Assembly (NCBI RefSeq): GCF_009690625.1
Contig: NZ_CP033878.1
Location: 310,001-374,000, forward strand
Direction: 5' to 3'
From: Halorhabdus sp. CBA1104
GTDB lineage: Archaea > Halobacteriota > Halobacteria > Halobacteriales > Haloarculaceae
Length of the DNA stretch: 64,000 nt
Shown here: in pieces, positions 1 to 64,000 of the stretch
How the letters are laid out: every line of letters begins with the position of its first letter
Position numbering within the stretch: the stretch's first letter is position 1
The notes under the pieces: generated by a model
The model's database searches: none
Told to the model about the DNA's origin: nothing
What the model saw: the letters and a program-made list of their open reading frames with translations, nothing else
Translations under genes and position numbers: made by a program

Positions 1-141
1 GTCGAATCGATCGCCGACCGGATCATCGATGCTGAATTCGACGACGACGCGGCAAAGGCGGAGTTCCTCGAACGGGAGGCCTTGCCGACGAACCTCTCTG
101 AACATGCCGACGAGCGCTGGCTCGCGGAGGGTGATGACTGA
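1..141 (+). CDS. rpoA1: RNA polymerase subunit A' (C-terminal end, partial)
   Basis: The first 46 codons visible in frame 1 end at TGA 139-141 and are the acidic C-terminal tail of the large catalytic subunit half A'. The identification rests on position rather than on motifs. The stop overlaps the ATG of rpoA2 (ATGA), the invariant arrangement in archaea, where the bacterial beta' equivalent is split in two. The rest of the gene lies upstream of the window. Translational coupling to rpoA2 is expected from the overlap. Confidence 0.85.
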
Positions 142-1382
142 TGAACGGCGAATTCACCGAATACAATCCGTTAGATCGCTTCGAGCACGTCGACACCGAC
201 GTCAGCGCGGTCGTCGAAGACACCGACTTGCCGCGCCGACTCAAGACGCGCGTCTACGAGACCATCGAAGACCGCGAGGGTGTTACCATCGAACAAGCCG
301 ACGATATCGCGAAAGCTGTCGAGTCGCAGTACCTCGACACGCGAGTCGATCCGCTCGACCCCGTTGGGACGGTCTCGGCCCAGTCGATCGGCGAACCCGG
401 CACCCAGATGACGATGAACACGTTCCACTATGCGGGGGTCGCCGAGATCGACGTCACCCAGGGGCTGCCGCGGCTCATCGAGCTAGTCGACGCTCGCAAG
501 GAGCCAGACACGCCGATGATGACAGTTCACCTCGACGAGGAGTACGCGACCGAACGCGAACGCGCCCACGAGGTCGTCTGGAAGATCGAGGCGACACGGA
601 TCCTCGCGCTGGGTGACGTCTCGACGAACGTCGCCGACATGGCCGTCCAGATCGATCTCAACCCCGAGACGCTCAAAGAACGGTGGCCGACTGCCGACAG
701 TGTCGACGAGGTTGCCCAGGAAATCGCCACCACCATCGAGTCCCAACTCGGTGTCGATACGATCCGCAAGGAGACGGTTATCCAGTTCGGTCCGGAAGAA
801 CCCTCCTACCGGGATCTCCTTCAGCTCGTCGAGGAACTGCGGGAGATCGTCTTCAAGGGCATCGAAGAAGTCTCCCGCGTCGTCATTCGGAAAGAGGAAC
901 TCGAAGACGGCAACGAGGAGTTCGTCCTCTACACCGAGGGGTCGGCCTTTGGCGACGTTATCGGTATCGAGGGCGTCGACGCCTCTCGGACGACTTGTAA
1001 CAACATCCACGAGATCTTCAGCAACCTCGGTGTCGAGGCCGCTCGCGAGGCAATCATCGAAGAAACGATGAACACGCTCGAAGAGCAGGGCCTGGACGAC
1101 GTGAACATCCGCCATCTGATGCTCGTGGCAGACATCATGACCAACCGTGGCGTGATCGAGTCGATCGGTCGCCACGGTATCTCCGGTAGTAAAGAGTCTG
1201 TCCTGGCCCGTGCCGCCTTCGAGGTTACCGTCTCACACCTGCTCGATGCGGCCATCCACGGTGAGATCGACGACCTCAACGGCGTCACCGAGAACGTCAT
1301 CGTCGGGAAGCCGATCAAGCTCGGAACCGGTGACGTCGACCTCCGGATGGGCAGTCACACCGGCGGCGGCGCAGCCGACTGA
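141..1382 (+). CDS. rpoA2: DNA-directed RNA polymerase subunit A''
   Basis: A 413-aa protein, full length for haloarchaeal A''. It supplies the C-terminal part of the bacterial beta'-like catalytic subunit, including the end of the bridge helix/trigger loop region. The signature [20 protein letters not shown] lies near residues 75-95, and the conserved end around [18 protein letters not shown] is at about residues 350-365. The start ATG overlaps the rpoA1 stop, and nusA begins 3 nt after its stop, so the three genes form one operon. Only the completeness of A' cannot be judged here. Confidence 0.97.
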
Positions 1383-1385
1383 CGC

Positions 1386-1820
1386 ATGACGATCTCCCTG
1401 TCGGACGAACAGCGTCGTGCGATCGCCATCGCCGAAGACGTTGCGGACGTGACCGTCCGGGACTGTGTCTTCGACGACGAACACGACCACGTGGGTTTCG
1501 TCATCAAAACCGGCGAAATCGGCAAGGCGATCGGCCGTGACGGCGAGACCGTCGATCGTCTCGAGCAGCGACTCGGCCAGGACGTCACGCTCGTCGAAGA
1601 TGCCGACAGGCCAGCAGCGTTTCTCGCAAATGCGTTTGCGCCGGCAGCCATCGAGGCTGTCACGATCGAAGACGACGAGGATGGGCGCCTCGCCAGCGTC
1701 GACGTCGATGACCGTGATATCGGTATCGCGATCGGAGCGGACGGCCGGAAGATCGAACTCGTCCGGGAACTCGCTGCCCGTCACTTCGACTTCGACGAGA
1801 TCGAATTGACCGAAGCGTAA
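1386..1820 (+). CDS. nusA: NusA-like transcription elongation factor (tandem KH domains)
   Basis: A 144-aa archaeal NusA homologue. It lacks the bacterial N-terminal and S1 domains and consists of two KH RNA-binding modules. The KH loops are visible as VGFVIKTGEIGKAIGRDGET (about residues 37-56) and IGIAIGADGRKIELV (about 112-126). It lies 3 nt downstream of rpoA2 in the usual archaeal order. In most haloarchaea rpsL follows directly, but here 3.9 kb intervenes. It probably binds RNA during transcription or termination; its role in archaea is less well defined than in bacteria. Confidence 0.95.
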   Translation: MTISLSDEQRRAIAIAEDVADVTVRDCVFDDEHDHVGFVIKTGEIGKAIGRDGETVDRLEQRLGQDVTLVEDADRPAAFLANAFAPAAIEAVTIEDDEDGRLASVDVDDRDIGIAIGADGRKIELVRELAARHFDFDEIELTEA

Positions 1821-1931
1821 TCGGACGCGGCAGACGGACTGGCAACTCGGTTCTTGGGCGAACGCCATCGAGGCCCCACAGTCGAAACCGATGCACGCTT
1901 TGTTCGTGGCATCAATCGGCACGTACGAGCG

Positions 1932-3092
1932 ATGACAGCGGAGTTCACAGATAGATCCCTGGCCGAGCACCAGCGCGTCTTCGAGAAGATTTGGTCTCAA
2001 AACCCCGGGCGACAGAACTGGAGTTCCTCCTCGTGGTGGTTCTTCTTGCTGTTCCCCGAAGGCGAGGCGGGGTACGGCCCCCGACAGCTGATGTTCTCGG
2101 TTGCTGCCTGTGTGGGTGACCAGTGTCGCGTCAACGACCTCCCGGCCCCAGGGATGGACGCTGACCGCCCCGTCTCCGACGGCGTCGACAGATTCAACGC
2201 TTCCACTGTCGGGTGGGCTGGCGACGACGAACAGGTCCACGATCACGTTGTCACGCAGCCAGCCGAAGCCGTACTCTCAGCAGACGACCAGCGTCTCGAA
2301 GCTTGGCGGGAACGTGCAGACGGGGCCAGACGTGGGAGTGAGGTGGCTGCACTCTCAGAGCATCCGATCGGCCTGGAAGCGACGGTTGTCGGCGACGACG
2401 TCGAAGCGGAGTTCGAGGCTCGGGCCGCCCTCGACTCGAAGATGACGGCTCCCCACCAGTCCGTGAACATCGACACGTCGCTGGGTGGCATCGAAGTTGT
2501 CGCGTTGCGCCAGCTCGACTTCGAGGGAACCTTCGATCTCCCCGACGGCAAAGAGACGCTGTCCGGGTCGTGTTACTTCCAGCGCGTCTGTTTCGATCTG
2601 CCCCTGTTCCCCTGGAAGTGGGTCTGGGCGATCTTCCCGGATGGGACCTCCTTCTCGGTGATGGTTCCGTTCGTCGGCCCACAGCTGTTCCGACGGGGGT
2701 ACACATTCTTCTCTTCGAACAGTCTCGAACGACTGACGATCCCGCTCAGACAGTCGGGGTTCTGGCACTGGGGCGATGGCAGTGGTCACGTCGAGTTCGA
2801 CCGCGCCACTGTCGAGCCACTCCTTGACACCGGCGAGCATCCGGACTTCGATGTCCGTGTCGAGAACGACGACGGCGATTACGTTCGCTTCGTCGCCCGG
2901 ACCTACGGCCACGCACGCAACTGGCTCGAACGTGAGCGACTGGGTGGCCGGACGTCCTCTCACTGGAGTTACAACGAGTACATGTTCCGCATGGCCGGCC
3001 TCGCCGGCAACGTCGAGGGCACGAATCTCGCCGACGCCTCACTCGGAACTGGCTTTGGCACCCTGGAGTACAGTACCGGCCTGGGGCTGTGA
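1932..3092 (+). CDS. Conserved haloarchaeal protein, CrtC/AttH lipocalin-like
   Basis: A 386-aa protein without signal peptide or membrane segments. The ATG at 1932 is preferred because the upstream in-frame extension is poorly protein-like. It is rich in aromatic residues. An N-terminal SSWWFFLLFPEG stretch (about residues 33-44) followed by alternating beta-strand-like segments, and a second block with YCFQ-like and WKWVWAIFPDG motifs (about 190-225), recall the two-lobed lipocalin fold of the CrtC/AttH/Svf1 superfamily. This is a weak, pattern-based suggestion. It sits 111 nt after nusA and converges with the chemoreceptor gene downstream. Function unknown. Confidence 0.6.
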   Translation: MTAEFTDRSLAEHQRVFEKIWSQNPGRQNWSSSSWWFFLLFPEGEAGYGPRQLMFSVAACVGDQCRVNDLPAPGMDADRPVSDGVDRFNASTVGWAGDDEQVHDHVVTQPAEAVLSADDQRLEAWRERADGARRGSEVAALSEHPIGLEATVVGDDVEAEFEARAALDSKMTAPHQSVNIDTSLGGIEVVALRQLDFEGTFDLPDGKETLSGSCYFQRVCFDLPLFPWKWVWAIFPDGTSFSVMVPFVGPQLFRRGYTFFSSNSLERLTIPLRQSGFWHWGDGSGHVEFDRATVEPLLDTGEHPDFDVRVENDDGDYVRFVARTYGHARNWLERERLGGRTSSHWSYNEYMFRMAGLAGNVEGTNLADASLGTGFGTLEYSTGLGL

Positions 3093-3113
3093 CCCTTTCA
3101 GGTCACTCCCTCC

Positions 3114-5552
3114 TCACTCCTGGCTGCCACCGTCGGCTGCGGTGTCCTGTGTCTCGGATGTCTCGGGTCCGGACTCGGGACCAGACGCCTCGAGGGTGAA
3201 CTGTTCGACCGCATCGCGCAGGCCACTCGAACGGTCGGCCAGGGCCTGGATCTGTTCGCTGACTTCCGTGATCGAAGCGGTCTGCTCTTCGGCGGCCGCC
3301 GAGACCGACTCGGCCTCTTGGGCAGTCTGTTCGCTGATCGAACCTACGTCGTCCATCATTGCGACGACCTGCTCCGTGGAATCGGCCTGGTCGTCGGTGG
3401 CATCGTTGATCGACTGGACGCCCGTATCGGCGTCCTCGACCTGTTCGACGAGCTGTTCGAGAAGCTGGACGGCATCTTCGACGGCGTCGATCCCGTCGGT
3501 GACGCTCTCGCCCATCTCGTGCATGTCACCGACGACGTGGTCGGTCGTCTCTTGGACTTCTTGGATCCGTTGCTCGATGTCCTGGGTCGCCTCGGCTGTC
3601 TCCTGGGCCAGCCCCTTGATCTCGTCGGCGACGACGGCAAAGCCCTCGCCAGCCTCGCCGGCCCGGGCGGCCTCGATCGAGGCGTTCAGCGCCAGCATGT
3701 TCGTCTGGTCGGCGATGTCGTCGATCAAGCCGGCGATCTCGCCGATCTCTTCCATGGCGCTTTCGAGGCGTTCGACCTCTGTGATCGTCGTCTCGGCCTG
3801 GGACTCGACGGCGTCCATCTCTCCGAGGGCGTCCGACCCGAGTTCGCTTGCCGTTTCACCGAGGTCGGCTGCCTGTCGGGACTTCTGTGCGACTCCCTCT
3901 GCCGAGGAGGCGACCTCCTCGATCGCGGCGCTGAGATCGGTCAGCTCGTCGGTGGCGTCTTGGACGGTTTCGTCCTGGCGATCTGCCCCCTCGGCGATGT
4001 CTTGGACCGATTCGCTGACGTCCTCGCTGACCCGGCGTACTTCGCTGGCGCTCGCAGCGACGTCTTCCGCTGACGCGTCGACGTCCTCCGCGAAGGCACG
4101 CACCTCCTGTAGCGTCTGTTCGAGTTCCATCAGCATCTCGTTGGCTGCGACGGCGATCGCACGCATCGCGTCGTCGTCGACGTCCTCGTCGAGCCGCTGG
4201 GTAAGATCGCCGTCGGCTGCCTCGGCCATGACCGTGCTGAACTCGTCGGCCTGTTGTTGTAGCGATTCGGCCATGGCTTGGGCCTCTTGTTTCGAGGCCT
4301 GGGCTTGCTCTCTGGCGGATTCGATCTCTTCGATTGACGCTTGGAGGTCCTCTTGCATCGTTTCGAGCGATGCCCCGAGTTCTCCCGGGACTCGCTCGTC
4401 GAGCGCCGGATCGTCGAAATCCTGGCGTGCCAGAGCGTCAGCCTGCGATGCGACCGTCCGTAGATAGTTCGTCGTCTCCCGAAATGCGTCTCTGACTTGT
4501 CCGATTTCGTCGATCCGTCCTTCGTCTTGGACGGCAATGTCCAGGTCTCCCTCGGCGATCGCGGACGCCTGCTCGCCGACGGTCGCAATACGCGGAATGA
4601 CGTCTCGGCCGACGTAGACGGCGAGGACGACTAAGCCGAGGAGTGCCGCTCCAATGAGGCCAATGAGGTGTGTCTGGACCGTATTTTTCAGCGCGTACGC
4701 GTTCGCGGTTGGGACGCTCTTGACCACGACCCAATCGGTGCCGTTGACCGGCGCGTAGGCGACCAATTCATCGCCCCGATTCAAGATACCACTCGTATTA
4801 GCGCCCCGCTGTAACGCCGTCGCGTTGGCACCGCCCGGATACTGGTCGAAGACCTGACTCTCGTTTGAGGGGATCATCACCGATCCCGACGTCGAGACAA
4901 CTTCTGTGGTTCCGCCTTCGATGACGTTCTGGAACTGTTGGCTCCGGGCGTCGAGATCGTAGGCCATAACCACTCCGTGCGTGAAGCTTTGTGTCGGGCT
5001 GGAAAACGCGAGCAGCGAGCGATTGTCGACCGTGTACACCTCTTTGGTGCCTGCGGTATCACGATCGAGCCCCAATAGCCCATCCCCGCTCGATGTCGTC
5101 CCCCACCGCAGGTTTTGGGATTCAAGCGACGTATTTTCGAGTCCGTCGACGCTGCTGTCGCGGATCAGTCGCTTTGGAACATTGACGTAGTGCACTGCGA
5201 CGAGACTCTCCCCGCCGTTCAGTTTTGCGCGTTGGAGGGCGATGTTTACCATCCCCGAATCCGAGTCTCCGGACGCGATCGCCGGGTCTTTCGACAGTGA
5301 GTCCGCTGCTTCCTGTTTCTGTTCGAGCCACTGTTGGACGTTGTCGGCTGTCCGCTCGGTGGCCGCCTGCAACTGATCGTTCCGGTTTTCGGTAAGCTCT
5401 GCCGAGACCGTTTGTTGGGTAAAGATCCCGATCCCTAGGACGACCAGGCCAACGACTACCACCACGAGCAAGAACTTTCGAAGGTACCGTCGTCTGATCG
5501 TATCCGGTAACAACTGTTCAAACCGTGCCAGCAGTCCCGAGGCGTCACTCAT
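3114..5552 (-). CDS. Membrane chemoreceptor (Htr-type methyl-accepting transducer)
   Basis: An 812-aa transducer starting at MSDASGLL (an ATG 15 nt upstream is possible). TM1 spans about residues 26-46. An extracellular sensor of about 240 aa with a double-Cache look follows, then TM2 at about 295-318, HAMP, and a long cytoplasmic coiled coil rich in Ala, Glu and Gln. The signalling hairpin tip reads [20 protein letters not shown], the hallmark of MCP signalling domains that contact CheA/CheW. Methylation-type Glu/Gln pairs flank it. The ligand is unknown. The gene is isolated from che genes and sits, unusually, inside the nusA-rpsL interval on the opposite strand. Confidence 0.93.
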
Positions 5553-5689
5553 ATGAGGAATCTGCAATTCTGTTCGGGAACTGCTTGCCTAAACATTACG
5601 CCAGCAGTATCAATCGAGATAATTACGCCCTACGGGCAGGCCATCCAGTCGTCGACGTGGCCGGCTGGTAACTCCAGGTTCGAAAGAAG

Positions 5690-5702
5690 ACGCTTAAGTA
5701 GC
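5690..5702 (+). promoter_or_regulatory. Probable TATA element of rpsL
   Basis: CTTAAGTA at 5693-5700 lies about 26-33 nt before the rpsL ATG (5726), the spacing expected for a near-leaderless haloarchaeal transcript. It implies that rpsL-rpsG have their own promoter here, which they would need since the usual upstream nusA is 3.9 kb away. Confidence 0.5.
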
Positions 5703-5725
5703 TTCACGGGGTACTTGCGGTCACT

Positions 5726-6154
5726 ATGGCAAACGGCAAGTACGCCGCACGCAAACTCAAGAAGGACCGCCAGCAACACCGGTGGTCCGACTCCGACTAC
5801 GCTCGCCGCGAACGCGGGCTCGGAGCCAAGTCCGATCCGCTCGAAGGAGCACCGCAGGGTCGCGGGATCGTCCTAGAGAAAGTCGGTATCGAGGCCAAAC
5901 AGCCCAACTCTGCGATCCGAAAGTGTGTTCGGGTCCAGCTCATCAAGAACGGCAAACAGGTCACGGCCTTCTGTCCTGGTGACGGCGCTATCTCGTTCAT
6001 CGACGAACACGACGAGGTCACCATCGCCGGCATCGGCGGTGCAAAGGGTCGTGCGATGGGCGACCTCTCCGGAGTCAACTACAAGGTCGAGAAAGTCAAC
6101 GGCGTCTCGATGATCGAACTGGTTCGCGGTAACGCCGAGAAACCGGTGCGATAA
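5726..6154 (+). CDS. rpsL: 30S ribosomal protein S12 (uS12)
   Basis: A 142-aa archaeal/eukaryotic-type uS12 of the decoding centre. The universally conserved loop [20 protein letters not shown] (about residues 54-73) and the [14 protein letters not shown] region are intact. Length and sequence are standard for haloarchaea. It is followed after 2 nt by rpsG, forming the str operon core. EF-2 (fusA) does not follow in this window. Confidence 0.98.
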
Positions 6155-6156
6155 CC

Positions 6157-6759
6157 ATGAGTGCCGAGACTGATTCCGATTCCGAGGACGCCGAAAGCAC
6201 GACTGGTGCGAAGCTGTTCGGTCGTTGGGCCACCGACGAGATCGAGTTCCAGGATCCGTCGACCGAACGGTACATCACGATTACGCCGATCGCCCACACG
6301 ATGGGCCGTCACGCCACCAAGCAGTTCCAGAAGTCCGAGATCTCGATCGTCGAACGGTTGATCAACCGTCTCATGCAGACCGACGAGAACACGGGCAAGA
6401 AACAGCAGACGACTCGGATGGTCCGTGAGGCCTTCGAGATCGTTCACGAGCGAACTGACGAGAACCCGATCCAGATCCTCGTCGGTGCGATCGAGCACAG
6501 TGCGCCACGCGAAGAGACGGTCCGCCTGAAATACGGTGGCATCTCGGTGCCCAAAGCTGTCGACATCTCCCCGCAGCGTCGGGTCGACCAGGCACTGAAG
6601 TTCCTCGCTGAAGGCGTCTACAACGACTCCTTCAAGACGCCGACCGATGCCGAAGAAGCCCTCGCCCAGCAACTCGTGGGCGCTGCCGACAACGATGTCG
6701 GGACCTACGCCGTCAACCAGAAAGAAGAGAAAGAGCGCGTCGCGGCAGCAGCTCGGTAA
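6157..6759 (+). CDS. rpsG: 30S ribosomal protein S7 (uS7)
   Basis: A 200-aa archaeal uS7 with an acidic N-terminal extension typical of halophiles. It nucleates assembly of the 30S head. The recognisable block KQQTTRMVREAFEIVHERTD (about residues 80-100) and the C-terminal LAQQLVGAADND region are present. It is coupled to rpsL (2-nt gap). After its stop comes a T-rich stretch (cgttttctcg, about 6769-6778) that could terminate transcription. The next gene, rpl15e, is convergent. Confidence 0.98.
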   Translation: MSAETDSDSEDAESTTGAKLFGRWATDEIEFQDPSTERYITITPIAHTMGRHATKQFQKSEISIVERLINRLMQTDENTGKKQQTTRMVREAFEIVHERTDENPIQILVGAIEHSAPREETVRLKYGGISVPKAVDISPQRRVDQALKFLAEGVYNDSFKTPTDAEEALAQQLVGAADNDVGTYAVNQKEEKERVAAAAR

Positions 6760-6873
6760 TCTCTCTCGTTTTCTCGATCGTTGCTTTGGTCGCTTCGATT
6801 TCGCTCCTGTCCAGTCTCAACTCCCAGAATAGCCTCTGGACGTATGTCGAACCGAAAGAGAATCGTCGCGTCG

Positions 6874-7464
6874 CTACTTCGCGCGACCGCTGTCGCCGCG
6901 ATTGCTGGGACGTGTGTGTTCGGCGCCTTTTCCGCGAACGTTCAGGCCCCGGTTGCGCTGTCCGGCGCTCGTGAGGCCGCGCAGCGCACGGTCGGCCTGT
7001 GAGTCGTCACAGATCCAGTTGAGATCGTCGTCGTTTTCGATCGCCGGATGATCGGGATCGACGAGAATCGCTTCGAACCACTTCTGGCTGCCGTCCTCGC
7101 CGACCCAGTAGGAATTGAGGACGCGCAGGTTGCGATACTTCTTGGTCGCGCGTTCTTCGGCCACGCGCTGGAGGTTCTTCCGGCGGGTGATCCGCGTGAC
7201 GCCTTGTCGCTTCGAGCGCCGACCCGCTTTGTGTCGCTGTTTGCGCGCACTGCCTTTCCGGACACTGATCCGTGCCACGACGATCCCCTGTTTTGCTTTG
7301 TACCCGAGCGAGCGTGCCCGGTCGAGTCGCGTCGGTCGCTCGACGCGTTCGATGGCGCCTTGCTCGCGCCACTCTTGCATGCGTTGCCACTGGAGTTCGG
7401 CCAGCTTGCCGTCGTCCGGATCTTTCCAGGCGTCTCGGATGTGTGAATAGAAGCTTCGTGCCAT
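6874..7464 (-). CDS. rpl15e: 50S ribosomal protein L15e (eL15)
   Basis: A 196-aa archaeal/eukaryotic ribosomal protein starting at MARSFYSHIRDAWKDPDD. The core GYKAKQGIVVARISVRKG and the basic RRSKRQGVTRITRRKN segment, plus LRVLNSYWVGEDGSQKWFE, are diagnostic of eL15, which binds 23S rRNA. An upstream in-frame ATG would add 15 residues with no family support, so it was not used. It is monocistronic and converges with rpsG. Confidence 0.97.
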   Translation of the reverse strand: MARSFYSHIRDAWKDPDDGKLAELQWQRMQEWREQGAIERVERPTRLDRARSLGYKAKQGIVVARISVRKGSARKQRHKAGRRSKRQGVTRITRRKNLQRVAEERATKKYRNLRVLNSYWVGEDGSQKWFEAILVDPDHPAIENDDDLNWICDDSQADRALRGLTSAGQRNRGLNVRGKGAEHTRPSNRGDSGRAK

Positions 7465-7580
7465 GTTTTCACCGCGGGCGTTGGATGGTTCAGCCGGCCG
7501 TCCGGCCACATTCCGACCTGTCGAACAGGTGCCCGCTGGCTGCCCGCAGACCAGCGAGTTGCCGATTGTACCCTCGTTGG

Positions 7581-7611
7581 GCGCTTAAGCGCTTCGAACT
7601 CTTCTCGAAGC
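7581..7611. promoter_or_regulatory. Adjacent palindromes in the rpl15e/GT2 divergent region
   Basis: GCGCTTAAGCGC (7581-7592) is a perfect 12-bp palindrome with a TATA-like TTAA centre. It runs directly into an inverted repeat GCTTCGA (7591-7597) / TCGAAGC (7605-7611). The pair lies in the 189-bp gap between two divergent genes and could be a bidirectional promoter or operator. No regulator is identifiable. Confidence 0.35.
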
Positions 7612-7653
7612 CCATACCCGCAGGCTCAAGTCTGGGGTGACCTGAACGTGCCC

Positions 7654-8277
7654 ATGGACGACTCGGTCACTGTCGTCGTTCCGACTCGCGACGAAGCCGA
7701 TCGCATCGGGGGAATCGTCGCAACGCTCGTCGCGACGTACGACGTACTCGTTGTCGACGACGGCTCCGACGACGCGACGGCTGCTGCCGCCGAGGCGGCC
7801 GGCGCGAGTGTCGTCTCTCACGACGTTCCACAGGGTCGTGCTGAAGCACTCCGGACGGGGTTCGACCAGGCCACAGGTGATATCATTGCACTGTTTGAAC
7901 CGAGCGGCGCGTACGATCCCGGAGAGGTCGACGACGTTGTTGCCCCGATTGTTGCTGGCGAGGCGGATATCGTCTTCGGGACCCGGCCGGCACTCGATCG
8001 TCTTTCGGAGTGGACGTTGAACAAGCTAGTCACTCGAACGACTGGTGTCCCGGATCCGTCGACCGACGTGTGGGCGATCAGGGCTTTGGCACTTCCTCAT
8101 ATCTCCGTCGGCCCTGCCTGTGACTGTGGTGTTGTCGCTCTCGCGGCGACGGCTGCCGACCTCCGAATCGAGGCCGTGGGTATCTCCTCCCAAGAGCTGA
8201 CCGGACCACGCGATCTCGCGTGGTATCACTTTCGCCAGCTTGGGGCTGTTTTTCGCCATCTCATCGTCGGTCGGTAA
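7654..8277 (+). CDS. Small family 2 glycosyltransferase-like protein
   Basis: A 207-aa GT2-fold protein. The N-terminal VTVVVPTRDEADRI and VLVVDDGSDDAT motifs form the nucleotide-sugar-binding Rossmann half (residues 4-45), as in dolichyl-phosphate sugar synthases. It lacks C-terminal membrane helices. The position of the usual metal-binding DxD (normally like DADxQHxPE) here reads LFEPSGAYDPGE, so the key aspartates are missing and activity is uncertain. ATG 7654 is chosen over GTG 7648. A hairpin terminator follows at 8359. Confidence 0.8.
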   Translation: MDDSVTVVVPTRDEADRIGGIVATLVATYDVLVVDDGSDDATAAAAEAAGASVVSHDVPQGRAEALRTGFDQATGDIIALFEPSGAYDPGEVDDVVAPIVAGEADIVFGTRPALDRLSEWTLNKLVTRTTGVPDPSTDVWAIRALALPHISVGPACDCGVVALAATAADLRIEAVGISSQELTGPRDLAWYHFRQLGAVFRHLIVGR

Positions 8278-8358
8278 TGTCGCCGTCCCCGTCGATACGT
8301 TCTGTTGCTGTTCGTCATTTCCTATAGCGATAACTGGTTTATGAGGGTCGTTCGCAAT

Positions 8359-8376
8359 CCGGCTATGCCGGGTTTT
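8359..8376 (+). terminator. Hairpin plus T-run after the GT2 gene
   Basis: CCGGC-tat-GCCGG (8359-8371) followed by GTTTT, between the convergent ends of the GT2 gene and the RIO2 gene. It could end transcription of the plus-strand gene. Confidence 0.45.
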
Positions 8377-8395
8377 CACTGGGCAGAGCGGCGCC

Positions 8396-9295
8396 TTAGG
8401 CCGTTACCGACTCGAACGTCCCACTTTCGATCGCATGCGCGCACGCTGACGGATCGATATCATCGGTCTGGCTGGGGTATTTCCGCTCGAAGTACCCGAT
8501 AATGTTTTCGACGTCACGTTGCAGTAACTCCGCGGCGTTCTCGTGGTCGGTTTCGACCGCTTGTGGCCAATCGAAGATCGTCACGCCGTCCTCGCCGACG
8601 AAGACGTTGTATTCACTCATGTCGGCGTGGACGTAGCCGCCTTCGTAGGCACTGGCCATTTCCTGAAGAATGAGGTCCAAGACGGGCCGAACTTGCCCGG
8701 GTTCGAGTTTGGTCCGGGAGAGTTCGACGCCGTCCATCCGCTCCATGACGATCGCGTGACGGTTGTGATCGACCGGTCTCGGGACGTTGACCCCTGGGTA
8801 CAGCTCCTCCAATGCGCCATACTCGCGTTCGGCTGCCTTTCGAGCGGTGTACAGCCAGGAGACGTGCTCACGGTCGGCGGTGTACTCCCGTTCACGCATC
8901 ACTTCCCGGAAATTCGTGTATCCCTCCCGGTGGTACTTCAACGCCAGCGGCTTGTACGACTGGACTTCGTAAACGTCACTTTCCTTGCCGACGCCCAGGC
9001 TCGAACCGACACCCTCGATCGTTTCGCGCTCGGCGAAGGTGTGCAACGCCAGTGCGTCGTACCCTTCGAAAGTGAGTCGGAACCCCGTATACTGGATCGT
9101 CTTCCGTTCGATCAGGTCGCGATCTTCACACCGGTCCAGCCGGTAGTCGGCGTCCTCTGTGGTTAGCCGCGAAAACTCCGGCAGCTTTTCGCGGGCGACC
9201 CACTCCGAGAAGCGCATTCCCTGCTCGATCCCAGAGAGGAGATGGAAATCCTCGGGTTCTAGCTCCGCGAGGTGAGGCGCGACGTTCGAGACCAT
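8396..9295 (-). CDS. rio2: RIO2-type serine/threonine protein kinase
   Basis: A 299-aa atypical kinase of the RIO2 family, involved in small-subunit ribosome maturation in archaea and eukaryotes. An N-terminal winged helix (about residues 1-85, starting [19 protein letters not shown]) precedes the kinase domain. That domain has the nucleotide loop [25 protein letters not shown] (catalytic Lys), the catalytic loop [13 protein letters not shown] and the metal-binding IFDWPQAV. The start at 9295 matches the family N-terminus; ATG 9298 is one codon longer. It is divergent from nfo. Confidence 0.95.
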
Positions 9296-9457
9296 CATCC
9301 CTTGGTAGGAGTTTGTCGGGCAAAAGCCCGACGTGTCGGGGTGGGAACCAGCGACGTAAACCAAATAAAGCTATATACAATCTCGACCACCGAGGGCTGT
9401 GTCGGTCCGGTTGTCACCTTCGAAGCGACTTTGAGCGCGCCGGTTAGATTCTCTGCT

Positions 9458-10291
9458 ATGCGAATCGGTGCACACACCTCGATCGCCGGCGGCGTCTCGA
9501 ACGCCCTCGAGGAACAACTGGAGTACGACGGCAACTGTGGACAGATTTTCTCACACTCCCCGCAGGTCTGGCAGGACCCATCTTTCGAGGACGCGGAAGC
9601 AACGACGTTCCGTGAGCATTCCGCGGACGCGGATGTCGGACCCTGGGTCATCCACTCGTCGTATCTCGTCAACCTCTGTACGCCAAAGGACGACCTCCGG
9701 GCGAAGTCGATCGACAGTCTCCAACAGGAAGTCGAGGCCGCCGCGAAACTCGATATCCAGTACGTGAACGTCCACCTCGGGGCCCACACCGGTGCTGGTG
9801 TCGGTACCGGGCTGGACAACGCCGCGAGCGCGCTCGATGAACTCGACGTGCCCGCGGACGTGACGGTATTAATCGAATCCGACGCCGGCAGCGGGACCAA
9901 ACTCGGGGGCGAGTTCGAACACCTGGCGACGGTCCTCGATCGAAGTGACCAGGAGCTTGGCATCTGCCTGGATACGGCTCATATGTTCGCCGCGGGCTAT
10001 GACCTATCGACCACCGAGGCGGTCGAGGAGACAGTCAGCGAATTCGATGAGGTCGTCGGCTTGGATGCTCTGGAGTGTATCCATCTCAACGACTCGAAAC
10101 ACGCCTGTGGGACGAACAAAGACGAACACGCCCACCTAGGTGAAGGCGAGATCGGCGAGGAGGGTATTCGATCGATCGTCTCTCATCCCGACCTCCGGGA
10201 CCTGCCGTTCGTTCTCGAGACCCCAACTGAGGACGGACGCGGCTTCGCCTGGAACGTAAAGCGCGCCCGGGAACTGCGCCAGGACGCCTAA
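9458..10291 (+). CDS. nfo: Endonuclease IV (AP endonuclease)
   Basis: A 277-aa TIM-barrel DNA repair enzyme that cuts 5' of abasic sites with three zinc ions. The metal ligands are visible in [35 protein letters not shown] and [20 protein letters not shown]. Length is standard. The start [12 protein letters not shown] is the usual N-terminus; longer in-frame extensions are rejected. A plausible TATA (agctatatac, about 9368-9377) lies 80 nt upstream. Confidence 0.97.
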
Positions 10292-10351
10292 CCGTTCGCA
10301 TAGACAGTCGCTGATCGACTCGCTTTTCACCGGAGATAGTCAGGGTGACGT

Positions 10352-11146
10352 ATGCGCCGGTTCGACGCCGAGTATCTCGAACACACGCGTCGCGGGATGT
10401 GGGCGGAGTCCCGCGAAGCACTCTCCGCGCTTGACCTTCCGGCCCGCGATCGCGTCCTCGACGTCGGCTGTGGGACCGGCGAACTGACGCGTGTGCTGCG
10501 AGAGGAAACCGATGGCGACGTCATCGGCTGTGACGCTGACCCCGAATTGTTGGCTCACCTCGTGTCGCCGGTCGTTGCTGGTGATGCGTATCGCCTTCCA
10601 TTCCCGGACGATGCGTTCGACCTCGTGGTCTGTCAGGCACTCTTGATCAATCTTGCCGAACCCAAGCGAGCCCTCGCGGAGTTCGTCCGCGTTTCGCGGG
10701 ATGGCGTCGCGGTAATCGAGCCGGACAACGGTGCCGTTACCGTCGAGTCGACCGTCTCGACCGAGCCGCCGCTCGCACGAACCGCACGGCGTCACTATCT
10801 ATCGGGCGTCGGGACGAACGTCGCGCTGGGGGCGGAATTGCGGCCACTGCTGGAGAATGAGGGGCTTTCGTCGATCGACGTCGCTCGCTACGATCACGAA
10901 CGGACTATCGAGCCACCCTATTCACAGCAGAACCTCGAAGCTGCAAAGCGCAAGGTCAGCGGCCAGGGACTCGACGACGACCGGGCGACGATGCTCTCGG
11001 GCGACCTTTCCGTTTCGGAGTACGACGCGCTCCGTGAACGTTGGCGCGAGATGGGGCGGACTGTCGTCGAGCAGATGCGCGATCGTAGCTACGAGCGCAC
11101 AGAAACGGTCCCGTTCTACGTCGCAACCGGCCAGGTCCCGGAGTGA
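10352..11146 (+). CDS. Class I SAM-dependent methyltransferase
   Basis: A 264-aa protein with the SAM-binding motif I RVLDVGCGTGELTRVL (about residues 32-47), an acidic residue after strand 2 (VIGCDADPELL), and motif II/III regions in FPDDAFDLVVCQALLINL and FVRVSRDGVAVIEPDNG. It resembles UbiE/Methyltransf_11 proteins, whose substrates range from lipids to small molecules and cannot be inferred here. It follows nfo by 60 nt on the same strand and may be co-transcribed. Confidence 0.85.
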   Translation: MRRFDAEYLEHTRRGMWAESREALSALDLPARDRVLDVGCGTGELTRVLREETDGDVIGCDADPELLAHLVSPVVAGDAYRLPFPDDAFDLVVCQALLINLAEPKRALAEFVRVSRDGVAVIEPDNGAVTVESTVSTEPPLARTARRHYLSGVGTNVALGAELRPLLENEGLSSIDVARYDHERTIEPPYSQQNLEAAKRKVSGQGLDDDRATMLSGDLSVSEYDALRERWREMGRTVVEQMRDRSYERTETVPFYVATGQVPE

Positions 11147-11167
11147 TTTGCTCGCTGGCGCCTCCCG

Positions 11168-11821
11168 TCAGTGTACGTCTCCGCGAACAGTGACGCCACG
11201 CTCGCGTTCGCGTTGCTCGCCCAGCGTCTGTGCGGCCGTCGCGGCCTGTTGCTCGTCGGCCCCCAGCTGCTTGAGGGCCTCGGCGAGGGTGGGAAAGACG
11301 TACTCCCCTGTCCGGAGTTTTTCGAGTGCCTCTGACGATCGCGTCCCTTCGTGCCAGAGACAGACGCCGCGTGGATCGAGGATCTCCTCGTAGCTCCCGC
11401 GGGCGAGTGCGCCTTCGAGTCGTCGAGTGACGTTATCCTCGAAGGAAGCGTTGCAGACTTCCAGATGGACCGGCTCGCCTGCTTCAGTCAGGTGGGCGGC
11501 GAGACATTGCTCGGGTGCGACGTGGCCGCTGGCGGCGGCTGCAATTTCGTCCGGGTGGTCACGAGCCCACTCCGTCCGGACGGTTTCGCCGATGCCCTCG
11601 ACGCCCAACTTCTCGTTCAACGCCGTCGCTTCCGCGTTGGCCTGCCCGAACAGCAGGTCCTTCGTGAGGTAGACGTCGAGTCGCTCGACGGGATCGAGGC
11701 CCAGCGCCAGATCGCCGTAGACCCAGACTTCACGAACGGGAACCGGCATCGTCTCCTGTTCGACTGCCTCGAGGATGCCTTCGAGGCGGTCGACAGCTAC
11801 GTCGCGATCGAAATCGCTCAT
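11168..11821 (-). CDS. Conserved haloarchaeal protein of unknown function
   Basis: A 217-aa acidic cytoplasmic protein with start MSDFDRDVAVDRLEGILEAV. No catalytic motif is recognised. The segment VWVYGDLALGLDPVERLDVYLTK slightly recalls a minimal nucleotidyltransferase-like strand-loop (GDLALG...D.Y), but the family's GS motif is absent. The C-terminal third is helical and Ala/Gln-rich. It converges with the methyltransferase gene and diverges from the hydrolase gene (85-nt gap). Confidence 0.75.
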   Translation of the reverse strand: MSDFDRDVAVDRLEGILEAVEQETMPVPVREVWVYGDLALGLDPVERLDVYLTKDLLFGQANAEATALNEKLGVEGIGETVRTEWARDHPDEIAAAASGHVAPEQCLAAHLTEAGEPVHLEVCNASFEDNVTRRLEGALARGSYEEILDPRGVCLWHEGTRSSEALEKLRTGEYVFPTLAEALKQLGADEQQAATAAQTLGEQRERERGVTVRGDVH

Positions 11822-11906
11822 CGACCACCTTCGGGCCGGGATGGACAAAACGGTTTCCGGTCGTTGCGGGGGTTTGATTTTTCCGCCGCGGGTGACAACG
11901 CCCGCC

Positions 11907-12608
11907 ATGGAGTTCGACCGCTTTGGCGACGAACGCCACCCGGATCTGTTGTTCGTCCTGGGCTGGGGGAACCGGCCGACCCACGAGCCCGTGCGCTGGT
12001 TGCTCGACCGACTCGCCGAGGACTGGCGAGTCCACACAGCGACGCTGCCGGTCCACGCCACCGACGTCCAACGTGAGTGGGTCGATCCCGTCTCGGCGTA
12101 TGCCGCCGCCCTCACGAACCCCGCCGTGCTGGCTCACAGCGCCGGTGGGCTTACCGTCGCCCACGCGGACATCGAGTCTTCGACGACGACGTATCTCAGT
12201 CCGTGGTGGGGGTTCTCCTCGGCGAATGGGGGACGCCTGGTGGACTTATTTGCTCGGTTCCCACTCGACGTGAAGTTGCTGCCCAGCGGGATCGACGATC
12301 CGTCGTTGCTCGGTGCTCACGCTACCGCGCGACAGGTTACCGAGGGGGCCGATCGCGTCTCGCCAGCTTTTCTCCGGACAGTCCAACAGGCTCACCGGAC
12401 CCTTCCGCCCGCCAAAGACGAGGCCGTCGTCTTCTGCTCGCTGACCGATCAGGTCGTCTCGACGCGAGCGATCGGCGAGCGCGTCCCGGCCGAGCGGATC
12501 CGCCTCTACGACGGCGGCCACGAACTGTTCTCCTCACGATCGCGTGAGCGACAGCTCGCCACACTGCGTGCAGTGCTGTCCGAGGGGCCGGCCGGGCTGG
12601 AAGCGTAA
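11907..12608 (+). CDS. Alpha/beta hydrolase
   Basis: A 233-aa alpha/beta-hydrolase fold protein. The nucleophile elbow is AVLAHSAGGLTVAH (Ser near residue 75), the acid is likely Asp in VFCSLTDQVVST, and the catalytic His is in LYDGGHELFSS. The oxyanion region LLFVLGWGNRPTHE is at the N-terminus. Substrate unknown. The start at 11907 was chosen because the family-like core begins immediately after it; the longer in-frame reading overlaps the divergent gene. Confidence 0.82.
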   Translation: MEFDRFGDERHPDLLFVLGWGNRPTHEPVRWLLDRLAEDWRVHTATLPVHATDVQREWVDPVSAYAAALTNPAVLAHSAGGLTVAHADIESSTTTYLSPWWGFSSANGGRLVDLFARFPLDVKLLPSGIDDPSLLGAHATARQVTEGADRVSPAFLRTVQQAHRTLPPAKDEAVVFCSLTDQVVSTRAIGERVPAERIRLYDGGHELFSSRSRERQLATLRAVLSEGPAGLEA

Positions 12609-12641
12609 TCCTCTCGGGTGCGTATCTCCGAGAGCCAGTGA

Positions 12642-13598
12642 ATGGACTGTGATCGGTGTGGCGAGGCGGCGGTCATGCATGCGGCCTACTCCGGGGCCCA
12701 TCTCTGTGAGGACCACTTCCGGCGCTCCGTCGAGAAGCGTGTTCGCCGTCGGATTCGTGAGGACGGCATCGTTCCCGAACGGGCCACGCCGGAGGAACCC
12801 GTCACCTGGCTGATCGGCCTCTCGGGTGGGAAAGATAGCGTCGTCCTCACGCAGATCCTCGCCGAGACTTTCGCCGAGGATCCCCGGATCGAACTCGTCG
12901 CGCTGTCGATCCACGAGGGGATCGAGGGCTACCGCGACGAGAGTCTCGACGCCGCTGAGTCACTCACTGCTGATCTTGGGCTCCGTCACGAGACGATATC
13001 CTACGCCGATGAGTTCGGCGTTCGTATGGACGAGGTCGTCGAAGACGATCCCGAAGACATGGCTGCTTGTGCGTACTGTGGCGTCTTCCGACGCGATCTG
13101 CTCTCGACGTACGCCGAGGAGTACAACGCCGATCTCCTGTTGACCGGCCACAACCTCGACGACGAAGCCGAGACAGCGCTGATGAACTTCCTCGAAGGCG
13201 ACATCGCCCAGATGGCAAAACACTTCGACGCAAGCCTCGGCCCGCTCGACGAGCGAACGTTGACCGATCGGCACGTCCCACGGGCGAAACCACTCCGAGA
13301 TGTCCCCGAAAAGGAGGTCGCGCTGTATGCCCGCCTCCGGGATCTCCCGGCACACATCACCGAGTGTCCACACGCCTCAGAGTCGTTTCGCGGTGAGATA
13401 CAGTCACTGTTGTACGAACTCGAAGACGCCCATCCGGGGACGCGCCACTCGATCATGGCCGGATACGAACAGCTGGCCAGGCAGGCGGCCCGGACTGTCG
13501 ACGAAGACCGAGACTACGCGTCGTGTGACACGTGCGGACGACCGACGACCGGAGAGCGGTGCCGACGCTGCCAGCTGCTGGATGCGTTGGGTGCCTGA
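12642..13598 (+). CDS. ncsA: tRNA 2-thiolation enzyme NcsA (Ctu1-type)
   Basis: A 318-aa TtuA/Ncs6-family protein that adenylates tRNA U34 for 2-thiolation, using a ubiquitin-like SAMP sulphur carrier in haloarchaea. It has an N-terminal zinc finger (CDRCGEAAVMHAAYSGAHLC), the PP-loop LIGLSGGKDSVVL, the catalytic-Cys region CAYCGVFRRDLL, and GHNLDDEAETALMNFLEGD. The C-terminal zinc ribbon is CDTCGRPTTGERCRRCQ. Length is typical. It converges with ftsZ. Confidence 0.93.
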   Translation: MDCDRCGEAAVMHAAYSGAHLCEDHFRRSVEKRVRRRIREDGIVPERATPEEPVTWLIGLSGGKDSVVLTQILAETFAEDPRIELVALSIHEGIEGYRDESLDAAESLTADLGLRHETISYADEFGVRMDEVVEDDPEDMAACAYCGVFRRDLLSTYAEEYNADLLLTGHNLDDEAETALMNFLEGDIAQMAKHFDASLGPLDERTLTDRHVPRAKPLRDVPEKEVALYARLRDLPAHITECPHASESFRGEIQSLLYELEDAHPGTRHSIMAGYEQLARQAARTVDEDRDYASCDTCGRPTTGERCRRCQLLDALGA

Positions 13599-13643
13599 AA
13601 ACGGCGCTTTTTCGAACAGTGATGCGTCCGATCGAGGGGTCGG

Positions 13644-14849
13644 TCAGTCTGTCCGGATGACGTCTAGGCCGTGGTTCTGCTCGACGGCATCTCGGCCGCC
13701 GTCAGTTTCCCCGAAGCTTCGGTCGGTCTGACTGCTGGCGTCGGTGCCGACGTTGCTACTGGCATCGAAAGACGTGTCCTCGACGTCGACGTCCTCGATT
13801 GCTTGCCGGGACTTGTTGGCCTGCTTTTGGGTCGTCGGACCCAAGACCTGGGCCGACTGGACACCGGTCATGATCGCCATGACGCGGACTTTGCCCTTGT
13901 ACTCTTCTTCGATCCGGGCTCCCCAGATGACGTTAGCGTTGGCCTCCAGACGATCGGTGATGTTGCTTGCGATGCCTTCGGCCTCGTCGAGCGTCAGGTC
14001 GGGTCCACCCGTGATGTGGACCAGGCCGCCGCTGGCCCCACGGTAGTCGACATCGAGCAGTGGGTGGTTCATGGCGTCGCTGACCACTTCCTGGGTCTTG
14101 TTCTTGTCCTGGGTCTCGCCGACGAGCATCACCGCGACGCCGCCCTGGTTCATGATCGCGGACATGTCCGCGTAGTCCAGGTTGATCAGCGACGGTTGGG
14201 TGATCGTCTCGGAGATCCCCTTGACCGTCTCGGCGATGATCTGATCCATCACCGAGAAGGCCTTGCCGATCGGGAGGTTCGGGACGTAATCCAGCAGTCG
14301 ATTGTTGTCGAGGACGATGATCGAGTCGGCCTCATTGCGGAGGTTCTCCAGACCCTCCTCGGCTTTGACCGTCCGCGCACGCTCGACGTTGAACGGCGTC
14401 GAGACCATGCCGACGACGATCGCACCCTGCTCCTTGGCGATCTTCGAGACGACGGGCGCGGCGCCCGTGCCGGTCCCGCCGCCCATGCCGGCCGTGACGA
14501 ACACGAGGTCGGCGTCGCCCAGCACTTCCTTGATCGTGCCCTGGGCCATCTCGGTGGCGCGTTCGCCCATCGAGGGGTCGCCGCCCGCCCCGAGCCCGTT
14601 GGTCAGGGACTTGCCGACGAGGATCTTCGTGTCGGCTTCGATCATCTTGAGGTGCTGTTTGTCGGTGTTCAGCGCGATCGTATCGGCGCCCTCGACGCCG
14701 ATGTTGTACAGCCGGTTGACGGTGTTGTTACCGGCACCGCCACAGCCGATGATCACGATGCGCGGGTCGCCGAACTCGTCACCGTCGGCATCGACGTCCC
14801 GGCTCTCCTGTTCTTCGTGTTCGAGGGCCGAGTTGACAATATCCTGCAT
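13644..14849 (-). CDS. ftsZ2: Cell division protein FtsZ (CdrS-linked FtsZ2 type)
   Basis: A 401-aa tubulin-superfamily GTPase. The nucleotide-binding N-terminal domain carries [17 protein letters not shown] and the tubulin signature [14 protein letters not shown] (about residues 121-134). The T7 catalytic loop is [18 protein letters not shown]. The C-terminal domain ends near residue 345 with [11 protein letters not shown], followed by a disordered Asp/Ser/Gln tail. The N-terminus [14 protein letters not shown] and immediate linkage to a cdrS gene (3-nt gap) match the archaeal FtsZ2 locus, where the protein drives constriction. The paralogue call rests on context. Confidence 0.93.
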
Positions 14850-14852
14850 CGT

Positions 14853-15041
14853 CTACACCTTCGCCCATGTGCGCCGCTTGCGTTTTTCGGATGGGCGCTC
14901 TTTGCCAGTCTCTTGCTCGGCCAGCATATCTCGAACGGCCGCCCGGATCGCCTCGCTCCGGTTCGGGTATTCCCCCGTTTCGACCATTCGTTCGACCTCC
15001 TCGATCTGCTGTTTCGGAATCCGTAGTGTCACACGCTCCAT
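14853..15041 (-). CDS. cdrS: Ribbon-helix-helix regulator CdrS
   Basis: A 62-aa RHH protein. The antiparallel strand is [12 protein letters not shown], and the helices lie in [28 protein letters not shown], with a basic tail [10 protein letters not shown]. In Halobacterium and Haloferax the short RHH protein CdrS is co-transcribed with ftsZ2 and controls cell division genes. The same order with a 3-nt gap is seen here. Upstream lies the GTAAGAC repeat cluster, its likely target or that of CdrL. Confidence 0.92.
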
Positions 15042-15060
15042 ATTTATTGTTCCCCTTTGG

Positions 15061-15217
15061 GTAAGACGGACGCAGCGGGCCGCCCGCTCGTCTTACACAC
15101 GATAACCGCCAGACAGCGGTCGGTGGCATCCGGTACGCCACTGTGTAAGACAAGTCCGTCTTACGCATTACCGTACCACAGAGTGGGGGAACATAAAGGT
15201 TTTGGCGGATGTAAGAC
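15061..15217. promoter_or_regulatory. GTAAGAC/GTCTTAC operator cluster upstream of cdrS-ftsZ
   Basis: Five copies of one heptamer occur in 157 bp: GTAAGAC at 15061, 15145 and 15211, GTCTTAC at 15090 and 15158. Copies 15145/15158 form a 20-bp palindrome GTAAGACaagtccGTCTTAC. Copies 15061/15090 enclose a second GC-rich palindrome (AGCGGGC-c-GCCCGCT, 15074-15088). A minus-strand TATA candidate (CTTTATGTT, 15191-15199) would place the transcription start near the 20-bp palindrome. A sixth copy (15817-15823) sits just before cdrL. The probable ligands are the RHH proteins CdrL and/or CdrS. Confidence 0.7.
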
Positions 15218-15224
15218 GCCAAGG

Positions 15225-15263
15225 CGTAAACACCTAAAAAAGCGGCCCAGAGGTGTGTTTACG
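15225..15263 (-). terminator. Inverted repeat with T-run after cdrL
   Basis: CGTAAACACCT (15225-15235) pairs with AGGTGTGTTTACG (15251-15263) with a 2-nt bulge. On the minus strand the loop contains TTTTTT (15241-15236). It lies directly downstream of the cdrL stop and could end a monocistronic cdrL transcript before the cdrS promoter. Confidence 0.45.
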
Positions 15264-15269
15264 TGGCGT

Positions 15270-15809
15270 TTATTGGTCTAGTACGTCAGCAGCTGGCGTT
15301 CGCCGCCCACAGCTCGGACAGAATGCCCAGTCAGAGCGGAGCTCGTCGCCACAGTCACAGAAGATGCGACGTGAAGCCTTCTCCCCGCAGTTCGGGCAGT
15401 AGACGTGATCGCCCGAGACTGTCTCGCCACATTGGGAACAGGTCCGATTACCGGGCTGCTCGTCCGGCTCGACTACGGACGGTTCCTCGGTTGCGCGTTC
15501 GGGGGCCGTACTTGGAGATGGCGAGGACGCGACGGCCTCCTCCAGTGAGATGTTCACGTTGACGTCTTGTGGCTCGGGCTGTGGCCGCAACCGGCGGTCA
15601 CGCCGCTCTTCGAGGACGGCATCGACGCGTTCCGCGATGAGTTCGTCGAGACTCTCCTCGGCGGTGGCCGAATCCGTCTGCGTAGGCTCGGTCGTCTCGC
15701 CGTCGAGGTAGGCTCGCAACGCCTCGCGCATGACCTCGCTCTTGGAGGCGTCGAACTCCTCCAGTCGGTCGACGAGGTCGTCGTCGGCGCGGAACGTGAT
15801 TTTACTCAT
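15270..15809 (-). CDS. cdrL: Ribbon-helix-helix/zinc-ribbon regulator CdrL
   Basis: A 179-aa protein. The N-terminal RHH domain (MSKITFRADDDLVDRLEEFD...SEVMREALRAYL, residues 1-40) is followed by a Glu/Pro-rich linker. A C-terminal double zinc ribbon follows, with CSQCGETVSGDHVYCPNCGE and CDCGDELRSDWAFCPSCG. This architecture and its position upstream of cdrS-ftsZ2 match the long partner CdrL described beside CdrS in Halobacterium. The ATG at 15809 is preferred over an upstream ATG. A GTCTTAC half-site at 15817-15823, 8 nt from the start, and a 14-bp palindrome CTGACGCACGTCAG (15861-15874) suggest autoregulation. Confidence 0.88.
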   Translation of the reverse strand: MSKITFRADDDLVDRLEEFDASKSEVMREALRAYLDGETTEPTQTDSATAEESLDELIAERVDAVLEERRDRRLRPQPEPQDVNVNISLEEAVASSPSPSTAPERATEEPSVVEPDEQPGNRTCSQCGETVSGDHVYCPNCGEKASRRIFCDCGDELRSDWAFCPSCGRRTPAADVLDQ

Positions 15810-15927
15810 ACAGCCTGTCTTACGGCTTGACAGCCAGCCTACTTCAATCTTCGTGACTGTCTGACGCACGTCAGCGGTTGTGTTGAGGACCGGCCGACGC
15901 CGGTCGGTTTTTCGCTCCGAATGATAA

Positions 15928-15937
15928 CCGTTAAGTC
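15928..15937 (+). promoter_or_regulatory. TATA-like box of tRNA-Tyr
   Basis: CCGTTAAGTC at 15928-15937 lies about 30 nt before the tRNA 5' end, a standard archaeal TATA spacing. Confidence 0.45.
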
Positions 15938-15964
15938 TCCCACCGGGCCTACGTGTGAGTGTAA

Positions 15965-16038
15965 CCGCCCTTAGCTCAGACTGGTAGAGCAGTCGACTGT
16001 AGATCGACTTGCCCCCCGTTCAAATCGGGGAGGGCGGA
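15965..16038 (+). tRNA. tRNA-Tyr (GUA)
   Basis: A 74-nt tRNA without intron. The acceptor CCGCCCT (15965-15971) pairs with AGGGCGG (16031-16037), with discriminator A at 16038. The anticodon arm is GTCGA-CTGTAGA-TCGAC, giving anticodon GTA. The T arm is CCCCG-TTCAAAT-CGGGG. CCA is not encoded. Its 3' end is the left attachment site of the integrated element, which keeps the tRNA intact. Confidence 0.97.
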
Positions 16039-16041
16039 CTT
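16026..16041 (+). repeat. Left attachment repeat (attL) in the tRNA-Tyr 3' end
   Basis: CGGGGAGGGCGGACTT covers the 3' half of the T stem, the acceptor strand and three bases beyond the tRNA. An identical copy is at 22762-22777. Confidence 0.9.
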
Positions 16042-16100
16042 GGTTTCCTGCCGAAGTACGACAGACAGCTAATCGGCTGTTTGTTCGGGTTTCAGGCGCT

Positions 16101-16119
16101 AACTCGGCACTTCCGAGTT
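16101..16119. repeat. Inverted repeat beside attL
   Basis: AACTCGG-cactt-CCGAGTT, perfect 7-bp arms, 60 bp inside the element from attL. Its place between attL and the first gene would suit a recombinase or excisionase arm site, or a terminator. No direct evidence for either. Confidence 0.4.
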
Positions 16120-16215
16120 TGGCGAAATCGGCCCGATTTGGTGAGTTGAACGGGTCTCAAGTTGGGGGTCCGTGCCGTCTCCCGGATTTCGTAGCTGAAA
16201 CCGGGGGTGGTGGGC

Positions 16216-16449
16216 GTGAGTAAGTCCGATCCGGAGACGGCCGACGCGGACGCCGAGATGGCGGTGCGGAATCGGTCGCAGTACGCGGACACGCTCCACC
16301 GCCCGGACCCGGATTCCGACGAGCCAGAACCAGCGTGTCCGGTCTGCTACGACGACAGGGCCGACTATACGCTGGTTCCGGTCAATGCCTACCGCCCGCA
16401 CTACGACCTGTGCGGCTACCCGCAGTGCTTCGGGGGTGAGGACCGTTGA
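16216..16449 (+). CDS. Small acidic Cys-rich element protein
   Basis: A 77-aa protein of the element's first operon. The GTG at 16216 (MSKSDPETADAD) is chosen; GTGs at 16207 and 16210 are also in frame, after a G-rich stretch. The C-terminal part has CPVCYDDRADYTLVPV and YDLCGYPQCFGG, two Cys pairs that could bind one zinc. Not assignable to a named family. Its stop overlaps the next TTG start by 4 nt. Confidence 0.7.
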   Translation: MSKSDPETADADAEMAVRNRSQYADTLHRPDPDSDEPEPACPVCYDDRADYTLVPVNAYRPHYDLCGYPQCFGGEDR

Positions 16450-16655
16450 CGGGCGCACAGACGACGCTGTTCCACTATGAAGAGGACTTGTCGGCCCTCA
16501 CGCCGGCCGAGCGAGACGCCTACGAAGCCGTCGAGATCGAGGACTACGGCGTTCGTGAGTTCGCCCGCAAGACCGGGCGGAAACCCGGAACGGTCGGGAA
16601 CCTACTGAGTCGAGCGCGCCAGAAGGTCGGAGGTGAGGAACATGCAGGTTCCTGA
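16446..16655 (+). CDS. Small helix-turn-helix (sigma-70 region 4-like) protein
   Basis: A 69-aa protein starting at TTG 16446, overlapping the previous stop. Residues 18-58 (LTPAERDAYEAVEIEDYGVREFARKTG...GTVGNLLSRARQKVGG) form a region-4-like HTH of the kind common in haloviral and plasmid genes. It is probably a DNA-binding regulator of the element. The 3' end overlaps the next small gene by 14 nt. Confidence 0.75.
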   Translation: MTGAQTTLFHYEEDLSALTPAERDAYEAVEIEDYGVREFARKTGRKPGTVGNLLSRARQKVGGEEHAGS

Positions 16656-16746
16656 GTTCGTCCCCGCCTCGGACCTGTACGATGTTGAACGGGGCGAGCG
16701 AGTCCCTCACACCTGGCCTAAAGGCGAAGGGGGTGAGCCGTCGTGA
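16642..16746 (+). CDS. 34-aa element microprotein
   Basis: ATG 16642 to TGA 16744-16746, protein beginning MQVPEFVPASDLYDVERGER. It is preceded by GGAGGTGAGGAA, a good Shine-Dalgarno, and overlaps both neighbours (14 nt upstream, 4 nt GTGA downstream). That makes it a likely translated coupling cistron. No family recognised; the function may be only translational coupling or a small partner of the 538-aa protein. Confidence 0.55.
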   Translation: MQVPEFVPASDLYDVERGERVPHTWPKGEGGEPS

Positions 16747-18359
16747 AGACGGTCACGCTCGCGTATCACGAGTTTGACGCGAATCTTCTTTATTCTGACG
16801 ACGGACTCGCGGCGTTCTTCGCGGCGGATTCCGCGGTCAAAGAGGGTCAAGGGTCACAATCCGCGAAATTCAGCGCCGAAGGTGAACAGTGGCGCGCCCG
16901 CCTGTCCTACCAGGATAGTAACATCGTTCACCCCGGCGAGACGACGCCTCTCGGCACTGAGTGGCGACTTGAGACCATGCGGGAGTACCGGATCAAAGTG
17001 TACCGTGATCCGCAAGAGGACCCGATCGGGCAACAGGAGTTCGTCGGCCATATCGCACCTCGGTGGCCGGGGATGCAAGGCGAGAAGTCGGACGGGAGCC
17101 GCGTCGAGATCCCCGTTCCTGAGGGATTCGGCGAGGGCATCAACGTCCGGGTGCAGGGCTCGAATATCGCCTTCGATCGCTACCCCGATCTCCTCGCCCG
17201 TGCGGGAGCCGCGCTCGGCATCGCCGGGCGATACTTCCGCGAGCCACACCCGATGACGAACATTCAGGACGCCGAGCGGTACGCTCGAATCCATCGGGAC
17301 GCGAGCGGGCCCGTCCACGCGAGGGACGGCCCGATCGCCTCGATGGGCCACCTCCTCGAAGACGACCGGGCGGGCTACCGCAAAGTGGTACAGAACGATG
17401 ACGACGAACACGGGCGAAACCTACCAGGGTACTATCACACGGTGACGCTCGGCGAGCGCCGTGTCCGTGAAGCGTTCCCCGATCACCGACTGCCCAAAGA
17501 GGTGAAGCACTATTACGCCCGGGAAGCCGAAGCGCTCGACGAGGACAACCCACTCGCCCATCCGAAGGTGGGTGCATCGCTCCAGGTGTCGCGCCTGGAT
17601 GACGACGAGACGGTCCGCTGGCGTGACCTTGACCGCCTTGAGCGAGAGTTAGATCAAACTGTCCTGTCGGTGCTGGCAGATGCCGGGATCGACGTTGCGC
17701 CGAGCGGTGGCGGCCCGTTCTTCGAGGATGCGTATTTCACTCCGGAGGTAGACGAGAGCGGCCCGGACCCGGTGGGCCTGGATTTGACTCGCGTCCGACA
17801 GTCCCAGGAGAGTGTCGTTGTGCGACACCTCGCCGATGGACTCCGGCCGACACAGTGGGACGCCCTGGAGACGCTGGTAACAGACGGTGGCGAGGTCGCT
17901 CCGGCGGATATCGCCCATGACCATGACCGCCACGTTGAGAGCGTGCGCGCCGCTCTGCGGGACATGGAAGATTTGGTTCACAGGGAGTACGCGAATGTGT
18001 CCCTTCGGAGTGAGTACGTCGCCGAGCTTGTCCACGACGCGGTGGCCGAGGCACGCGAGTCGGTGAAGCGTGCGGCGGAGACGACGGCGAAGGCGATGGA
18101 AGCGGCGGAGCGGGGGATGGGCGAGACCATGAGCACGTTCATCGCCTGGGCCGCCCGGCACGGCGTCGACGTATCTGACGCCCGTGACGCCCGCCTGACG
18201 CTCCGTTTTGACGATCACACCGATGCGGGGCAGGCGATCCGTGAGGGGTTCCGCGTGTGGAAAGACGCCGGACTCCCCGAAGAGCGCTACCGCCAGGCGA
18301 AAGTACGCTTCGCCGACGGAAGCCGCGGTGACGCCTGGCGTTGGCTCACGCCTGGGTAG
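16743..18359 (+). CDS. Large winged-helix element protein (candidate replication/regulatory hub)
   Basis: A 538-aa protein starting GTG 16743, overlapping the preceding stop. Residues 1-330 hold no motif I recognise. Residues about 363-430 (RPTQWDALETLVTDGG...ESVRAALRDMEDLVHREYANV) form a MarR-like winged helix. Residues 430-465 are a long Ala/Glu helix. Proteins of this size and layout are found in haloarchaeal plasmids and proviruses, often annotated as MarR-like or of unknown function. A replication-initiation role is an inference from its being the only large core gene besides the integrase. A strong hairpin follows the stop. Confidence 0.75.
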   Translation: MKTVTLAYHEFDANLLYSDDGLAAFFAADSAVKEGQGSQSAKFSAEGEQWRARLSYQDSNIVHPGETTPLGTEWRLETMREYRIKVYRDPQEDPIGQQEFVGHIAPRWPGMQGEKSDGSRVEIPVPEGFGEGINVRVQGSNIAFDRYPDLLARAGAALGIAGRYFREPHPMTNIQDAERYARIHRDASGPVHARDGPIASMGHLLEDDRAGYRKVVQNDDDEHGRNLPGYYHTVTLGERRVREAFPDHRLPKEVKHYYAREAEALDEDNPLAHPKVGASLQVSRLDDDETVRWRDLDRLERELDQTVLSVLADAGIDVAPSGGGPFFEDAYFTPEVDESGPDPVGLDLTRVRQSQESVVVRHLADGLRPTQWDALETLVTDGGEVAPADIAHDHDRHVESVRAALRDMEDLVHREYANVSLRSEYVAELVHDAVAEARESVKRAAETTAKAMEAAERGMGETMSTFIAWAARHGVDVSDARDARLTLRFDDHTDAGQAIREGFRVWKDAGLPEERYRQAKVRFADGSRGDAWRWLTPG

Positions 18360-18370
18360 TAGGTAGCCGT

Positions 18371-18399
18371 CCGCGGGCCGGGAACGTCCCGGTTCGCGG
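18371..18399 (+). terminator. GC-rich hairpin after the 538-aa gene
   Basis: CCGCG-gg-CCGGGA-acg-TCCCGG-tt-CGCGG: 5+6 bp stem with a symmetrical 2x2 internal loop, 12 nt after the stop codon. No T-run follows, so it could equally be a stabilising 3' structure or a protein-binding palindrome. Confidence 0.4.
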
Positions 18400-18712
18400 G
18401 TAGTGGCAACGCTCGCTCACGTTGGTGATTTTGGCGACTTATACAAACCGGATTGTGCTCAACCAGCTGTGTATTACAACTCTACTTGTCTTTCTGGAAC
18501 GCACCGAGTGGCGCGCCGGGACGATCGGCCCGAGAGAACCCAACCCCAGGGGTTCGGTTCTCGCTTAGGGGTGTGGCTAAGGCCACTTCTCCAAAACACA
18601 CCGCCTGCGGTTGCGGAGATCAAGCCGAAACGGGCCCCTTGCGGGTCGCGCGAAATGATCTTGCATTCATTTCACCATTAAAGACTTGTATCGGTAACAT
18701 CTCTATGTTGCT
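18400..18712. other. Non-coding stretch with promoter-like box and two stem-loops
   Basis: No convincing ORF. A TATA-like TTATACAAA lies at 18439-18447. About 95 nt downstream is a compound hairpin: GAGAACC (18534-18540), CCCCAGGGG (18544-18552), GGTTCTC (18556-18562). A second hairpin GTGGC-taag-GCCAC (18572-18585) follows. The last 60 nt before the cargo gene become AT-rich (tttcaccattaaagacttgta), where its promoter probably lies. Candidate non-coding RNA or replication-origin structure. Confidence 0.4.
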
Positions 18713-19597
18713 ATGACAGAATTCTTCGGTCGCCAGTTCTCCAATATAGACAAAGCGCACCTTCGTGATCTACATAATCTTGAGATGGAAGGATGCGTAT
18801 ATACACAACTTTGGCGTGATGAAGTGGAAAAGTTTGGATTTTGTCGGATACGATTTGAACCAGATGAAATTGTGAAATATGTCGATTCTCTACATGGATA
18901 CGATGAATTCCTAGGCTACGTTCATGATGGCTATGAGAAAGAAGAAGCTTTAGAGAAAATATCAGATGAACGTGTAAAATCCACAGCCAGGGAGTATGCA
19001 GAATGGGCTAAAGGAGAAGAGGAAGCCGCAAATCCATACTGTCCTGCTGCATTCTTTCTAGAACACTTAGAGGATCTTCTTTGTGGAGGAATGCCTGATA
19101 GATACGAGTTTATGCAAGAATCATATACTGGTGATCGGCGGTTCTTATTATCTGAGATATTTGAGGGATTCTCAAACTCTTTATCAATTCTTCAAGATAG
19201 AGACGGTGATCGCCCCGACTTTGAGCTTACTTGTGAAACAGATTTTCAGGATCTGCTCTACGCAATCATGAAGCCAATTTTTCCAGATGCAAGGCCTGAA
19301 GAATACACTCCTAAGCATGGGACAAATTCAAAGAGAATTGACTTTGTAATCCCTGAAATATCAACAGTAATTGAAGCGAAATATGTTCGAGATAGTAGTC
19401 ACGCAAATAAGATACCTGAGGAATTAAAGGTCGATATCGAGAGCTATCATGCACATACAGATTGTCAGCGTATGTATGGGTTAGTATGGGATGCCGATTC
19501 CTATATTACAGATGTGGAAAACTTTGAGAAAGATCTAACAGGTCCTAGAACTATAGATGGAAATGAATTCCAAGTTGAAGTGAAGGTATTGCCCTGA
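18713..19597 (+). CDS. PD-(D/E)XK nuclease-fold protein, DpnII/MboI-type C-terminal domain
   Basis: A 294-aa protein. The C-terminal half (about 172-280) matches the restriction-endonuclease-fold domain named after DpnII/MboI. It has TDFQDLLYAIMKPIF, RPEEYTPKHGTNSKRIDFVI and the catalytic core D210...E221-A-K223 (VIEAKYVRDS), then a helix VDIESYHAHTDC and GLVWDAD. The N-terminal 165 residues form an unassigned domain, probably for sensing or specificity. No methyltransferase partner is nearby. The gene is clearly AT-rich with A/T-ending codons, unlike its neighbours, so it was recently acquired. Such domains are frequent in anti-phage defence genes. A defence role is inferred. Confidence 0.85.
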   Translation: MTEFFGRQFSNIDKAHLRDLHNLEMEGCVYTQLWRDEVEKFGFCRIRFEPDEIVKYVDSLHGYDEFLGYVHDGYEKEEALEKISDERVKSTAREYAEWAKGEEEAANPYCPAAFFLEHLEDLLCGGMPDRYEFMQESYTGDRRFLLSEIFEGFSNSLSILQDRDGDRPDFELTCETDFQDLLYAIMKPIFPDARPEEYTPKHGTNSKRIDFVIPEISTVIEAKYVRDSSHANKIPEELKVDIESYHAHTDCQRMYGLVWDADSYITDVENFEKDLTGPRTIDGNEFQVEVKVLP

Positions 19598-19725
19598 TTC
19601 ACTACCCGCGCGTCATATATATCGTCTCCTCTCGCTGGTCATGCGGCCTACGTCCATCTCTTCGTACACCTGGAGGTCATGGTCATGGACAGCCGGCAAT
19701 CGCCTCGCGGTCACTCAGTTAGTCC

Positions 19726-20046
19726 TTACACTTTGTCCACGGTGTCCCGGTGATCGCTGTCTTTCCATTCTCCCCACCAATCGCTAACCCAGGACTTGCC
19801 ATCTCGGGCGAATTGGGCCGTCTTACCTGATATCCGTCTATTCTGTTTGCACCGGATGACTGTCCACGGCGCGACGCTGCAGGCGACCGATTCCAGCCCG
19901 AGCTTATCATCTCTGTCCGACCCCTGGGGTTCACACGTAGAGAAATACGCTCCTCTCGATATGCACACGAGTTGCTCGTGAGCGTGTGCATATTTGGCGG
20001 CTGCCGGGCCGGTCGGGGTGGGTGTCCGGTGTGATCTGGCCGTCAT
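19726..20046 (-). CDS. Doubtful 106-aa ORF in the element
   Basis: An open frame from ATG 20046 (MTARSHRTPTPTGPAAAKY). Its C-terminal half looks protein-like (VAPWTVIRCKQNRRISG, WVSDWWGEWKDSDHR), but it has no family match I can recognise and no clear ribosome site. An 11-bp inverted repeat (19959-19993) lies inside it and a TATA-like box only 10 nt upstream. It may be a real small gene, a decayed gene or chance. The rest of 19598-20200 shows no other gene. Confidence 0.3.
   Translation of the reverse strand: MTARSHRTPTPTGPAAAKYAHAHEQLVCISRGAYFSTCEPQGSDRDDKLGLESVACSVAPWTVIRCKQNRRISGKTAQFARDGKSWVSDWWGEWKDSDHRDTVDKV
19959..19993. repeat. 11-bp inverted repeat
   Basis: ATATGCACACG (19959-19969) and CGTGTGCATAT (19983-19993), perfect arms, 13-nt spacer. 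This is among the strongest inverted repeats in the element. It lies in the poorly coding 600-bp interval between the cargo gene and the minus-strand operon. Possible origin, Rep/repressor site or terminator. Confidence 0.55.
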
Positions 20047-20055
20047 TTCGCAGAG

Positions 20056-20104
20056 GTATAAAAACGAGACTCCATTATGGAACCGTAGATATCCCAGATC
20101 TACG
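20056..20104 (+). promoter_or_regulatory. TATA-like box followed by an inverted repeat
   Basis: GTATAAAAAC at 20056-20065 is a strong TATA-like element on the plus strand (or TTTTTATAC on the minus strand). CGTAGAT (20084-20090) and ATCTACG (20098-20104), 7-nt spacer, lie 19 nt further, where a plus-strand transcript would start. No plus-strand gene follows, so a short antisense or non-coding RNA is possible. Confidence 0.35.
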
Positions 20105-20200
20105 CCGTCGTGTGTACGAGGTCGACCCACGCGGATCTGGTCCGACAGCGAGCAGTCTTGATCTGAGAGAACGATCGACAGGAAGAAATCGGGGAGTAGT

Positions 20201-20299
20201 CTATTCGTCGTCTTCGAGCGCCTCGTCAAGAGCGTCCCGTACCTTCTCGAAGTGCTCGCCGATGCGGTCGGGCATCTCCTCAAGCTCGTCGTCGCTCAC
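20201..20299 (-). CDS. 32-aa acidic element microprotein
   Basis: GTG 20299-20297 to TAG 20203-20201, protein beginning MSDDELEEMPDRIGEHFEKV and ending in EDDE. It starts inside the stop of the upstream 124-aa gene (4-nt GTGA overlap), so it is almost certainly translated by coupling. It is predicted to be a single amphipathic helix. Function unknown; it may partner the 124-aa protein. Confidence 0.6.
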   Translation of the reverse strand: MSDDELEEMPDRIGEHFEKVRDALDEALEDDE

Positions 20300-20670
20300 A
20301 GGTTGCTCCCGTTTTTGATGTCGTGCCATTGCTCGAACCTCTTGATGTATTGTTGGACGTTCTCACGTAAGTCGTCTTCGGCGTAATCGAACCCCTCGGT
20401 AGCCGGAATCGGGCCCGTGACGTCTTTCACGTCGACTTTCTCACCGTCTCGATAGATGTCCATGTGAAGCCCTTCGGCGGCGATATCGTGGCCGCCTTCT
20501 GCGTCTCGGTCATGGTCATACCGGACGACGGGTTTCCAGTCGCCACTGTGCCAGTATTCGAGTTGTACCATGAACCGGACGACTTCGCCCTGTTCGGTCG
20601 TGAAAGCGGTCCGGATCTGTACTTTCTCCGCGATACGATCCGGCGGCGGGGTGACTTCGTAGTCTTGCAC
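20296..20670 (-). CDS. Conserved element protein of unknown function
   Basis: A 124-aa protein, MQDYEVTPPPDRIAEKVQIR at the start. The middle region (EYWHSGDWKPVVRYDHDRDA, GGHDIAAEGLHMDIYRDG) is a conserved haloarchaeal module often found on mobile elements next to wHTH genes. A beta-rich fold with several conserved His/Asp residues is suggested, but no catalytic assignment is possible. It is separated by 6 nt from the upstream HTH gene and overlaps the 32-aa gene downstream: a three-gene minus-strand operon. Confidence 0.75.
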   Translation of the reverse strand: MQDYEVTPPPDRIAEKVQIRTAFTTEQGEVVRFMVQLEYWHSGDWKPVVRYDHDRDAEGGHDIAAEGLHMDIYRDGEKVDVKDVTGPIPATEGFDYAEDDLRENVQQYIKRFEQWHDIKNGSNL

Positions 20671-20676
20671 AGTTGC

Positions 20677-20943
20677 TCACTTCTGTTCCAGTTGCAGTTC
20701 GTCGGTGTCAAGATCGCCTACGAGATACTGCTTCCCCTTCTCTGTGATCCGATAGATCCCTTCTTTCTCTTTTTCGACAAGACCCCCCTCTATGAGAACC
20801 GCGAGCCGTTCACTCACGTAGTGACGTGAATAGTTGGTATTGACAGCTAAAACCCGAGGAGAAAGTATCAAACCAGAATCTTCGAGGGTTTCAAGTAGAC
20901 GGTCATCTGCCTGAGTCATCCACGAAACCCTCGGTCTGCGCAT
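20677..20943 (-). CDS. PhiH1-repressor-like winged-helix protein
   Basis: An 88-aa winged helix: WMTQADDRLLETLEDSGLIL, NYSRHYVSERLAVLIEGGLV (recognition helix) and GIYRITEKGKQYLVGDLD (wing). This matches the small haloarchaeal regulators related to the repressor of halophage PhiH. It heads a minus-strand operon divergent from the integrase operon, the classical place for a lysogeny-type repressor. The palindrome TAACGTACGTTA (21019-21030) beside the divergent promoter is its most likely operator. Confidence 0.82.
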   Translation of the reverse strand: MRRPRVSWMTQADDRLLETLEDSGLILSPRVLAVNTNYSRHYVSERLAVLIEGGLVEKEKEGIYRITEKGKQYLVGDLDTDELQLEQK

Positions 20944-21018
20944 ATCCAGAACTTGGGAGACGATTCCATATTTCCACCGGATGATTGTTGTTTATCGAAC
21001 ATTCGTTACTCTGCAGAA

Positions 21019-21040
21019 TAACGTACGTTAGGATTTAAGT
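21019..21040. promoter_or_regulatory. 12-bp palindrome abutting a TATA-like box
   Basis: TAACGTACGTTA (21019-21030) is perfectly palindromic and lies 2 nt before ATTTAAGT (21033-21040), a TATA-like box for the plus strand. Binding there would cover the BRE and block TFB/TBP. It is probably the operator of the divergent repressor controlling the leader RNA and integrase operon. Confidence 0.5.
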
Positions 21041-21060
21041 GAGAGGGTTACATCACGGAC

Positions 21061-21159
21061 GAACTAAGAGCGACACACCCGGTCCTGCGAGAGTAGGGAC
21101 GCAAGAGAAGGGTTGCCTGCCGGAATGCCAGTCGGCCGGGGTGTCGCTCTCAGGAGCGA
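21061..21159 (+). ncRNA. Candidate structured leader RNA with alternative stems
   Basis: About 21-28 nt after the TATA-like box. GAGCGACACACCCGG (21068-21082) can pair with CCGGGGTGTCGCTC (21136-21149), closing an 80-nt domain with an inner stem GTCCT...AGGGAC. The strand TCGCTC (21144-21149) can instead pair with GAGCGA (21154-21159) across a TCAG loop. The two stems exclude each other, as in attenuators or riboswitches. The next gene starts at 21301, so this would be the 5' leader of the integrase operon or a free RNA. In 20944-21300 nothing else is evident. Confidence 0.45.
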
Positions 21160-21300
21160 GCCCGTATGAAACGATCATCCCCGCGACGAAAAGATACCCC
21201 GGTAGAATCGCCAGGTGGAACCGTTCTGACAACCACTTTCACTTTCACTCCGCGTGTGGATTCCCCCTTTTCCCTCGGGCGGATTCAGACCCGACCGCCA

Positions 21301-21567
21301 ATGTCCGATGATGAGATGATGGCAACGGTCCGGATCGAAGACCGGACCGATCGATGGCGTTTCACCTGCCCGAATGGTCACCGCAGTTGGGAGCCCACCA
21401 ATCACCACTTCTGGTGCGCGAAGTGTGCGCGCCAGGACGGCGTTGACGGCGCGTTTCACAACCTCCGCGATCGCCGCGACGGGGAACTCTTGCCCCGCAA
21501 GGAAGTGCGCCTGTTGACGCCGGTCGGTCCGTATGACTGTGACCTTGACCGGAGGGGTTCGGCGTGA
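21301..21567 (+). CDS. Small zinc-finger element protein
   Basis: An 88-aa protein starting MSDDEMMATVRIEDRTDRWR. The CPNGHRSWEPTNHHFWCAKC motif (about residues 24-43) gives a C-x-x-x-H/C-x-x-C zinc site. It is typical of small genes preceding integrases in haloarchaeal proviruses. The longer in-frame reading upstream overlaps the leader structure and is unlikely. It overlaps the next GTG by 4 nt. Confidence 0.72.
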   Translation: MSDDEMMATVRIEDRTDRWRFTCPNGHRSWEPTNHHFWCAKCARQDGVDGAFHNLRDRRDGELLPRKEVRLLTPVGPYDCDLDRRGSA

Positions 21568-21665
21568 TCTGTCCCGAGTGCGAGAGCAACCGGGTGCGGC
21601 CCTCCGGAGGATGCCCGTACTGTCCTGAATGTGGCTGGTCCAAATGCGGGGGGAGTCGCGCGTGA
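21564..21665 (+). CDS. 33-aa zinc-ribbon microprotein
   Basis: GTG 21564 to TGA 21663-21665. The sequence has CPECESN and CPYCPECGWSKCGG, i.e. two CxxC knuckles and extra cysteines. It overlaps the upstream stop (4 nt) and the integrase GTG start (4 nt), so it sits in a tightly coupled three-gene operon. Short rubredoxin-like zinc microproteins of this type accompany haloarchaeal integrases; the role is unknown. Confidence 0.65.
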   Translation: MICPECESNRVRPSGGCPYCPECGWSKCGGSRA

Positions 21666-22705
21666 GCGCCGACTTAGAGCCGCTGTCTCCCTCCAAGGCA
21701 CTGGACCTGTATCTCGAGTCCCGCGACGACGCGGCGGAGCAAACCCTTGACGGGCAGAAGTACCGTCTGCGGGCGTTCGTCGCGTGGTGTGACGAGGAGG
21801 GGATCGCAAACCTGAACGAGCTGTCCGGCCGGGACCTGTACGCCTATCGCGTGTGGCGTCGTGAGGGCGGCTATTCGGGTGACGAGTTGAAGACGGTGAC
21901 ACTCCGGGGCGACATGGCGACGCTCCGGGCGTTCCTCCGGTTCTGCGGAGAGGTTGACGCCGTTCGTGAGGAGTTGTTTGATCAGGTTCCACTCCCCCGG
22001 ATGGACGGGTCCCAGGACGTGAGCGATAGCACGCTCGACCCGGACCGTGCCGTCGAGATCGTGGATTACCTGGAACGGTACGAGTACGCGAGTCGTCGCC
22101 ACGTCATCGTACTGCTACTGTGGCACACTGGGTGCCGGGTCGGAGCGCTCCGGTCGCTCGACCTCGGCGACGTGGACTTAGAGGGCCAGCGCCCCAGAGC
22201 CGACGGACCGGCGGTTCACTTCGTCCACCGCCCGGAGAAGGGGACCCCGCTCAAGAACGGAGAGAAAAGCGAGCGGTGGAACGCGATTAGCGGCCACGTT
22301 GCTCAGGTTCTTGACGATTACATTCAGGGTCCGCGGGAGGGTGTCACCGACGAGTATGGGCGCGCCCCGCTCGTGACGACCCGGAACGGCCGGGTCTCAG
22401 TGTCCGCTTGTCGAGATACCTTGTACCGGGTTTCACGCCCGTGTTGGCGTGGTGAGGGTTGCCCCCATGACCGTGACCCGACGGAGTGCGAGGCCGCCCA
22501 CTACTCGCAAATGAGTACGTGCCCGTCGGCCCGCTCTCCCCACGACGTCCGGAGCGGTCGAGTGACGGCGCACAGACTCGCTGACGAGGATCGTTCTCTC
22601 GTATCCGATCGGATGGACGCGAGTGAGGACATCCTGGATAAGCACTACGACCGGCGGAGCAAGCGACAGAAAGCGGAGCAACGACGGAGGTTCTTCGAGC
22701 TATGA
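21662..22705 (+). CDS. Tyrosine-type site-specific recombinase (integrase)
   Basis: A 347-aa integrase starting GTG 21662. The N-terminal SAM-like core-binding domain spans about residues 10-105. In the catalytic domain, Arg I is in LLLWHTGCRVGALRSLDL. The box II H-x-x-R region is in SPHDVRSGRVTAHRLAD. The C-terminal EDILDKHYDRRSKRQKAEQR carries the nucleophilic Tyr. It lies 57 bp from the right attachment repeat and presumably catalyses recombination at the tRNA-Tyr 3' end. Intact, so excision may be possible. Confidence 0.93.
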   Translation: MSADLEPLSPSKALDLYLESRDDAAEQTLDGQKYRLRAFVAWCDEEGIANLNELSGRDLYAYRVWRREGGYSGDELKTVTLRGDMATLRAFLRFCGEVDAVREELFDQVPLPRMDGSQDVSDSTLDPDRAVEIVDYLERYEYASRRHVIVLLLWHTGCRVGALRSLDLGDVDLEGQRPRADGPAVHFVHRPEKGTPLKNGEKSERWNAISGHVAQVLDDYIQGPREGVTDEYGRAPLVTTRNGRVSVSACRDTLYRVSRPCWRGEGCPHDRDPTECEAAHYSQMSTCPSARSPHDVRSGRVTAHRLADEDRSLVSDRMDASEDILDKHYDRRSKRQKAEQRRRFFEL

Positions 22706-22761
22706 GTTCAACGAAATTCAAGTCACACGGAGAGGAGTACCGCGCGGAAGATACCTCAGTA

Positions 22762-22777
22762 CGGGGAGGGCGGACTT
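22762..22777 (+). repeat. Right attachment repeat (attR)
   Basis: CGGGGAGGGCGGACTT, identical to 16026-16041, just after the integrase gene. It marks the right boundary; the chromosome resumes here with 146 bp before the next gene's 3' end. Confidence 0.9.
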
Positions 22778-22923
22778 TTGCTGGGACCACGTGAGCAGTC
22801 GAAAGTCCATCTTGAGCCGATTTGAACACGCCAGTCGCAGCCTCCCACAGCGACCGGAGAGGGCAAGCAGGAACGTCTGCCGTCTGTTCAACTCGGACAC
22901 AACACGACGCGATTCGGACGAAC

Positions 22924-23853
22924 TCAGCGACAATAGGCGTCCAGCGGATTCTCGTGGACGATCGTGTCGATGGCCGCGTCCGGGACGTTTGCGGCCCGGA
23001 GCTTCGGTAGGAACTTCTCGACGATGTAGGTGTACGGGTCGACTTCGCCGCCGTCGGGTTGGCTGGGGTCGTAGTAGCCTCGGTCCTGGCTCAGTAAGAT
23101 ATTGTCAGTGTATCCGCGCTCAGTCATGTATTCGACGAGATCGATGTACGTTTGATCGTCTTGATCGTGGCCACCGATCCAGTCGTATTCGACGAACGCG
23201 CCGCGCTTGGCCGCCCGCTCGTGATAGTCCAGATTTTCCTCGGCGCGGGCGTGGATCCAGATGAACCGCGAGGGGTCGTAGCCTTCCTCCGCGATGATGT
23301 CGAGTTGCTGGTGGGCGACGTTACCGTGCAGTGTGTGGCTGCCGATGACAGCGCCCGTTTCGGCACCGGCTCGCGCCGCGGCACGGAGAATCTTCTCTTC
23401 GTCGTCTGAGAGGCCCTCGGGATCGTCGTCGTCGGTACTCACCTTGATCCAGGCCGCCCGCACGCCCGTGTCCTCGATCTCGTTGGTCAACTCATCGAGC
23501 ATCCACTCGGTGAGTTCCGCGACGCCCATCTCTCGGGCCCACTGGGGAATGCTCGTCTCCTGGTAGATCCCCGTCGGCACGACCACGGGGAAGTCTGTCG
23601 CCTCTGAGACAGCGAGATCGATGTCGACCCGACGGCCGACGCCTTCGGGCGTACACTCGACGAGGGCGTCGATCCCCGCCTCCTTGGCGCGCTCGATCTC
23701 CGGGCCGATGAGTTCGATCACCGCCTCGGGGTCGGTGTCTTTCCAGTTCTCTGCTTCCATCGGCCCGAGGTCGGCGAAGATGTGTTCGTGAGGGACTAAC
23801 AGACCGATCTCGTCTCGATCGATGGTTCCCTGTGTCGTGCTGAGTTTTCCCAT
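22924..23853 (-). CDS. Phosphotriesterase-family metallohydrolase
   Basis: A 309-aa amidohydrolase-superfamily protein of the PTE/PHP-like (parathion hydrolase-related) group. The metal ligands are recognisable: LVPHEHIFADLG (HxH), the carbamylated-Lys candidate in AAWIKVST, VIGSHTLHGN, FIWIHARAEE and ILLSQDRGYY (Asp). Natural family members are lactonases or phosphosugar hydrolases; the substrate here is unknown. Start at ATG 23853; an upstream ATG is rejected because it adds non-conserved residues. It lies just outside attR and is chromosomal. Confidence 0.88.
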   Translation of the reverse strand: MGKLSTTQGTIDRDEIGLLVPHEHIFADLGPMEAENWKDTDPEAVIELIGPEIERAKEAGIDALVECTPEGVGRRVDIDLAVSEATDFPVVVPTGIYQETSIPQWAREMGVAELTEWMLDELTNEIEDTGVRAAWIKVSTDDDDPEGLSDDEEKILRAAARAGAETGAVIGSHTLHGNVAHQQLDIIAEEGYDPSRFIWIHARAEENLDYHERAAKRGAFVEYDWIGGHDQDDQTYIDLVEYMTERGYTDNILLSQDRGYYDPSQPDGGEVDPYTYIVEKFLPKLRAANVPDAAIDTIVHENPLDAYCR

Positions 23854-24059
23854 GGACGCTCTCTCGGATGCAGTTGAAAAGTACGTTTTCATCATCTCTT
23901 TGAACGAAGCCGGATTCAGCGATGCTGGGTGGCAGCTCCCGCTCTCAGTTCTCCCGGCTTTTTAAAACCGCTCACATCGACAGACTGCGGTCGAATTGTC
24001 AGTGTGAACAATAGCACTCTTTTTTCCGTGTCTCGGTTCACAGTTCAGGCGTGGTAACG

Positions 24060-24224
24060 ATGGGTGTCTTCGACCGCGGCAGGTTCAACTTGGGGTCTGA
24101 GGATGCTGAGACGCTTCCCTATCTCTGTCTCTCCTGTGAGACGCCGCTGCCCGTCCAGTATCACTCCTGCCCGGAGTGTGGGAGCTACGACGTGCGGCGC
24201 GCGAAGTGGGTCGACGATCACTGA
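24060..24224 (+). CDS. 54-aa zinc-finger protein
   Basis: ATG 24060 to TGA 24222-24224. MGVFDRGRFNLG is followed by LCLSCETPLPVQYHSCPECG, a CxxC...CxxC zinc ribbon, and a basic end VRRAKWVDDH. Small proteins of this type are abundant and conserved in haloarchaea. A possible TATA (ctttttaaaacc, 23957-23968) lies about 90 nt upstream, midway to the divergent phosphotriesterase gene. Confidence 0.72.
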   Translation: MGVFDRGRFNLGSEDAETLPYLCLSCETPLPVQYHSCPECGSYDVRRAKWVDDH

Positions 24225-24416
24225 CGGCGATCCGGTCGGCACTCCTCGGGGAACCTGTCTCGCGATCTCGGTCGCTCGCTGTCGGCGGATCGACCGTCGA
24301 GAGCGGATGCTCTACGTATTGGGAGTCCGCTTGCCCGATATCCACTCTCGCTGGCGAGCCACGACCCCTGGCCGGTGGGTCGCCAGATTCTTGGTCTCGC
24401 TGTCGGAACGCCCAGC

Positions 24417-25334
24417 ATGCGATTTCCGAGCGAAATCGTCGTCGATCGTTTCTTGCCGACGGCCAGGGCCATGCTCGCTGGCGAATTGTCCGCGCACGGA
24501 CTCACCCAACAGGAGATCGCCGATCACCTCGGCGTGACTCAGGCCGCCGTCAGCAAGTACGTCGGTGGCGACGTTGCGGTCGAGTCCCGATTTAGTGAGG
24601 ACCCGCGAATGCAGTCGACCATCGACGAGATCGCCGCCGGCTTCGCGGACGGGTCGATGGACGCCTACGACGCGCTGGGTGAATTGTTGGACGTGATCCG
24701 GGCCTTCGAGGATCGGGGACCGATCTGTGAGATTCACGAGGAGGCGGTCCCGGCACTGGCCGGCCTGGGTTGTGACCTGTGCCTGCGCGGCCACGACGAA
24801 GCGGTCGCCGACGAGCGGGCAGTCCTTTCGACGGTCCGCTCGGCCACACGGCTGTTGGCTGACGAGACGGCGATGGTCGCGTCGGTACCAAACGTCGGGA
24901 CGAACGTGGGCATGGCCCTGCCCGACGCCGAGGACGAGCGAGACGTGGCGGCCGTACCGGGTCGAGTCCACGCGATGCGCGGCCGGATCAACGTCCCTGC
25001 GAACCCGGAGTTCGGTGGCTCTCAACACGTCGCCCGGACAATCCTGGCGGCGATGGCCGTCGATCCGTCCAAGCGCGGGGCGTTGAACCTCGCGACCGAC
25101 GAATCGCTCATCGGGGCCGCACGGGATCGTGGCATCGACCCCCTTCAGTTCGACGCCGGCTACGAGAACCGCCGCGAGCGCCTCGAAGCCGCGTTCCGTG
25201 ATCGTGACGCGGTGCCAGCAGTCGTCTATCACGAGGGGGCGTTCGGGATCGAGCCGATCACCTATGTGCTCGGGACGGATGCCCTCGAAGCCACGCAGCT
25301 GGCGATCGAGCTGGTCGGCGCTGGGAAAGCCTAA
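24417..25334 (+). CDS. HTH-ThiN protein (ThiR-like regulator or ThiN thiamine-phosphate synthase)
   Basis: A 305-aa protein. The N-terminal HTH (about residues 14-60: HGLTQQEIADHLGVTQAAVSKYVGG) is fused to a C-terminal ThiN-type domain (about 125-300: VPNVGTNVGMALPDAEDERD, VHAMRGRINVPANPEFG, VVYHEGAFGIEPITYVLG). Fusions of this kind act as the archaeal thiamine repressor ThiR when ThiN lacks catalytic residues, or retain synthase activity. The catalytic state cannot be settled here. A paralogue lies at 56965-57858. Start ATG 24417 matches that paralogue's N-terminus. Confidence 0.85.
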   Translation: MRFPSEIVVDRFLPTARAMLAGELSAHGLTQQEIADHLGVTQAAVSKYVGGDVAVESRFSEDPRMQSTIDEIAAGFADGSMDAYDALGELLDVIRAFEDRGPICEIHEEAVPALAGLGCDLCLRGHDEAVADERAVLSTVRSATRLLADETAMVASVPNVGTNVGMALPDAEDERDVAAVPGRVHAMRGRINVPANPEFGGSQHVARTILAAMAVDPSKRGALNLATDESLIGAARDRGIDPLQFDAGYENRRERLEAAFRDRDAVPAVVYHEGAFGIEPITYVLGTDALEATQLAIELVGAGKA

Positions 25335-25395
25335 CCGATGGGACCCGGCCGTCACTGGTGATTCCTTTCGTGGATGTCCCGCTCGCGACGGCCCC

Positions 25396-25632
25396 TCAGC
25401 GGTCGATGTGGACCGGGATCCACCACACCCGCGACCGCCCACCCACTTTCTTGCTCGTGATATCCGTCGACGCTTCGAGGTCGTGCAGTTTGTTCAGTGC
25501 CGTCCGACGAGAACACCCAAGCGCCTCGGCCACCTCGCTTGCGGTCAGTGGCTCGGCGTAGTCGTCCCGGTCTTTGAACACCGCTGTTACGTCCTCGACG
25601 GCGTACTCCGTTTCGCGGCCTGATCCACTCAT
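25396..25632 (-). CDS. Small winged-helix DNA-binding protein
   Basis: A 78-aa protein, MSGSGRETEYAVEDVTAVFK at the start. LTASEVAEALGCSRRTALNKLHDLE (about residues 29-53) is a clear HTH, and SKKVGGRSRVWWIPVHI a C-terminal wing. Such single-domain wHTH proteins are numerous in haloarchaea; the target is unknown. It converges with the HTH-ThiN gene. Confidence 0.78.
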   Translation of the reverse strand: MSGSGRETEYAVEDVTAVFKDRDDYAEPLTASEVAEALGCSRRTALNKLHDLEASTDITSKKVGGRSRVWWIPVHIDR

Positions 25633-25992
25633 ACGGTCCGATAGGACGGCCGCCTACTTAATTTCTCACGTAGGAACTGTCCGTCTGGACAGATGTCTAC
25701 CGGTCTCAGCCGACCGCATCACTGGGTCGCCACGGTCTTGACCGCCTCGAGACGCTTGTGACTCCTCCTGTTCACAACGGCGGCATGTGCGATGCGGGCG
25801 ACGGATAGTCCAGAGAGAATCGGAGCGACGGAGGTATCGACCCGGCCGAAACGACTAGAACGCTCTCTCACGGTTTCCCCTCCTTGGGCCATCTGGCGGT
25901 GGCTACGGAGCGCTGACAGCCACGACGGGAGACGAAAACAGGGGGCGAGCCCGAACACTCACAGTCCTCGACAGAGTACCTCAGCGAAACAC
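25633..25992. other. 360-bp gap without a supported gene
   Basis: No ORF with protein-like composition, no tRNA and no strong palindrome seen. It presumably contains the promoter of the minus-strand wHTH gene and the upstream region of the following pseudogene. Confidence 0.5.
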
Positions 25993-26593
25993 ATGGATCG
26001 TCGTCGCGGTCTCGTCATCGTCGTCACTGTGTTCGGTCTAATCGCCCTGACGCTGGCTGCAGCGACGCTGACGGATCCGACAGTCAACACCGGTGGTGGG
26101 GGGAATTCGGTTTCAGCGGTAACGGGACGGGCGGATTGTTCTCGGGGGCGGACAACCAATCGTCGGTCGATGTCGTCGTTCCGCCGGGTGTCCTGCCAGT
26201 GTTTCAGGTCTTGGCCGTTGCATTGACCCTGCTCGCGGTCGTCGTCGCCTTTCGAACGTTCTCCTGGAGTGACCTCGCCCGCGTCATACTCGCGGTGATA
26301 GCTGTGCTGTTCGGCTGGCTGTTGGTGACGTTGCTGGAGTTGCTTGCCGGCTCTTTTGAGCGGAGTGGCGGAGTACGGCCGGCCGGCATTTGTTTTCCTG
26401 GCTGCCCTGGCGGTCTTCTTCGTCCCCAGTCTGGGCGAGCAACTGTCGACCAGTCATCTGGCGGTCATCGTCATCGGGCAATCGTTCTGTTCCGGGCCGC
26501 CCCGGCCATCGGGCTGGCTGGCCCCAACTCGTCGGCACACTGCTGCTGTTGTTGATCGGTGCCGGGTTCATCATCTCCTCACTTCGTCTTTGA
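25993..26593 (+). pseudogene. Frameshifted membrane protein (N-terminal relative of the DUF4129-operon proteins)
   Basis: The coding signal runs through three frames. Frame 1 from ATG 25993 (RRRGLVIVVTVFGLIALTLA, TM1) continues in another frame after the G6 run at 26098-26103 (GFSGNGTGGLFSGADNQSSV, then helices LPVFQVLAVALTLLAVVVAF and ILAVIAVLFGWLLVTLLELL). It shifts again near 26354 (PAFVFLAALAVFFVPSLGEQ) and near 26500 (WPQLVGTLLLLLIGAGFIIS). One missing G explains the first shift; the other two are opposite in sign. The order of signal, linker and helices resembles the intact next gene, suggesting a decayed paralogue. Confidence 0.65.
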
Positions 26594-26677
26594 TCGGTCC
26601 TGACGTGTCGGCGGTGACTTCGACACTTTTTCTACGGTACCGCCGGACGGTCAGACAGTGTTAACGGGTGTCAATCG

Positions 26678-27616
26678 GTGAGACGAAACCGCCAGCGCGT
26701 CCTCGTCGGTGTGACAGTCATTTTGGCCGTGCTTGCGACTGTTATCGTTGCGGCGGCGGTCGTTCCGACCCAGACCGCAGAGCGTCAACCTGGTAACGGG
26801 TCGGGTGGCGTATCCCTCGACCAGCCGTCTCAGGAGCCCAACGAGTTCGACATCACGGTCGATATCCCGCCACTGGTTCGGCCCATCGCCGTGGCGCTGC
26901 TTGTCGGGTTCACCGCCGTTGGGCTGTTCGTGCGGATACAGACCCTTACGCTCAAGGGCGTCGTGACATCGCTTTTGGCGGCTGGGGTCGTTTTTGCCGT
27001 CCTCCAACTCATCGACCTCTCGTTGCGCTTTCCGGGGTCGGGCCGCCAGCCCCAGAACGTCACGAATGGCACTGGTCCGGGCGGGTCGGGATCGGTCAAT
27101 CCCGTCGCTCCGGGCGTCGATGTGCCGATCGTGGCGCTGGGGGGGATCGCGGTCGTTCTCCTCGGGGCAGTGGCACTGCTGGTCCTCTCTAGTGGGCGGT
27201 CGGAGTCGACCGAAGCGGCGTCCGTCGACGACCAGGCGTCGGTCGATGAGCTGGACGCCGTCGGATCGGCTGCCGGCCGGGCGGCGTCGCGCTTGGCAGC
27301 CGGTGTCGATTCGACGAATGCCATCTATCGTGCTTGGGCTGAGATGGCCGACGCCCTCGCAGTGTCGGAGCCGGAAACGACGACCCCGGGCGAGTTCGCG
27401 GAGGCGGCGATCCAGGCTGGCATGGATCCCGACGACGTGCAGGAACTCACACGTCTCTTCGAGGCCGTCCGATACGGTAACGTGCCGCCCTCGCCCGATC
27501 GGGTCGAGCGCGCCGAGGATGCGCTCCGACGGATCGAAGCCGCGTACGCTACGCCAGAGAGGTCTGGCCAGCGGACGAGTCCCGACGAGACTGGCCCACA
27601 GGAGGAGCGACGATGA
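26678..27616 (+). CDS. DUF4129-domain membrane protein
   Basis: A 312-aa protein starting GTG 26678. TM helices lie at about residues 8-30, 68-86, 92-112 and 150-172, with low-complexity extracytoplasmic Gly/Asn/Pro linkers between. The cytoplasmic C-terminal DUF4129 domain (about 210-265) contains AIYRAWAEMADALAVSEPET and TPGEFAEAAIQAGMDPDDVQ. This family accompanies MoxR, DUF58 and transglutaminase genes. Its stop overlaps the DUF58 start (ATGA), showing operon coupling. Confidence 0.85.
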   Translation: MRRNRQRVLVGVTVILAVLATVIVAAAVVPTQTAERQPGNGSGGVSLDQPSQEPNEFDITVDIPPLVRPIAVALLVGFTAVGLFVRIQTLTLKGVVTSLLAAGVVFAVLQLIDLSLRFPGSGRQPQNVTNGTGPGGSGSVNPVAPGVDVPIVALGGIAVVLLGAVALLVLSSGRSESTEAASVDDQASVDELDAVGSAAGRAASRLAAGVDSTNAIYRAWAEMADALAVSEPETTTPGEFAEAAIQAGMDPDDVQELTRLFEAVRYGNVPPSPDRVERAEDALRRIEAAYATPERSGQRTSPDETGPQEERR

Positions 27617-29595
27617 CCGGGCAGCGAGACATGCTATCTGACGCCGCCGAAGCACCCACCGTAGCGAGTGACGACGAAACCGAACAGCGTATCGAGTCGC
27701 TTCTCTCTCCGGTGATCGGTGCGATCGGGACTCTCCTCGTCGGCGTTGGGTTAGTCGTCGTCTGGAATCCGTCGCTCGTCGAGATCTCGATCGAATACCT
27801 GGCCGTCTACGTGATCTCGGTGGTCGCGGTCATCGCGGGCATCTGGTACAGCTATCGCCGGATCGTCTCCTCGGTGTCGGAATCGACGCCTCCGACTGTC
27901 GAAGCCCGCTCGACGACGTCGGTTCCGGGGTCGACGTTCGATCGGCTCCTTGGCGGGCCATTTCCGACACAGGCCGATCGAATCAAGGCCCGCCGGCGCG
28001 TTTCGAAACGCCTCCGGCGGGTGACGACCGACGTCCTCGATTCGACCAGTGCCGATCGTGCTGTGGGCTCGATCGAGGCGGCCCTCGCCGACGGGACCTG
28101 GAGCGACGACCCGGTGGCCGGGGACTTTTTCGCCGAACAGACCGGCGATCGCACTCTGCGTGACCGTCTCGAGACCGTCCGTCTCGCTCCACACAATCCC
28201 TTTGTTCTCGGCGTCGAGCGAGTCGTCGGGGACTTGGCGGACCGCTACCTGCCCGAGCGAACGACAGACGGGTTCGACTCCCCCGAGACGGCCCCACACA
28301 CGCGGCGCCCTTCGACGTTCGGTACCGTTCGCTCGACGGGGCGGTGGCGCGGGTTGGGTGCTGTCGCGTTGCTCGCGATTGGGCTCGGAGCCGGCCTGGG
28401 CAAGCCGGGATTGTTGCTGGTTGCCGGGCCGTTGTTGCTCGTCGTCGGCTACGCGGCCATGGATGTCGAGCCTCCACAATCGATCACTGTCGAGCGGACG
28501 ATCGAACCGACCGATCCCGACCCCGGCCAACGCGTTCAGGTCCGCGTTACCGTTCACAACGATTCCGGGCGGTGGGTCCCGGATCTCCGGATCGTCGATG
28601 GCGTCCCGGCCGGGATGACCGTCGTCGAGGGCTCACCACGACACGGCACCGTCTTGCGTCCGGGGGCCTCCACGTGGTTCGAGTACTCAGTGCAGGCTGC
28701 GCGTGGCCCGCATACCTTCGAGTCGCCCTATACGATCACGCACAACCTCTCGGGCTCGATCGAACGCACGTTTCGGACGGCGACCGAGGGCGATCGAACC
28801 GTCACCTACGGGCTCCGGCCGGATTTCGAGGCGACGGTTCCGCTCCGCCAACAGGCTTCGAGTCACGTCGGTCGCGTCCTGACAGACGTCGGTGGGAGTG
28901 GGCTCGAGTTCCATTCCGTTCGGGAGTATCGTGCCGGTGATCCCCTTTCGCGCATCGACTGGAACCGGGCCGCCCAAGGACAGGGACTCGCGACGCTGCA
29001 GTTCCGCGAGGAACGCTCGGCGACGGTCGTGTTGCTGATCGATACGCGCGCCGCCGCCTACGTCGCTCCCGACGAGCAAGCGCCATCCGCCGTCGATCGG
29101 AGTGTTCAGGCGGCCGCGAAAGTGTTTCGGGCCTTGCTGAATGCCGACGACCGGGTTGGATTGGCTGCCCTGTCTCCCCGGGGGTGTTGGCTGTCCCCGG
29201 GCGCCGGGCACGTCCACTGGGCACGGGCAGAGACGGTACTCACCGATGACCCGGCGTTTTCGACCCAGCCACCGACCCAGGCGTTTCACCCACACGTCCG
29301 GCTGCCGAAACTCCGCAAGCGCCTCCCCGCTGACGCTCAGATCGTCATGTTCTCGCCCCTCTGTGACGAGGAGAGTACCGCGGTCGCACGCCAGTTACAG
29401 GCCCAGGGCTATCCGATGACAGTGATCAGCCCGGATCCGACGAGCGACGGGACCGCCGGCCAGACCGTCGGGCGCATCGAACGAACGCTTCGCCTTTCGA
29501 CCCTCCGGAAGACGGATGCCCGCGTCGTCGACTGGCAGCCAGCGGAGCCACTGCCACTGGCGTTTGACCGTGCCCAACGGCGGTGGTCGCGATGA
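27613..29595 (+). CDS. DUF58 (von Willebrand-like) membrane protein
   Basis: A 660-aa protein. TM helices lie at about residues 33-52 and 57-76, and another pair near 245-285. A beta-rich extracytoplasmic-like region follows. The DUF58 core (about 420-480) has GLEFHSVREYRAGDPLSRID, RIDWNRAAQ and VVLLIDTRAA, i.e. a VWA-like fold. DUF58 proteins work with MoxR AAA+ ATPases, probably as chaperone/assembly modules, but the client is unknown. It is coupled by 4-nt overlaps to the genes on both sides. Confidence 0.88.
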   Translation: MTGQRDMLSDAAEAPTVASDDETEQRIESLLSPVIGAIGTLLVGVGLVVVWNPSLVEISIEYLAVYVISVVAVIAGIWYSYRRIVSSVSESTPPTVEARSTTSVPGSTFDRLLGGPFPTQADRIKARRRVSKRLRRVTTDVLDSTSADRAVGSIEAALADGTWSDDPVAGDFFAEQTGDRTLRDRLETVRLAPHNPFVLGVERVVGDLADRYLPERTTDGFDSPETAPHTRRPSTFGTVRSTGRWRGLGAVALLAIGLGAGLGKPGLLLVAGPLLLVVGYAAMDVEPPQSITVERTIEPTDPDPGQRVQVRVTVHNDSGRWVPDLRIVDGVPAGMTVVEGSPRHGTVLRPGASTWFEYSVQAARGPHTFESPYTITHNLSGSIERTFRTATEGDRTVTYGLRPDFEATVPLRQQASSHVGRVLTDVGGSGLEFHSVREYRAGDPLSRIDWNRAAQGQGLATLQFREERSATVVLLIDTRAAAYVAPDEQAPSAVDRSVQAAAKVFRALLNADDRVGLAALSPRGCWLSPGAGHVHWARAETVLTDDPAFSTQPPTQAFHPHVRLPKLRKRLPADAQIVMFSPLCDEESTAVARQLQAQGYPMTVISPDPTSDGTAGQTVGRIERTLRLSTLRKTDARVVDWQPAEPLPLAFDRAQRRWSR

Positions 29596-30089
29596 GTCGA
29601 GCCGCTGGGCCCTCGCGGTTCGGCGTGGCGATGACACTCCTGCCAGCCGTGGTCTGTCTGGTATCGATATCGGGCAACGGCGCGGGCTTCGTCCTCGCTA
29701 TCGCCGGGACGCTCGGAGCCCTCGTGGGGGTCGAACGCGGGCGTCGACTCGTCCTCGGTGTCGGTGTAGCCGGACTCTTCGCTTCGGTTCTGGTCGCTGG
29801 CGTCGCGGGCTATGACCCCACACTCGTTGCCGTCGCCGGAAGTGGCGCCGTGTTGACGTGGGATATCGCCGAGCACGCGATCGGCATTGCCAGACAACTG
29901 GGTACCGGCCCCGACCGCCGTCGCCTCTTGCTTGCACACACTGTCGGGAGTACGATCGTGGCTGTTGGCGCACTCGCGGTCGTCCTGGTCGGCTTTTCCG
30001 TGACACCGCGGGACTTGCCACTGGTTGCGGTCGTGTTACTACTCGCTGGATTGCTCGCGCTCGTTCCGGCACTCAAAATCGGGAGATAG
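29592..30089 (+). CDS. Small polytopic membrane protein (DUF7519-like)
   Basis: A 165-aa hydrophobic protein with about five predicted helices (for example FVLAIAGTLGALVGV, LVLGVGVAGLFASVLVAGVA, STIVAVGALAVVLVGF, PLVAVVLLLAGLLALVPALK). It is the third gene of the DUF4129-DUF58 operon, where haloarchaea usually encode a protein of this kind. Start ATG 29592 overlaps the DUF58 stop; TTG/GTG starts upstream are less likely. Function unknown. Confidence 0.78.
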   Translation: MSRAAGPSRFGVAMTLLPAVVCLVSISGNGAGFVLAIAGTLGALVGVERGRRLVLGVGVAGLFASVLVAGVAGYDPTLVAVAGSGAVLTWDIAEHAIGIARQLGTGPDRRRLLLAHTVGSTIVAVGALAVVLVGFSVTPRDLPLVAVVLLLAGLLALVPALKIGR

Positions 30090-30138
30090 GCGAGTGCGGT
30101 CGCCTCCGCCCAGACGACGCGGCTCTCTTGGCGTGTTC

Positions 30139-31086
30139 TCAGACCGTCGGGACGGGGGTGTCTTCGAGGACGTAATCGACGACGGCGGATTTGGCGATGT
30201 CGTCGACGCGTGCGTCGGGGGTCAATACGATGCGATGAGCGAGTGCCGGCTGGGCGACGCGTTTGACGTCGTCCGGCGTGACGTATTCCCGGCCGACCAG
30301 GGCCGCCCGCGCCCGGCTCATCTCCAGTAGCCGCTGACTCCCACGCGGGGAGACACCGACCTCGACGTGGCGGTGGTCACGCGTCGCTCGCGTGATCTGG
30401 ACCATGTACCCCAGCAGGTCTGGTTCGACGCGAACGGACTCGGGAGCCGCCCGAAGCGCCTGGACTTGTGCGGGGTCGAGGACCGTCTCGACGGACGGAC
30501 TCTGTTGGTCACGATCGAGACGCCGCTGGAGGAGTTCTCTCTCGCCGTCTGCCTCTGGGTAGCCCATCGTCGTCTTGATCGCGAAGCGATCGACCTGTGC
30601 TTCGGGCAACTCGAAGGTCCCCTCCATATCGACGGGGTTCTGGGTCGCGATCACGAAAAACGGCTCCGGGAGCTCGTGGGTTTCGCCGTCGACGGTTACT
30701 TGGCCTTCTTCCATGGCTTCTAGCAGTGCGCTCTGCGTTTTCGGCGGTGCGCGGTTGATCTCGTCGGCAAGGACAACGTGGGCAAAGATCGGGCCGTCGC
30801 TGAACTCGAAGGTCCGGTCGCGCTCGTTGTAGACGTGGGTACCGGTGACGTCGGCTGGGAGCAGATCCGGTGTGAACTGGATGCGTGAAAACGAGACGCC
30901 AAGCGTTTCGGCGAGCATCCTGGCAGTCAGTGTCTTGCCCGTTCCGGGGACGTCTTCGAGCAGGACGTGGCCGCGCCCGAGCACGCCAACGAGGACTGTT
31001 TCGAGAAACTCGCGGTCGGTGATCACTGCCGATTCGATCTCGTCGAGAAGTCTATTGCAGGTCTTACTCGCCTCGGAAACGTCCAT
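30139..31086 (-). CDS. MoxR-family AAA+ ATPase
   Basis: A 315-aa ATPase. Walker A is LLEDVPGTGKTLTARM (about residues 42-57), Walker B VVLADEINRAPPKTQSALLE (about 105-124), sensor 1 FFVIATQNPVDMEGTFELPE, with the MoxR-typical EAQVDRF and VSPRGSQRLL. It is thought to act with DUF58/VWA proteins in complex maturation. Unusually it is convergent with the DUF58 operon (50-bp gap) instead of leading it. Start ATG 31086; a longer upstream frame runs into the tRNA-Ser. Confidence 0.93.
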   Translation of the reverse strand: MDVSEASKTCNRLLDEIESAVITDREFLETVLVGVLGRGHVLLEDVPGTGKTLTARMLAETLGVSFSRIQFTPDLLPADVTGTHVYNERDRTFEFSDGPIFAHVVLADEINRAPPKTQSALLEAMEEGQVTVDGETHELPEPFFVIATQNPVDMEGTFELPEAQVDRFAIKTTMGYPEADGERELLQRRLDRDQQSPSVETVLDPAQVQALRAAPESVRVEPDLLGYMVQITRATRDHRHVEVGVSPRGSQRLLEMSRARAALVGREYVTPDDVKRVAQPALAHRIVLTPDARVDDIAKSAVVDYVLEDTPVPTV

Positions 31087-31178
31087 GTCCCGGCTCTCTG
31101 TTGGGCGTAACTTAGTGATATCGGGACCGAACTGGGATCGAAACGGATAAACACGACAGCAGTGTACCCGACATTGTT

Positions 31179-31263
31179 GCCGAGGTAGCCTAGCCTGGCC
31201 AAGGCGCCTGCCTCGAGAGCAGGTGTCCTCTCGGACTCGAGAGTTCAAATCTCTCCCTCGGCG
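31179..31263 (+). tRNA. tRNA-Ser (CGA)
   Basis: An 85-nt class II tRNA. The acceptor GCCGAGG (31179-31185) pairs with CCTCGGC (31256-31262), discriminator G. The anticodon arm CCTGC-CTCGAGA-GCAGG gives CGA. The long variable arm is GTCCTCTCGGACTC, and the T arm GAGAG-TTCAAAT-CTCTC. No intron, no encoded CCA. The 3' end is duplicated 113 bp downstream. Confidence 0.96.
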
Positions 31264-31317
31264 CTTCTACTTCCGAACGGACGTGAGGAAGTTGTACAAC
31301 GCGGGAGTTTGAACGTT

Positions 31318-31351
31318 GCAAGACGCGCGCAGCGAAGCGAGCACGTCTTGC
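31318..31351. repeat. Inverted repeat between the two tRNA-Ser 3' ends
   Basis: GCAAGACG (31318-31325) and CGTCTTGC (31344-31351) with an 18-nt GC-rich loop. A separate 10-bp palindrome GTTGTACAAC lies at 31291-31300. Possible integration-remnant structure. Confidence 0.4.
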
Positions 31352-31353
31352 TG

Positions 31354-31378
31354 GAGTTCAAATCTCCCCCTCGGCGCT
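31354..31378 (+). repeat. Duplicated 3' end of tRNA-Ser (att-like remnant)
   Basis: This 25-bp segment repeats 31241-31265 (T arm, acceptor strand and two bases beyond) with one mismatch, a T to C in the T stem. The copies are 113 bp apart with no gene between. This is the footprint expected after an element integrated at the tRNA and was lost or deleted. A further inverted fragment (gagatttgaacc, 31445-31456) lies downstream. Confidence 0.7.
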
Positions 31379-31543
31379 CTCTGAACTCGCCCCGTGAGCA
31401 GAGTGCTCGCTCTCGTCGTCTGATTCCTGTGTCGCGGTGATGTGAGATTTGAACCAGCGAATCGAGCACAGCGAGAGTCACGCTGTGCAACTCTCTTGGC
31501 ACTTTTTGGCGACGAACGACGGCCACCGCGAGCCGGCCTTCCG

Positions 31544-33400
31544 TTACGCCAGCAGGAACAGGATGAAGCTGAGTGCCATCACTGCGAGGATGAACGCCCC
31601 CGCCATCGCACCACCCAGCGAGACGACCGCGTTCGCGGTGCTGGCCAGTGTTTCGGTTCGGTCGTTACCAAAGACCGTTACTTCGGCCTGTTCGCTCTCC
31701 ATCCCGGCCTCGACCGGTTCGAGATCGTCGATGGCCTCGGCGACGAGGTTGTCAATCAATTCGAGTACCTTCGCTTTCTCGATCGCGTCGCCGACCTGGT
31801 TTTCGGCCTCGACAGTGTTGACGATGTGTGTGTCCGACGTCATCACTTCAAGGAGATCCACCGAGTCGATCGTCTCGACGATCTCCTCACGCAGCCCGGG
31901 CTCCATGTTGTTCCCGTCGATCAGGACGTAGGCCGTCGTCTGTCCGTCGACGTCGATGACCGCGACGCGAGCGCCGAGTGGACCGATCCCGTCTTGGGGT
32001 TCCCAGGGGGTTTCGTCCCAGGCTGTGCCAAGCCGGAGCGGCCCCTGGTCGGCGGCTGCGAGCCGTTCGCCCAGCCGATCGGCCCCGTGGATCAACTCGA
32101 AGGAGCGCTCGCCGCCGGGGACGACGTGGCCAAGGTTGGGGCCTTCGAGACCGTTGTTGCAGTTGTGGGCGTCGGCGAGCATCACGTCTTCGAGGTGGCC
32201 GGCTCGCGCTTCCGCCCGGGCGGACAGGCCCACCGCGTACTCGATGTCGTCGGCGAAAGCGGGCGAGAACGTGACCGTTGTAAAGGCATCGTCACCGAAC
32301 GCATGCCCGGTCAGCGTGGCTTCCCCTTCCTGGAGGCGCTGGCCCTGGGTCGCCGTCTCGCTGTATTCGATCCGATCGTGGGCTGTTGTCGCCGCTTCCA
32401 GAATCGAGTCGACTTCCCCCTCGGTGACGAGGTTGAAGTCGTGACCGGCGGTTGCGTGTGGCGGAAAGCCCAGACCGTCGGCCTCGTTCGCGATTCGCTC
32501 TGGGAGGTTCCCGCCACCGATATCACCCATTGGCCCAGGGTGAATCATCGGGAGGACGAACCGCGCTTTCTCGTCTCCATCGGGCCGACGGAACGAAAGT
32601 ACCGTCACCGGGACGAGCGCGTCTTCTCCGATTTCCTCGAAGAAGCTTTCGAGTTCCTGGGATCCCTCCGCGATATGGCCGATAAACCCCTGCAAGAAAT
32701 CCAGCGCGCTGACGCCCAGGCTTCGCCGCCAGGGCTGATCGATAACCACGAGGAACAGCCACACGGCGAACCCATAGAACCCACAGAGCAGCCCAAGTAG
32801 CACGAAGTCACTGGGGAGGACGACCAGCAGCTCCGGGGGTGCCTGCTCCGGCCGTGAGAGGAACGACCTGGCGAGCGGGCCACCGACTTCGAGATAGCGC
32901 ATCGTCCCGCTGTAGACGAACAACAGAGCGGCCGCCACGACGGTCTGGATGCTGGCAGGAACCATCGCCACCAGGAGGCGGTGGCGCGAGACCGCCATGA
33001 CGATCAACAGGCGCACGGCGAAGACCGCCGCTAGCGCGAACAGCAGCGCGTCGAAGACGAAGATCTGTCCTAGCGGAGTCAGGACGGTCGCGATGCTCGC
33101 GGCCGTCAAAATGGCTATCACGAGCAACTCACAGCCGAGGGCGAGCAGTGACGCCCGATTGGGCGTCAGTTGGCCACCGAACGCCCGATCGATGTAGGGC
33201 GTAAAGACGCCGGCGGCCAGCGTCGGAAGTCCGATGTAGAACACTCCTTCCCAGGCGTTTTCGAGGAGGTATCGCGAATCGAAGGCCGCGAGTCCAGCGA
33301 TGGCGGCCAGTAGCAGCGCGAAGCTGATACTCGAGTACCACCGCGGCGCGCGAAAGATATAGCGGGAGAGCTGGGCGAGATCACCCTGCGTTGCCGTCAT
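31544..33400 (-). CDS. DUF2070 multi-pass membrane protein
   Basis: A 618-aa archaeal protein. The N-terminal half has six to seven TM helices (for example SISFALLLAAIAGLAAF, LLVIAILTAASIATVL, FVLLGLLCGFYGFAVWLFLV). A soluble, conserved domain of about 350 aa follows, containing FVLPMIHPGPMGDIGGGNLP, LADAHNCNNG and MTSDTHIVNT, with His/Asp residues that look metal-binding. One C-terminal helix ends the protein. DUF2070 is archaea-specific and uncharacterised. Gly-Pro-His-rich motifs suggest a hydrolase-like active site, but this is inference. Confidence 0.9.
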   Translation of the reverse strand: MTATQGDLAQLSRYIFRAPRWYSSISFALLLAAIAGLAAFDSRYLLENAWEGVFYIGLPTLAAGVFTPYIDRAFGGQLTPNRASLLALGCELLVIAILTAASIATVLTPLGQIFVFDALLFALAAVFAVRLLIVMAVSRHRLLVAMVPASIQTVVAAALLFVYSGTMRYLEVGGPLARSFLSRPEQAPPELLVVLPSDFVLLGLLCGFYGFAVWLFLVVIDQPWRRSLGVSALDFLQGFIGHIAEGSQELESFFEEIGEDALVPVTVLSFRRPDGDEKARFVLPMIHPGPMGDIGGGNLPERIANEADGLGFPPHATAGHDFNLVTEGEVDSILEAATTAHDRIEYSETATQGQRLQEGEATLTGHAFGDDAFTTVTFSPAFADDIEYAVGLSARAEARAGHLEDVMLADAHNCNNGLEGPNLGHVVPGGERSFELIHGADRLGERLAAADQGPLRLGTAWDETPWEPQDGIGPLGARVAVIDVDGQTTAYVLIDGNNMEPGLREEIVETIDSVDLLEVMTSDTHIVNTVEAENQVGDAIEKAKVLELIDNLVAEAIDDLEPVEAGMESEQAEVTVFGNDRTETLASTANAVVSLGGAMAGAFILAVMALSFILFLLA

Positions 33401-33464
33401 TGCTACGAGTGGGATGCCCGATCCGCTTAAAAGTATCTACCCGTGTACGCCACTTGTGTCTGTC

Positions 33465-34013
33465 TCACTCACACAGGGCCAGGAAATTCTCGAAGACTTC
33501 CTGGCCGCGTTCGGTGTGTGCGACCTCGGGGTGCCACTGGACGCCGTACAGATCGCGGTCCGTGTCGCTCATCGCTTCGACGCCACAGACTCCAGAGGTA
33601 GCCGTCCGCTCAAAACCAGTCGGCACGTCTTTGACCTCGTCAGCGTGGCTGGCCCACACGCGTGTTTCCGGCGCCAGTGACCCGACAAGTGGGTCCGCGT
33701 CGTCGAGAATCTCGACCGTGACGTCGGCGTAGCCACCGTATTCGCCCGAGTCGACACGGCCATCGAGTTCCCTCGCCAGAATCTGCATACCGAGACAGAT
33801 CCCGAAGATCGGCACGTCGAGATCCAGATAGGCCGGGCAGTTGCCGATACGATCCATCGACGGGCCACCCGAGAGTACGAGACCGTCACCGTCGATCTCT
33901 TCGGGTGGGGTCGTATTGTCCACGAGATCGACTTCGACGCCCAGATCGCGCAGGGCACGCTGTTCGAGATGCGTAAACTGGCCGTGATTGTCGATGACGT
34001 CGATGCGAGTCAT
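33465..34013 (-). CDS. guaAA: GMP synthase, glutamine amidotransferase subunit
   Basis: A 182-aa class I glutamine amidotransferase. In archaea it is separate from the ATP-pyrophosphatase subunit of GMP synthetase and supplies ammonia for XMP to GMP. The nucleophile elbow FGICLGMQIL carries the catalytic Cys (about residue 78). The His-Glu pair is in YGVQWHPEVAH, and the oxyanion-loop LVLSGGPSMD is present. Start ATG 34013 (MTRIDVIDNHGQF) matches the family. The synthetase subunit is not in the window. Confidence 0.93.
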   Translation of the reverse strand: MTRIDVIDNHGQFTHLEQRALRDLGVEVDLVDNTTPPEEIDGDGLVLSGGPSMDRIGNCPAYLDLDVPIFGICLGMQILARELDGRVDSGEYGGYADVTVEILDDADPLVGSLAPETRVWASHADEVKDVPTGFERTATSGVCGVEAMSDTDRDLYGVQWHPEVAHTERGQEVFENFLALCE

Positions 34014-34127
34014 GGGGAGCGATAGCGCCCTTCCGGATAAATATCCCCGGAAACATCTCTGAGAGGGCCACCGAGAAGCGAGCGCCACGGCTCTTGTCCG
34101 TCCGATCGCTGTTGGATCTCGTGGGTG

Positions 34128-35188
34128 CTATCGGTTTCTCGGGGTCGGGACTGCTCGGCGCAAACAGAGCGTCACGGTCGATCCGTCTTCGCTACGGTCC
34201 AGGTCGAGCCGACCGTTGTAGCTTTCGACGATCCAATTGGCGAGCCACAGTCCAAGCCCCTGGCTGTGTTGTAAGGGCGTCTCGGTCCCGTTTTTGAGCG
34301 TATCGAAATCTGTGGCCGGGAGGTGATTGTCCGGATCGACAATCTCGATCGCCGTCCAGCCGGGATCGCCGTGTTCGATCGTGACGAGCAGATCGGCACC
34401 CGGTTGGCCGTTGCCGATGGCCGTTTCGAACACGTTTTCGATAGCCGTTTCGAGCATCCAGTCGCCCTCGACCCAGGTCTGGTCGGGCATGTCTGTCTCG
34501 ATGGTGACGTCATCGTGGGCTTGTTCGATCGCGATCACGCGCCGCGAGACGAACGCCGCTGCGTCGACCGGGTGTCGCTGGCGATTTTCTCCCGTTACTG
34601 CCAGTTCTATCTCCTGGGCCTTCTCCGAAAGTATCATCACGTCGTCTATTTTCCGGCGGATCGCCCGTACCGGCTCAGAGGACTGTTTCGACTCGTTCCC
34701 GTCGAGCTGGTCGAGATGGCCCAGAATAACGGTCATATCGTTGCGCAGATTGTGTCGCAACGCTCGGGAGAGCACTTCCGTACTTTGGGTGAGTGTCGTC
34801 GTCGAACGGTCGTACTCCCGGACGATCCCGAGGGCGGCACCACTGGCACCGCCGATGGCGATGGAACTCGCCAGAATCGCCGACTCGGGGACCCGAACCG
34901 AACGAACCCATCCACCTGCAGGACGACCAGATTTGATAACGTCAACACGCCGATTCCCAGTCCTGCGTGCGTCGCAACCCGCCAGATCTGCTCGCCGTGC
35001 ATGTGACACTGGTCGAGCCAGTAGCCGGCAGTTGCGAGGACGAGTGCTGCCAGCAGCCCCATCCCACCCACGATCAAGATGGGCGGACTCGACCCAGCCA
35101 CATTCAGCGTCGGGACGAACAGCGCGCTCAGCACGATTCCGGTCGCCATCACGTAATTGACGCCGAGCACCTGTTTCGTCACGACCAT
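34128..35188 (-). pseudogene. Membrane histidine kinase with a frameshift
   Basis: The N-terminal part from ATG 35188 (four TM helices, for example ILIVGGMGLLAALVLATAGY) is in one frame up to about 34895. The rest is in another: a TM region SAILASSIAIGGASGAALGI, the phospho-acceptor box SRALRHNLRNDMTVILGHLD, and the HATPase with ENVFETAI (N box) and SQGLGLWLANWIVES (G box). Adding one G at the GGG/CCC run at 34892-34894 restores a continuous protein of about 353 aa. Either a real recent mutation or a sequence error. Confidence 0.75.
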
Positions 35189-35289
35189 TCGTTCGCAATA
35201 GTGCGATTTATGTCACGTTCACTTATGAGTACGCGTCCGATTATCTCGATTGAAAACGAGGGTGGGTGACAGCCTGAATCCGGTGGCGT

Positions 35290-35892
35290 TCACTCGCGCT
35301 CCCGTCGGTCGGCGGCCGTCTCGAAAGTCAGTTGGGCTTGTTCACGACTCCGCCGTCGCTCGCGGGCGGCGATTGCATTCGGGTCGGGATTCGCAGGATC
35401 GTCGACACTCGCCCAGGAGTTGTGGATCTTGGCGTGACACCACCGGCAGAGATAGATCGTGATCTCGTGGCTCGGCCGCTGGGTATCACCCTCAGAGGGG
35501 GCCTGCGTGTCGCTGGCGGCCGTCGAACCACCGGCGTTGCTGTCTCGATTGGCATACGAGAGGTGATGTTCTTCCAGCAGCGGGCGCTCGTCGTCGTGGG
35601 CCGACCGCCGGGCTTCGAGGCCACACCGCGCACACTCGCGTGCGTGATCGCGCGATCGCATGTGTGGACAGTCTTTCCAGGTCCAGGGGCCAGTGAGCCC
35701 GTCGTCGAGCGGATCGCCGACGACTGGGCACCGGAAGTCTTGGCCACTCAACCCGTCGGCAAACGGTGGGTCTCGGTCACCGTGTTCGGCCGCGAACCGA
35801 CAGCGCCCCTCTTCGGTACAGTAGTCACAGCGGTCGAGGAACGCATATGGATCGTCGACGCCGACGGTCGTCCCTGCGTCGGTCTTCTCCAT
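35290..35892 (-). CDS. HNH-like zinc-binding protein
   Basis: A 200-aa protein. An N-terminal Cys-rich part has DRCDYCTEEGRCRF and KDCPHM...ECARCGLEARRSAHD. The central LLEEHHLSYANRD and C-terminal IYLCRWCHAKIHNSW give an HNH-endonuclease-like pattern (His-His-Asn plus CxxCH), followed by an Arg-rich tail. A conserved haloarchaeal family. Nuclease activity is plausible but not proven. Start at ATG 35892; an upstream ATG adds 31 unlikely residues overlapping the next gene. Confidence 0.78.
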   Translation of the reverse strand: MEKTDAGTTVGVDDPYAFLDRCDYCTEEGRCRFAAEHGDRDPPFADGLSGQDFRCPVVGDPLDDGLTGPWTWKDCPHMRSRDHARECARCGLEARRSAHDDERPLLEEHHLSYANRDSNAGGSTAASDTQAPSEGDTQRPSHEITIYLCRWCHAKIHNSWASVDDPANPDPNAIAARERRRSREQAQLTFETAADRRERE

Positions 35893-35954
35893 CCTGCAGT
35901 TCGTAGGGCTCGGCTCGACAAAAACGTCCGTGTGGTGCGTCTCGAATGTCCGTC

Positions 35955-36862
35955 TCAGAGGAGTTCCGTCCTGTAGATCTTCCACTCGCCGTCCTCAGTC
36001 CGCAGCTCGATGGTTTGTGTCGTCGATTGGCTTTGCCCGGACGCTGACTCCGTTGCCGTGAGCGTTACTTCGACGGTGGCGCTCGTCTCGGTCTCGCTTT
36101 CGAGTTGGGCCTCGTCGACACTGATTTCGATCGATTCGAACTGCTGGATCGCGTAATCCGGAACCTCACTGATCGGGGTGTTGCGGTGTAACAGCTCGCT
36201 GGCTTTCTCGGCGTTGCCGGCGTCTAAGGCGTTGATGAACGACTTGGTGGCCCCGACCGGTCCACCGCCCCCGAGGAATTGATCGTACGCCAGCCATCCG
36301 CCCCCGAGCAGCGCAGCGAGGCCGCCCCCGTACGCGAGCAGATTTCGCCGCCGGATGCCATCGTCTTGCCCCCTGCTCGTGGCTGTTGTGGCGGTCTGCG
36401 CCCTTGTCCTTGTCGTGGTTGCTGGGCGCGCTGTCCCTGCTGCTGTGGTGGCTGCTGGGCGGGCCGGCCCTGATCCTGCGGTGGTTGGCCTCGTTGTGGT
36501 GGCTGACCCTGCGGTGGTTGGCCTCGTTGTGGTGGCTGACCCTGCGGTGGTTGGCCTTGGGATGGCTGCCCGCCTTGGGGTTGACCTTGTGGTGGTTGGC
36601 CTTGGGGTGGTTGCCCGCTCTGGGGTTGACCTTGTGGTGGTTGGCCTTGGGGTGGTTGCCCGCTCTGGGGTTGGCCCTGTGGTGGTTGCCCTTGAGGTGG
36701 CTGCCCGCCTTGGGGTTGGCCCTGTGGTGGTTGATCCTGTGGCGCCTGGTCCGCTGATTGGGTATCCGCCCCGCTTGGCCCGGAACGCAGGACGGTTCCA
36801 CAGGCGTGACAGGTCTCTTGCTGTTGTTCGACTTCGGTCCCGCACTCCTGGCAATACGGCAT
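35955..36862 (-). pseudogene. Zinc-ribbon, Pro/Gln/Gly-repeat, membrane protein with a frameshift
   Basis: From ATG 36862 one frame gives a zinc ribbon ([20 protein letters not shown]) and a long PQG-repeat linker to about residue 163. The continuation is in another frame: [20 protein letters not shown], one TM helix, then an extracytoplasmic domain ([40 protein letters not shown]) to the stop at 35955. Adding one base to the C5 run (plus strand 36369-36373) rejoins both. The C-terminal domain resembles DUF4878/NTF2-like lipoprotein domains. Confidence 0.75.
36476..36746. repeat. Tandem 45-bp coding repeats (PQG-rich linker)
   Basis: Imperfect direct repeats encoding, on the minus strand, units such as [15 protein letters not shown]. 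About four 45-bp units lie between 36549 and 36746, followed by shorter 24-30-bp variants. Low-complexity Pro/Gln/Gly linkers of this kind expand and contract by slippage. Confidence 0.75.
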
Positions 36863-36961
36863 CGATATGCCACGCTCACGGCCCTCTCACTAAAATTTTC
36901 GCTCTTTGTCTCTCTCCGGTTGCTTCCAAACCATTATTTTCGGGCGCACAGACGAGCCAGT

Positions 36962-37324
36962 ATGCGCGTCGTCCACGACCCGAGCGACGGGACCGAGCGT
37001 CGAACGCTCGCGACGGATGTCCACGTCGCCGATGGTTTCTGGGCGAAGTTCCGCGGACTCCGGGGCCGTTCCTCGATCCCAGCGGACTTCGCTCTCGTCT
37101 TTCCTTTCGAGGCCGTCGGCCGCCGAGATATCGATATGGTGTTCGTCCGCACGCCGATCGACGTCGTGTGGGTCCGCGATGGCGACGTCCAGCAGGTATC
37201 GACGCTCCGGTCTTGGATCGGCTTCGGGCTGGCGAAAGCCGACTGCGTGATCGAGCTTCCCCCTGGCGGGGCCGACGACGTCGAGGTGGGCGATCGTGTT
37301 GTCCTCGAAGACGACAACGCCTGA
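36962..37324 (+). CDS. DUF192 family protein
   Basis: A 120-aa beta-rich protein of the DUF192 (UPF0127) family: DGFWAKFRGLRGRSSIPADF, ALVFPFEAVGRRDIDMVFVR, WVRDGDVQQV and IELPPGGADDVEVGDRVVL are the family landmarks (normally GLM...ML..M.F....DI.F). The family function is unknown; it is often secreted in bacteria but cytoplasmic in haloarchaea. Start ATG 36962; upstream in-frame codons overlap the divergent gene. Confidence 0.88.
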   Translation: MRVVHDPSDGTERRTLATDVHVADGFWAKFRGLRGRSSIPADFALVFPFEAVGRRDIDMVFVRTPIDVVWVRDGDVQQVSTLRSWIGFGLAKADCVIELPPGGADDVEVGDRVVLEDDNA

Positions 37325-37501
37325 TCGTTTTTCGTCACCGCGCTCTTCTGGACTCGATCCGTGCCGGGACCAGTATCTTCATGAACGTCGAGCACATTCC
37401 CTCGGGTACAATGTCGGATCCATCCCCGACGATCGAGGATAGAGGAAGTCGCCCCACGGCGGCTGGGCGCGAAATTCTCCCCCAGTAGTGAGGACCGAAT
37501 T

Positions 37502-39040
37502 TTGCCAGGATTGTTCGGCGAGCACCCCGCGACCGAGCCACTCGAATCGCTCTCGGACGTGGCGTTGCTCGATACGACGCTCCGTGACGGTGAACAGGCT
37601 CCAGGGGTATCGCTGTCCCCTGAGGAAAAAGCACGCATCGCCCGCGAACTCGATGCCGCCGGGATCGACGTGATCGAGGCCGGCAGTGCCGTCACCGGCC
37701 CCGGCGAACGCGAGACGATCCGCCGCGTCACGTCGATGGATCTGGACGCGACGATCACCAGCTTCGCCCGGAACGTCCGCGGGGACATCGACCTCGCCGT
37801 CGAGACCGGTGTCGACGGCGTCCACCTGGTCGTCCCGGCCAGTGACCGCCATATCGAGGGCAAGCTCTCGACGACCCGCGAGGATGTGATCGCCGACACC
37901 GCCGAGTTGGTCGAATACGCCGTCGATCACGACCTCTGGGTCGAGGTGATCGGCGAGGACGGCTCCCGGGCCGATCTGGATTTCCTTGAAGAACTCATGG
38001 CCGCGGCCCTCGATGCCGGCGCTGATCGGGTTTGCTACGCCGACACAGTTGGTCACGCCACGCCCGATCGCACGCTCGATGCGGTCTCGCGGCTCGCGGC
38101 TCTCGGGCCGACGAGCACTCACACCCACGACGACCTCGGGCTGGCGGTCACCAACGCCCTGGTCTCGCTTGCGGCCGGTGCCGATCTCGTCCACGGGACC
38201 ATCAACGGCATCGGCGAGCGAGCCGGCAACGTCGCCTTAGAAGAGGTCGCCATCGCCTTAGAGCACGGTTACGGTGTCGAGACGATGGACCTCGACCGGG
38301 TGTACGATCTCGCCCAGCTCATCGCCAACAAGACCGGTATCCCGCTGGCTCCGAACAAGGCCGTCGTCGGCGAGAACGCCTTCACCCACGAGAGTGGCAT
38401 CCACACGGACGGCACGCTCAAAGACGAGTCGATGTACGAGCCCTACCCACCCGAGAAGGTGGGCCGGGAGCGACGGCTTGCGCTTGGTAAACACGCCGGG
38501 CGGGCCGGTGTCGAGGCCGCCCTCGCCGAGCACGGGATCGAAGTCGTCGATGCGGAACTCGACGCCATCTTCGAGCGCGTCAAGGAACTCGGCGAGCGTG
38601 ACAAGCGCGTCACTGATGCCGACCTGCTGGCCATCGCCGAGGACGTCCAGGACCGTGATCGCGAGCGCCGTGTCAGAGTCGAGGACCTGACGACTATCGC
38701 CGGAAGTGGCACACCGACCGCGAGCGTCAACGTCGTCATCGACGGCGTCGAGCGGACCGAGGCCGCGGTCGGCGACGGCCCCGTCGACGCGGCGATGAAC
38801 GCCGTCGAGGACGCGCTGGGCCGTGCCGTCGACTGGAACCTCGATTCCTACCACGTCGATGCCATCACCGGCCGGACGGACGCTCTCGTCACCGTCGAGG
38901 TCGAGATGTCGCGGGGCGATCGCTCGGTGACGGTTGCACGCAGCGACGCCGACATCACTCGGGCCTCCGTCGAGGCGATGGTCGATGCGATCGATCGGCT
39001 GGTCGAACCAGAAACTGAACCGCTCGTGGCTGACGACTGA
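37502..39040 (+). CDS. leuA: 2-Isopropylmalate/(R)-citramalate synthase family enzyme
   Basis: A 512-aa Claisen-condensing enzyme: acetyl-CoA plus a 2-oxo acid in leucine or isoleucine synthesis. The catalytic TIM barrel has VALLDTTLRDGEQAPGVSLS, the metal ligands STHTHDDLGLAVTNALVSLA, and NAFTHESGIHTDG. The C-terminal LeuA dimer/regulatory domain spans about residues 390-510. LeuA and CimA cannot be separated by eye, so the symbol is tentative. Start is TTG 37502, with GAGG 8 nt upstream as ribosome site; no in-frame ATG is suitably placed. Confidence 0.85.
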   Translation: MPGLFGEHPATEPLESLSDVALLDTTLRDGEQAPGVSLSPEEKARIARELDAAGIDVIEAGSAVTGPGERETIRRVTSMDLDATITSFARNVRGDIDLAVETGVDGVHLVVPASDRHIEGKLSTTREDVIADTAELVEYAVDHDLWVEVIGEDGSRADLDFLEELMAAALDAGADRVCYADTVGHATPDRTLDAVSRLAALGPTSTHTHDDLGLAVTNALVSLAAGADLVHGTINGIGERAGNVALEEVAIALEHGYGVETMDLDRVYDLAQLIANKTGIPLAPNKAVVGENAFTHESGIHTDGTLKDESMYEPYPPEKVGRERRLALGKHAGRAGVEAALAEHGIEVVDAELDAIFERVKELGERDKRVTDADLLAIAEDVQDRDRERRVRVEDLTTIAGSGTPTASVNVVIDGVERTEAAVGDGPVDAAMNAVEDALGRAVDWNLDSYHVDAITGRTDALVTVEVEMSRGDRSVTVARSDADITRASVEAMVDAIDRLVEPETEPLVADD

Positions 39041-39117
39041 TCGGCGCCCAGTCCCGCGCCAGTGCGAGACTACGCAGGATATCACTGTCGCTTGGCCACC
39101 AGCGCTCCCGATACCGC

Positions 39118-41169
39118 TTACCCCTGTCCGGATGGCGCTGCCGGCGCAGTCGTTTCCGCGATGGCCTCGACACAATTGATCTCGAAGCGTGCGCCCTCCG
39201 ACTCGCTTTCGACAGCCTGGATCGACCAGCCGTGGGCGTCGACGATGTTTCGGACGATAGCGAGACCGAATCCGGTCCCGTCGGTACTCGTGGTGTAGCC
39301 GCTTTGAAACACCGCTTGGCGTTGGTCGGCCGGGATGCCCGGACCGTCGTCTTCGACGAAGAACCCGTCCGAAACCGTCCCAACGCGGACAGTGACGTCC
39401 TCACCGGCGTGGTCGATCGCGTTCCGATAGAGGTTCTCGAACAACTGCCTGAGCCGGTTCCGGTCGGCATCGATGGTATCCGTCTCTCGTATGTCGAGTG
39501 TCGCTTGGGCCGTTTCGACGGTCTCCCAGGCGTCGGTTGCGACCGTCTCGAGATCTACTTGGTCCGTTTCGGCGACGGTTTGGCCCTGCTTTGCAAGCCT
39601 GAGTAGATCGTCAATGAGTGTCTCCATCCGCTCGTGGGCACTTTCGACGCGCTGGAAGTATGCTTCTTCTCTCTCTGTCCGCGCCAGTTCGAGGTTGCCC
39701 GCCGCGACGTTGAGTGGGTTTCGGAGGTCGTGGCTGATCGCACTCGCAAAGGCCTCTAGGTGTTCGTTCGCGCGTTCGAGTTCCTGTTCCCGTTGGTGTC
39801 GCTCGGTCACGTCACGCGTGTGTACGACGATCCCCTGGACGAATGGGTTCTCGGTGAGGTCCTGACCGACCGACTCGACGACGCGAACGGTCCCGTCGGC
39901 GTCTTCGACCCGACACTCGAACCGGACGGTTCCGGTATCGACGCCGATATCGGCAAAGGCGGTTTTGACTCGGGCGCGGTCGTCCGGATGCACGTATTCG
40001 AGTGGTGATTGGCCACGGAGTGTCTCCGGCTCGCGTCCGAGGATGCGCTTGACCGACGGGCTGACGTATGCCAGTGTTCCCTCCTGATCGACGACCGTGA
40101 TGATATCCGACGCGTTCTCGATGAGTGCCTGGTAGCGTTTCTCGATGCGTCGATTGTCGGTGACGTCACGGATCGTCAGCAGCCGTCCGAGAGAACCGTC
40201 GTCCCGGAGCGGGGTGAGATGAGCCGTATAGAAGCGTTGTCCGTCGTCGGTCTCGACGACGATATCGTCGTGGGTCCGACTCTCGGGATCGCGAGATTCG
40301 AACAACTGTGACAACTCTGGCAGTGCCGTCGTCGCTTGCGTGCCGATCACATCGTCACCAGCTAACGTCCGGGCGGTTGCGTTCAGATCGACGATCCGAT
40401 CGTGCTCGTCGAGCACGACGAATCCATCACGCATCTTCTCGATAACGGTCGCCCGCCCGACTGGAACGACGTCCAACAATCGAAAGCGGAAGATGGCATA
40501 CCCAAGCGCCAGCCCCGCAATCGTCAATCCTGTCGGCATCGTGAACAGCACGTCCCACGGTTGCCCACTCCCGGCGAAGATGTTCGTCGCGAGTGGGGCC
40601 AGGACGCCGACGGTCAGCGCGACCGACTGGCGACGATAGAGCCGATCGGAGGTCAGGACCATCCACAGAAACAGACCGATGCTTGCCAGTACCAGCGTAT
40701 AGGAGTACGCCAGGTGGAGATAGTGATACAGGCCGAAGGTGTACTCCAGAGACACCGTGCCGTCCATGGCCGTCGCCACGGTCGTCTCGGCCCACATGAG
40801 GCCGTGCCAGCGATTACTCGCCGTCACCAACAGGGTGATGATCGGCTCGACGGCGAGCAGTGTGACTGTCTTCCGGGTGAGCCAATTTTCTCGGCCCGTA
40901 TACGACACTGCGAGTGCGAACCACGCGCTGGGAACGAGCACGATGGCGACCTGTTCGAGGTGGAGCCACAGTCTCATCCCGTCGGCGGTCGGTGCGATAT
41001 ACCCCAATCCCGCTGTGAGTGCCCATCCTGTCGTCCCGAGCATCAACACGCCGAACGCCGCGAGTGTCTTGCTTGGGCGCCGATGCCAGCGGACGACGAA
41101 CGTGTACATCGCCAGCAGAAGCGAGATGCTGGCGGCAGCAAGCGCGACGATGATGCGGAGTTCCTGCAT
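39118..41169 (-). CDS. 7TM sensor histidine kinase with two PAS domains
   Basis: A 683-aa kinase. The N-terminal 7TM sensor (residues 1-225, with WFALAVSYTGRENWLTRKTV typical of haloarchaeal HisKA_7TM proteins) is followed by PAS1 (about 235-345), PAS2 (about 348-465: IENASDIITVVDQEGTLAYV), HisKA (FASAISHDLRNPLNVAAGNL, phospho-His) and HATPase_c (LFENLYRNAIDHAG, VEDDGPGIPADQR, TGFGLAIVRNIV). No response regulator is adjacent. Intact, in contrast to the kinase at 34-35 kb. The signal is unknown. Confidence 0.95.
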   Translation of the reverse strand: MQELRIIVALAAASISLLLAMYTFVVRWHRRPSKTLAAFGVLMLGTTGWALTAGLGYIAPTADGMRLWLHLEQVAIVLVPSAWFALAVSYTGRENWLTRKTVTLLAVEPIITLLVTASNRWHGLMWAETTVATAMDGTVSLEYTFGLYHYLHLAYSYTLVLASIGLFLWMVLTSDRLYRRQSVALTVGVLAPLATNIFAGSGQPWDVLFTMPTGLTIAGLALGYAIFRFRLLDVVPVGRATVIEKMRDGFVVLDEHDRIVDLNATARTLAGDDVIGTQATTALPELSQLFESRDPESRTHDDIVVETDDGQRFYTAHLTPLRDDGSLGRLLTIRDVTDNRRIEKRYQALIENASDIITVVDQEGTLAYVSPSVKRILGREPETLRGQSPLEYVHPDDRARVKTAFADIGVDTGTVRFECRVEDADGTVRVVESVGQDLTENPFVQGIVVHTRDVTERHQREQELERANEHLEAFASAISHDLRNPLNVAAGNLELARTEREEAYFQRVESAHERMETLIDDLLRLAKQGQTVAETDQVDLETVATDAWETVETAQATLDIRETDTIDADRNRLRQLFENLYRNAIDHAGEDVTVRVGTVSDGFFVEDDGPGIPADQRQAVFQSGYTTSTDGTGFGLAIVRNIVDAHGWSIQAVESESEGARFEINCVEAIAETTAPAAPSGQG

Positions 41170-41399
41170 ACTCTCCCTCTCTTTGCGGTGCTCGTTCCTC
41201 CCACAGCACGATCCAGGCCGACTGATCGCCGCGAGCAGACCTGCATGGCTCCCTGCCGTCGCCGCTTTCGGATCCGTCCTGCACAGAAAACCACTGTGGT
41301 CTTTTTCAGCGTCCGTTTTCGTCCCAAGGGGACGGCTGACTGAAAGGTTTCGATACAGATCACTGCGTTTAGATGCGTCACTGGCCTAGCCCGTGCGTG

Positions 41400-41723
41400 A
41401 TGGCCTGGTGGATCCTCTTCGTGGCTGGCCTCTTCGAAATCGCTTGGGCGATCGGGCTCGAATACTCAGATGGGCTCTCGAAGCCGTTGCCGACCATTGG
41501 GACGGCTGTCGCGCTCGTGATCAGTATGCTCCTCCTGGCTCAGGCCGTCAAAGAACTCCCGGTGGGGACTGCTTATGCCGTCTGGACCGGAATCGGAGCC
41601 GTCGGGACGGCTTCTCTCGGCATCGTACTTTTCGACGAACCAGCCACGCTCGCACGCATTTTCTTTATTGGGACGATCGTCGTCGGCATCGTCGGTCTGC
41701 ATCTCGTCTCCGGCGGGTCCTGA
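41400..41723 (+). CDS. gdx: SMR-family exporter, Gdx/SugE (guanidinium) type
   Basis: A 107-aa four-helix transporter. The essential Glu is in VAGLFEIAWAIGLEYSDGLS, and helix 3 has VGTAYAVWTGIGAVGTASLG. These match the SugE/Gdx subgroup, which exports guanidinium by proton antiport as a dual-topology dimer, rather than the EmrE drug-export subgroup. Start ATG 41400 follows an in-frame non-conserved leader. No guanidine riboswitch is visible in the 230-bp upstream region. Single gene, so homodimeric. Confidence 0.87.
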   Translation: MAWWILFVAGLFEIAWAIGLEYSDGLSKPLPTIGTAVALVISMLLLAQAVKELPVGTAYAVWTGIGAVGTASLGIVLFDEPATLARIFFIGTIVVGIVGLHLVSGGS

Positions 41724-41742
41724 CCGCGTTCGGCCGCCGTCG

Positions 41743-42416
41743 TCAGTCGCTTGCGGGCCGCTTGCCGTCGAGAATCGCCGGTAACTCTGTGAGGCCGTCG
41801 ATCTCGAATTCCGGTGTGACCGATAGCTCCTCGCCTTCACGGTGGGGCCGGCGGACGAACGCCGCGTCGATGCCAGCTGCGTGGGCTGCCTCGACGTCGG
41901 TTTCGCTGTCGCCGACGTACAGCGCGTCCGTGGTCCCGACGTCCGAGAGGGCCTGCTCTAGATAGTAGGGGCGGGCTTTTTGCGCCGGAGGCTCTCGACG
42001 GTCGGTGCCCGGCCATAGATCGTCTCGAAGTGGTCCTCGAGGTCGAAGGTTTGCAGCCCGAACTCCACGGTCGCCTGCTGGTTCGAACTCACGACGCCCA
42101 TCGGTCGCTCCACTGCGTCTATTACCCCGATATCGTCGTAGACGCCCTTCTCCCCGTTGCGGATGGCCTCTTGCTGGCGACGGGCCATCAACTCGTCGCG
42201 CTCGTGCCAGAACCGGTCGGGATCGAGCCCGTACTGATCGCAGACGGCCTGCAGCTTCGGGACAGTCACGCCGATGCTCATCGCCTCGACGTGCTCGTCA
42301 GCAGGATCGTCGACACCCACATGCCGGAACGTGTCGCGGGCGGCGCGCCGGTGGAGAGCCATCTCGGTCAGTTCCACCAGCACACCGTCGTTGTCGAAGA
42401 CGATGGCCTCGTACAT
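41743..42416 (-). pseudogene. HAD-superfamily phosphatase with a frameshift
   Basis: From ATG 42416 one frame encodes IVFDNDGVLVELTEMALHRR (HAD motif I) through PMGVVSSNQQATVEFGLQTF (motif II) to LRRKKPAP. The rest, YYLEQALSDVG, DALYVGDSETDVEAAHAAGI (motif IV), ends at TGA 41745-41743 in another frame. One extra base in the G4 run at 41968-41971 (plus strand) gives an intact phosphoglycolate-phosphatase-like protein of about 224 aa. The single-base loss at a homopolymer makes a sequence error at least as likely as decay. Confidence 0.8.
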
Positions 42417-42530
42417 GGCCGAAGTACGGGACTGGGCCGTAGAGAACGTTCCGGTCACGGGAGTGCCCAGTGGCCGATCAGTGACGGAATGGACGCCACG
42501 CTCTTGTGGCCCCTCTCCGGAGTAGCGGGC

Positions 42531-43046
42531 ATGATCGAAGACGGCGCGATGGCACCGGACTTCTCACTGCCGGGCATCGTCGACGGCGAGCCCGAGTACT
42601 ACAACCTGCTTGATCCTCTCCAGGCAGGTTCGGCGGCACTCTTGTTGTGGTATCCAGTCGATTTCGTCCCGACGATTACGCCGGATCTGGTCGCGGCCGG
42701 CGAGTGGCTCGACAGAGACGATCTGGTCGTCTGGGGGATCTCCTCGGATAGCCTCTTTGCCCACGAGGAGTACGCCGCAACTCGCGAGATTGACATTCCA
42801 CTTTTGTCGGACCTGCACGTGTCGATCGCCGATGCCTACGACGTCGTCGCCGAGGACGTCCGCGGACACGCCGGCGTTCCCGAACGGGCGGTCTTCGTGG
42901 TCGATCCCGACTGGACGGTCCGGTATGCCTGGCACAGCGAGGACCCACTCTCGGAACCCGCACACTCGCCGTTCGTCGGTGCGGCCGAGACGCTCTCGAC
43001 GGTGCTCGCCGAGCCGTTCGAAGCACCTCCCGTTTCGTATCAGTGA
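42531..43046 (+). CDS. Peroxiredoxin-like (AhpC/TSA fold) protein without cysteine
   Basis: A 171-aa redoxin-fold protein: GAMAPDFSLPGI, AALLLWYPVDFVPTITPDLV, VVWGISSDSLFAHEEYA, IPLLSDLHVSIADAYDV and RAVFVVDPDWTVRYAW align with 1-Cys/BCP peroxiredoxins. The position of the peroxidatic Cys (family P-x-x-C-T) reads FVPTITPD, and there is no cysteine anywhere in the protein. Peroxidase activity is therefore not expected; a structural or regulatory role is possible. Start ATG 42531 is the family N-terminus. Confidence 0.82.
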   Translation: MIEDGAMAPDFSLPGIVDGEPEYYNLLDPLQAGSAALLLWYPVDFVPTITPDLVAAGEWLDRDDLVVWGISSDSLFAHEEYAATREIDIPLLSDLHVSIADAYDVVAEDVRGHAGVPERAVFVVDPDWTVRYAWHSEDPLSEPAHSPFVGAAETLSTVLAEPFEAPPVSYQ

Positions 43047-43076
43047 GACGGGCGTCCGAAGGCAACGATACCGAGA

Positions 43077-43095
43077 GCTATGTACCGAACATAGC
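43077..43095. promoter_or_regulatory. Palindromic operator upstream of the arsenate-reductase-like gene
   Basis: GCTATGTaccgaACATAGC, perfect 7-bp arms, 36 nt before ATG 43131. It is a likely binding site for the ArsR-type regulator encoded at 44114-44449. The adjoining AGCAATCTAC (43093-43102) recurs at 44531-44540, upstream of that regulator gene. Confidence 0.5.
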
Positions 43096-43130
43096 AATCT
43101 ACTCCTTTGGGGAAGTCCTGTGGCTACTCG

Positions 43131-43556
43131 ATGACAGAAGACGTAACCAAGCTGGCGTTTGTCTGCGTCCAGAACGCGGGTCGCAGCCAGATGTCGACGG
43201 CCTTTGCCGAACGCGAGCGCGAGCGCCGCGGGCTCGAAGACGAGGTAGAAATCGTCACCGGCGGGACCGACCCAGCTGAGGCGGTCCACGATACAGTTAT
43301 CGAGACGATGGCCGACGTCGGCGTCGACCTGTCTGATCGGGTCCCACGGGCGGTCTCGACCGCCCAACTCAACGAGTGTGACGTCGTAGCGACGATGGGC
43401 TGTTCGACGCTCGAACTCGATGCCGACGTCGAGGTTCGTGATTGGGCGTTGCCCGACCCCGACGGTGAAGATCCCGAGACTGTTCGTGACATCCGCCAGC
43501 AGGTTGCGAACAACGTCCGCGAGCTGTTCGAGGAACTGTTCGGGCCAGCCGAGTAG
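43131..43556 (+). CDS. Low-molecular-weight phosphatase / arsenate reductase-like protein
   Basis: A 141-aa LMW protein-tyrosine-phosphatase fold. The P-loop FVCVQNAGRSQMSTAFAE carries the C-x5-R nucleophile motif, and the general-acid loop is WALPDPDGEDPETV (Asp-Pro). Proteins of this kind reduce arsenate in archaea and bacteria (ArsC). The linked ArsR-type regulator and the palindrome before it favour an arsenic or metal role over protein dephosphorylation. Start ATG 43131. Confidence 0.85.
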   Translation: MTEDVTKLAFVCVQNAGRSQMSTAFAERERERRGLEDEVEIVTGGTDPAEAVHDTVIETMADVGVDLSDRVPRAVSTAQLNECDVVATMGCSTLELDADVEVRDWALPDPDGEDPETVRDIRQQVANNVRELFEELFGPAE

Positions 43557-43667
43557 GCCACTTGCCGAGTGCTCTCACGGTGCTGCCCAGTCATGGTCGA
43601 GAGCCGGCTTCGACTCTCCGTCGTTTCGGTAGAAACGCATATCACGACACCTCGTGATGATCCGGCA

Positions 43668-44073
43668 ATGTCGCTGTTCCCGACCGAGATGGAGAGCGAG
43701 CGCCTCCGGTACGAGCACCTCCACCCCGACGATATCGACCCCTTCGAACTGTACGAACACCTCAAAAAGGGTGGCCGGCGATCGACGAGATCACCGAGTA
43801 CGTTACGTGGGATCCCTATTCGAACCCGAAGGAGGCCGTCGAGTGGGTCGAGTCCTGTGGGACGGATTTCGAGAACGGTGAGAGCGCTACCTGCGTTGTC
43901 CGACCGAACTCGGGAGAACGGGCAGGTGCGTTTGCCGGCCTCGCTGGCCTCGGGGTCGAGTGGGATCAGCAGCGAGCGACGCTTGGCACCTGGTTCCGCA
44001 AACCCTGCTGGGGGCAGGCTACTCCGGGGAACGAGCCGCGCGATTCTGTCTGTTACAGCATCTCGAAAAGTGA
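43668..44073 (+). pseudogene. GNAT acetyltransferase, frameshifted and C-terminally truncated
   Basis: Begins MSLFPTEMESERLRYEHLHP, typical of haloarchaeal GNAT proteins. It shifts frame near 43775 into AIDEITEYVTWDPYSNPKEA...GAFAGLAGLGVEWDQQRATL...TWFRKPCWG, and again at the G5 run 44010-44014 into GYSGERAARF, the acetyl-CoA site. It then stops at 44073 without the usual final 60-70 residues. Two indels plus the missing end indicate real decay of the gene. Confidence 0.72.
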
Positions 44074-44113
44074 GTGGGACACAAACCGGGAGTGAGCGGT
44101 GCGTTGGAGGGGC

Positions 44114-44449
44114 TCACTCGAACTGTTCGATCACGTCGATAACCTCTTTGCCACACTCGCTCGGCTGGTAGGTCACGTAGTTCCCGTCCCGGTCTGTCGT
44201 CACCAGGCCTGCGTCCTTGAGTACCTTGAGGTGATACGAGAGCTTCGAGTAGTCGACCTCGAACAGTGCGACCAGATCACAGACACACAGCGCTGACTCC
44301 CCGAGTAGCCGCATAACGAGTAGCCGCCGCTCGTCGGACAGTGCCTCGAAGATATCCAGCGTGCCACCGGGGTCGCTGCCGTCGAGGATCGCTTCGAGCC
44401 GCGCCATCGTTTCGGGCTCGACCCGGTAGTCGGTAGATTGTGCGGCCAT
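44114..44449 (-). CDS. ArsR-family metalloregulator
   Basis: A 111-aa winged helix. RRLLVMRLLGESALCVCDLV contains the CVCDL metal-binding motif of As/Sb sensors, followed by the recognition helix YSKLSYHLKVLKDAGLV and the wing VTTDRDGNYVTYQPSE. It presumably represses the phosphatase/arsenate-reductase-like gene 550 bp upstream, and itself, until arsenite binds. Start ATG 44449; a longer in-frame ATG at 44566 lacks family support. Confidence 0.87.
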   Translation of the reverse strand: MAAQSTDYRVEPETMARLEAILDGSDPGGTLDIFEALSDERRLLVMRLLGESALCVCDLVALFEVDYSKLSYHLKVLKDAGLVTTDRDGNYVTYQPSECGKEVIDVIEQFE

Positions 44450-44668
44450 TTCTTTGCACTCGCGTACGGGACCCAGACACAAATCAGTATCTGCGTCTTC
44501 GCCCACGAGACCAGTCAAACCATCCCCGGTCAGCAATCTACACTGGGCTGCAGTCGGGACGCCCATCGTGAGTGACGCCGTGGTGTGTCCGCCTGATGTT
44601 GGTCGATCCCAGACTAGCTCCGAGTGATTCTGTGATTCCGACAGCGCCCCGCTTTCGGTCGATGCCGT

Positions 44669-45193
44669 TCAGAAGTCGAACTCGTCGGGCTCGTCGGACT
44701 CGTCAGGTTCGAGGTCTGGGGAAAACTCCGCGGGTTCGTCGATGTCCAGGTCCGGCTCGTCGTCCGGCTCGAACGCTTCCGGGGGCTGGCCGGCCTGTTC
44801 GACCACTTCGTCGGACACGATGATCGGACAGTCTTCCCGGAGGGCGATGGCGATGCCGTCGCTGGGACGGGCATCGAAGACTGCACTCTTACGAGACCCC
44901 TCGACGTACTGTTCGGCATCGATCTTCGCGTAGAAGGTCCCTTCTGAGAGATCGTCGATGCGGACACGATCGATCGCCGCGCCGAACTCCGAGATCATCT
45001 CGATGAGGAGGTCGTGCGTCAGCGGCCGTTCGAACGGTTCGTTTTCGATAGCCAGTTGCATCGATTGGGCCTGATCGCCGCTCACGAAGATCGGGACCAG
45101 TTGCTCGCGCGCTCTCAACAACACCACTGGCGCCCCCGCCCCGTCCTCTCCGACGCCGACGCCGACCCCCTCGATCGTCGCTTCGTGTTCCAT
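44669..45193 (-). CDS. Bifunctional nuclease family (DUF151) protein
   Basis: A 174-aa protein. The DUF151 domain (residues 1-135) has VVLLRAREQLVPIFVSGDQA, RPLTHDLLIEMISEFGAAID and FDARPSDGIAIALREDCPII, the family signature. DUF151 includes a plant/bacterial protein with DNase and RNase activity, but most members are uncharacterised. The C-terminal 45 residues are an Asp/Glu/Pro tail typical of halophiles. Monocistronic. Confidence 0.9.
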   Translation of the reverse strand: MEHEATIEGVGVGVGEDGAGAPVVLLRAREQLVPIFVSGDQAQSMQLAIENEPFERPLTHDLLIEMISEFGAAIDRVRIDDLSEGTFYAKIDAEQYVEGSRKSAVFDARPSDGIAIALREDCPIIVSDEVVEQAGQPPEAFEPDDEPDLDIDEPAEFSPDLEPDESDEPDEFDF

Positions 45194-45286
45194 GCCGCGA
45201 AATTGGACATGACGCCTGAAAAGTACTCCCCCGCCGCTCGGTTCCGGGGCCGTCGTCCTTTTGCTCGCCCGTCCCGTAGCGTAGCT

Positions 45287-45526
45287 GTGACCGCGCCACC
45301 CGTGGACCGAGAGTTCGACCGTCGACAGGCCCTCAAAGCGGTGATCCCGTTTTTAGCACTTGGCCTCGCGGATCTCCTCTTGTTGCTCGGGTGGGGACTC
45401 GATCCGCTGTGGGGCTTTATGATTCTGCCGCCAATTCTGTTCATCTCAGTCCTCGCCTGGATCGGCTTCCGGACGGGATTTATCAGCGATCGTGCCGAGG
45501 GACATACCCTCGAGGATCGCGGCTGA
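45287..45526 (+). CDS. Small two-helix membrane protein
   Basis: A 79-aa protein starting GTG 45287. Two TM helices (ALKAVIPFLALGLADLLLLL and LWGFMILPPILFISVLAWIG) connected by a short loop; both ends are charged and probably cytoplasmic. A conserved haloarchaeal hypothetical; function unknown. It converges with the DUF3194 gene (1-bp gap). Confidence 0.7.
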   Translation: MTAPPVDREFDRRQALKAVIPFLALGLADLLLLLGWGLDPLWGFMILPPILFISVLAWIGFRTGFISDRAEGHTLEDRG

Positions 45527-45527
45527 G

Positions 45528-45779
45528 CTACGACGAGAAGAGTTCGTCAACTGCGCCACGTGCCGCAAGCGCTGCGTCGTCGACGACAGTTTCGGGATCG
45601 GCCTGCCCGTCGGGTGCATCGAGATACACGTCGACTTCGAGTCGGCCGTCTTCGAAGCTGACAGTGATGTCGACGTCTTCGATATGCGAGCGGTCCAGCC
45701 GCGAGAACACGACGGTTTCGGCGGCTTCCGCAGCTGTCTCGACGACGGTTTCGGCGTCCGGGTCGTTACCGGTGTTCAT
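45528..45779 (-). CDS. DUF3194 family protein
   Basis: An 83-aa protein: [20 protein letters not shown] and [15 protein letters not shown] form alternating strands with a helical C-terminus, matching the archaeal DUF3194 family. It overlaps the prefoldin beta stop by 4 nt (ATGA), a conserved archaeal pairing. Function unknown. Confidence 0.85.
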
Positions 45780-46174
45780 GCACCGCCGGCGCCTGGGCCG
45801 GGTGCGCCGCCCATCGGACCGCCGCCGCCGGCACCGCCGAGCATCTCCTGGAGCTCGCTCTGTAGTTCCTCGAACTGCTCTTGGACGCGCTCTTCTTGCT
45901 TATCGAGCGTCTCGACGCGGACTTCGAGCGTGTCGACTTTCTCCGAGAGGTCTTCCTCGGCCGTCTCGTAGTCGGTCTCGACGAGGAGCTCGCCGACCTC
46001 GCGGTACATCCCTGTCTCGGGGTCGATGTCTTCGAGCGTGTCGAAGGCGTTCTGGGCCTCGGTCAGCTGGGTTTCGGCCTGCCCCTTCTGCTGGGCGACT
46101 TCCTGGGCCGTCTCCTGGAGGTCCTGCAGTTCTTCGAGCTTCTCTTGTGCTTCAGGTGGTAGATTACCCTGCAT
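45776..46174 (-). CDS. pfdB: Prefoldin subunit beta
   Basis: A 132-aa chaperone subunit. Two long coiled-coil arms (about residues 8-48 and 72-115) flank the beta hairpin [21 protein letters not shown] Gly/Pro/Ala-rich C-terminal tail follows. Prefoldin hexamers hand unfolded proteins to the thermosome. Start ATG 46174 ([13 protein letters not shown]) is the family start. Co-transcribed with DUF3194. Confidence 0.96.
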
Positions 46175-46249
46175 ACCAACCAAGTCGGGACCCGTACTGA
46201 AAAACCCACCTTTCGAGACTCGTCACGGCTCGTTCGATAAGCGGCCGTC

Positions 46250-46864
46250 TCACGTCCGACTAGCCGCGATACCACCGATTCCGCCACCGATAATCGGATA
46301 CACGAGACCAACGAGGACGACTCCCGGCACGAGACTCGGCCCGACGGACGCAGTGACTTCGGTCCCCAACTGGCTGATCGACAGCCCCCACTCGGTCAGA
46401 AACACACCTCCGATAGCAAGCGACCCGTATCCGAGGACGACCGATGCGCCCGCTTGAAACCCGCTCGCGGCGGTCTGGACGGGAGCTGTCCACGCCACGA
46501 TGAACCCCGCGATCAACAGGGCGACGATGGGGACGACGAGGAACCACGGTTCCCACAACAGCCCGTTGGTGACCGGCAGGGACCGACTTATCGATTGTCC
46601 CGCTGTCGAGAGATCCATCGTAATCTCGACGTTGTGGGCTGCATAGAAGACCCACCCACCGACCTGCCAGGCTTCGGGGAGCGTCACGTCGCCGCTCAAT
46701 TGACCTATCTGGCCGAGAGTCTGCGTGAGGTCGTTCTGTATCGCTCCCGACTTCGCAAAGAGGATGGCGAGAAACCCGACGAGGTACGCACTCGCCCCAC
46801 CGATGATCCCGCCGACGACCGGAATGCCACTGCTTGCCTGTGTCGAGTGACTGTGCTGGGCCAT
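46250..46864 (-). CDS. Polytopic membrane protein of unknown function
   Basis: A 204-aa haloarchaeal membrane protein with about five helices (for example IIGGASAYLVGFLAILFAK, LVVPIVALLIAGFIVAWTA, GASVVLGYGSLAIGGVFLT, VPGVVLVGLVYPIIGGGIGG). An extracytoplasmic loop lies between helices 1 and 2. Glycine-rich helices suggest tight packing. No transport motif recognised. Start ATG 46864. Confidence 0.75.
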   Translation of the reverse strand: MAQHSHSTQASSGIPVVGGIIGGASAYLVGFLAILFAKSGAIQNDLTQTLGQIGQLSGDVTLPEAWQVGGWVFYAAHNVEITMDLSTAGQSISRSLPVTNGLLWEPWFLVVPIVALLIAGFIVAWTAPVQTAASGFQAGASVVLGYGSLAIGGVFLTEWGLSISQLGTEVTASVGPSLVPGVVLVGLVYPIIGGGIGGIAASRT

Positions 46865-46962
46865 GCCACTGGCAACGGCGATTTCTCGCATAAACGTACC
46901 GAAGCAGTCTCTGTGCCCATGCAGGTGGCCGTCTGTGGTGGGACCTGAGCAACTGGCAGCTT

Positions 46963-47202
46963 TCAGATCCCTGCCGCACCTTCGGCGACCTCGACGAGCC
47001 CACTCCAGGTCGTCAGCCCGGCACGCAACGCGACCAGATCAGCTGCCTGAATCGTAACGGTCAGTGTCGCCCCCTCTCGCTCGACCAGCGCTTGCGTGCG
47101 ATCGCCGTCGATCTCGTCGACTTCGAGGGCAATGCTCCGCTCGACGAGGCGAGCGCTATCGGGGTCGTCGTACGCGGCGGTGAGAACTGCCTCGTGGTCC
47201 AT
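46963..47202 (-). CDS. pcc1: KEOPS complex subunit Pcc1
   Basis: A 79-aa protein. ARLVERSIALEVDEIDGDRT and LTVTIQAADLVALRAGLTTW match Pcc1, the dimerisation subunit of the KEOPS complex that makes t6A37 in ANN-decoding tRNAs. Archaeal pcc1 commonly follows rpoP and rpl37ae, as here (13-bp gap after rpoP). Confidence 0.88.
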   Translation of the reverse strand: MDHEAVLTAAYDDPDSARLVERSIALEVDEIDGDRTQALVEREGATLTVTIQAADLVALRAGLTTWSGLVEVAEGAAGI

Positions 47203-47215
47203 CCGACGTCCGTCG

Positions 47216-47350
47216 CTACTCGACGTTGACTTCCTTGACGTCTCGGGTCCGTTCTTTCAGCAAGACGCGGTGCCCGCAGTAGGGACAGCGAACGCCGCCG
47301 TATTCGTCGAGTTCGACGTCACGCTTGCAACGCGAGCACTTGTAGGCCAT
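47216..47350 (-). CDS. rpoP: RNA polymerase subunit P (Rpb12-like)
   Basis: A 44-aa zinc protein, [20 protein letters not shown] with [17 protein letters not shown]: one CxxC...CxxC zinc site. Equivalent to eukaryotic Rpb12; it stabilises the polymerase assembly platform. Directly downstream of rpl37ae (1-nt gap), the conserved archaeal order. Confidence 0.96.
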
Positions 47351-47351
47351 G

Positions 47352-47636
47352 TTACTCCTCCTCGGTCGCCGTCTCGGCGAGTGCAGCGCGGATCGACCGC
47401 TCGGCTGCTCGACCGCCCGGCGTCTGTGGGCTGTAGGCGCCGCCCGTGAACGTGTAGCCACAGTAGCTACATTCCCAGATGCCAGTCCCCTGGCGGGAGA
47501 CGCGGTCGTTTCCGCACTCGGGACACTCGTGTTCGTCGCGCATGTCTTCCTCGATCTGTGCGACGCGACGCCGAGCGACTCGCCCGTAGCGTGCGCCGAA
47601 CCGGCCAGCGCTGCCGGTCTCTCCTCGTTCAGCCAT
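47352..47636 (-). CDS. rpl37ae: 50S ribosomal protein L37Ae (eL43)
   Basis: A 94-aa protein. The basic N-terminus [20 protein letters not shown] precedes a zinc ribbon [21 protein letters not shown]...[11 protein letters not shown]. Archaeal/eukaryotic eL43 binds 23S rRNA near the E site. Start ATG 47636; an in-frame upstream ATG is not conserved. Confidence 0.95.
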
Positions 47637-47706
47637 AGTACCAGCAGTTCGGGCGAGCGCGCCCATAAACCTGTTGAGTCGCGGGCACTGCACCACGACG
47701 GCCCAG

Positions 47707-48426
47707 CTATTCCGCCAGGTCGACTTCGCGAAGTGCTTCGTTGAGGTCGGCCCGGACGTGCTCGCCGAGTTCGCGATCGCCTGCGGTCGTCACCACGCGG
47801 TTCTCCTGGACACTTGATCCATCCCGGATGAGGAGTCGGACGTTGCCGCCCTCGTCGGCGCGGGTCGCTTTCGCCCGGACGCCACCACGGGTGCTTGACC
47901 CGCCGGCGTCGATCGGTCCGGGGATAATCTTCTTGACGTGTGGGTGCCCCGCGACGGTTTCGATGGCTCGCTTGCCGTCCCGGTTGCCGATCAGCGTCGA
48001 GTGGGTGCCACCGATCTTCTCGGCGGGACTGGCCTCGACGACCTCGAGGGCAGGTTCGCCCTGTCGCTCGATGACGCGCTCGACGGGATCGTCGCCTTTG
48101 ACGCGAAAACACTCATAATGGAACTGCGACCGGACGGCGTCGATGACCGTCCGATCCCCGGTGACGTAGACTTCTTCCGGGCGCTTGCGATGCACCTCGT
48201 CGGCAACTTGCCCGGCGAAGTTGCGCAACTCGACGCCGCTTAGCTCGCCGTCCTCGGGCGTCGTCGTGACGACCCGCGTCCCCAGGATCTTTTCGCCGTC
48301 GAGAGTCGTCACGCGTGCCCGATCCCGATCGAGATCGAGCACGACCACGTCGGCGTTTGCTGTTCGACAGACCAGACAGTAATCGCCCGGTCGGTCGAGG
48401 TCAGCGGCGCACTCTCGACACTGCAT
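47707..48426 (-). CDS. DUF2103 family zinc-binding protein
   Basis: A 239-aa archaeal protein. The N-terminal zinc ribbon [20 protein letters not shown] is followed by a region with [20 protein letters not shown] and a basic conserved segment ([40 protein letters not shown]) that looks nucleic-acid-binding. It sits beside the L37Ae-RpoP-Pcc1 block, so a role in RNA metabolism is plausible but unproven. Confidence 0.85.
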
Positions 48427-48484
48427 TACTGTCTCGTGGGGACTCACGCCGAATAAGCGGGACGATCCGCGCGCCTCGGGCGAC

Positions 48485-49816
48485 TCACCGGTAGGCCTCG
48501 AACTCCTCGCCGAAGACGAGGAAATAGCCCGTCCCGACCGCCCCGATCGCGGCCGCAAGCGTGAACGCGATCTCGGGGCTGGCAAAGTCCCAGAGGTACC
48601 CGCCGATCGCCGCGCTGGGGATGACAACCGTGTTTCGCAGCAGGTAGTACGTCCCGGTGACACGGCCGCCGGCGTCTTGCTTGGCTGGGCCGACGATGAG
48701 TGCCTTGTGGGACGGCAGGCCGGCAAAGCGCAGCCCCGAGAAGGCAAAGACGGCGAGCATTGCGGTCGCCGTTGGCGGTGCATTGATCAACACCACCGGG
48801 AAGATCGCATAGACCGCAAAGCCGACCGCGACGACTGGTTTGAGGCCGACGTATTCGGCGACCTTCGCTGCGGGTGCCATCACCAGCAGCGCGACCAACA
48901 TCTCGACGCCGAGCAGGACACCGAAGAAGGCCGCCGGCGAGAGGTCGATCGCGTAGGAAACGCCACCGATGGCGACGGTCGTCTCCAGGCCGACCGCGAA
49001 AAATCGGGTGACGACGAGCACGAAGAAGACGTAGACCATACCGTTGGCGAACCGGACCAAGGTATCCCCGACGAGCAGTGGCCGGAGTTCCCGGGGCATC
49101 TCTCGGAGGTCCGCGCGGATCTGTTCCAAGCCAGCGAAGCTATCGCCGATGGTGTCTTCGCTGGCGTCGTACAGCCAATGTTGGACGAGCGTCCCGACAG
49201 CACCGAAGGCGACTGCGACCGCGAGCACGTACCGGAAACTGACTGTAAACGACGGGTGGAGGCCGATCAAAACAGTCGCGAGTACGGGGCCGACCAGAAA
49301 GGCGACCCGCCGGAACGTCTCGGTCGCCGCGAAGCCGGCCGCCAGCCGCGAGGGCTCGGTCGCCTGCTTGACGACGGCGAAGGTCGCCCCGAGGCCGAAG
49401 GATTTCCAGGCCTGGGCCAACAGCAGGCCGACGAAGATCCACACCCACGGCTCGACGGTCAGGCCGGCGACCGTGAACGCGCCGAGTTGGCCCGCGGCCA
49501 GCCAGACAGCGAACCCGAGCGTCGAGAGGAAGCCAAACAGCGTCAGGGCGTATCGCGACCCGATCCGATCCGAGATCGCACCGCCAGGGTAGGGAAACAC
49601 CGCCGAGATGATGTTTCCGAACGTCCCGAAGAGACCGACGACGAATCCCGACGCGCCGAGTGTACGCATGTACTCGGGGAGAAAGCGGCTGGTCATCTGG
49701 AAGCCGAGGCTGAAGGCGAACATCGCAATCGAGAGGATGAGGACGTCTCGACGGAGCGCGAAGACGGACCGAAACGCGTCGATCGGGCCTGCGGCTTCGG
49801 CCTGCTCGTCTGGCAT
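48485..49816 (-). CDS. Major facilitator superfamily transporter
   Basis: A 443-aa protein with 12 predicted helices. The helix 2-3 loop GGAISDRIGSRYALTLFGFL is the MFS motif A (G-x3-D-R-x-G-R). Helix 1 starts LILSIAMFAFSLGFQMTS. An acidic N-terminus precedes it. Substrate unknown; the family ranges from drugs to sugars. Start ATG 49816 (MPDEQAEAAGP) is preferred over an ATG 27 nt upstream. Confidence 0.9.
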   Translation of the reverse strand: MPDEQAEAAGPIDAFRSVFALRRDVLILSIAMFAFSLGFQMTSRFLPEYMRTLGASGFVVGLFGTFGNIISAVFPYPGGAISDRIGSRYALTLFGFLSTLGFAVWLAAGQLGAFTVAGLTVEPWVWIFVGLLLAQAWKSFGLGATFAVVKQATEPSRLAAGFAATETFRRVAFLVGPVLATVLIGLHPSFTVSFRYVLAVAVAFGAVGTLVQHWLYDASEDTIGDSFAGLEQIRADLREMPRELRPLLVGDTLVRFANGMVYVFFVLVVTRFFAVGLETTVAIGGVSYAIDLSPAAFFGVLLGVEMLVALLVMAPAAKVAEYVGLKPVVAVGFAVYAIFPVVLINAPPTATAMLAVFAFSGLRFAGLPSHKALIVGPAKQDAGGRVTGTYYLLRNTVVIPSAAIGGYLWDFASPEIAFTLAAAIGAVGTGYFLVFGEEFEAYR

Positions 49817-49965
49817 GTCCCAGCTTCCAGCGCCGAGCGCCAAAATTCTTCGCCGTGCGTGCCCATCTTCGGCTCCGCCACACTCGAGTGTCGAGGCGCC
49901 ACTCCGATTCGAAAATGCGAAACCACCGCTGAATCGTCCGCGGTAGAATAGTGCCTGGCTGCGTC

Positions 49966-52428
49966 TCAGGCTACCTGCTTTGAGACGTATGCTCCCCAGG
50001 ACTCGTGTTCGACCACGAGTGCCTGTGGCTCTGTGGATACCGACAGTGTGATCGAATCTCCAGCCTCGATCACATCGTATTCGTCGGCCCAGACGTTCGG
50101 ATAGGACGTCCGCTGGCTGGCATAGGTCGCGACAGCTACCTCCGCCGGGTCGATTTCGCTCTCTGTCTGTGAGGTGATCGTCAGCGATTCCGCTTTGGCG
50201 TCATATTCGACGTCGAACTCGAATGGTGGATGGAACGTCTCCGAGAACACAGTCTCTTCGTCGGACCCGTTTTTCCAGACGACCTCGACAGTCGATCCGG
50301 TCTCGGCGGCGAGGTCGATACTATCGCCCTCGGTGACGGTATCGGAGAACCCGTCGATTGACTCGCCATCTACCGTCATCTCGAAGGCATCAGCCGACCA
50401 CTCGCCCTCTCCTGCAAACGTCAGGGATTGCCCGTCCATCTCGAAGTGGACCATGCGACGCAGACTAATCCCATCGATCCGGACGGATTCTTCAGGCCCA
50501 GTCCATTCTACGGTGACGATACTCAACCGATCGAACTCGATGTCGATACTGTCGCCGTCCGCAAGCGTTTCGTACTCTTGGGCGAATGGCGTTTTCGCCT
50601 CCAATCCGTGTGACTGGACGGTGAACGTATCGGGATCGCCCGTATAGCCGTCGTCACTCCGATAGACGAGCTCGAACCCGTCCGTAGAGTGGTGCAACTC
50701 GAAGGAGACCGGCGGTTTGATATACTCACTGAAGGCCGTCGCTGGCCCGCCCGGCCCGACCCACTCGACGAGGACTTTGGCCCCCGGATCGGCGTCGATG
50801 GACACGCTGTCGCCGGATTCGAGGGTTTCGTATTCATCGTCTAACCCGCTCGAAAGCTCCGTGCCATCGACGGTCACTCGGTACTGTTCGGGGTCACGGG
50901 CTTCCCGGCCCTGATACACAAGCGTGGGGTGGTCTTGTTGATCGAGTGAGAAGTACCCGGGGACCTCGGCATGGAAGTAGTAAATCGACGTCGATGTCGA
51001 TTCGGTCACGGTGCCTCGCTCAACCGAGTGTGTTGTAGAAAGGGTGACCCGATCGTACAGTGTGACGTCGTCGATCTCGATTTCGTCTTCCGGGGACAAC
51101 GTCTCGTGAGATGCCCCAAGAGATCGTTCCGTCGTCTCCTGTCGCTGGTAGTCGTCCTCACGGCCCGATGTCGAACGGTGTTCGATCTCGATGCGCTCAG
51201 TGGCTGTGATCGGCTCTGGACCAGTGTACGTCAGCGTCAGTGTCTTGGACTCACGGTCGTAGTCCTCCTGGAAGGTCACACCGTCGGCGATCAGCTCGTG
51301 ACTGACGACCGTCTGGTATTCGGGATGCTTCGGATCGGTCCACTCCAGTACGATCGTCGAAAGCAGATCGGCCTCGACGGTGATGACCTCTTCCGGGTCG
51401 AAGGTCTCGCCGTTCCAGACATTCGTTACTTTCTCGCCGTCGACGTACAGTGCTAGCCCCTCCGTCGAGACCGCTTTTTCCTGCGTGTGGTGGAGTTTCG
51501 CTGTCCCCGCTTGGGAATCATACTGAACGTGTAACCAGAGATCCGGCGCGCGTTCCCGGAGTGCCTCTGAAGGGGCAGGTACACGAGTCGTGCCGATGGC
51601 GACGCGACCGTCTCGTTTGATCGCTTTCTCGTCGATGTCGTCGACGCTCGTACTCTCCAACAGCGCCTCGAAGTCGTCCCCGTCGTAGGCCGCTGTCTCC
51701 GTATACACACCGACAATAGAGAAACTGATCGCCGTCGGGTCGATCCGATCGACGCCAATGGCCACCGTTTCTAGTCCGTCCGTGTCGATATCGGGAACGC
51801 CAGTGTCCGAACTCGGAGGGAACGACGGGAATACTTGAATGCTTGCCGAATCGACGACCTGTGCCAGCGACAGGCGCGTCTCTTCGGAGAACTCGAATTC
51901 GTCACCGATTGCATCTTTCGCTGCCGAGAGGCCGTCGGTCCAGGCTCCGCTCTGGGGAGCCACACCGAGAACAAAGAGCCCGTCGTCGCGATGGACCCCG
52001 TTTTCGGGTACTCGTTTCGGAACGGTTGGATCGGTGGCGTCAAACGAACCGACCAGCGCCAGGATCTGCTTTCGGTTTTCACCGTAGATCGCAGTTGCAA
52101 CTCGATCGACGGCTTCCTCGTCGAGATCGAACTGATCTGTGCCTGCTCCCCACATCGTCATCGCAGTGGTCTCTTGATCGGGCGACGGCACAGTAACACT
52201 GAGGCGCGAGGCCTGCGTGCCGTCGACGGACTCCGGGATGGGATCGAGAACTGCCTCGACGTCGTCGGGGAGGGCTGTCTCATCCGAGTCGGGCGTCGGC
52301 GTTGCCGTTTCGGAGGGGGACGATTCGGCCCCAGTTGTCGTCTCGCCTGCGGCGGCGATACTGAACCAACTGGGGAGGGCGGCCATGGTGACACCGGCAA
52401 GGAGTTGCCGGCGGGTACTGCGCACCAT
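49966..52428 (-). CDS. Large Tat-exported repeat protein
   Basis: An 820-aa secreted protein. A twin-arginine signal (STRRQLLAGVTMAALPSWFS, residues 3-22) is followed by a Thr/Ser/Pro-rich spacer, as for surface proteins. An N-terminal domain (about 45-300) precedes about five tandem beta-rich repeats of about 90 residues. Each repeat has an E/A-G-D-S-I-x-I/V-x-A turn and a V-x-V-E-W-T/V-G-P strand, e.g. ESGDSVSIDADPGAKVLVEW and ADGDSIDIEFDRLSIVTVEW. No C-terminal sorting (PGF) motif. Likely an adhesin-like or extracellular binding protein; function unknown. Confidence 0.8.
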   Translation of the reverse strand: MVRSTRRQLLAGVTMAALPSWFSIAAAGETTTGAESSPSETATPTPDSDETALPDDVEAVLDPIPESVDGTQASRLSVTVPSPDQETTAMTMWGAGTDQFDLDEEAVDRVATAIYGENRKQILALVGSFDATDPTVPKRVPENGVHRDDGLFVLGVAPQSGAWTDGLSAAKDAIGDEFEFSEETRLSLAQVVDSASIQVFPSFPPSSDTGVPDIDTDGLETVAIGVDRIDPTAISFSIVGVYTETAAYDGDDFEALLESTSVDDIDEKAIKRDGRVAIGTTRVPAPSEALRERAPDLWLHVQYDSQAGTAKLHHTQEKAVSTEGLALYVDGEKVTNVWNGETFDPEEVITVEADLLSTIVLEWTDPKHPEYQTVVSHELIADGVTFQEDYDRESKTLTLTYTGPEPITATERIEIEHRSTSGREDDYQRQETTERSLGASHETLSPEDEIEIDDVTLYDRVTLSTTHSVERGTVTESTSTSIYYFHAEVPGYFSLDQQDHPTLVYQGREARDPEQYRVTVDGTELSSGLDDEYETLESGDSVSIDADPGAKVLVEWVGPGGPATAFSEYIKPPVSFELHHSTDGFELVYRSDDGYTGDPDTFTVQSHGLEAKTPFAQEYETLADGDSIDIEFDRLSIVTVEWTGPEESVRIDGISLRRMVHFEMDGQSLTFAGEGEWSADAFEMTVDGESIDGFSDTVTEGDSIDLAAETGSTVEVVWKNGSDEETVFSETFHPPFEFDVEYDAKAESLTITSQTESEIDPAEVAVATYASQRTSYPNVWADEYDVIEAGDSITLSVSTEPQALVVEHESWGAYVSKQVA

Positions 52429-52553
52429 ATCCACGTCGTTGCACCTCTCACTCATTAAGATTTTCAAATACACAACTCGTGGCAGGACATCTGCTGCCAT
52501 CGTCCCGCTACGTATCACGAAGCCCCCTCACACTTCCCAAGCAGGGGCCAGAA

Positions 52554-52859
52554 TCAACTGCTGGCGTCGAGATTAGTCTCGTCGTCTGTGGCTGGCCACT
52601 GCTGCTCACTTGCGAATGGGAAATCAGCCTGGCCGATACCCCACGGTTTCTCGGTCACACTGGGAGGGACGCCAGTGGCGTCGAGAGCCGAAACGGCGTC
52701 AGTTCCCTCCAACACCACCAGCCCGTGGGGGTGGCCTAGACTGCCTTGCAACAGCGGGAGGCCGTCTCTGAATACTGGGCGTGAGCCGGTTTCACTGTGT
52801 TCGAAGTCGTACGGAGTGCTCTGGAGTTCCCATACTGTTCCTGATTGGTTCGATCGCAT
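52554..52859 (-). CDS. Conserved 101-aa haloarchaeal protein
   Basis: Begins MRSNQSGTVWELQSTPYDFE; the middle FRDGLPLLQGSLGHPHGLVV and LDATGVPPSVTEKPWGIGQA are ordered and conserved-looking. No signal or membrane segment. Not assigned to a family. The coding call rests on composition and a suitably placed ATG. It stands alone between the repeat protein and truD. Confidence 0.6.
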   Translation of the reverse strand: MRSNQSGTVWELQSTPYDFEHSETGSRPVFRDGLPLLQGSLGHPHGLVVLEGTDAVSALDATGVPPSVTEKPWGIGQADFPFASEQQWPATDDETNLDASS

Positions 52860-52945
52860 TTCGATCAGTTACGAACGACCCCACAGCGAGACCGAGCGGG
52901 AAGCTGTCGAGTACGATCGACTGCCGTCGGAGCTGACTGGCCAAC

Positions 52946-54298
52946 TCAGAGGGCTGCTGGATCTGCCTTCGTGATCTCCCGGAGGACGACCGTCGCATAG
53001 GAACCTTTCGGGAGCGCAAACGAGAGCGTCAGCGGATCGCGCTCGACAGCCAGAGCCGTCCGCAGCAACATCGCCCGTCGCGTCCCCTCCGAGTGGAACT
53101 CTCCCGGAAGGTCGAAGTCCGCCGGACTGATTCCCAACTCGTCGAAGACAGCCCGCTCGATCTCACCAGGCTCACCGTCCGCAAGCTCACTTTCCGACCC
53201 GAGCAGCGGTGCAGTCACGAACGCTCGGCCGCGCTCACAGTGTCGGCGAACTGTCCCGACATTATCTTCGGTCACACGCTGGATCCGATCGGTGTCCGGC
53301 AGTTCGAGTCCGTCAGGAGCGTCGCTGTCGGCGAAACAAACCACGTCGCCGGCCACCGGCTCGTCGAAGGGCAGGCCACGTTCCAGCCGTGCCGAGAGGA
53401 TACGATTGAACGCATAGGACTGGGCGGCGTTGACGAACAGCTGCTGGAGATTCGTCGGGACGGCCTCCAAGGCGTCCCGGAAGTCGTCTGGCTCGTTGGC
53501 CCCGTTCTCGGCCAGACGATGGCACATCGACCGTTCGTAGCCCAGCCGGTTTGGCAACCGGTCGAGTGCGCCCGCCCAGTCCTCTGTTTCCGTAACGTAT
53601 GCCCGCGCCTCACGGGTTTCCTCGCGCTCACGCTCGTGTGGATTTCCGACGTAGGCGAGAACCGCAGCTTTCCAGTCGCCCCGGGCGATGGCGAGGCCGA
53701 CCTCGTGGGTGACCGGCCGCTCGCTGCCGAACCGTTGCTGGCCGAAGAAGTTGGGCACGCCGACGGTCGTCGCGTCGCCCTCGCCGTCGAATCCACTGCC
53801 GGCGAACGTGGCGAGTTCGTCGACGACGGCTTCAATCCGGTCTGGACTGTCCGGTTCGCTGACGACGATTTCGAACGCGTTGCCGGCCAGATCGCCAAAG
53901 AGGATCGGTCTGCCGCTTCGACCCAAGACTTCGATCTCGACTTCCGAGAGGTCGATCCCATCGAGAGCCCCAGGATCGACTTTCGTGGCGGAGAACAGCT
54001 GGGTCGTCCGGGCGTGTTTGTCTTTCGTCCCGGCCCAGGAGACACGTTCGCGGCTAATCGACAGCTGATCGGAGAGGACGTTTGCGAAGTCGTTCGTGTC
54101 CCACCCCGAGAGGGTCGCCCGAAAGACGACATGGGGATATGCCCCGCGCTCGGCATCGATCGACTCGACGTCGAAAGCCTCGATCTCGCGGACAGCGAAG
54201 GCTGCGGGCTCACGGCGGAGGTGCCCGCCGACGCCGTCGCTATCGCTGACGTAGTATGCCATCCCGACCGCTTGCTCGAGTGGGTGTGCCTGGCGCAT
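52946..54298 (-). CDS. truD: tRNA pseudouridine(13) synthase TruD
   Basis: A 450-aa enzyme that isomerises U13 of tRNAs. The catalytic Asp lies in [18 protein letters not shown] (motif GTKD). NFFGQQRFG and [16 protein letters not shown] are the other TruD signatures, with the family-specific insertion domain in between (about residues 190-290). Length is standard for archaeal TruD. Start ATG 54298; the in-frame ATG at 54370 adds 24 unconserved residues. Confidence 0.95.
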
Positions 54299-54392
54299 GT
54301 GGGGGTTCGGTTTGGCTACACTGTCGGCCGAAAAGAGCGTGCTGGTCTCTGGGGCCGAAACGACGGACAAATCGAAAACAGACCGCGCGCGT

Positions 54393-55097
54393 CTACAGCG
54401 CGTCCGCGAGCTCGTCGAACTCGTCGATCTCGACGCCCTCGTCGGTGATCTCGGCGATCACGAGCCCGTTCCCGGAGCCGGTGTCGCGCTCGCTTGCGGC
54501 CTGGACCGCTTTCGTCGCGAGTTCGCGGGCCGCCGCCGTCGAGAGGTCAGGTTCGTATTCGCCTTCGAGGGTCCCGTAGGCGAGTTGCATTCCGCTGCCG
54601 GTCACAGCGTAGTCGTCTTCCATGACGCCGCCGGCGGGGTCGATCGTGTAGACGTGACTGCCCTCGTCGTCGACGCCACCCAGGATCGGGTGGATCGCAA
54701 AGAAGGGGCCGCCACGGGCGAAGTTGCCCGCAAGCGTCGCCAGAGCGTTGATGCTCATCGGCTCGCCGCGCCGGGTCCCATAGAGGCTGGCCTCGGAACG
54801 TAGCGTGCGGATGAACGACTGGGCGCCACCGACCGAACCGACCAGCGTCATGGCCGCAGTCGGGTGGATCTGGTCGACTTTCACGACGTTCTTGTTCGAG
54901 ACGAACCGGCCGCCAAGGCTGGCTCGGCGGTCGGTCGCGATGACGACGCCGTCCTCGGTCGCGAGGCCAACCGTCGTCGTGCCGGTCTTCGTTACGTTTT
55001 CCTTGTCACCGTTCTCGGTCGCGATCGAGCCGAGTTCCGGACTGTACGGGTCGATTGCGTCGTCGCCAGTCGGGTCGAGATTCATGTCGGGGTTCAT
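54393..55097 (-). CDS. psmB: Proteasome subunit beta
   Basis: A 234-aa Ntn hydrolase. A 39-aa propeptide is expected to be autocleaved before Thr40 in [16 protein letters not shown]; that Thr is the catalytic nucleophile, with Lys in the [10 protein letters not shown]...K region. The beta subunit forms the inner rings of the 20S proteasome. Its ATG overlaps the psmA stop (4 nt), so alpha and beta are made coordinately. Confidence 0.97.
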
Positions 55098-55831
55098 TCG
55101 TCGTCACCACCAAGTAGGTCGCGTTCTTCGAGATGCTCTTCGAGTACGTCCTGGCCGACCGTGAGGACGCCCTCCTCGTCGACCGTCTGGAGGTCGACGC
55201 CGTCGGGGTCGAGGCCGTCGTCTGCAGGCTCGGCCAGCCCTTCCAAGGCGAGGCCGACGCCCTGCTCGAGGGTCAGTCCGTCCTCGTAGTTCTCTTCGAA
55301 GTACTCCTGGATATCCTCGCGGCCGCCACCGACCGCCAGAGCTGACCACTCGTATGGGGTCCCGGAGGGATCGGTCTCGAACAGGCGTGGCTCGCCGTTC
55401 TCCATCCCGCCGACGATCAGTGAGACACCGAACGGTCGCGCGCCGCCAGTCTGGGTAAACTCTTGGATGGTGTCCGTGATCGCCTTCGTCAGGGGCTCGA
55501 CGCCCATCGGCTCGTCGTAGCGCAGCCGGTTGACCTGTGCGCGCCGACGGGCAAAGTCGATGAGTTTGCGCGCGTCAGCGACGTGGCCTGCCGAGGCGAT
55601 GGCGATGTGATCGTCGATCTTGTGGGTCTTCTCGATACTGTCGCGTTCGATCAGGTCCGACCGAGCCTGGCGGTCGGCCGCCAGGACGACGCCCTCTTCG
55701 GTCCGGATGCCGACGCTCGCGCTGCCGCGTTTGACGGCCTCGCGTGCGTACTCTACCTGGTAGAGCCGGCCGTCCGGCGAGAAAATCGTGATCCCGCGAT
55801 CGTAGGCCTGTTGTTGCTGGTTTCCTTGCAT
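55094..55831 (-). CDS. psmA: Proteasome subunit alpha
   Basis: A 245-aa subunit. The N-terminal YDRGITIFSPDGRLYQVEYA is the alpha-subunit signature that forms the gate and binds the PAN ATPase. The Ntn fold follows without propeptide. The C-terminal tail is Asp/Glu-rich. Start ATG 55831 (MQGNQQQQAYDRG); the ATG at 55846 is also possible. First gene of the psmA-psmB operon. Confidence 0.97.
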   Translation of the reverse strand: MQGNQQQQAYDRGITIFSPDGRLYQVEYAREAVKRGSASVGIRTEEGVVLAADRQARSDLIERDSIEKTHKIDDHIAIASAGHVADARKLIDFARRRAQVNRLRYDEPMGVEPLTKAITDTIQEFTQTGGARPFGVSLIVGGMENGEPRLFETDPSGTPYEWSALAVGGGREDIQEYFEENYEDGLTLEQGVGLALEGLAEPADDGLDPDGVDLQTVDEEGVLTVGQDVLEEHLEERDLLGGDDE

Positions 55832-55925
55832 AGGTCGTGTGTTCACTCCGAGTTAGGGCACGTGACACATAAAGGCTTCAGTAAGAGGTAAATAGGAGGA
55901 TTGAAAGCGGTCGAGTCGTCGCCGA

Positions 55926-56264
55926 TCAGTACAGCGAGAGGTCGCCGGTAACACGGTCGACGATATCCTCGCGTGCCGGGCCGACGGCCAGTGCCGAGAC
56001 GGTGCCCGGTTCGAGTTCGGTGTGGCCGGCGTCCCGGACGATGGCGTGAGCGATCCCTTCGCGCTCTGCGACATCGGCGAGTTCGAACAACTGTGACTCG
56101 CCGTCTGCTTGCAGGACGATTTTCTTTTGGCCCTCGCCTTTCCACTCGGTTTTCGTCCGCCGGTCGGCATCCTCGTAGGCCGAAAGCGAGGCGTGAGCGA
56201 CCTGGGCGGCGAGTTTTCCCTCGCCCATGTTCAGGTCGGCGCGGGCGACGATCGCCTGTTTCAT
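55926..56264 (-). CDS. pth2: Peptidyl-tRNA hydrolase Pth2
   Basis: A 112-aa archaeal/eukaryotic-type enzyme releasing tRNA from peptidyl-tRNA. [53 protein letters not shown] and [20 protein letters not shown] cover the whole family fold. It is divergent from dcd with a 116-bp gap. Confidence 0.96.
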
Positions 56265-56380
56265 ACTCGCGATCAGTTCTGGGTGGACAAAGGGGCGACG
56301 ATTGTACGTGGGGTCGACGATCAGCGCGCCCGTTTTTCCGAACCCGACGCTTCATTAGGACGGCCATTCGAGAGGTGGGT

Positions 56381-56968
56381 ATGATACTCTCAGATACGGA
56401 CATTCTGCGGCGACTCGAGGAGGGTGACCTCCGTATCGAACCACTCGACGATCTTGATTTACAGGTCCAGCCCGCAAGCGTCGACCTTCGGCTCGGTCGT
56501 GAGTTCCTAGAGTTCCAGCACGCGAACATTCCGTGCATCCACCCCAACAGCGAGCAGGAAGTCGACGAGTACGTCGAAGAGACCGTCGTCGAGGAGGGTG
56601 GGGAGTTCATTCTCCATCCCGGCGATTTCGTGTTGGGTACGACCAAAGAACGCGTCGCGATCCCCGACGACTTGATCGCTCACGTCGAGGGCCGCTCCTC
56701 GCTGGGTCGGCTCGCGGTCGTGGTCCACGCCACAGCGGGACTGTGCGATCCCGGGTACGAGGGCCAGATCACCCTCGAACTGTCGAATCTCGGGACCGCT
56801 CCCGTCGCGCTCAATCCGGGCATGCGCATCTCGCAGTTGACGTTCACCGAACTGTCCAGCCCTGCAGAGCGCCCGTACGGCGAGGAACGCGGCTCGAAGT
56901 ACCAGGGCCAGGAGGGGCCACAGGCATCGCGGATCCAGGGCGACCGGGAGTTCGGTGGTGACCAATGA
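56381..56968 (+). CDS. dcd: dCTP deaminase
   Basis: A 195-aa trimeric deaminase of the dUTPase superfamily. It has [53 protein letters not shown], and the catalytic Glu in [11 protein letters not shown]. Archaeal members may also hydrolyse dUTP. It supplies dUMP for thymidylate synthesis. Its stop overlaps the start of the HTH-ThiN gene (ATGA), so the two are translationally coupled. Confidence 0.95.
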
Positions 56969-57858
56969 AATTCGTCGAGGAGATCGTCGTCGAGGAGTTC
57001 CTGCCGACGTTCCGATCGTTGCTTGCCGAGCGCCTTCGCGATCGGGGCCTGACCCAGCGAGAGGTCGCCGATCTGCTGGGGATCAGCCAGAGTGCGGTCT
57101 CGAAGTACGCCCACGGCGAGGTCGAACGCAACGAGCGGCTGCTTTCCGACCAGCGCCTCGAAGAACTGGTCGAGCGCCTGGCAGACGGCCTGGCCGACGG
57201 AGAGATCAGCACCGTCCAGGCCCTGGCCGAAGCGGAGGTGTTCGTCCGCCAACTGGAGGAGGGTGATCTGCTCGCCCAACTCCACGAGGAGGCGTTCCCG
57301 CAACTCTCCGAACACGGCGGGACGATCGCGATCCACGATCCGGAGAGTCGCGTCCGCCAATCTGAGCGTGCGCGCTCGTCGGTCCGCCGGGGTCTAGGGA
57401 TTCTCGAAAACACGAGCGGGTTCGCCCGACTGATCCCGGCCGTCGGGTCGAACCTCGTGGAGTGTCTCCCGGGTGGGGACGGCATCGACGACGTCGTGGC
57501 CGTCCCCGGACGGATCCTCGACGTGAAGGGGCGAGCGTCGGTCCCGGGGGATCCGGAGTTTGGGGTCAGCGAACACGTCGCCAGCGTCCTGCTTGCGGCC
57601 CGCGAGTACGGCAACGACGCCCGAGCGACGCTGAACGTCGCCTACGAGGCCGAGTTGATCGACGCCCTGCAAGCCCAGGGATACGTCGCGGCCGAGTTCG
57701 ACGCAGACGCGGACCTCGACACTACTTTCCCGGACGTCGATGGCATCGCCGACGCAGATGTCCTCTACCAGACTGGCGGGTTCGGCGTCGAACCGATCGC
57801 CTATTTGCTCGGATCGGACGCACCCACGGTCGCCGAACTGGCGCGTGACCTGGTTTAG
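56965..57858 (+). CDS. thiR: HTH-ThiN protein (probable thiamine regulator ThiR)
   Basis: A 297-aa protein. The HTH ([29 protein letters not shown]; about residues 26-55) is fused to a ThiN-type domain (about 150-297: [54 protein letters not shown]). Archaeal ThiR has this architecture, binds thiamine phosphate with a ThiN-like domain and represses thiamine genes. thi4, with a strong operator-like palindrome, lies 3.7 kb away. The symbol is inferred from architecture and context; a catalytic ThiN is not excluded. Confidence 0.8.
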
Positions 57859-57860
57859 GT

Positions 57861-58529
57861 ATGCCGACCGACCGGCGGGCGATCCGGCAGTTCTACGATC
57901 GGATCGCGGGACCGTACGACCGACTGGCAAGCGGACCGGTCGTCCGCCGCTGGCGGCTCGATGTGATCGACGCGCTCGCGTTGCAACCAGGTGACGTCGT
58001 CGTCGAGATGGGCTGTGGCACCGGGGCAAACCTGTCAGCACTTCGCCAGCGAGTCGGCGAGGGCGGGCGCGTCCTCGGCATCGACCTGACGCCAGGGATG
58101 CTCGAACGGGCTCGCAGGCGCGTCGACCGAGCGGGGTGGGAGAACGTCACTCTCCTGACCGGGGACGCCCGGGACCCGCCGATCGAGGGTGGTGTCGACG
58201 CCGTGCTCGGGACGTTCGTCGTCGGACTGTTCGACGATCCGGTCGCCGTCGTCGAGGCCTGGTTTGCCCTGCTTGCGGGCGGGGGTCGGCTCGGATTGCT
58301 CGACGGGACGCTCAGCGACCGGCTGGCCGGGCGGCCGTTGAACCTGGGTTTCAGGGCGTTCACTCGATTGTCCGCCCCCTCGAGTCGCGGCGACCGCGTG
58401 TCACCGGCCGTAACCCTGGCCCGCAGGGTCCGAGACGCTCACGATCGAGTCCTCGAACGGTCGCATGACGGCGAATCCAGCCGACGCGCGCTCGGCTTGG
58501 TCCGCCAGTCGAGTGGACGGATCGAGTGA
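57861..58529 (+). CDS. UbiE-like SAM-dependent methyltransferase
   Basis: A 222-aa class I methyltransferase starting 2 nt after the HTH-ThiN stop. Motif I is DVVVEMGCGTGANLSALRQR (about residues 46-65), the post-I acidic residue is in VLGIDLTPGMLERA, motif II in VDAVLGTFVVGLF, and motif III in LAGGGRLGLLDGTL. N-terminal FYDRIAGPYDRLA is typical of UbiE-like enzymes. Substrate unknown. It seems to be the third gene of a dcd-thiR-methyltransferase operon. The 259 bp after it show no gene. Confidence 0.87.
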   Translation: MPTDRRAIRQFYDRIAGPYDRLASGPVVRRWRLDVIDALALQPGDVVVEMGCGTGANLSALRQRVGEGGRVLGIDLTPGMLERARRRVDRAGWENVTLLTGDARDPPIEGGVDAVLGTFVVGLFDDPVAVVEAWFALLAGGGRLGLLDGTLSDRLAGRPLNLGFRAFTRLSAPSSRGDRVSPAVTLARRVRDAHDRVLERSHDGESSRRALGLVRQSSGRIE

Positions 58530-58788
58530 GACTGCACCTGTGCGGAGACGAAACTGTTCGCCGTGCTATCCCGCTCGTTGCCAACATTTGAATGCTTCAT
58601 CTCTCGGCCGTCCAATCTACCTGCGGATGGCGTCTCAGATCGTCCGTCTGTGCCTTGACAGTCTCTCGGTCGCTGCCGCTGGCCGTACGGGGTTGCTCGG
58701 GACCGAAACTGACAGTTCGACGGTCACACCAGCACCGTACCGGCGAGGCGGTCGCCGTCGACGTCGGTCAGTAGCACCGCCAACGTTC

Positions 58789-59547
58789 TCACTCGTAGTG
58801 GGCGTGTTCCGGGCAAAATTCTGGCTCACGAAGTTGTGCCTCGACGACACCTGGCTGGCGATGTGGGTTCGACAGCCGACAGCGATCGTCGTCACAGAAC
58901 CCCTCGCCGGTTTCGAGATAGTCGACGGCCTGGAGGACGTACCCCTTCAGTGCGTCGGTCGTCCGGGGATCGTCTGCCACCAGAAAGTCCCCGTCGACCT
59001 CGTTTTCGAGGACTTCTCGCGGCGGGGCATCTCCGGACAGTAGGGCGTGTTTCTGCTTTTCTTTGTAGTATTGTTCGGGCTTTGCGGGGGCCTCGTAGAG
59101 ACCGGGTACGGAGAGCAGCGTGGGCTGGCCGAGGACGTTCACGCGCTTGTGCCAGCGCCCGTCGTGATCGCCCCACGTGCCGAGGACGCGATCGACCAAC
59201 GGGACGTGGAGATGGTCGAGGCTGCGCTCCTCGGCGGGGAGCCGGCCCCACAGTGCCTGCTGAACAGCCAGACCGTCGTAGAGGACGCCCCCAGCCCGCT
59301 CGGGGTGTTCGAGTGCGCGCTGCTCGTAGCGGACGATCCCGAGCATCGTGTTACCAGTCTCGGGATCGGACGGATCGAGCACCCTGGCCGCCGCGAACGC
59401 CTCCGGGAGGGTGTCGTCGGCAAATCGCGAGAGGAGTCGGTCCCGGACGCTGACGCTGGCATCGATCCGTTCGGCCAGCCACTCGGCGATCGAGTCGGCG
59501 TCAGCGACGGTCGTCGGAGCGCGGTATAAGGTGACCTCTTCGACCAT
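58789..59547 (-). CDS. Archaemetzincin-like conserved protein (DUF6775-like), probable thiamine-regulon member
   Basis: A 252-aa haloarchaeal protein. EEVTLYRAPTTVADADSIAE starts the protein. The centre has NTMLGIVRYEQRALEHPERA and GTWGDHDGRWHKRVNVLGQP. The C-terminus has FCDDDRCRLSNPHRQPGVVE and EFCPEHAHY, two Cys pairs reminiscent of the C-terminal zinc knuckle of archaemetzincins. The protease HExxH motif is absent, so proteolysis is doubtful. Its promoter block is nearly identical to that of thi4, pointing to control by thiamine. Start ATG 59547 is fixed by that spacing. Confidence 0.78.
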   Translation of the reverse strand: MVEEVTLYRAPTTVADADSIAEWLAERIDASVSVRDRLLSRFADDTLPEAFAAARVLDPSDPETGNTMLGIVRYEQRALEHPERAGGVLYDGLAVQQALWGRLPAEERSLDHLHVPLVDRVLGTWGDHDGRWHKRVNVLGQPTLLSVPGLYEAPAKPEQYYKEKQKHALLSGDAPPREVLENEVDGDFLVADDPRTTDALKGYVLQAVDYLETGEGFCDDDRCRLSNPHRQPGVVEAQLREPEFCPEHAHYE

Positions 59548-59553
59548 ATTTTT

Positions 59554-59578
59554 GGTGGTACCACTGGGTAAAACGAGT
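59554..59578 (-). promoter_or_regulatory. thi-type promoter/operator of the archaemetzincin-like gene
   Basis: On the minus strand ACTCGTTTTACCCAGTGG continues with TACCACC. The block matches that of thi4 (61589-61613) at 23 of 25 positions. TTTTACC (59573-59567) is a TATA-like box 26 nt before the ATG, indicating a leaderless transcript. GTGGTACCAC sits between TATA and start and would block transcription when bound. Confidence 0.7.
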
Positions 59579-59691
59579 TGCGGACCGGCCATCGTTTCTC
59601 TCAGGGGCGCGTGACGTGATCGATTCGATCCGACGGTCCGTCGTGGCGGGGTGGTTGCGTCGTTTCGGTCCGGAACCGACGACTGCTCCTG

Positions 59692-60576
59692 TCAGACGAA
59701 CGCCGGACCGATGGGCTCTGCGTCTTCGGCCTCACGCCAGGAGTGGGCGGGTTCCCAGCCCAGATCCGTCCGGGCCTTCGCGGTCGAGAACGCGGATTCC
59801 TCGCCCTCCAGCGCACAGCGGTCCGGCAGGTCCCCGAACACCGTCTCGATGGTTTCTGCGGTCGGCCGGCCGAGGTAGTTCTCCGCCGCGACGGCGAGAT
59901 ACGCCTCGTGACCGTCGATGTCGGCCCCGAGCGCCGCTTCGACGAGTGAGACCACGTCGCGGACATCGATGTACGACCAGAAGTTGCCAGATCGGTCTGC
60001 CGTCTCTGGGCCGAACCCGTCACGGACTGCCGTCAGGTCGTAGTCGCCGGGGTAGTTCACCCACGACGGCCGCAGCGAGGCGACCGAGATACCGTACTTC
60101 CGGACGGCCATGCGAGCGAGGTGTTCGCTCACGAACTTCGAGATGCCATACGGGTCTTCGGGGCGCTTTGGGTGCGCTTCGTCGATGGGCAGATAGTCCG
60201 GCAGGAACGGCGGGTCGGCGTAGGGCATCCCGTAAAGACTCTCGCTTGAGGTGTATACCACGTCGGCGTCGACGGTGCCGGCGGCCACGAACACGTTGTA
60301 AGCGGCCATCACGTTCACGCGGAACGTCTCCGATCCCGGCCGCTCGCCCATTCTGGGGATGCCCGCACAGTGGACCACTGCATCCGGTCGGGTCGTCTGG
60401 ATCAATTCGCGCGCCTGGCCGTGATCGGTCAGATCGGCCCCGAGAAAGCGCGCGTTGGTACGCTCGCCCGGTGGCCGACGCAGGTCCACGCCGACGACAG
60501 CGTGGCCGTCGGCCGCGAGACTGTCGAGGACCCAGCTTCCGATGCCACCCGTCGCGCCGGTGACGAGGACGTTCAT
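59692..60576 (-). CDS. NAD-dependent epimerase/dehydratase (extended SDR)
   Basis: A 294-aa extended short-chain dehydrogenase. The Rossmann motif is VLVTGATGGIGSWVLDSL, the catalytic Ser region VVYTSSESLYGMPY, and the Tyr-Lys pair DPYGISKFVSEHL. NAD rather than NADP is suggested by the acidic VVGVDLRR. The product is probably a sugar-nucleotide or small-molecule epimerase/dehydratase; the substrate is unknown. Two adjacent ATGs (60582, 60576). It lies between two genes with thi-type promoters but has no such block itself. Confidence 0.87.
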   Translation of the reverse strand: MNVLVTGATGGIGSWVLDSLAADGHAVVGVDLRRPPGERTNARFLGADLTDHGQARELIQTTRPDAVVHCAGIPRMGERPGSETFRVNVMAAYNVFVAAGTVDADVVYTSSESLYGMPYADPPFLPDYLPIDEAHPKRPEDPYGISKFVSEHLARMAVRKYGISVASLRPSWVNYPGDYDLTAVRDGFGPETADRSGNFWSYIDVRDVVSLVEAALGADIDGHEAYLAVAAENYLGRPTAETIETVFGDLPDRCALEGEESAFSTAKARTDLGWEPAHSWREAEDAEPIGPAFV

Positions 60577-60657
60577 GTCCATTGCTCGGCCGGGGCCGTG
60601 TTAACGTCGTTGCTCGCCGCGACTGCGGGCGGAGTCTACGGAGGGCACTTGATCGCG

Positions 60658-62347
<1,690 letters not shown>

Positions 62348-62800
62348 TAGTTGCGAGGATGCAACCGGTCCTAAAGAGCGCTCCGCTCCGCGGGCACTGT
62401 GTCGGTCTCCGTCCGTCAGCCACGAGCTACGAATGGCAGTGTCAACGGACCCGTCCCGCTCGTGAACGCTGTGCTCGGTGCCCCGTGGCTGTCACAATTG
62501 GGCTCGTGATAGTGTGATAGACCCGCTCCGATCGGAGTCGATCAACCGGTGGGTACACTGGCCGACGAGACGACCCGCTCGCGTTCGGTACTCGACGAAC
62601 CCTCGGTTTCGACGTAACTGCGGCCGATGATCTCTGTCGAGATCACGGCGACTGCCCGCCGAACTTCGACGATCCGTACTTGGCGAACTTCCCACGGACC
62701 CGGCACCGCCGCTGTCGTTTCGAGAACGATCCGCAGAGACGTTCACGCGAGTGGAGCGTCGGTCGTGGATTTTGGGCCAACCATTGCAGAACTGAGCGAC
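62348..62800. other. 453-bp gap without a supported gene
   Basis: Short open frames exist on both strands (for example minus 62492-62746) but show Arg/Ser-rich out-of-frame composition. No tRNA or strong palindrome noted. It holds the 3' side of cheC and the promoter region of the TRIC gene. A decayed gene cannot be excluded. Confidence 0.5.
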
Positions 62801-63451
62801 TCAGGCGTTGTCGGCGATGTCTGTGGAGGCGATCGTGTCTTCGCCGACGACGGTTTCGACGTCGATATCCTGGATCAGATCGACCAGTTCGACAAGTTTG
62901 GGGAAGGTGTAGATCGTCAGCCCGACGTCACCCTCGCTCGCGGTCAACTCTGAGTCGATGACGAACGCGATGTCCTCCTCGGGCCAGCCACCCATCTTGT
63001 CGACGATGCCGCTGGCCGGCCCATACGCGAACGATGGTGTCGACATTCCGATCGTCGTGTCTAGTACGTTTGCCCACCCGTCGATGTAGCCGGAGGTCAT
63101 GATGTTGCCGACCTCTTGAATCGCCGATCGTTCCATATCAGAAAAGCCCTCGCTGTCGTCACTGCCGATGTCGCCGACCAGCAGGCTCGCCAGTTCTTTG
63201 GCGTCGTCGGATTCGAGCATGAACAGGACGTAGCCGTGGGGCGGTTCGGTCAATTCGACGTAGATACCAACACGGTCGCCCTCGCCCATGTGGGTGCGGA
63301 CGTCCTCGATATCGAGGAAGTTGATCTTCGAGACGGCAATCTCCGTCTGCAGACCAGCCATTTGATCGAGGTGGGCCGAGACCTTTTCGGACCCCTCCCG
63401 TGCGATCTTGTTGAAAAGATCGAGTTTCCGGATGTCCACTTCCAGACTCAT
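62801..63451 (-). CDS. cheC: CheC-family chemotaxis phosphatase
   Basis: A 216-aa CheC-like protein. MERSAIQEVGNIMTSGYIDG carries the E-x2-N phosphatase signature (about residues 105-125). The flanking VGIYVELTEPPHGYVLFMLE and IAFVIDSELTASEGDVGLTI give the two-lobed fold. CheC dephosphorylates CheY-P and in archaea works with CheD. No other che genes are in the window except the distant transducer at 3-5.5 kb. Start ATG 63451. Confidence 0.88.
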   Translation of the reverse strand: MSLEVDIRKLDLFNKIAREGSEKVSAHLDQMAGLQTEIAVSKINFLDIEDVRTHMGEGDRVGIYVELTEPPHGYVLFMLESDDAKELASLLVGDIGSDDSEGFSDMERSAIQEVGNIMTSGYIDGWANVLDTTIGMSTPSFAYGPASGIVDKMGGWPEEDIAFVIDSELTASEGDVGLTIYTFPKLVELVDLIQDIDVETVVGEDTIASTDIADNA

Positions 63452-63512
63452 GGCCCTCTCTACCCGGCGCGGCTACGTAAGTACTCCGCCATTCCCGGCG
63501 GTCGCCCCAGCG

Positions 63513-64000
63513 CTACTCGCTGTCGCCGCTTCTGATCGCTTGCTCGGCGGCGGCGAGAGTCGCCTCGGTGTCGAAGTCCGCGACGATCGCGCGCAATTGC
63601 TCGTCGTCGTGGGCTCGTAACTGACGGGCGTGGGCCGTCATGTTCGGGATGGCCCGGATCACGTTGTCGATAATCGGGACTGTGGCGGCCTGGGCCGATC
63701 GGGACAGCGGATTGAGGTCGATCACGATTTCGGTTTTGTCCATCTCGCCCAGTGCTTGGGCGCGGTCGCCGTCTTCTAGGGGGACGACGACCACATCGGC
63801 GTCGTAGATCCCGTCGGCGTCGACTTTCGCCCGCTCGTGGTCCAGGCCCGGGATCCGTTCGTCCGCCGCGAGGCCTTTGACTGACTCGGCACCGTGTTCA
63901 CGGAGGTGCTCGGCGATCGCCTGGATGCGTTGCTCGGTCCGGTTGAACAGGTTGACCTCCAGGTCGGCACCCGTCGCCGCGGCGAGTTCCACGACTTCCC
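63513..64000 (-). CDS. 4-phosphopantoate-beta-alanine ligase (C-terminal part)
   Basis: About 162 C-terminal residues of the archaeal phosphopantothenate synthetase (DUF137 family), running off the window at its 5' end. It joins 4-phosphopantoate and beta-alanine in the archaeal coenzyme A pathway. VVELAAATGADLEVNLFNRT, DADGIYDADVVVVPLEDGDR, VIDLNPLSRSAQAATVPIID and IRAIPNMT match the family. The in-frame GTG at 63992 is internal, not the start. Confidence 0.9.
   Translation of the reverse strand, partial: EVVELAAATGADLEVNLFNRTEQRIQAIAEHLREHGAESVKGLAADERIPGLDHERAKVDADGIYDADVVVVPLEDGDRAQALGEMDKTEIVIDLNPLSRSAQAATVPIIDNVIRAIPNMTAHARQLRAHDDEQLRAIVADFDTEATLAAAEQAIRSGDSE

Follow-up and report, generated by a model that had tools for sequence, protein, structure and literature searches.

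Which DNA sequence controls the cell division operon cdrS-ftsZ2 of Halobacteria, and which protein reads it, are the questions raised by a locus where the heptad GTAAGAC recurs around the cdrS promoter. The window, that is, the whole stretch of 64,000 nucleotides analyzed here (bases 310001-374000 of a haloarchaeal genome assembled as one 2.63-Mb contig), contains the gene order cdrL, then cdrS-ftsZ2 (Table 1). The CdrL protein has a ribbon-helix-helix (RHH)-like N-terminus, the CdrL_M middle region, and a double zinc ribbon. On the other side of cdrL lies a tRNA-Tyr gene (15965-16039) followed by unrelated small genes, possibly an integrated element.

Table 1. Genes and candidate regulatory elements of the cdrL-cdrS-ftsZ2 locus (positions in the window).
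Feature	Position	Strand	Remarks
ftsZ2	13644..14849	-	401 aa; follows cdrS in the controlled operon; Pfam Tubulin/FtsZ and FtsZ_C
cdrS	14853..15041	-	62 aa; RHH protein; first gene of the operon; Pfam RHH_1, E 7e-9
Heptad D	15061..15067	+	GTCTTAC on the gene strand, shortly 5' of the cdrS start
Heptad C	15090..15096	-	GTAAGAC on the gene strand
Pair B	15145..15164		inverted heptads B1 15158-15164 (-) and B2 15145-15151 (+); covers the predicted transcription start
cdrS TATA box TTTATG	15192..15197	-	BRE-like sequence at about 15198-15205
Heptad A	15211..15217	+	immediately upstream of the BRE
cdrL	15270..15809	-	179 aa; ATG at 15809; profile A1
Sixth copy	15817..15823	-	GTAWGAC-type heptad, at -14 relative to cdrL
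Putative CdrS-type pair GTCTGAC-N4-GTCAGCG	15859..15876		upstream of the cdrL BRE/TATA

The initial annotation had listed five copies of GTAAGAC/GTCTTAC within 157 bp, one pair of them forming a 20-bp palindrome near the cdrS promoter, and a sixth copy shortly before the cdrL start; exact matches were recovered at all these positions (15061-15217 for the five). The palindrome, whose 7-bp arms are separated by 6 bp, is the sole match in the genome to GTAAGACN(0-20)GTCTTAC in the pattern searches by which all genome-wide counts were made. The whole genome contains 58 copies of the heptad, fewer than of a reversed-word control (134). With the other 52 copies as the background, the probability of five copies in 157 bp is about 2e-15, and in the list of 58 no two copies outside the cdrS cluster are less than 200 bp apart. 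One figure had to be corrected, the chance expectation in the window given earlier as about eight: dinucleotide shuffles yield 3.7, compared with eight copies observed. The copies of GTAAGAC within cdrL, at zinc-ribbon codons, look like a coding coincidence.

The proposal had been made to depend on the presence of the motif upstream of cdrS in relatives, where it was found class-wide. The inverted pair, defined as GTAAGAC-N(3-7)-GTCTTAC, occurs in 374 of 391 genomes of Halobacteria, representing 83 of 86 genera, as a single copy in 372 genomes and twice in two (G295 and G400). The corresponding reversed-word pair occurs in about ten Halobacteria genomes, and outside the class the GTAAGAC pair is at the background level (3/242 genomes). 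In most genomes that lack an exact pair, heptads are nevertheless found at cdrS, but one arm is altered or the spacer is shorter; in three of the pair-less genomes (G082, G386, and G399) the cdrS search gave no match. The near-universal occurrence of a single inverted pair per genome thus marks the heptads as the control switch of cdrS-ftsZ2, and their role as the operator of this operon is strongly supported.

The cluster is also present at every family cdrS locus retrieved, and all 80 named cdrS loci, which were collected via the CdrS protein and thus independently of the motif, have at least three heptads, Halobacterium and Haloferax being among them. For instance, the Halobacterium salinarum locus (L182) contains four exact heptads and one with a single mismatch, and the Haloferax locus has all five. 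Among 136 nonredundant cdrS promoters, each with two to six heptads, D is present with at most one mismatch in 129, A in 110 (22 of them as GTATGAC, the main heptad variant), and C in 97; the spacer of the pair is 4 bp in 105 loci, 2 to 6 bp overall, and 6 bp in the window. In Haloferacaceae archaeon XH8, cdrS occurs at two loci, each close to a different end of the contig (L234 and L243), reflecting either a duplication or an assembly overlap.

When the promoters are aligned on B1, a TTTATA-like box begins 32 or 33 nt before it in 129 of 134 cases. This fixed distance places pair B over the likely transcription start, predicted at about the first base of the pair. Heptad A precedes B1 by 52 nt (about five helical turns) or by 62-65 nt (about six); C and D lie in the cdrS leader. 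One published observation counts against the operator model: the monocistronic cdrS mRNA of Haloferax volcanii, about 250 nt long, is shorter than expected for a transcript comprising the gene and a leader of some 125 nt. Alternatively, the inverted heptads could form RNA stems of a structured cdrS leader. Two mutually exclusive folds are predicted for 15061-15164, one with the stems B1-B2 and C-D, the other with B1-D and B2-C, and the operon has been suggested to be under post-transcriptional control (PMC8303175). However, heptad A precedes the TATA box and falls outside the transcript, solitary heptads are common, no compensatory changes were seen in the heptad pairs, and of the seven pairs whose arms differ, six have lost base pairing through the change. 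We consider a structured leader very improbable as the explanation of the heptads.

The favored candidate reader is CdrL. In Hbt. salinarum, the sole reproducible ChIP-seq peak of CdrL reported lies upstream of cdrS-ftsZ2, and CdrL is described as restricted to Halobacteria, in contrast to the wider distribution of CdrS (PMC7439475); the class-limited range of the pair agrees with this restriction. As regards the direction of control, second-site mutations accompanied the cdrL deletion that has been published. If CdrL alone, binding as homodimers, read the word, genomes lacking it would have to retain the word through recent loss of the gene. A profile search that included hidden copies elsewhere detected no CdrL in 12 cdrS-bearing genomes, and these belong to at least seven genera and retain the GTAAGAC pair without exception. 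In the genus g34, where both sampled species lack CdrL, the heptads are identical at 35 of 35 positions, compared with 139 of 193 surrounding positions; at the 28% divergence of the flanks, such identity has a probability of about 1e-5 (0.72^35). Three other CdrL-less species pairs agree, being too similar to weigh much. Retention of the pair in 12 genomes, together with its conservation between two CdrL-less species, argues against CdrL as the only reader. Thus the sequence comparison makes exclusive reading by CdrL unlikely, and CdrS or another protein probably reads GTAAGAC too.

A second, related word points to CdrS. In H. volcanii, ChIP of CdrS is reported to recover ftsZ1 (PMC8406309), and in 19 of 20 genomes the ftsZ1 promoter has a pair resembling GTCTGAC-N4-GTCAGAC, with at most three mismatches, 5' of the TATA box (loci L122-L140). 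A pair of the same GTCWGAC-N4-GTCWGAC type stands 5' of the cdrL TATA box, and exact GTCWGAC is found between -85 and -45 in 75 of 125 nonredundant cdrL promoters. The two words, GTAWGAC and GTCWGAC, differ by one base and are partitioned between the promoters: 627 GTAWGAC versus 31 GTCWGAC heptads at cdrS, and two versus 26 at ftsZ1. Since ftsZ1 is a CdrS ChIP site, we infer that CdrS reads GTCWGAC. The dacZ upstream regions contain no consistent GTCWGAC pair, which counts against this model. The initial annotation had suggested that one and the same motif provides both auto- and cross-regulation; this did not hold for cdrL, where the conserved element is the GTCWGAC pair (Table 1) and where the sixth copy, as exact GTAAGAC, is not conserved among 34 family promoters, 17 of which have at -14 a GTAWGAC heptad, mostly GTATGAC.

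Could CdrS then read both words and autoregulate the operon, with CdrL acting via other contacts? CdrS is present wherever the operator occurs, its ribbon MERVTLRIP is identical in all 136 nonredundant loci, and the words are only one base apart. The cdrS leaders themselves contain 21 GTCWGAC heptads at about -50, in the interval from C to D, and by eye most of these belong to Natrialbaceae-type loci; 24 loci hold any GTCWGAC. On the other hand, the cdrS promoter is absent from the 18 sites given for H. volcanii CdrS in Table 1 of the ChIP report (PMC8406309), and the cdrS genes outside the class, known from the wider distribution reported for CdrS (PMC7439475), are not accompanied by the GTAAGAC word. 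Reading of both words by CdrS alone seems somewhat less likely still than exclusive reading by CdrL. A third class-wide protein would account at once for the CdrL-less genomes and for the CdrS ChIP result, and these genomes encode further RHH proteins; yet no candidate was found, and the site is limited to one operon located beside two RHH genes. We regard such a protein as improbable.

Most of the observations fit an operator shared by both proteins, read mainly by CdrL and also readable by CdrS, the CdrS ChIP result remaining unexplained. The invariant ribbon residues of the two proteins are similar (R3-T5-R7 in CdrS and K3-T5-R7 in CdrL). The earlier assignment of the motif to CdrL and/or CdrS stands insofar as a class-wide cdrS-ftsZ2 operator is strongly supported and CdrL binds this region in Hbt. 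salinarum; as to the reader, it is weakened by the CdrS ChIP sites and by the genomes that keep the motif without CdrL.

We thus consider it probable that the heptads form the cdrS-ftsZ2 operator, read mostly by CdrL and likely also by CdrS, and that CdrS reads GTCWGAC. Each RHH dimer would bind one heptad, and the start-site pair with its flanking heptads would allow dimers to occupy adjacent positions and regulate initiation, with repression or feedback as the likeliest mode. The reader in most Halobacteria would be CdrL, and the second reader most likely CdrS itself; with a second reader using the site, the operator would survive the loss of CdrL. By binding N4-spaced GTCWGAC pairs, CdrS would act on ftsZ1 and cdrL, and CdrL would act back on cdrS-ftsZ2. 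A more speculative variant, to which we give little weight, is that GTAAGAC is a hybrid heptad (a GTA half plus a GTC half) recognized either by a mixed CdrS-CdrL dimer or by CdrS in a second binding mode. A single base would then distinguish the feedback promoter of cdrS-ftsZ2 from the output promoters of ftsZ1 and cdrL, and a delayed feedback loop would set FtsZ2 levels.

These observations assign to the regulation of archaeal FtsZ2, for which a CdrL ChIP peak had been reported, a precise DNA target that is shared across the class. They also distinguish the sister words of the two division regulators and raise the puzzle of an operator that outlives CdrL. As both model species carry the operator, direct binding and mutation tests are feasible. 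A search of the running text of haloarchaeal papers found no relevant mention of GTAAGAC; RHH operators as such are known, and we found no description of this operator or of the one-base sister code.

Among known systems, the operator of the RHH regulator NikR, GTATGA-N16-TCATAC (PMC7055735), has a half-site resembling the GTATGAC variant. Its spacing is 16, compared with 4 here (2 to 6 overall); the nickel-sensing domain of NikR is absent here, and CdrS matches NikR structures weakly. An RHH protein that regulates a division gene is also known from another archaeon, Saccharolobus, where aCcr1 controls cdvA (cited in PMC7617429), a likeness in the kind of regulator and of target gene. Closest is the CdrL-bound region of Hbt. 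salinarum (PMC7439475), reported as a peak and not as a sequence motif: the promoter is the same and the species carries the heptads, the correspondence being at the level of the promoter. An operator of CdrL alone should lie upstream of cdrS-ftsZ2, be unique in its genome, and occur only where CdrL does; the pair lies there and is unique in all but two of the 374 genomes, and it is also present in the CdrL-less ones. The CdrS ChIP motif of H. volcanii (PMC8406309) is reported as a symmetric site upstream of ftsZ1, where we find the GTCWGAC pairs, a likeness at the level of the promoter. The GTAAGAC pair shares this CdrS-type layout, two heptads spaced by 4 (6 in the window), in a word that is one base off.

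Follow-up and report, generated by a model that had tools for sequence, protein, structure and literature searches.

A 294-residue protein encoded in the genome of Halorhabdus sp. CBA1104 belongs to a known nuclease family and has a new architecture, with a C-terminal PF18742 (DpnII-MboI) domain behind an N-terminal domain of about 145 residues, and its gene is carried by a small element integrated in a tRNA gene. The reading that we favor, with slightly more confidence than doubt and drawing on three full-length homologs only, is that of a single-protein antiviral or anti-mobile-element nuclease, the exchangeable cargo of a virion-less betapleolipovirus derivative, in which the C-terminal domain would destroy DNA and the N-terminal domain would restrain this activity and release it on an infection cue. 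The window, that is, the whole stretch of 64,000 nucleotides that was analyzed (contig NZ_CP033878.1, positions 310,001 to 374,000), contains the entire element, and the coordinates of its features are collected in Table 1.

Table 1. Features of the integrated element and of its nuclease gene (window coordinates)
Feature	Position	Strand	Remarks
tRNA-Tyr, integration target	15965..16039	+
attL, 16-bp direct repeat, tRNA 3' end	16026..16041	+
80-aa small protein, replication operon	16207..16449	+	71% to HHPV4
69-aa sigma-region-4-like helix-turn-helix protein	16446..16655	+	68% to Harhisp1
DUF7845 protein, Rep-Arvir rolling-circle replication initiator	16743..18359	+	73% to Harhisp1
Betapleolipovirus replication origin, conserved	18534..18604	+	Inverted repeat 18534-18562; hairpin core TGTGGCTAAGGCCA 18572-18585
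Exchanged cargo slot	18656..19921		Backbone homology to sister element ends at 18655 and resumes at 19922
Two-domain nuclease gene, 294 aa	18713..19597	+	ATG start; intact ORF
N-terminal domain, residues 1-145	18713..19147	+	Without family match; only in three haloarchaeal proteins
C-terminal PF18742 (DpnII-MboI) nuclease domain, residues 146-292	19148..19588	+
Catalytic signature D210...E221-A-K223	19340..19381	+	Aligned to EcbAgaN D298/E309/K311
Palindrome TATGCACACG-13-CGTGTGCATA	19960..19992		Flanks cargo slot; kept in related proviruses and HHPV4
DUF7718 protein, backbone gene	20296..20670	-	Common to sister element
Winged-helix regulator (repressor)	20677..20943	-	PHROG 2440; 47% to SNJ2 regulator
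Zinc-finger-like protein, upstream of integrase	21301..21567	+	72% in provirus L078
SNJ2-type tyrosine integrase, intact ORF	21629..22705	+	62-63% to HHPV4 and SNJ2
attR, identical 16-bp repeat, just past integrase	22762..22777	+

A virus-derived element with an exchanged cargo gene

The element measures 6.75 kb between its 16-bp att repeats in tRNA-Tyr. Near-empty sites occur in congeners, as illustrated by one of them (G144) in which the tRNA is ~240 bp from the chromosomal flank, versus 6.8 kb here. In congeners (L055, L058, and L060), the last 22 bp of the tRNA-Tyr recur about 130-155 bp downstream, as if they were att copies left by past integrations. DUF7845 proteins, one of which is encoded in the element, were recently demonstrated to act as Rep-Arvir rolling-circle replication initiators; to replicate, SNJ2 needs ORF19 together with a downstream origin in which an inverted repeat is combined with a conserved hairpin (PMC13107129). 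Both the inverted repeat and the hairpin core of the element could be aligned with those of SNJ2, HHPV4, Harhisp1, and several proviruses, and of 200 shuffles of the 76-nt origin stretch, 196 fold less well than the original. The nuclease gene starts ~110 bp past this conserved block. Genes for the spike, the internal membrane protein, and the NTPase, which are present in related full proviruses, were found neither between the origin and the regulator nor in the sister element described below. Judging from this gene content, the element is best described as a virion-less betapleolipovirus derivative, which may still be able to excise and replicate. It resembles the pL6-family plasmids and the ~6.5-kb tRNA-linked integrative plasmids of haloarchaea in its size of about 6 kb, its virus-type replicase, and the lack of a spike gene, the integrated ones being also flanked by a tRNA and an integrase; those plasmids differ, however, in host groups and gene content, and the integrated ones have a replicase of alphapleolipovirus type (PMC11431627). 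Among 391 Halobacteria genomes, 72 have a gene for a DUF7718 protein, for the most part in other contexts; none was found in the three pleolipoviruses compared. We discarded this gene as a marker of such mini-elements, as none of 12 further loci had a Rep-Arvir gene with the origin hairpin and only two had a related integrase.

A sister species (G318) carries the same element in the same tRNA-Tyr, with 82-90% DNA identity, but its slot holds another AT-rich gene, frameshifted, for a DUF4238 protein (Pfam, 1.7e-18 and 6.3e-19 for the two pieces; PADLOC model DUF4238-Pers, 5.8e-4), DUF4238 being a PADLOC candidate family. The original prediction, made from the sequence of the window alone, had described the nuclease gene as cargo, and this exchange of slot contents within a conserved backbone agrees with it. 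In the sister element (L071, reverse complement, 3441-4329 and 6142-7151), the DUF4238 cargo and the integrase are both frameshifted, so that this copy looks immobile and decaying. The GC content of the nuclease gene is 39.9%, versus 61.6% for the remainder of its element, a contrast that had been taken as a sign of recent transfer. The contrast holds, but low GC is a family-wide trait (44-45% in the homologs and 38-47% in most other haloarchaeal PF18742 genes); it therefore marks the gene as accessory and is no proof of recent transfer for the present copy. A scan with a bacterial sigma-70 promoter model, which is unsuited to archaea, gave no excess over shuffles, and a search for structured RNAs returned tRNA and nothing further.

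The C-terminal nuclease domain

A Pfam profile search matched residues 146-292 to PF18742 with an E value of 1.6e-34 and 119.1 bits, the curated cut-off of the family being 27 bits, and the best sequence matches to known systems fall in the same domain. Three PADLOC models of the Argonaute-associated 'Helical-REase' nuclease matched the nuclease domain only (Aga_Helical-REase, 9e-28), and EcbAgaN was the sole relevant solved structure retrieved by sequence from the PDB, with a value of 6e-6 for the single sequence that changed to 1.9e-17 when a 13-sequence family profile was used as query. In the alignment, D210, E221, and K223 correspond to EcbAgaN D298, E309, and K311, whose mutation abolished DNase activity (PMC10620215). 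Every invariant column of the 13-sequence haloarchaeal alignment lies inside the nuclease domain (L160, E175, D177, Q179, F190, R194, E196, R208, D210, E221, K223, D241, Y245, D260, and V290), and E175, D177, Q179, R194, E196, R208, D210, E221, K223, D241, and Y245 are invariant also in an alignment of ten sequences from viral contigs. The DpnII/MboI-type nuclease and the PD-(D/E)XK core D210...E221-A-K223 of the original prediction were thus both recovered by these searches.

A structure model built from two sequences had a pLDDT of 37, and one built from ten sequences resolved the nuclease domain only: its nuclease core is mostly confident, with pLDDT values mostly of 80-92 from residue 211 onward, and outside this domain the N-terminal values are mostly below 50 except for residues 55-100. 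The top structural alignments (VIA) of the nuclease-domain model were mostly with proteins of the restriction-endonuclease fold, including BstYI, BglII, BamHI, McrC, EcoRV, Card1, Can2, Avs4, and Shedu, at Z values of 5-7 that are supporting rather than decisive, a Z of 8 being the level that stands alone in this method; the best of them, BstYI (Z 7.0, rmsd 5.0, 133 aligned), is below that threshold. A Foldseek search of the model against the PDB gave no match with an E value below 0.001. The nuclease assignment therefore stands because of the profile and alignment evidence, which places the C-terminal domain, far beyond chance, in the PF18742 family of PD-(D/E)XK nucleases; it presumably acts as a DNase.

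The closest characterized relative is bAgaN (EcbAgaN) of the BPAN long-B Argonaute system (PMC10620215; PDB 23wq). This enzyme shows little selectivity in cleaving DNA, whether single- or double-stranded, and, once its Argonaute detects an invader, it degrades the genome and kills the cell, causing abortive infection (PMC10620215). The two proteins have in common the C-terminal PD-(D/E)XK domain, the D-(10)-E-x-K spacing, the surrounding motifs, and the two-domain layout. By contrast, the present gene is solitary, without an Argonaute partner, and lies in a virus-derived element, and its N-terminal domain is shorter and has no detectable similarity to that of bAgaN, the PADLOC and PDB matches covering the nuclease domain only.

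The N-terminal domain and the full-length homologs

Residues 1-145 matched no Pfam, PADLOC, or PHROG family, the sole PHROG match of the protein being its C-terminal domain, and the full protein matched no NCBIfam model. The front part of the protein had been predicted to resemble nothing recognizable, and it kept this status against the defense-gene models of PADLOC. Full-length relatives were found in three of the 391 Halobacteria genomes, the present one included. The closest is that of Haloarchaeobius iranensis, with 75% identity, and the third (49%) is from a member of the family to which the organism of the window belongs. Searches of plasmids, phage records, and IMG/VR contigs gave no relative of the N-terminal domain. 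The one marginal match in a 375-genome archaeal sample (residues 29-142, E=5.7e-4), in the first 150 residues of an archaeal protein (L111, 952-1950, minus strand) and ahead of an ATPase-like domain, was not trusted, its hhalign probability being 29%, and may be due to chance. Between the present gene and its H. iranensis homolog, dN is 0.23 in the N-terminal half and 0.11 in the nuclease half and dS is saturated, indicating that the gene is constrained and that its N-terminal half changes about twofold faster. Other haloarchaeal PF18742 proteins bear different N-termini and most are encoded by AT-rich genes among unrelated genes, which implies that the nuclease is a module combined with varied front domains.

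The H. iranensis homolog adjoins a copy of the palindrome block, and the same contig region has a full betapleolipovirus set (NTPase, spike, VP1, and integrase). The third homolog belongs to a different element, with tRNA-Ala, 32-bp att repeats, and an SNJ2-type integrase. What the three neighborhoods have in common is the nuclease gene and integrases, the palindrome block being present in two only, and we found no partner gene common to all three, which favors a single-gene system. The DUF7718 protein and the regulator were considered as obligatory partner or antitoxin and rejected, as both are kept in the sister element with other cargo and neither is common to the two other homolog contexts.

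Possible modes of action

We found no Argonaute (Piwi-domain gene) in the genome, and the simplest reading is hence that detection or restraint falls to the fused N-terminal domain. In the mechanism that we propose, the C-terminal domain, the same module as in the long-B Argonaute effector bAgaN, would be the DNA-destroying part, cutting DNA in a way most likely not confined to one short sequence, and the N-terminal domain would serve as an infection sensor that keeps the nuclease inactive until an infection cue releases or directs it; the outcome would be abortive infection or the exclusion of competing viruses. The top PADLOC and PDB matches, all Argonaute-associated nucleases, could instead point to an effector of a prokaryotic Argonaute system with the Argonaute encoded elsewhere. 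We regard this as extremely improbable and rejected an Argonaute-linked system in a genome without a Piwi gene: among 16 genomes with a PF18742-type nuclease, only three have a Piwi gene, in no case near the nuclease gene, and the match to the Argonaute-associated proteins is confined to the nuclease domain.

Restriction-modification of the common kind fares no better. The original prediction had stated that no methyltransferase accompanies the gene and that it is not an ordinary restriction-modification enzyme; indeed, the element has no methyltransferase gene of any kind, no D12/Dam methyltransferase was found in the genome by a search that did recover D12 enzymes from control genomes, and GATC, as an indirect indication, shows no depletion, with counts at expectation both in the window (636 observed, 641 expected) and in the element (44 observed, 45 expected). 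Together with the lack of an Argonaute, these results argue against a pAgo partner system as well as against ordinary DpnII-type restriction-modification, and we rejected ordinary type II restriction-modification on the two latter grounds. An orphan DpnII/MboI-type enzyme cutting GATC, with its protecting methyltransferase encoded elsewhere, is very unlikely for the same reasons, although the name of the Pfam family and a D12 adenine methyltransferase gene ~1.2 kb from the H. iranensis homolog (L033, 2321-3241) might suggest it. That methyltransferase gene lies in the same provirus region as the homolog in divergent orientation, with other ORFs between them, and neither of the other two homologs was found to have a D12 gene next to it. 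Within the PF18742 family, to which its full-domain match is far above the cut-off, the present protein is peculiar in that its N-terminal domain is known from three proteins only, it has no accompanying methyltransferase, and nothing points to GATC specificity.

Single-protein modification-dependent (type IV-like) restriction, in which the N-terminal domain would read modified or foreign DNA and the nuclease would cut the incoming genome without suicide, is unlikely in our opinion but accommodates some of the same evidence: a partner methyltransferase is absent, and the need for modified sites would spare the unmodified host genome without any methyltransferase. It also has a precedent in HHPV4, which encodes HHPV4I, a Gm6ATC-dependent single-protein endonuclease. 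However, no known reader domain (SRA, EVE, YTH, or other Pfam family) was detected in residues 1-145, and a characterized member of the nuclease family is non-specific and suicidal. The m6A-dependent HHPV4I, which its discoverers interpreted as excluding other viruses (PMC10101028), is similar to the present protein as a stand-alone multidomain nuclease encoded in a betapleolipovirus accessory region (PMC10101028), but it has an SRA-wH-HNH organization unrelated in sequence and fold.

A role in the service of the element itself (replication, excision, or host DNA scavenging) or in addiction, rather than in antiviral defense, appears distinctly improbable. The gene is located directly after the replication origin, and related viruses have toxin-antitoxin genes, both of which would fit such a role; nevertheless, the replication and integration module is the same in the sister element, where the nuclease gene is missing, SNJ2 depends for its replication on ORF19 and the element downstream of it, and the homologs are found on different backbones with no common antitoxin-like neighbor.

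Accessory genes in related proviruses

The antiviral reading that we prefer draws on the genes found at corresponding positions of related elements. In full proviruses, the structural operon is located between the origin and the conserved palindrome, and accessory genes occur on both sides of this operon. In a full provirus of the same genus (G050), the gene that immediately follows the origin encodes a TIR protein (PADLOC ThsB-type, 7e-18) and one shortly before the palindrome encodes a dGTPase (4.6e-93); the two genes are AT-rich (L073, reverse complement, 4280-5212 and 11741-13105, respectively). In proviruses of other genera, the accessory slots contain a cytosine methyltransferase with restriction-type neighbors (type II restriction-modification), McrB and McrC, an ApeA-type HEPN protein, a DUF6602/NucC-like nuclease, and a weak dGTPase-like HD protein. 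At least one recognizable defense-type gene is present in six of the 11 full proviruses examined, a count to be read as a lead and not as a measured enrichment, since the first ten slot genes scanned were chosen by eye and no PADLOC model matched 24 other slot genes of related proviruses. The latter also imply that the slots do not hold recognized defense genes exclusively. As a lead, an interchangeable accessory slot in betapleolipovirus-type elements, often with antiviral-type genes, is the more interesting point than the protein itself. This context strengthens the original hypothesis of a single-gene anti-phage system, in which the defense role itself is something that we infer.

More tentatively, and with more doubt than confidence, we propose that a genus-spanning antiviral hotspot, arranged around the origin, the structural operon, and the palindrome, exists in betapleolipovirus-type proviruses and their virion-less derivatives, and that the present gene is a new one-protein system within it, with an N-terminal sensor controlling a bAgaN-type DNase without Argonaute. 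As part of this proposal, the element without virion genes could be a mobile satellite instead of a dead remnant. We found no earlier description of such a hotspot in the open-licence papers searched. A parallel is offered by P2 phages and P4 satellites with their antiviral hotspots (PMC9122126), as these too are small viral-type mobile elements in which a slot bounded by conserved genes carries defense-type genes that can be exchanged; in contrast, the present element is archaeal, has a betapleolipovirus backbone and no known helper virus, and its defense role is presumptive. If these proposals are true, the bAgaN nuclease module would not be confined to Argonaute systems but would also function when fused directly to other sensors, and haloarchaeal proviruses would have a compact site in which to find further antiviral gene candidates. 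Both claims are directly testable in haloarchaea, thanks to their tractable genetics and a growing virus collection.

Other genes of the PF18742 family

Another AT-rich haloarchaeal PF18742 gene (L036, 6425-9603) has, at a distance of ~1 kb, an integrase-like gene whose start sequence is of SNJ2 type, and PF18742 nucleases may therefore ride repeatedly on elements with SNJ2-type integrases. PF18742-type nucleases also occur in about 200 plasmid records, mostly enterobacterial. One of them, on an IncX1 plasmid (L099, 3662-4456), is annotated as 'malate dehydrogenase' and one on another plasmid as 'transposase', labels that look like misannotations. In two viral contigs (L093, 4800-5916, and L095, 4677-6025), the gene for a PF18742-type nuclease precedes a small gene whose sequence is hydrophobic and of membrane type, which suggests a two-gene arrangement.
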